Below are positions 1 to 10,438 of a stretch of DNA of 10,438 nucleotides, in pieces. How positions within the stretch are numbered: the first letter of the stretch is position 1; each line of letters opens with the position of its first letter. Origin of the DNA: a bacterium (GTDB lineage: Bacteria > UBA9089 > CG2-30-40-21 > SBAY01); the NCBI GenBank assembly GCA_040757115.1, contig JBFLYA010000134.1:1-10438 (forward strand). Direction: 5' to 3'. The position numbers and the translations under genes are program-made. The notes below the pieces were generated by a model, which saw nothing but the letters and a program-made list of their open reading frames with translations, had not been told where the DNA came from and ran no database searches.

Positions 1-110
1 ACTAATAATTAATTTTTTAATTTTATTTTCAACCCCCACCCCCCAATCTTGGGGGCTTTAATAAGGAATTAGGATTGTGGCATTCAAAATGACCAACAAT
101 ATATATTATA
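1..110. other. AT-rich leader with a small GC hairpin
   Basis: No gene is seen here. A T-rich stretch is followed by a short hairpin (CCCCCA at 40-45 pairing with TGGGGG at 50-55, loop ATCT) and then CTTTA. It could be a weak terminator for a gene left of the window, but the T tract is poor. An AT-rich run near 98-111 could hold a promoter -10 for ftsE, but I found no convincing -35, so no promoter is called. Confidence 0.3.
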
Positions 111-203
111 CGAGGACGATGAAAATTGAGCATAGAGATTAGCAAGAGTGCAGGTTCTAATTCACTAATTCACTAATCTCTAATTAACTATTTTCAGGAG
201 AGT
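111..203 (+). repeat. Dispersed repeat copy A, supplies the ftsE Shine-Dalgarno
   Basis: This stretch matches, in inverted orientation, the sequence at about 9201-9309. Shared blocks include GATGAAAAT, GCATAGAGATTAG, TGCAGGTTCTAATTCACTAA, CTAATCTCTAATTAACTA and TTTTCAGGAGA. Copy B carries about 19 extra bases of AGATT-type tandem units. The 3' end of copy A is the AGGAGAG at 196-202, five bases before the ftsE ATG, so the repeat itself provides the ribosome binding site. The TTTTCAGGAGA module also stands before mltG. Confidence 0.8.
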
Positions 204-207
204 TAAA

Positions 208-876
208 ATGATTGAATTTCGTTATCTAACTAAAATTTATAATCACGGCATTCGGGCATTGAATAATATTACTTTTAAAATTGAGCGAGGGGAATTTGTC
301 TTTTTGGTTGGACACTCTGGAGCAGGCAAAACTACCCTTTTACGAATGCTTTATGTCGATGAACGACCAAGCTCTGGATTTGTCTTCGTCGCCAATAAAG
401 ATGTTGGTAATATGCCTGAGCGAAATATACCTTATTTACGAAGACGAATTGGCATTGTATTTCAAGATTTTAAATTGTTATATTCAAAGTCAGTTTTTGA
501 CAATGTTGCTTTTGCCTTACGAGTAACCGGGATTAATGAATCTGAGGTTTATAAAAGAACGATTAAGGCATTAAATATCGTGGAATTGACTCAAAAAAAA
601 TCCTGTCTTCCACATGAATTATCCGGCGGAGAACAACAACGGGTTGCAATTGCCAGGGCAATAATAAATGACCCAACTATCCTCTTAGCTGATGAACCTA
701 CAGGAAATTTAGATGCACAATTGACTGATGGAATTATAAATCTATTTCTGAATGCTAATCAACAGGGAACAACCGTAATAATCGCCACGCATAACCTGGA
801 TTTAGCCACAAGATATGGCGGGAGAATAATTCATCTCGCCAATGGTGAGATAGTTGAAAATGGAGTTTTGGTATGA
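208..876 (+). CDS. ftsE: Cell division ATP-binding protein FtsE
   Basis: This is the ABC-type ATPase of the FtsEX complex, which couples ATP hydrolysis at the cytoplasmic face of the septum to activation of periplasmic cell-wall hydrolases. At 222 aa it has the normal length for FtsE. Visible motifs are Walker A GHSGAGKTT (35-43), Q-loop Gln86 in VFQDFKLL, signature LSGGEQQR (138-145), Walker B ILLADE followed by PTGNLD (158-169), and the switch His195 in IATHN. The ATG is five bases after AGGAGAG, which lies at the end of a dispersed repeat. The stop overlaps the ftsX start by four bases (ATGA), so the two are translationally coupled. The FtsE-type Q-loop region and the ftsX neighbour separate it from LolD-like ATPases. 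Confidence 0.96.
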   Translation: MIEFRYLTKIYNHGIRALNNITFKIERGEFVFLVGHSGAGKTTLLRMLYVDERPSSGFVFVANKDVGNMPERNIPYLRRRIGIVFQDFKLLYSKSVFDNVAFALRVTGINESEVYKRTIKALNIVELTQKKSCLPHELSGGEQQRVAIARAIINDPTILLADEPTGNLDAQLTDGIINLFLNANQQGTTVIIATHNLDLATRYGGRIIHLANGEIVENGVLV

Positions 877-1766
877 TTAAATATTTTGTTAAAGAGGCCC
901 TCTTGAATTTTAAACGAGCAGGTTTAATGAGTTATGCCAGTATTGGAATAATCACTATTACCCTATTCATCTTAAGCCTGTTTTTACTATTTACAACTAA
1001 TGTGAAAGGAATAGTTGATATCTTTTTAGTCAAAAGGACATCAATTATCGTTTATCTAAAAAGTGGATTGTCTGAAACAGAAATTATTGAATTTGAGAAA
1101 ATAATAGGAGAGAAAGAAGAGGTCAGTCAGGTAATTTATATTTCAAAAGAAGAGGCTCTCCAAAAATTTAGAGAGAATTTAGGAGAAAAGAAGGATATTT
1201 TGAATAACCTCCCCTGTAATCCATTACCAAATTATTTAGAGGTTAAGTTAAAGGGTAGCAAGTTTATCTGGGATGAAGTAGGTAAAATAGCTGAGGAACT
1301 CAAAAAATCTGAATTAGTCACTGAGGTAGATTATGGACAAAGAGTAGTAAATATCCTGGCTAAAATTACTTATGGATTAAGAATAATAATTCTCGGCGTA
1401 GGTATTATTTTATGTATAGCGACTTTAATAATTATCTCAAATACCATTGAATTAGGACTTTTTGCCCGAGGAGAGGAAATAACCATTATGAGATTAGTTG
1501 GGGCAACTAATTGGTTTATTCGTTTCCCGGCATTAATCGAAGGAACATTACAAGGAATAATAAGTGGAGGAATGGCTATTGGGTTATTATGGTTCATTTA
1601 TAAATTTATTATATTCAAATTATGGATATCTGATGCCTTTTTTCAACTTATACCGATTAAATTTCTTCCTGTAGAATCCATATTAGGCATACTTTCAGCC
1701 AGTGCTGTTCTGGGATGTCTGGGAAGTTTTCTTTCTTTACATTATTTCTTAAAATCGAAAAAATAA
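873..1766 (+). CDS. ftsX: Cell division permease-like protein FtsX
   Basis: This is the membrane partner of FtsE. It passes the ATPase state through the inner membrane to an extracytoplasmic hydrolase or hydrolase activator. The 297-aa sequence shows the family plan: a short cytoplasmic N-terminus, TM1 at about 20-43, an extracytoplasmic domain at about 45-165, TM2 at about 168-192, then the conserved cytoplasmic stretch RGEEITIMRLVGATNWFIR (199-217) and two more helices (about 222-246 and 268-293). It begins inside the end of ftsE (ATGA overlap). The EnvC-like gene that follows, after a 74-bp gap containing a hairpin repeat, is the likely partner of the extracytoplasmic loop. Confidence 0.95.
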   Translation: MIKYFVKEALLNFKRAGLMSYASIGIITITLFILSLFLLFTTNVKGIVDIFLVKRTSIIVYLKSGLSETEIIEFEKIIGEKEEVSQVIYISKEEALQKFRENLGEKKDILNNLPCNPLPNYLEVKLKGSKFIWDEVGKIAEELKKSELVTEVDYGQRVVNILAKITYGLRIIILGVGIILCIATLIIISNTIELGLFARGEEITIMRLVGATNWFIRFPALIEGTLQGIISGGMAIGLLWFIYKFIIFKLWISDAFFQLIPIKFLPVESILGILSASAVLGCLGSFLSLHYFLKSKK

Positions 1767-1767
1767 C

Positions 1768-1817
1768 AATTGGTAATTGGTAACTGGTAATTAGCTACCA
1801 ATTTAACCAGTTACCAA
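1768..1817 (+). repeat. GGTAACTGGTAATT-family hairpin before the envC-like gene
   Basis: The gap after ftsX contains TTGGTAACTGG (1777-1787), which pairs perfectly with CCAGTTACCAA (1807-1817), with extra GGTAATTGG units on the left. The right arm ends six bases before the Shine-Dalgarno AAGGGAGG. The same repeat family forms a longer hairpin at 5375-5486, also directly before a ribosome binding site. Confidence 0.8.
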
Positions 1818-1840
1818 GAAATAAGGGAGGATTTTTGAAA

Positions 1841-2983
1841 ATGAGAGGATATAAAATCTTTAGTTTAATCTTATCTTTTTTATTCTTAAGTTGTGTTCCG
1901 GCGTATACTGATGACATCAATAAGGAAAAAACCAAACTCTCTAATATTACAAAGGAAATTAAAAAAAAGAAATCTAAAATAAATTATCTCAGCGGACAGG
2001 AGAAAAATGCCGTTCATGAACTTGCGAAAGTAGAAATACAAATTAAAACCACCGCAGATAAAATAAATTTACTTGAAAAACAATTAACCGATGGTCAGAA
2101 AAATATTGCTCTCACGCAAAAAAGTGTTAACTTAACCAGTGCTCAGTTAAATAGAAGACAACAAATACTTCTTAAAAGACTTACCGCTATTTATAAATAT
2201 AGAGGAGGGGATTTATTAGGGAATTTACTGAATACCGATGATTTTACTGAGATTTCTAAACGGCTATATTTTATGTCACTGATTGCCCAGGCAGATACAG
2301 AATTAATCGAGGATATAAATAATAAAAAGAACGCTTATCTACAGAAAAAAAGAATATTACAATCTCATCATAATAAGTTGTGTAAGATAGAAAAGTCTCA
2401 AGAAAATTTTTTGAATAAACAGGAAAGGCTGAAAAAAAATAGAAAGCGACTTTTGACTAAAATACAAGGTGAAAAATCCCTGTATCAACAACAAATATCT
2501 AAATTAGAAAGAGATTCATTAGAATTAAAACAATTAATAAAAAATTTAGAGATGAGGAAAACGCATGAAGGCAAACAAATTGTTCTTCGAGGAAAAGGAG
2601 ATTTACCCTGGCCAGTAAAAAACCGTAAACTTTATCGTGGCTATGGGAGTTATAAACATCCAAAATTTAATGCTCAGATAGTCAACAAAGGCATTGATAT
2701 TTTAACTCCCCAGGGAGAAACAGTTTTTTCAGTAAAGGACGGTAAAGTGGTTTTTGCAAACTGGTTTAAAGGATATGGAATGTTGGTGATGATTGACCAT
2801 GGTGAAGGGCTTTATAGCCTTTATGCACATTTATCAAACATTTTGGTTGATGTTGGTAATAAGGTATCTAAAGGAAGTTCCATAGGTATAGTAGGTGGTC
2901 CTTTTGATAGTGAAGGATATAATTTTCATTTTGAAATACGGGTTAACGGCGAACCAGACAACCCGTTAAACTGGCTTATGTAG
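1841..2983 (+). CDS. EnvC-like murein hydrolase activator (coiled coil plus degenerate LytM/M23 domain)
   Basis: This is a secreted 380-aa protein, probably acting in the periplasm as an activator of septal peptidoglycan amidases under FtsEX control. It has an N-terminal signal peptide (about 1-23). A Cys at 18 (FLSC) is a poor lipobox, so a lipoprotein is possible but unlikely. A long Lys/Glu-rich coiled coil covers about 25-250, followed by a C-terminal LytM/M23 domain (about 253-380). In active LytM enzymes the zinc site is HxxxD plus HxH. Here the first His is Asn282 (NKGID, Asp286 kept) and HxH reads NFH (Asn361, His363); His330 (YAHLS) is kept. Loss of key residues fits EnvC, a non-catalytic activator. 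The start is taken as the ATG 10 bases after AAGGGAGG; a TTG at 1835 is an in-frame alternative. It lies directly downstream of ftsEX. Confidence 0.88.
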   Translation: MRGYKIFSLILSFLFLSCVPAYTDDINKEKTKLSNITKEIKKKKSKINYLSGQEKNAVHELAKVEIQIKTTADKINLLEKQLTDGQKNIALTQKSVNLTSAQLNRRQQILLKRLTAIYKYRGGDLLGNLLNTDDFTEISKRLYFMSLIAQADTELIEDINNKKNAYLQKKRILQSHHNKLCKIEKSQENFLNKQERLKKNRKRLLTKIQGEKSLYQQQISKLERDSLELKQLIKNLEMRKTHEGKQIVLRGKGDLPWPVKNRKLYRGYGSYKHPKFNAQIVNKGIDILTPQGETVFSVKDGKVVFANWFKGYGMLVMIDHGEGLYSLYAHLSNILVDVGNKVSKGSSIGIVGGPFDSEGYNFHFEIRVNGEPDNPLNWLM

Positions 2984-2990
2984 GGTCACC

Positions 2991-3436
2991 TTAGGGTTCT
3001 GCAAAATAGGATTTGGGGGAGACAATAAATAAATATTAAATACCAAATATAAATATCAAAATGCAAATTTACAAATCAAATTTCAAAAAGGACGGGGCGG
3101 TTCCTTTTATCGTTTTTCCTATGATTTCTTTCGAATGTCACTTGTAAGCGTTCACAGAAAGTTGAAATTGGAAATTAGAAATTGGGCTTTTACTTCTTTC
3201 CCTAATTTCTAATTTCGAATTTCCAATTTTAACTTCATTTTCTAACCGCAGGCTTTCAAACAAAAGTGAACCGTCCCAAAAGGACTTCTATTTTAACGCT
3301 GAAAGGAAAGAGATAATTTTACATTTTGATATGTAATTTTTATATTTGCTTTTTGATCTTTGGAGAAAATTGATAAAAATAGAGGCTTTAAATACCTGCT
3401 TAAAAACTACAGTTTCTTAGTTTTGCAGAACTCTAA
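2991..3436. repeat. MITE-like nested foldback element
   Basis: This non-coding gap of about 480 bp is organised as nested inverted arms. Outermost, TTAGGGTTCTGCAAAA (2991-3006) pairs with TTTTGCAGAACTCTAA (3421-3436) with one mismatch. Inside this, ATATCAAAATG near 3050-3063 pairs with sequence near 3320-3333. Next, GGGGCGGTTC (3094-3103) pairs with GAACCGTCCC (3268-3277). Innermost, 3158-3185 pairs with 3200-3236 (AAATTGGAAATTAGAAATT-type arms). The left and right arms appear in mirror order. No ORF of note lies inside. The GGGACGGTTC-type motifs recall the ends of some IS200/IS605-like elements, which is from memory and untested. Confidence 0.7.
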
Positions 3437-3464
3437 AAATTTTAGTTGAAAGGAGATGATAAAA

Positions 3465-4010
3465 ATGACATTAGAAGAAGTATGGCAAAAGGCAGTTAAA
3501 GAAACTGAAATAGTCAGATACCGCATCAGTCAATTATTGACATTTAAACCCACTGATTTACCTTATATATTTTTAGCGGAGTCATCAGTGAACATTGGTG
3601 ATACAGTTGTTCGGAAGGGAAAGGTTTTAGTCAATGAAGCCTCGATTATACTTCCGCGAAATTTTCCACAATTTGAAGGATTTAACTTTACAGAATCCTA
3701 TCAGGTAAATGAAGATATAATCAGGTCTTTTTTGTTAGTCAGGGGTGTAACCTTTCCTTCTTTTAAATATAGTAATGAAACCTATTCTCTCAATATCTAT
3801 GAAGATTCTCTCGAGAAGGCAATAAGACATTTTAAAGAAGAATTAGAAAGGATTGAGGATGTTCAGTCAGGATTGATTGTAGGACCGGAAGATTGCTGGC
3901 AGTTTTCAGTCCTTTTCTTTGTTCTTAATATGGTTTCCAGAAACGCTCCAAATGATTTAAAAAGATTATTAAAGGATTTTAATGAAAGAGGAAATTTATT
4001 CCTTGATTAA
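3465..4010 (+). CDS. Hypothetical protein, function unknown
   Basis: I do not recognise this 181-aa protein. It has no signal peptide and no clear membrane helix, and it looks soluble with mixed alpha/beta content. Notable stretches are an N-terminal helix (TLEEVWQKAVKETEIVRYR), a segment LPYIFLAESSVNIGDTVVRK (about 34-53) that reads like beta strands, PRNFPQFEGFNF (about 68-79), a charged helix at about 120-136 (SLEKAIRHFKEELERIE), and a C-terminal hydrophobic helix then a charged one (CWQFSVLFFVLNMV; DLKRLLKDFNERG). The ATG at 3465 is chosen because it sits 9 bases after AAGGAG; the in-frame ATG at 3456 touches the Shine-Dalgarno and is less likely. The gene starts 29 bases after the foldback element. 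Its last codons overlap the -35 box of the next gene's promoter. Confidence 0.85.
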   Translation: MTLEEVWQKAVKETEIVRYRISQLLTFKPTDLPYIFLAESSVNIGDTVVRKGKVLVNEASIILPRNFPQFEGFNFTESYQVNEDIIRSFLLVRGVTFPSFKYSNETYSLNIYEDSLEKAIRHFKEELERIEDVQSGLIVGPEDCWQFSVLFFVLNMVSRNAPNDLKRLLKDFNERGNLFLD

Positions 4011-4031
4011 AATAAAAAATTGTGGTATAAT
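4003..4031 (+). promoter_or_regulatory. Sigma70-type extended -10 promoter for the UbiA-family gene
   Basis: TTGATT (4003-4008), a 17-base spacer and TATAAT (4026-4031), with the extended -10 dinucleotide TG at 4023-4024, make a near-consensus housekeeping promoter. A start about seven bases past the -10 falls at about 4038, the A of the downstream ATG. No Shine-Dalgarno lies between, so the transcript is predicted to be leaderless. The -35 box overlaps the stop codon of the preceding gene. Confidence 0.7.
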
Positions 4032-4037
4032 TTATTA

Positions 4038-4922
4038 ATGATGATAAAAGAATTTATTCAGACAATGAGGCCAGGACAGGTGACAAAAAATTTACTTGTT
4101 TTTGCCGCAATTATCTTTGCCCAGAAATTATGTAGTCTTGAGGCAATATTGGAAACGGTTTTTGCCTTTATTTGTTTTTGTATCATTTCAGGATGTGGCT
4201 ATGTATTCAATGATATCTTAGATTTAAAACAAGATAGAATTCATCCAAAGAAAAAAAATCGACCAATTGCCTCCGGGAAACTAAAAATTCTTCCATCTTT
4301 AACACTATCAATAGGATTAATAATTATTGTTTTAGTCTTATCTTTTTTAATAAGATACCAATTTGGTTTTGTTATTACAGGATATGTACTTTTAACTATA
4401 TTTTATTCTTTGTGGTTAAAAAACATAGTTATTTTAGATGTTTTAGCCTTATCGGCAGGGTTTGTATTTCGTGTTGTTGGAGGAGCAGTGGTTATCCCGG
4501 TTGTAATTTCACCATGGTTAGTAGGATGCACAATGCTGTTAGCCCTGTTTTTGAGTCTGGGCAAAAGAAGACATGAATTGATTCTTTTAAACTCATCTGC
4601 CGCCTCTCATAGACCTATTTTAAAAGAATATACCCCGGCATTTATTGATGAAATGATTGCTGCGGTCACGGGCTCAATATTAATTGCCTATTCTTTCTAT
4701 GCGTTTTCACCTGAGGTTCAGAAAAAACTTAATGCTCCATATTTACCCCTGACCATTATTTTCGTCCTTTATGGAATTTTCCGCTATCTTTATCTGGTAC
4801 ATCAGAAAAGTGCAGGTGGTAATCCAGATGTTGATATTATAAAAGATAAACCACTGCTTCTAAATATCCTATTATGGATAATTGCGGTGATAGTTATTAT
4901 CTATTGGAAACCAATGGGGTAA
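4038..4922 (+). CDS. UbiA-family transferase, decaprenyl-phosphate phosphoribosyltransferase-like
   Basis: This integral membrane enzyme of the UbiA superfamily (294 aa, about nine helices) probably transfers 5-phosphoribose from PRPP to a polyprenyl phosphate, the first step towards polyprenyl-phosphate-linked pentose. The catalytic motif NDxxDxxxD is seen as NDILDLKQD (58-66), followed by RIHPKKKNRPIASG (67-80). The N-terminus MRPGQVTKNLLVFA (10-23) and GKRRHEL (175-181) are features I associate with the DPPR synthase branch rather than quinone or heme prenyltransferases. The second acidic region is around Asp134 (LDVLALSAGFVFRVVGG). Start: ATG at 4038, with a second ATG at 4041; an upstream in-frame TTG at 4020 lies inside the promoter and is rejected. 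Two SMR/ArnE-like genes follow, fitting export of the lipid-linked sugar. Confidence 0.85.
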   Translation: MMIKEFIQTMRPGQVTKNLLVFAAIIFAQKLCSLEAILETVFAFICFCIISGCGYVFNDILDLKQDRIHPKKKNRPIASGKLKILPSLTLSIGLIIIVLVLSFLIRYQFGFVITGYVLLTIFYSLWLKNIVILDVLALSAGFVFRVVGGAVVIPVVISPWLVGCTMLLALFLSLGKRRHELILLNSSAASHRPILKEYTPAFIDEMIAAVTGSILIAYSFYAFSPEVQKKLNAPYLPLTIIFVLYGIFRYLYLVHQKSAGGNPDVDIIKDKPLLLNILLWIIAVIVIIYWKPMG

Positions 4923-4980
4923 TTCCAGGAAGACTCTCGGATAAAAAATGGGTAACTGTTCAGCCACTGATTAACACAGA

Positions 4981-5010
4981 TTGACATGGATAAAATAGAA
5001 GGGGTTTAAA
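4981..5010 (+). promoter_or_regulatory. Possible promoter for the SMR gene pair
   Basis: TTGACA (4981-4986), an 18-base spacer and TTTAAA (5005-5010) lie before the Shine-Dalgarno AAGGAGG (5022-5028) of the first SMR gene. The -35 is perfect but the -10 is weak. The -35 falls within a CACTGATTAACACAGATT-type sequence that looks like a dispersed repeat, so the match may be incidental. Confidence 0.4.
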
Positions 5011-5034
5011 ATCCAAAATACAAGGAGGATAACG

Positions 5035-5373
5035 ATGCGGTTTTTTATAGCAGTTCTGATGTGTATTTGTGTAGGAGTAGGAGGACAATTATTGTTAAAA
5101 ACAGGTGTTTCGCAAGCGGAGATAGGTAATTATTTTCAAATGCTAACCCATCCTGCGGTTATCATAGGTGGTTTTCTTTATATCGGAAGCTCTTTCTTAT
5201 GGCTTTTATTGCTTCAAAGAGCACACCTGAGTTACTTATACCCACTGATTAGTGTCTCGTATGTTCTGGTAGTAATTGCTTCTTGCCTTTTATTTCAGGA
5301 AATAGTATCCCCTATTAGATGGATAGGGGTAGGAGTAATTTGTGTGGGAGTAACTTTAGTCTCACAGAGTTAG
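5035..5373 (+). CDS. SMR/EamA-type small membrane protein, ArnE-like flippase subunit (first of a pair)
   Basis: This 112-aa protein has four predicted helices (about 2-22, 39-59, 66-86, 93-110), the small multidrug resistance fold. The membrane-embedded Glu of drug-exporting EmrE in helix 1 is absent; instead it has GGQLLLKTGV (16-25), like the ArnE branch that flips undecaprenyl-phosphate-aminoarabinose. The C-terminal half, LLFQEIVSPIRWIGVGVICV, is typical of EamA half-repeats. Shine-Dalgarno AAGGAGG sits six bases before the ATG. It is closely related to the next gene, suggesting duplication and a heterodimer as in ArnE/ArnF. With the UbiA-family gene upstream, a role in flipping a polyprenyl-phosphate sugar is inferred; the true substrate is unknown. 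Confidence 0.85.
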   Translation: MRFFIAVLMCICVGVGGQLLLKTGVSQAEIGNYFQMLTHPAVIIGGFLYIGSSFLWLLLLQRAHLSYLYPLISVSYVLVVIASCLLFQEIVSPIRWIGVGVICVGVTLVSQS

Positions 5374-5374
5374 T

Positions 5375-5486
5375 GATTGGTAACTGGTAATTGGTAACTG
5401 GTAATTAAATACCATCCGGCTGAACTCACGACGAAGATATTTAACCAATTACCAGTTACCGGTTACCAGTTACCAATTACCAGTTA
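5375..5486 (+). repeat. Large GGTAACTGGTAATT-family hairpin between the SMR genes
   Basis: The 128-bp gap between the SMR genes is mostly one inverted repeat. The 21 bases at 5381-5401 are a perfect reverse complement of 5466-5486, and further units extend both arms (about 5375-5409 and 5439-5486). Each arm is a tandem of TAACTGG/TAATTGG units. The right arm stops two bases before the Shine-Dalgarno AAGGAGG (5489-5495) of the second SMR gene. A unique stretch (about 5412-5436, CATCCGGCTGAACTCACGAC) forms the loop. Confidence 0.88.
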
Positions 5487-5501
5487 ATAAGGAGGAAAAT
5501 T

Positions 5502-5852
5502 ATGCCAATATTATTAGCTATTTTTATCTGTGTTGCGATTGTGGTTACAGGACAGTTGTTGTTAAAAACAGGTGTAGGTAAGCCTTCGGGTAAGCCTATT
5601 CCATTAGAATTAATCCGGATATTTACTCTGCCCAGAGTAATCTTTGGATTTGCACTTTATATATTTAGTGCAATGCTCTGGCTGTGGATTTTACAAAATG
5701 TCCCTTTGAGTTTTGCTTACCCGATGTTAAGTCTGGCTTATGTCTTGATAGTCTTCTCATCTAAATTCATTCTCAAAGAACATGTGCCTTTGATAAGATG
5801 GATAGGTGTAGTAGTTATCTGCATTGGTATATTTTTAATTTCACAAAGTTAG
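5502..5852 (+). CDS. SMR/EamA-type small membrane protein, ArnE/ArnF-like flippase subunit (second of a pair)
   Basis: This 116-aa four-helix protein (about 2-22, 43-64, 70-90, 97-114) is paralogous to the preceding gene. Both share GQLLLKTGV in helix 1, a YP(L/M)(I/L)S motif, Y-VL-V in helix 3, and an IRWIGV-VIC-G----SQS C-terminus. It also lacks the EmrE-type Glu in helix 1, so lipid-sugar flipping is more likely than drug export. A small insertion after helix 1 (GKPSGKP, 26-32) separates it from its partner. Shine-Dalgarno AAGGAGG sits six bases before the ATG, directly after a long hairpin that could influence translation or mRNA stability between the two cistrons. Heterodimerisation with the first protein is inferred from the pairing. 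Confidence 0.85.
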   Translation: MPILLAIFICVAIVVTGQLLLKTGVGKPSGKPIPLELIRIFTLPRVIFGFALYIFSAMLWLWILQNVPLSFAYPMLSLAYVLIVFSSKFILKEHVPLIRWIGVVVICIGIFLISQS

Positions 5853-5876
5853 GAAATTTTCATCAAGGTTTAAAAT

Positions 5877-6632
5877 ATGGTTACTTTAAAGCAAATATGC
5901 CAATTTCTTGAGACAGAGTTAAATATAGCCCAGGTTAAAGATGAGGCGATAAATGGCTTACAAGTTGAAGGAAAAAAGACAATTGAGAAAATAGCCTGTG
6001 CTGTTGATGCCTCATTAGAAACTTTTTATGAGGCAAAAAAACAAAATGTAGATATGATTATTGTTCATCATGGTCTATTTTGGGGAACACCTCAACCTTT
6101 AACCGGTACCCTTTATAAACGATTAGAGGTGTTGTTTAAAAATGATATTTCGCTCTATGCTGTGCATTTGCCTTTAGACCTTCATCCAACACTTGGCAAT
6201 AATGCTCAATTAATGAATTTATTTGTCCACAAAACATCACAACCTTTTGGGAAATATCATGAAGTACCAATTGGGTATTTAGGCAACTTAAAAAAAGGAA
6301 TTGATTTATTAGATGTTAAACAAATACTTGAGCAAAGGCTGAATACTATTTGTCGATTATTAGATTTTGGTAGACAAAAGATTAAAACCATAGCCATAGT
6401 CTCGGGTGGTGGCTCGGATATGGTTAAAGAGGCGATAGAAAAAGAGGTAGATTTATTTATTACTGGCGAATCAAAATTATTTACATATCATTTAGCCAGG
6501 GAATCAAAAATCAATATTATCTTTGCTGGTCATTATGCCACTGAGACATTAGGAGTTAAGGCATTGGCAGAGGTTTTAGCCCAAAAATTTCAAATAGAAT
6601 GTCCTTTTATTGATATTCCAACAGGACTTTAA
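5877..6632 (+). CDS. Nif3-like dinuclear metal center protein (GTP cyclohydrolase I type 2/YbgI family)
   Basis: This 251-aa cytosolic protein belongs to the Nif3/YbgI family, whose members assemble toroidal hexamers with a two-metal site. The cellular role is not settled. Signature motifs are DEAINGLQVEG (22-32), VHHGLFWG with metal-binding His64 and His65 (63-70), VHLPLDLHPTLGNNAQL with His97 and Asp101 (96-112), SGGGSDMVKEA (176-186), FITGE (194-198) and AGHYATETLG with His219 and Glu223 (217-226). It lacks the extra central PII-like domain of longer Nif3 proteins, so it is the short YbgI type. The Shine-Dalgarno is weak (CAAGG about nine bases before the ATG). It starts 24 bases after the SMR gene and ends 12 bases before the M42 gene. 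Confidence 0.93.
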   Translation: MVTLKQICQFLETELNIAQVKDEAINGLQVEGKKTIEKIACAVDASLETFYEAKKQNVDMIIVHHGLFWGTPQPLTGTLYKRLEVLFKNDISLYAVHLPLDLHPTLGNNAQLMNLFVHKTSQPFGKYHEVPIGYLGNLKKGIDLLDVKQILEQRLNTICRLLDFGRQKIKTIAIVSGGGSDMVKEAIEKEVDLFITGESKLFTYHLARESKINIIFAGHYATETLGVKALAEVLAQKFQIECPFIDIPTGL

Positions 6633-6644
6633 AAAGGAGGAAAA

Positions 6645-7718
6645 ATGAAAGATTTATTAAAAAAAATTACAGATGTCCCTAAAGTATCAGGAAGTGAAGA
6701 TGAAATCAGGAATATTATCGTTAACGAGATAAAAGAGTATGTTGATACAATTGAGATTGATAAATTCGGTAATATTATATCAATCATAAAAGGAGATAAA
6801 AAACCAAAAGTAATGTTAGCGGCTCATATGGATGAAATTGGATTAATGGTAAAATTTATAGATGAAAAAGGGTTTATCCGATTTATTCCAATTGGTGGGA
6901 TTAATGATCAAATGTTACTTAATCAAAGAATAACTATTAAAACCTTAAAAGGGTATATTCCTGGAGTAATAGGTTCGAGGCCTCCACATTTAATGGATGA
7001 AGAAGAAAAAAAGAAATTAATAACTTATGATAAGATGTATATTGATGTCGGAGCAAAAAATTATGATGATGTTCTAAAAATGGGTATTCAAAAAGGTGAT
7101 TCAATCTTTTTTACGCGTATATTTACTGAATTAGCCAATAACAATATCTCGGCTATGTCACTTGATAATAGTGTAGGGTGTACTATTCTTATAAGTCTGA
7201 TAAAAAATTTAAAAAAAGTCCCGGCTGAATTATATATTGTTTTCACTACCCAGGAAGAGGTTGGTTTAAAAGGAGCTACTGTCTGTAGTTACAGTATTAA
7301 TCCAGATGTTGCCTTAGCCGTAGATATTGAGATTGCAGGTGACTACCCGGAGATAAAAAAAGAAGAAGCAGACAGTGAAATAGGTAAAGGGACTTCATTT
7401 GTAATGTCTGATGCTTTAGGTAGGGGATTAATTATTCATCCTCAAGTTAAAAAATGGTTACTTGATACTGCTAAAGATTTGAATATTCCCTATCAACTAC
7501 ATGTTGGTGGAAAAGGTGGGACAACTGATGCCTCAAGCATTCGCTTAGCCAGAGAAGGAATTCCAACAGGGGCGGTTTCTGTTCCAATACGCTATGCTCA
7601 TACTCCTATTGAAGTTGTTAATTTAATAGATATGGAAAACACGATGACTTTTCTAAAATTTGCTATAGAAAAGGTAAATAAATATTTTCCAGCTGTGCAA
7701 TTAGAAATAAAAGGATAA
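6645..7718 (+). CDS. M42 family metallopeptidase (glutamyl/deblocking aminopeptidase type)
   Basis: This 357-aa cytosolic aminopeptidase belongs to the family that forms large tetrahedral TET complexes and trims peptides. The two-zinc site is intact: AAHMDEIG with His61 and catalytic Asp63, SLDNSVGC with bridging Asp174, TTQEEVGLKGA with catalytic Glu204 and ligand Glu205, VDIEIAGD with Asp227, and RYAHTP with His319. GGKGGTTDASSI (288-299) is also typical. M42 proteins have sometimes been annotated as endoglucanase/cellulase M, which is not supported here. Shine-Dalgarno AAGGAGG lies four bases before the ATG, and the 12-base gap to the Nif3-like gene implies co-transcription. It converges with mltG across a repeat-filled gap. 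Confidence 0.94.
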   Translation: MKDLLKKITDVPKVSGSEDEIRNIIVNEIKEYVDTIEIDKFGNIISIIKGDKKPKVMLAAHMDEIGLMVKFIDEKGFIRFIPIGGINDQMLLNQRITIKTLKGYIPGVIGSRPPHLMDEEEKKKLITYDKMYIDVGAKNYDDVLKMGIQKGDSIFFTRIFTELANNNISAMSLDNSVGCTILISLIKNLKKVPAELYIVFTTQEEVGLKGATVCSYSINPDVALAVDIEIAGDYPEIKKEEADSEIGKGTSFVMSDALGRGLIIHPQVKKWLLDTAKDLNIPYQLHVGGKGGTTDASSIRLAREGIPTGAVSVPIRYAHTPIEVVNLIDMENTMTFLKFAIEKVNKYFPAVQLEIKG

Positions 7719-7722
7719 TTGA

Positions 7723-7884
7723 TTGTAAGCGTTCAGCCATCAGGTATCAGCAATCAGTTAACATCCAGGAAATCAGGATAGTAACCAATCCTACAATTTT
7801 GCGTAAAGGGTGTCTATGTGTCTGGTAGTCTATGTAACCCAGACACTTAGACACCCAGATACCAGACTACCTGAACGGTTACAA
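7723..7884. repeat. Nested foldback repeat in the convergent gap
   Basis: TTGTAAGCGTTCAG (7723-7736) pairs with CTGAACGGTTACAA (7871-7884) with one mismatch. Inside it, GGGTGTCTATGTGTCTGG (7808-7825) pairs with CCAGACACTTAGACACCC (7839-7856) with one mismatch. The 13-mer TTGTAAGCGTTCA is also found at 3142-3154 inside the large foldback element, which marks it as a dispersed repeat. No gene is supported in 7719-8070. The inner hairpin could stop transcription from both sides, but no clear T tract follows. Confidence 0.72.
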
Positions 7885-7911
7885 TTGATTAAACAGATTA
7901 CATTTTTTATT

Positions 7912-7973
7912 GTAAGCGGATTGAGCGGATTTTTTTTATTTCTTTTTCCGCTAAATCCGTTAAATCCGCTTAC
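7912..7973. repeat. GCGGATT/AATCCGC hairpin, possible bidirectional terminator
   Basis: The 21 bases at 7912-7932 (GTAAGCGGATTGAGCGGATT and one more) pair with 7953-7973 with two mismatches, one a G-U wobble. The loop is T-rich. Partly decayed copies of CCGCTTAC continue to about 8008. Lying between the convergent M42 and mltG genes, it is well placed to block read-through, though it is built like a repeat rather than a compact intrinsic terminator. Nothing else is seen up to the mltG stop. Confidence 0.65.
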
Positions 7974-8070
7974 TAAATCCACCCGCTTACTATTAAAAAT
8001 CTGCTTACTTAATTTTCTACCTGCACAGGTCAAACAAGTTACTACTCATCAACTTATTTTCCTTGTTAAC

Positions 8071-9072
8071 CTATTTCCTATTAAATTGCAATTGATATTT
8101 TAACACGGCCTCATTATGTTCTTTAAGTGTTGTTGAGAACTTATGCATGCCGTTGTTCATCGAGACAAAATATAAATAATCTACTCTGGCTGGATACAAA
8201 GCAGATTTAATCGCAGATAATCCTGGATTTGCAATGGGACCCGGCGGCAATCCCTTATATCGGTAAGTATTGTAAGGTGAATCAATTTTCAGATCTTCTT
8301 TCTTCAAATTTCCATTAAAACGCTCCCCAAGGGCATAAATTACTGTTGGGTCACTCTTAAGTGGCATCCCTGTTTTTAAACGATTATGAAAGACAGCAGA
8401 AATAAGATGTCTTTCAGATACAGCCTTTGTTTCCTTTTCGATAATCGAGGCTAAAGTAAGCACTCGATGAAAAGAAAGACCAATTTGACTTGCCTGGTCT
8501 TTATCTTCAGAGGTAATTACTTTATTCAATTGGGAAACCATCAATCTGATTATCTCCTCTTCAGTAGTTCCTTTAAGGATATAATATGTTTCCGGGAACA
8601 AGTAACCTTCCAAACTTTGGGCATAAATGCCTAAGTTAAAAATAAACTTTTCATCTTTAGTTATCTGAATAAATCTTTCTCTATTGACAAAGCCTTTTTT
8701 TGCCAAAAGGTCAGCTATCTGAAAGATATTGTATCCCTCAGGGACGGCGAAGCAGGTTTTAAGGCAGTCGCCACGAACTAATTTTGAGATAATCTCAGGC
8801 ATATTCATCGCCGGTGTAAGTTCATATTCTCCTGCCTTAATCTTATCCGCGAATTTTATTACCCTTATTAGCCACTCAAAGACAAGGGCATCACGAATTA
8901 CCCCTTCTGCCCTTAGAACTTTAGTAATCTCCTTTAATCCTATACCCTTACGAATATTAACTGTTTTAATTACAGAAGAAGATTTATTTACCGGGACATA
9001 AATCTGGTAGAAAACTATTATTGGAAGAACCAAAATTATAGTAAGAATAAACAATAATATTTTTTTAATCAT
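8071..9072 (-). CDS. mltG: Endolytic murein transglycosylase MltG (YceG-like)
   Basis: This 333-aa inner-membrane lytic transglycosylase cuts nascent peptidoglycan strands and is thought to set glycan length by ending synthesis. It has a single N-terminal membrane anchor (about 4-24), a LysM-like region (about 35-105), then the YceG catalytic domain. The catalytic Glu is Glu212 in LASIIEKET (207-215). Other family motifs are PEGYNIFQIA (111-120), LEGYLFPETY (154-163), FHNRL (228-232), PLKSDPTVIYALG (237-249), SPYNTY (265-270) and GLPPGPIANPG (274-284). The start at 9072 has CAGGAGA five bases upstream and gives a proper anchor; an in-frame upstream ATG at 9132 lies within repeat sequence and is rejected. 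With FtsEX and the EnvC-like protein it gives the window a cell-wall theme. Confidence 0.95.
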   Translation of the reverse strand: MIKKILLFILTIILVLPIIVFYQIYVPVNKSSSVIKTVNIRKGIGLKEITKVLRAEGVIRDALVFEWLIRVIKFADKIKAGEYELTPAMNMPEIISKLVRGDCLKTCFAVPEGYNIFQIADLLAKKGFVNRERFIQITKDEKFIFNLGIYAQSLEGYLFPETYYILKGTTEEEIIRLMVSQLNKVITSEDKDQASQIGLSFHRVLTLASIIEKETKAVSERHLISAVFHNRLKTGMPLKSDPTVIYALGERFNGNLKKEDLKIDSPYNTYRYKGLPPGPIANPGLSAIKSALYPARVDYLYFVSMNNGMHKFSTTLKEHNEAVLKYQLQFNRK

Positions 9073-9092
9073 TGGTATCTCCTGAAAATAAG

Positions 9093-9119
9093 GAAGTAGA
9101 AAGTAGAGAGTAGAAAGTA
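9093..9119. repeat. Short tandem AGTAGAAAGTAGAGAG repeat
   Basis: A purine-rich tandem of AAGTAGA/GAGTAGA units lies just upstream of the mltG ribosome binding site. On the mltG strand it reads as a pyrimidine-rich CTACTTTCTACTCTC run ending near TTATTTTCAGGAGA. Its position parallels the CTAATCTCTAATT run before the same TTTTCAGGAGA module in front of ftsE. Confidence 0.6.
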
Positions 9120-9156
9120 AAGAAAACATCACTCCTCACGCCTATTTCCTACCACT

Positions 9157-9207
9157 ATTTTCATCCTCCTTTGTGCCCACTCCCTGTGGGCATGAGCGTT
9201 TCTCCTG
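9157..9207 (-). repeat. 51-bp direct repeat, copy 1 (hairpin with embedded SD signals)
   Basis: This is identical to 9297-9347 except for one base (9186 G versus 9326 C), with a spacing of exactly 140. On the minus strand it runs from CAGGAGAAACGCTCATG through the hairpin TGCCCACAGGGAGTGGGCA (seven-base stem, five-base loop) to AAAGGAGGATGAAAAT. It therefore contains two strong Shine-Dalgarno-like sequences around a stem-loop. I do not recognise it as a known riboswitch. Confidence 0.85.
9161..9193 (-). other. Possible 10-codon leader ORF in repeat copy 1
   Basis: AGGAGA, a seven-base spacer and ATG open a reading frame MPTGSGHKGG with a TGA stop that overlaps a second ATG (ATGA) after AAAGGAGG. 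The same frame in copy 2 reads MPRGSGHKGG. The ribosome binding site is well spaced, but the only difference between copies changes an amino acid, so selection on the peptide is not shown. Translation is speculative. Confidence 0.25.
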
Positions 9208-9309
9208 AAAATAGTTAATTAGAGATTAGAGAATTAGTGAATTAGAACCTGCAGTCTTGCTAATCTCTAATCTCCAATCTCTAATCTCTATGCCCGATTT
9301 TCATCCTCC
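9201..9309 (-). repeat. Dispersed repeat copy B, inverted relative to the ftsE upstream copy
   Basis: On the minus strand this matches 111-203: GATGAAAAT, GCATAGAGATTAG, an expanded AGATTGGAGATTAGAGATTAG-like tandem, then TGCAGGTTCTAATTCACTAA, CTAATCTCTAATTAACTA and TTTTCAGGAGA. It is joined at both ends to the 51-bp direct repeats, so the yajC-mltG gap is an alternating array of two repeat modules. Confidence 0.82.
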
Positions 9310-9347
9310 TTTGTGCCCACTCCCTCTGGGCATGAGCGTTTCTCCTG
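9297..9347 (-). repeat. 51-bp direct repeat, copy 2
   Basis: The second copy of the 51-bp module begins 12 bases past the yajC stop. Its hairpin TGCCCAGAGGGAGTGGGCA has a six-base stem because of the single substitution. It contains the 10-codon frame MPRGSGHKGG at 9301-9333 with the same AGGAGA at 9341-9346. Confidence 0.85.
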
Positions 9348-9358
9348 CAAAAGGTTTT

Positions 9359-9715
9359 TCAGGATTTCTTCTGGTCAGATTTTTCTTCTGGTTGTTTTGA
9401 GGCAATAGCGGATTTTAACATCTCTATTTTCAGGTCTTTATCGCCTATGCGTAAAATAATAGTATTGTCTTTGATATCAAATATTGTGCCCAAAATTCCA
9501 CTTGAGGAAATTACCTTATCCCCTTTTTTTAAATTAGCCAACATTTCCTGGTGTGCTTTTTTTTCCTTTTGTTGTGGTCGGATAAGCAAAAACCAGAATA
9601 TACCAAAGATGAGAATAAGCGGGAGAAAGGAAGATATAGCACCAGCTGTTGAAGGAGGTGTTGTTACCTCTGGTGATGCCTGAGCCGCTAATAAAAAATT
9701 TACTACTAAATTCAT
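9359..9715 (-). CDS. yajC: Preprotein translocase subunit YajC
   Basis: This is a small accessory membrane protein of the Sec holotranslocon, which with SecDF associates with SecYEG at the inner membrane. The 118 aa comprise a short N-terminus, one membrane helix (about 28-45, SFLPLILIFGIFWFLLI), the diagnostic RPQQKEKKAHQEML (46-59), then the small domain NLKKGDKVISSSGILGTI (61-78) and a charged tail. The GDKV-SSGI-GTI pattern is typical of the family. The Shine-Dalgarno is AAAGGAG about 12 bases before the ATG, longer than usual. It runs in the same direction as mltG but with a 286-bp repeat-filled gap. secD/secF, its usual neighbours, are absent from the window. Confidence 0.95.
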   Translation of the reverse strand: MNLVVNFLLAAQASPEVTTPPSTAGAISSFLPLILIFGIFWFLLIRPQQKEKKAHQEMLANLKKGDKVISSSGILGTIFDIKDNTIILRIGDKDLKIEMLKSAIASKQPEEKSDQKKS

Positions 9716-9716
9716 C

Positions 9717-9767
9717 TTAATACTTGTCTCCTTTCTTTTGGTAAGAACAGCCTTTCACGAAATTCAT
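9717..9767 (-). other. Possible 16-codon upstream ORF before yajC
   Basis: The frame MNFVKGCSYQKKGDKY ends with TAA one base before the yajC ATG, and yajC's AAAGGAG lies inside it, an arrangement suited to translational coupling. However, the AAGGAG in front of its ATG is only two bases away, too close for a good start, and the first codons merely resemble the yajC start (MNFV/MNLV). Low confidence. Confidence 0.22.
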
Positions 9768-9857
9768 AGCTCCTTGATTAACAAGAAGTTACAAATACGC
9801 TTTTTTCTTATTGCCCTCCTACTATATAACTCCTTGATTTCAAAAGAGTTGCAAATG
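9766..9857 (-). repeat. Two hairpin units 60 bp apart in the yajC leader
   Basis: The units at 9766-9796 and 9826-9856 match at about 24 of 31 positions (plus-strand consensus ATARCTCCTTGATT, then AGTTRCAAAT). Each can fold on itself: AACTTCTTG with CAAGGAGCT (with wobble), and AACTC/TTTTG with CAAGGAGTT. On the yajC strand the AAGGAG of each unit would be in the stem. TTGACA occurs just upstream on the minus strand, but no matching -10 was found. Confidence 0.5.
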
Positions 9858-9883
9858 TCAATTTCTTGCTTTTTTTTGATTTT

Positions 9884-9904
9884 CACCCCTTTTAAATAGG
9901 GGTG
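9884..9904. repeat. Hairpin CACCCCT/AGGGGTG
   Basis: A perfect seven-base stem (9884-9890 with 9898-9904) encloses the loop TTTAAAT. Nearby, ATTGCCCTCC (9810-9819) and GGAGGGCAAT (9904-9913) form a perfect ten-base inverted repeat across about 84 bases. No proper T tract follows on either strand, so a terminator is not claimed. It lies in the 261-bp gap between the DUF559 remnant and yajC. Confidence 0.5.
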
Positions 9905-9970
9905 GAGGGCAATTTTACTTTTTTCCCTCTACCCACAGGGGGCTACACTTACCCCGGGTTTGCAGGCAAT

Positions 9971-10003
9971 TCCCCCTTAATAAAGGGGGTTAGGGGGTTG
10001 TAA
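9971..10003. repeat. C-rich palindromic repeat R1 (3' flank of the DUF559 gene)
   Basis: CCCCCTTAATAAAGGGGG (9972-9989) is a near-palindrome followed by TTAGGGGGTTGTAA. Positions 9980-10003 are the exact reverse complement of 10387-10410 and of 10415-10438. On the minus strand R1 supplies the last codons (QPPNPLY) and the TAA of the DUF559 frame. Confidence 0.9.
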
Positions 10004-10360
10004 TTGTTCAATCCATCCTTCAATTGCCCTTAAAACATTGTCTATATCTTTCTTTACATCACTATCATTGAATCTTATGAGAGTTAAACCCATAGACTTT
10101 AATTTCCATCCCCCTTAATAAAGGGGGCATAGGGGGTTGTTTCTTTCCATATCGTACTCAAATCTACTCTCGTTGTGGGTTTCTCCATCAATTTCAATTA
10201 CCAGTTTTAGTCTACTACAATAAAAATCAACAATATACTCCCCAATAGGCTTTTGTCTCATAAACTGATAGCCATTCATCTTTCTGCTTCTCAAATACTT
10301 CCAAAGCAATACTTCGGATAAAACCCCTTGCTTTCTAAGTTCTCTGGCGTAAGTTTTCAA
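9977..10360 (-). pseudogene. DUF559 endonuclease-domain gene, interrupted by a palindromic repeat
   Basis: The minus-strand frame encodes a DUF559 protein, a family with a Vsr/PD-(D/E)xK-like nuclease fold. Residues 1-73 (from a TTG at 10360) show the family pattern: YARELRKQGVLSEVLLWKYL (4-23), GYQFMRQKPIGEYIVDFYC (30-48, Asp45) and LVIEIDGETH (53-62, Glu56, Asp58). At codon 82 a TAA (10115-10117) stops the frame, but the same frame resumes with WKLKSMGLTLIRF and continues to IEGWIEQLQPPNPLY and a TAA at 9977-9979. The break is exactly the C-rich repeat at 10109-10141; removing about 30-33 bases restores a protein of about 116 aa, normal for the family. The frame also extends upstream as KKIHYNPK with no standard start before a stop in the flanking repeat, so the start is damaged too or is non-canonical. 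An 81-aa truncated product is possible but would lack the C-terminal helices. Confidence 0.85.
10109..10141. repeat. C-rich palindromic repeat R2 inserted in the DUF559 frame
   Basis: This has the same layout as R1 (CCCCCTTAATAAAGGGGG, then CATAGGGGGTTGT instead of TTAGGGGGTTGT) and the same orientation. On the minus strand it is read as NNPLCPLY, TAA, GG. The length is a multiple of three, so the downstream gene part remains in frame after the stop. Confidence 0.9.
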
Positions 10361-10384
10361 TTTCGGATTGTAATGAATCTTCTT

Positions 10385-10438
10385 ACTTACAACCCCCTAA
10401 CCCCCTTTATATACTTACAACCCCCTAACCCCCTTTAT
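10385..10438. repeat. Tandem C-rich repeats R3 and R4 (5' flank of the DUF559 gene)
   Basis: Two units of 28-base period (10385-10412 and 10413-10438, the latter cut by the window end) each contain ACAACCCCCTAACCCCCTTT. They are in inverted orientation to R1 and R2, so the gene is bracketed by perfect 24-base inverted repeats. More units may follow beyond the window. Confidence 0.9.

What the first reader, a model, noticed from the sequence alone, without database searches (positions are those of the whole stretch)
9971..10438. DUF559 nuclease gene bracketed by perfect inverted repeats: a possible minimal nuclease/repeat mobile system
Positions 9980-10003 and 10387-10410 are exact 24-base reverse complements flanking one small DUF559 (Vsr-fold) nuclease gene, with another copy in tandem at 10415-10438. 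The unit also contains a compact CCCCCTT/AAGGGGG palindrome. There is no transposase. My recollection is that DUF559 genes in many genomes have C-terminal tails of the PPNPLY type, i.e. the same kind of repeat read as protein. That suggests the nuclease and the repeat travel together, perhaps with the nuclease cutting at or near the palindrome, by analogy with REP sequences and their RAYT transposases. Sequence shows the repeats and the gene; joint mobility is inference.
Basis: partly seen in the sequence, partly recalled or inferred. Interest (0 to 1): 0.75.

Follow-up and report, generated by a model that had tools for sequence, protein, structure and literature searches.

The report
Nuclease genes bracketed by triplex repeats
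A small nuclease gene family (DUF559), found in many bacterial phyla, is almost always bracketed by inverted copies of a short repeat that can fold into triple-stranded DNA, which points to a long-sought enzyme partner for these widespread repeats; the copy in this window is itself a dead gene.

Summary
In detail: exact 24-base inverted repeats flank a DUF559 gene. But this copy is dead: it has lost its start codon and a third repeat copy inside the ORF brings a TAA stop. The repeat is not a generic palindrome. It is a class II intrastrand-triplex motif (BoxC/PIT/TM type): pyrimidine arm, loop, purine arm, about 3 nt, mirror-image third strand. In 76 DUF559 loci from many phyla, 55 have such motifs on both sides, 17 on one, 4 on none; density is 4.7/kb within 250 bp against 0.07-0.17/kb beyond 500 bp. 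A control toxin family in PIT-rich genomes has 0/30 on both sides. Stem and third strand covary (p 3e-90). Paralogous units in one genome each carry their own matched repeat pair. Units are multi-copy in some genomes and missing from the same gene pair in relatives. Across 386 genomes nuclease and motif co-occur (OR 7.6). In the window genome, however, the unit rides inside a larger TIR element with one 11-bp target duplication, so its copy number there is better explained by ordinary trans transposition. DUF559 looks like the missing enzyme partner of BoxC/PIT repeats; that it moves them is inferred.

The parts
9972..9999 (+). Left triplex (PIT) repeat: CCCCCTT-aata-AAGGGGG-tta-GGGGGTT; lies at the 3' end of the gene, third strand facing the gene
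10110..10138 (+). Internal PIT copy inside the DUF559 ORF: CCCCCTT-aata-AAGGGGG-cata-GGGGGTT; brings the in-frame TAA (10115-10117)
   Evidence: same copy in C7, C28 and C269
10387..10410 (-). Purine arm plus third strand of the right repeat, tandem copy 1
10415..10438 (-). Purine arm plus third strand of the right repeat, tandem copy 2; contig ends here, third tandem and complete PIT seen only in copy C28
10115..10360 (-). N-terminal DUF559 fragment (81 aa from a TTG); true start just upstream is mutated (ATG to AAG relative to C28)
   Evidence: PF04480 E 2.1e-25
9977..10114 (-). C-terminal DUF559 fragment, 45 codons, in the same frame after the TAA; ends QPPNPLY* inside the left PIT
9748..9765 (+). 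Left terminal inverted repeat (CAGCCTTTCACGAAATTC) of the larger dispersed element that carries the unit; the matching right end (ATAGGGCTTCACGAAATTC) lies beyond the contig end
   Evidence: 26 copies of the end motif in the genome, reversed control 0
9766..9970 (.). Left part of the larger dispersed element outside the PIT, shared by copies C7, C28, C144, C183 and C269 (87-97% identity)

Best explanation
Stand-alone DUF559 proteins (Vsr-fold PD-(D/E)XK nucleases) are the dedicated enzyme partners of intrastrand-triplex repeats (BoxC/PIT/TM elements). The basic unit is PIT - DUF559 gene - inverted PIT, about 420 bp, with the third strand of both repeats facing the gene. SHOWN: bracketing across phyla, conserved geometry, stem/third-strand covariation, matched repeat pairs per paralog within a genome, multi-copy units, genome co-occurrence, empty sites. 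INFERRED: the nuclease recognises its own PIT, probably when the purine-rich strand is single-stranded at replication or repair and folds, and nicks or cuts at or near it. Host repair, copying from another PIT or unit, then spreads or rearranges the repeats. Solo PITs and inverted doublets would be non-autonomous derivatives. This would work like a REP/RAYT system with an unrelated enzyme and an unrelated repeat. In the window the gene is a decayed member, and its copies were most likely spread in trans as cargo of a TIR element.
For: Bracketing: 55/76 both sides, 17 one, 4 none; density 4.66/kb within 250 bp against 0.07-0.17/kb beyond 500 bp; inward third strands (up + 66, down - 74). ParE control in PIT-rich genomes 0/30 both. 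Reverse test: inward-facing PIT pairs at this spacing in 386 genomes gave 3 pairs, at the positions of 3 DUF559 genes. Unit length 407-452 bp, start codon 9 bp (median) from the PIT. Covariation p 3e-90 with tails unused for selection. Paralogs in one genome carry matched repeats, edit distance 3.5 against 10.3, p 0.005; PIT distance tracks protein distance. Co-occurrence OR 7.6, p 2.8e-11. Ten loci of one unit family in G134. Empty sites: Shinella, G372. Fold: PDB 3hrl 'Endonuclease-Like Protein', E 5.5e-34. In vivo: a DUF559 protein (VsrA) is needed for the DNA damage response of Caulobacter scmA mutants (PMC12907096).
Against: No cleavage data exist for any PIT. PD-(D/E)XK nucleases hydrolyse DNA and need partner activities for insertion. 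14 of the 32 genomes with five or more canonical PITs have no DUF559 hit at all, two more only weak ones, so PITs can outlive or do without it. In the window genome and G243 the unit lies inside TIR elements with target duplications, i.e. conventional transposition. The Caulobacter work proposes mismatch repair for its DUF559 protein. Co-occurrence and the protein/PIT correlation are not corrected for phylogeny.
Confidence: 0.68

Rival explanations
1. Hitch-hiking: in the window genome the DUF559-PIT unit is cargo of a MITE-like TIR element moved in trans by a conventional transposase. This is the preferred reading of copy number in this genome, not of the family-wide association.
For: Shared outer ends with TIRs (26 copies of the end motif, control 0); 11-bp duplication TTTAGAAATTG flush at C28; same-frame stop in the copies that cover it (C7, C28, C134, C269). 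Similar in G243: TIR GGCWCWTGGCAGGAARGTGT and 8-bp duplication TAATAAAT/TAATGAAT against empty site G372.
Against: Only about 4 of 79 units show any extra inverted repeat outside the PITs; TIR transposition does not explain the PIT-DUF559 bracketing, the inward geometry or the matched repeats per paralog.
Confidence: 0.6
2. Repair rather than mobility: DUF559 is a host-serving or self-protecting nuclease that clears triplex or hairpin obstacles or mismatches at PITs; the PITs beside it are its own regulatory sites.
For: Vsr fold; mismatch-repair role proposed for Caulobacter VsrA; upregulated in a Deinococcus radiodurans cytosine-methyltransferase mutant (PMC6712171); PIT about 9 bp from the start codon.
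Against: Patchy distribution, multi-copy decayed units and empty sites fit a selfish unit better; a regulator model does not need two inverted copies or solo copies elsewhere.
Confidence: 0.2
3. Homing: the nuclease cuts PIT sites and DSB repair copies the gene into them, like a free-standing homing endonuclease.
For: Vsr-like (EDxHD) homing endonucleases are known (mentioned); many solo PITs and doublets exist as possible targets.
Against: The empty sites seen (Shinella, G372) contain no PIT; a single asymmetric PIT cannot by itself give two complete inverted copies around the gene.
Confidence: 0.15
4. PITs as expression insulators: C/G-rich hairpins are kept on both sides only to isolate a potentially toxic small nuclease gene from transcription.
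For: Compact placement.
Against: Maher's group found no promoter or terminator activity for PITs in E. coli (as reported in PMC4666352); ParE toxin genes in the same kind of genomes are not so placed; does not explain third-strand conservation or matched repeats per paralog.
Confidence: 0.07
5. Chance or base composition.
For: G/C runs are common in some of these genomes.
Against: Control placements 0.24% against 68%; shuffled flanks and shuffled window give none; reversed pattern 0 in 386 genomes.
Confidence: 0.01

Closest known systems
BoxC / PIT / TM intrastrand triplex repeats (Holder et al. 2015, PMC4666352, and work cited there)
   Same: Same DNA architecture: class II purine-motif triplex with third strand on the 3' side, dispersed, partly as inverted pairs, abundant in many bacteria
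   Different: No enzyme or mobility gene was linked to them (that paper states that none was found near the E. coli copies); here DUF559 is. The window sequence (CCCCCTT/AAGGGGG/GGGGGTT) is not the E. coli BoxC sequence.
REP sequences with RAYT transposases (REPtrons, REPINs)
   Same: Nuclease gene bracketed by inverted short palindromes that also occur alone or as doublets elsewhere in the genome
   Different: The enzyme is PD-(D/E)XK, not HUH; the repeats carry no GTAG tag but a triplex third strand
CGTC-tagged REPs including Neisseria dRS3 and Rickettsia RPE (PMC3733652)
   Same: Orphan palindromic repeats without a dedicated transposase, sometimes inserted in frame into genes
   Different: Sequence family differs; the N. 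gonorrhoeae DUF559 gene is flanked by PIT-like, not dRS3, repeats
Vsr and EDxHD homing endonucleases; Caulobacter VsrA (DUF559)
   Same: Vsr fold; DUF559 proteins have been placed in both groups
   Different: No intron or intein here; mismatch repair or homing was proposed, not a repeat partnership

Membership tests
DUF559 (PF04480) | Profile match above gathering score | tested here: met
   102.6 bits against 20.6, with one internal stop
DUF559 (PF04480) | Intact gene able to make the nuclease | tested here: not met
   TAA from the internal PIT and lost ATG; the other hits in this genome are partial, contig-edge or stop-bearing
Intrastrand triplex (PIT/TM) elements | Pyrimidine arm, purine arm and antiparallel third strand giving G.GC, A.AT or T.AT triads | tested here: met
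   7/7 triads at 9972-9999 and at 10110-10138; family-wide covariation
Intrastrand triplex (PIT/TM) elements | Folds as a triplex in vitro | not testable with these tools
   Shown for E. coli TM by CD and NMR (PMC4666352), not for this sequence
REP/RAYT system | HUH tyrosine transposase gene flanked by the repeats | tested here: not met
   The flanked gene is DUF559; no RAYT-like ORF in the window ORF list
REP/RAYT system | GTAG tag at the foot of the hairpin | tested here: not met
   Spacer between purine arm and third strand is mostly TTG/TTA/CTG/CCG
TIR transposon or MITE | Terminal inverted repeats and target-site duplication | tested here: met
   Window genome: TIR copies and 11-bp duplication at C28, n=1; not general, about 4 of 79 units
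Homing endonuclease | Empty allele contains the recognition sequence | tested here: inconclusive
   No PIT at the two empty sites examined, but sites differ by 8-18% and are few

The most novel reading that the evidence does not exclude
DUF559 nucleases recognise triple-stranded (intrastrand triplex) DNA and drive its dispersal: a selfish nuclease/triplex-repeat system spread over most bacterial phyla, with each nuclease paralog matched to its own triplex sequence, unrelated in enzyme and repeat to REP/RAYT.
Probability: 0.5. Interest if true: 0.93.

Novelty: new variant of a known kind. Interest (0 to 1): 0.84.

Why it matters
BoxC was found in E. coli in the 1990s and re-described as triplex-forming PIT/TM elements in more than 260 genomes (PMC4666352), tied to genome instability, with no enzyme linked to them in the papers found here. 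A tight, phylum-spanning link to one small nuclease family gives a candidate, explains the C-terminal tails of many DUF559 proteins, and makes the question directly testable in E. coli, where ycjD (DUF559) is present in a large share of genomes beside BoxC-like repeats. It would also be a natural case of enzyme and triplex DNA evolving together, shown by stem/third-strand covariation.

Tried and rejected
Link to CGTC REPs: dropped, because the N. gonorrhoeae DUF559 gene is flanked by PIT-like repeats instead. E. coli ycjD as an empty-site test: rejected, strains without it have an efflux operon at that place. Azospirillum: all seven records carry the unit, no empty site. G113/G251: left flank matched, right flank not, inconclusive. 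TIRs as a general feature of DUF559 units: rejected. Other genes inside inward PIT pairs in PIT-rich genomes lacking DUF559 (G156, G168, G193, G245): no such ORF in the loci examined. Alignments A1 in genome and viral scans: too divergent for the tool. One long pasted query lost about 400 bases (3705 of 4100); matches were re-read from fetched loci.

Full report
1. The observation. The 24-base arms at 9980-10003, 10387-10410 and 10415-10438 are exact inverted copies and the gene between them is DUF559 (PF04480, 102.6 bits). The gene is not intact. Read in one frame it runs ...YDMER-NNPLCPLY*GGW-KLKSMGL...IEQLQPPNPLY*. A third repeat copy (10110-10138) sits inside the ORF and brings the TAA; relatives in the same family and order lack it at that point (L085 ...DRQQFLESLG, L080 ...NRQLRLESLG). 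Compared with copy C28, the start ATG has become AAG. The window is the whole of contig C134, which stops inside the right-hand repeat.

2. What the repeat is. The motif is CCCCCTT-aata-AAGGGGG-tta-GGGGGTT: pyrimidine arm, loop, purine arm, short spacer, and a third strand that mirrors the purine arm. That is the definition of a class II purine-motif intrastrand triplex, the architecture of BoxC/PIT/TM elements (PMC4666352). To test this without circularity I took 118 hairpins next to DUF559 genes by stem alone and then looked at the following bases. Where the stem has A, the mirrored position has A or T in 170 of 208 cases; where it has G, in 87 of 832 (Fisher p 3e-90). Triad agreement is 0.852 against a maximum of 0.732 in 1000 tail swaps. 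Examples: GGGGGAAGG with GGATGGGGG, GGGGGAGGA with AGGTGGGGG, GGGAGAGGG with GGGTGAGGG, GGAGAGGGG with GGGGAGAGG.

3. The association is general. I took 80 named loci from many phyla; they are the best matches to one alignment, so they represent one large DUF559 clade. Inverted matches between the 250-bp flanks reach score 16 in 68% of 76 loci against 0.24% of 1269 control placements in the same loci. With a strict triplex finder, 55 loci have motifs on both sides, 17 on one, 4 on none. Density is 4.66/kb within 250 bp, 0.77/kb at 250-500 bp and 0.07-0.17/kb beyond. The third strand faces the gene on both sides. ParE toxin genes, a small mobile gene family, in 18 genomes chosen mainly for being PIT-rich, gave 0 of 30 on both sides. 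In the reverse direction, inward-facing PIT pairs at this spacing in 386 genomes were found three times, each at the place of a DUF559 gene.

4. Genome-level and paralog-level coupling. Over 386 genomes DUF559 (E 1e-20 or better) and canonical PITs occur together in 33, DUF559 alone in 37, PIT alone in 33, neither in 283 (OR 7.6, p 2.8e-11); the reversed pattern has no match anywhere. This is not corrected for phylogeny, although most genomes are from different families. Fourteen genomes with five or more PITs have no DUF559 hit, two more only weak ones, so loss, incomplete assembly or another enzyme must be allowed for. Within single genomes that hold several units, the two PITs of a unit resemble each other (mean edit distance 3.5) and differ from those of the neighbouring paralogs (10.3; permutation p 0.005). 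Between genomes PIT distance and protein distance correlate weakly but significantly (r 0.24-0.25, p 0.0005).

5. Signs of movement. G134 gave ten fetched DUF559 loci; eight or nine of them belong to one unit family 86-95% identical, on separate contigs, several with stops; some pairwise alignments end within a few bases of the outer PIT edges, others run on into shared flanks. In Sinorhizobium the unit, with PIT doublets on both sides, sits between two genes that are adjacent in Shinella with no PIT at all (82% identity). In G243 the unit is missing at a site found in the sister species G372, which reads CAGGTAATAAAT-TGTCGAAGG where G243 has the insertion; there the unit lies inside a TIR element (GGCWCWTGGCAGGAARGTGT) with an 8-bp duplication. 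PITs also insert in frame into other genes: murL of Rhodanobacter L121, L134 and L161, absent in L153. Deletion in the sister genome cannot be excluded for any single case.

6. The window genome in detail. The DUF559 unit lies in a larger repeat whose left end, CAGCCTTTCACGAAATTC at 9748, mirrors the right end ATAGGGCTTCACGAAATTC seen in other copies; 26 copies of the end motif occur in the genome and none of the reversed control. Copy C28 has both ends and an 11-bp direct duplication, TTTAGAAATTG, plus a 281-bp insertion inside its DUF559. The copies that cover that point share the same stop, so they multiplied after the gene died. Their spread therefore needs a transposase acting in trans, and DUF559 is a passenger here. 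Extra inverted repeats outside the PITs are rare in other genomes (about 4 of 79 units), so this is local, not the rule. The repeat-rich MAG and its contig breaks limit what can be said about copy number.

7. How it most likely works. DUF559 proteins have the Vsr fold (PDB 3hrl), and a Caulobacter member, VsrA, is required for the DNA damage response seen when a methyltransferase is missing (PMC12907096). The simplest model is that each nuclease acts on its own PIT, perhaps on the folded single strand, and that repair of the nick or break copies or rearranges PITs and units. Bracketing, geometry, covariation, matching and co-occurrence are shown. Recognition, cutting and causation of movement are inferred. 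PD-(D/E)XK enzymes have no strand-transfer chemistry of their own, so insertion must use host repair or another transposase.

8. Relation to what is known. It works like REP/RAYT but is not a member: the enzyme is unrelated and there is no GTAG tag. The repeats belong to, or are close relatives of, BoxC/PIT/TM elements, for which Holder et al. state that no mobility functions were ever found nearby; that paper names neither DUF559 nor ycjD. Of 14 papers in the held library that mention DUF559, I read passages of three and titles and abstract openings of all; none is about such repeats. Only openly licensed papers were searched, so an earlier report in a subscription journal is possible. E. coli K-12 carries ycjD (DUF559) with BoxC-like repeats just downstream, before fabI, and at least 3362 of 5426 E. 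coli genomes hold most of the ycjD region, so the model can be tested in a laboratory strain.

Noticed in passing
G000:C19:24500-29500 (L283, L258) and G000:C154:700-5300 (L284, L270): The outer end module of the window element also lies next to two near-identical genes for an Rpn-type PD-(D/E)XK nuclease (PDDEXK_2, PF12784, E 4e-49). A second nuclease family may share these ends.
   Followed up: partly
window 24-57: The contig also begins with a PIT-like sequence (minus strand CCCCCAAgatTTGGGGGGTGGGGGTT), so both contig ends fall in such repeats.
   Followed up: no
L121:3769-3809, L134:3766-3806, L161:3767-3803; empty in L153: PIT copies inserted in frame in the murL gene of Rhodanobacter at the same point, with different PIT sequences in different species.
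   Followed up: partly
L110, L111, L143, L075, L329: Recurrent left/right asymmetry: upstream GGGGGAAGG/GGATGGGGG with downstream GGGGGAGGA/AGGTGGGGG, like distinct left and right ends.
   Followed up: no
G156, G168, G193, G245: Genomes with 17-64 canonical PITs but no DUF559 hit; another enzyme or past loss.
   Followed up: partly
L190 (P. aeruginosa pHOU1-1, between gtrS and an ABC transporter gene): Shortened DUF559 match without annotated gene and without PITs at its flanks.
   Followed up: no
window 5373-5486 and 1768-1800: Dispersed AATTGGTAACTGGTAATT-type repeats in intergenic regions; this genome is rich in several unrelated short repeat families.
   Followed up: no
G000:C28:26982-27264: 281-bp insertion with short internal inverted ends and a 5-bp query overlap inside the C28 DUF559 copy; looks like a separate small mobile element.
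   Followed up: no
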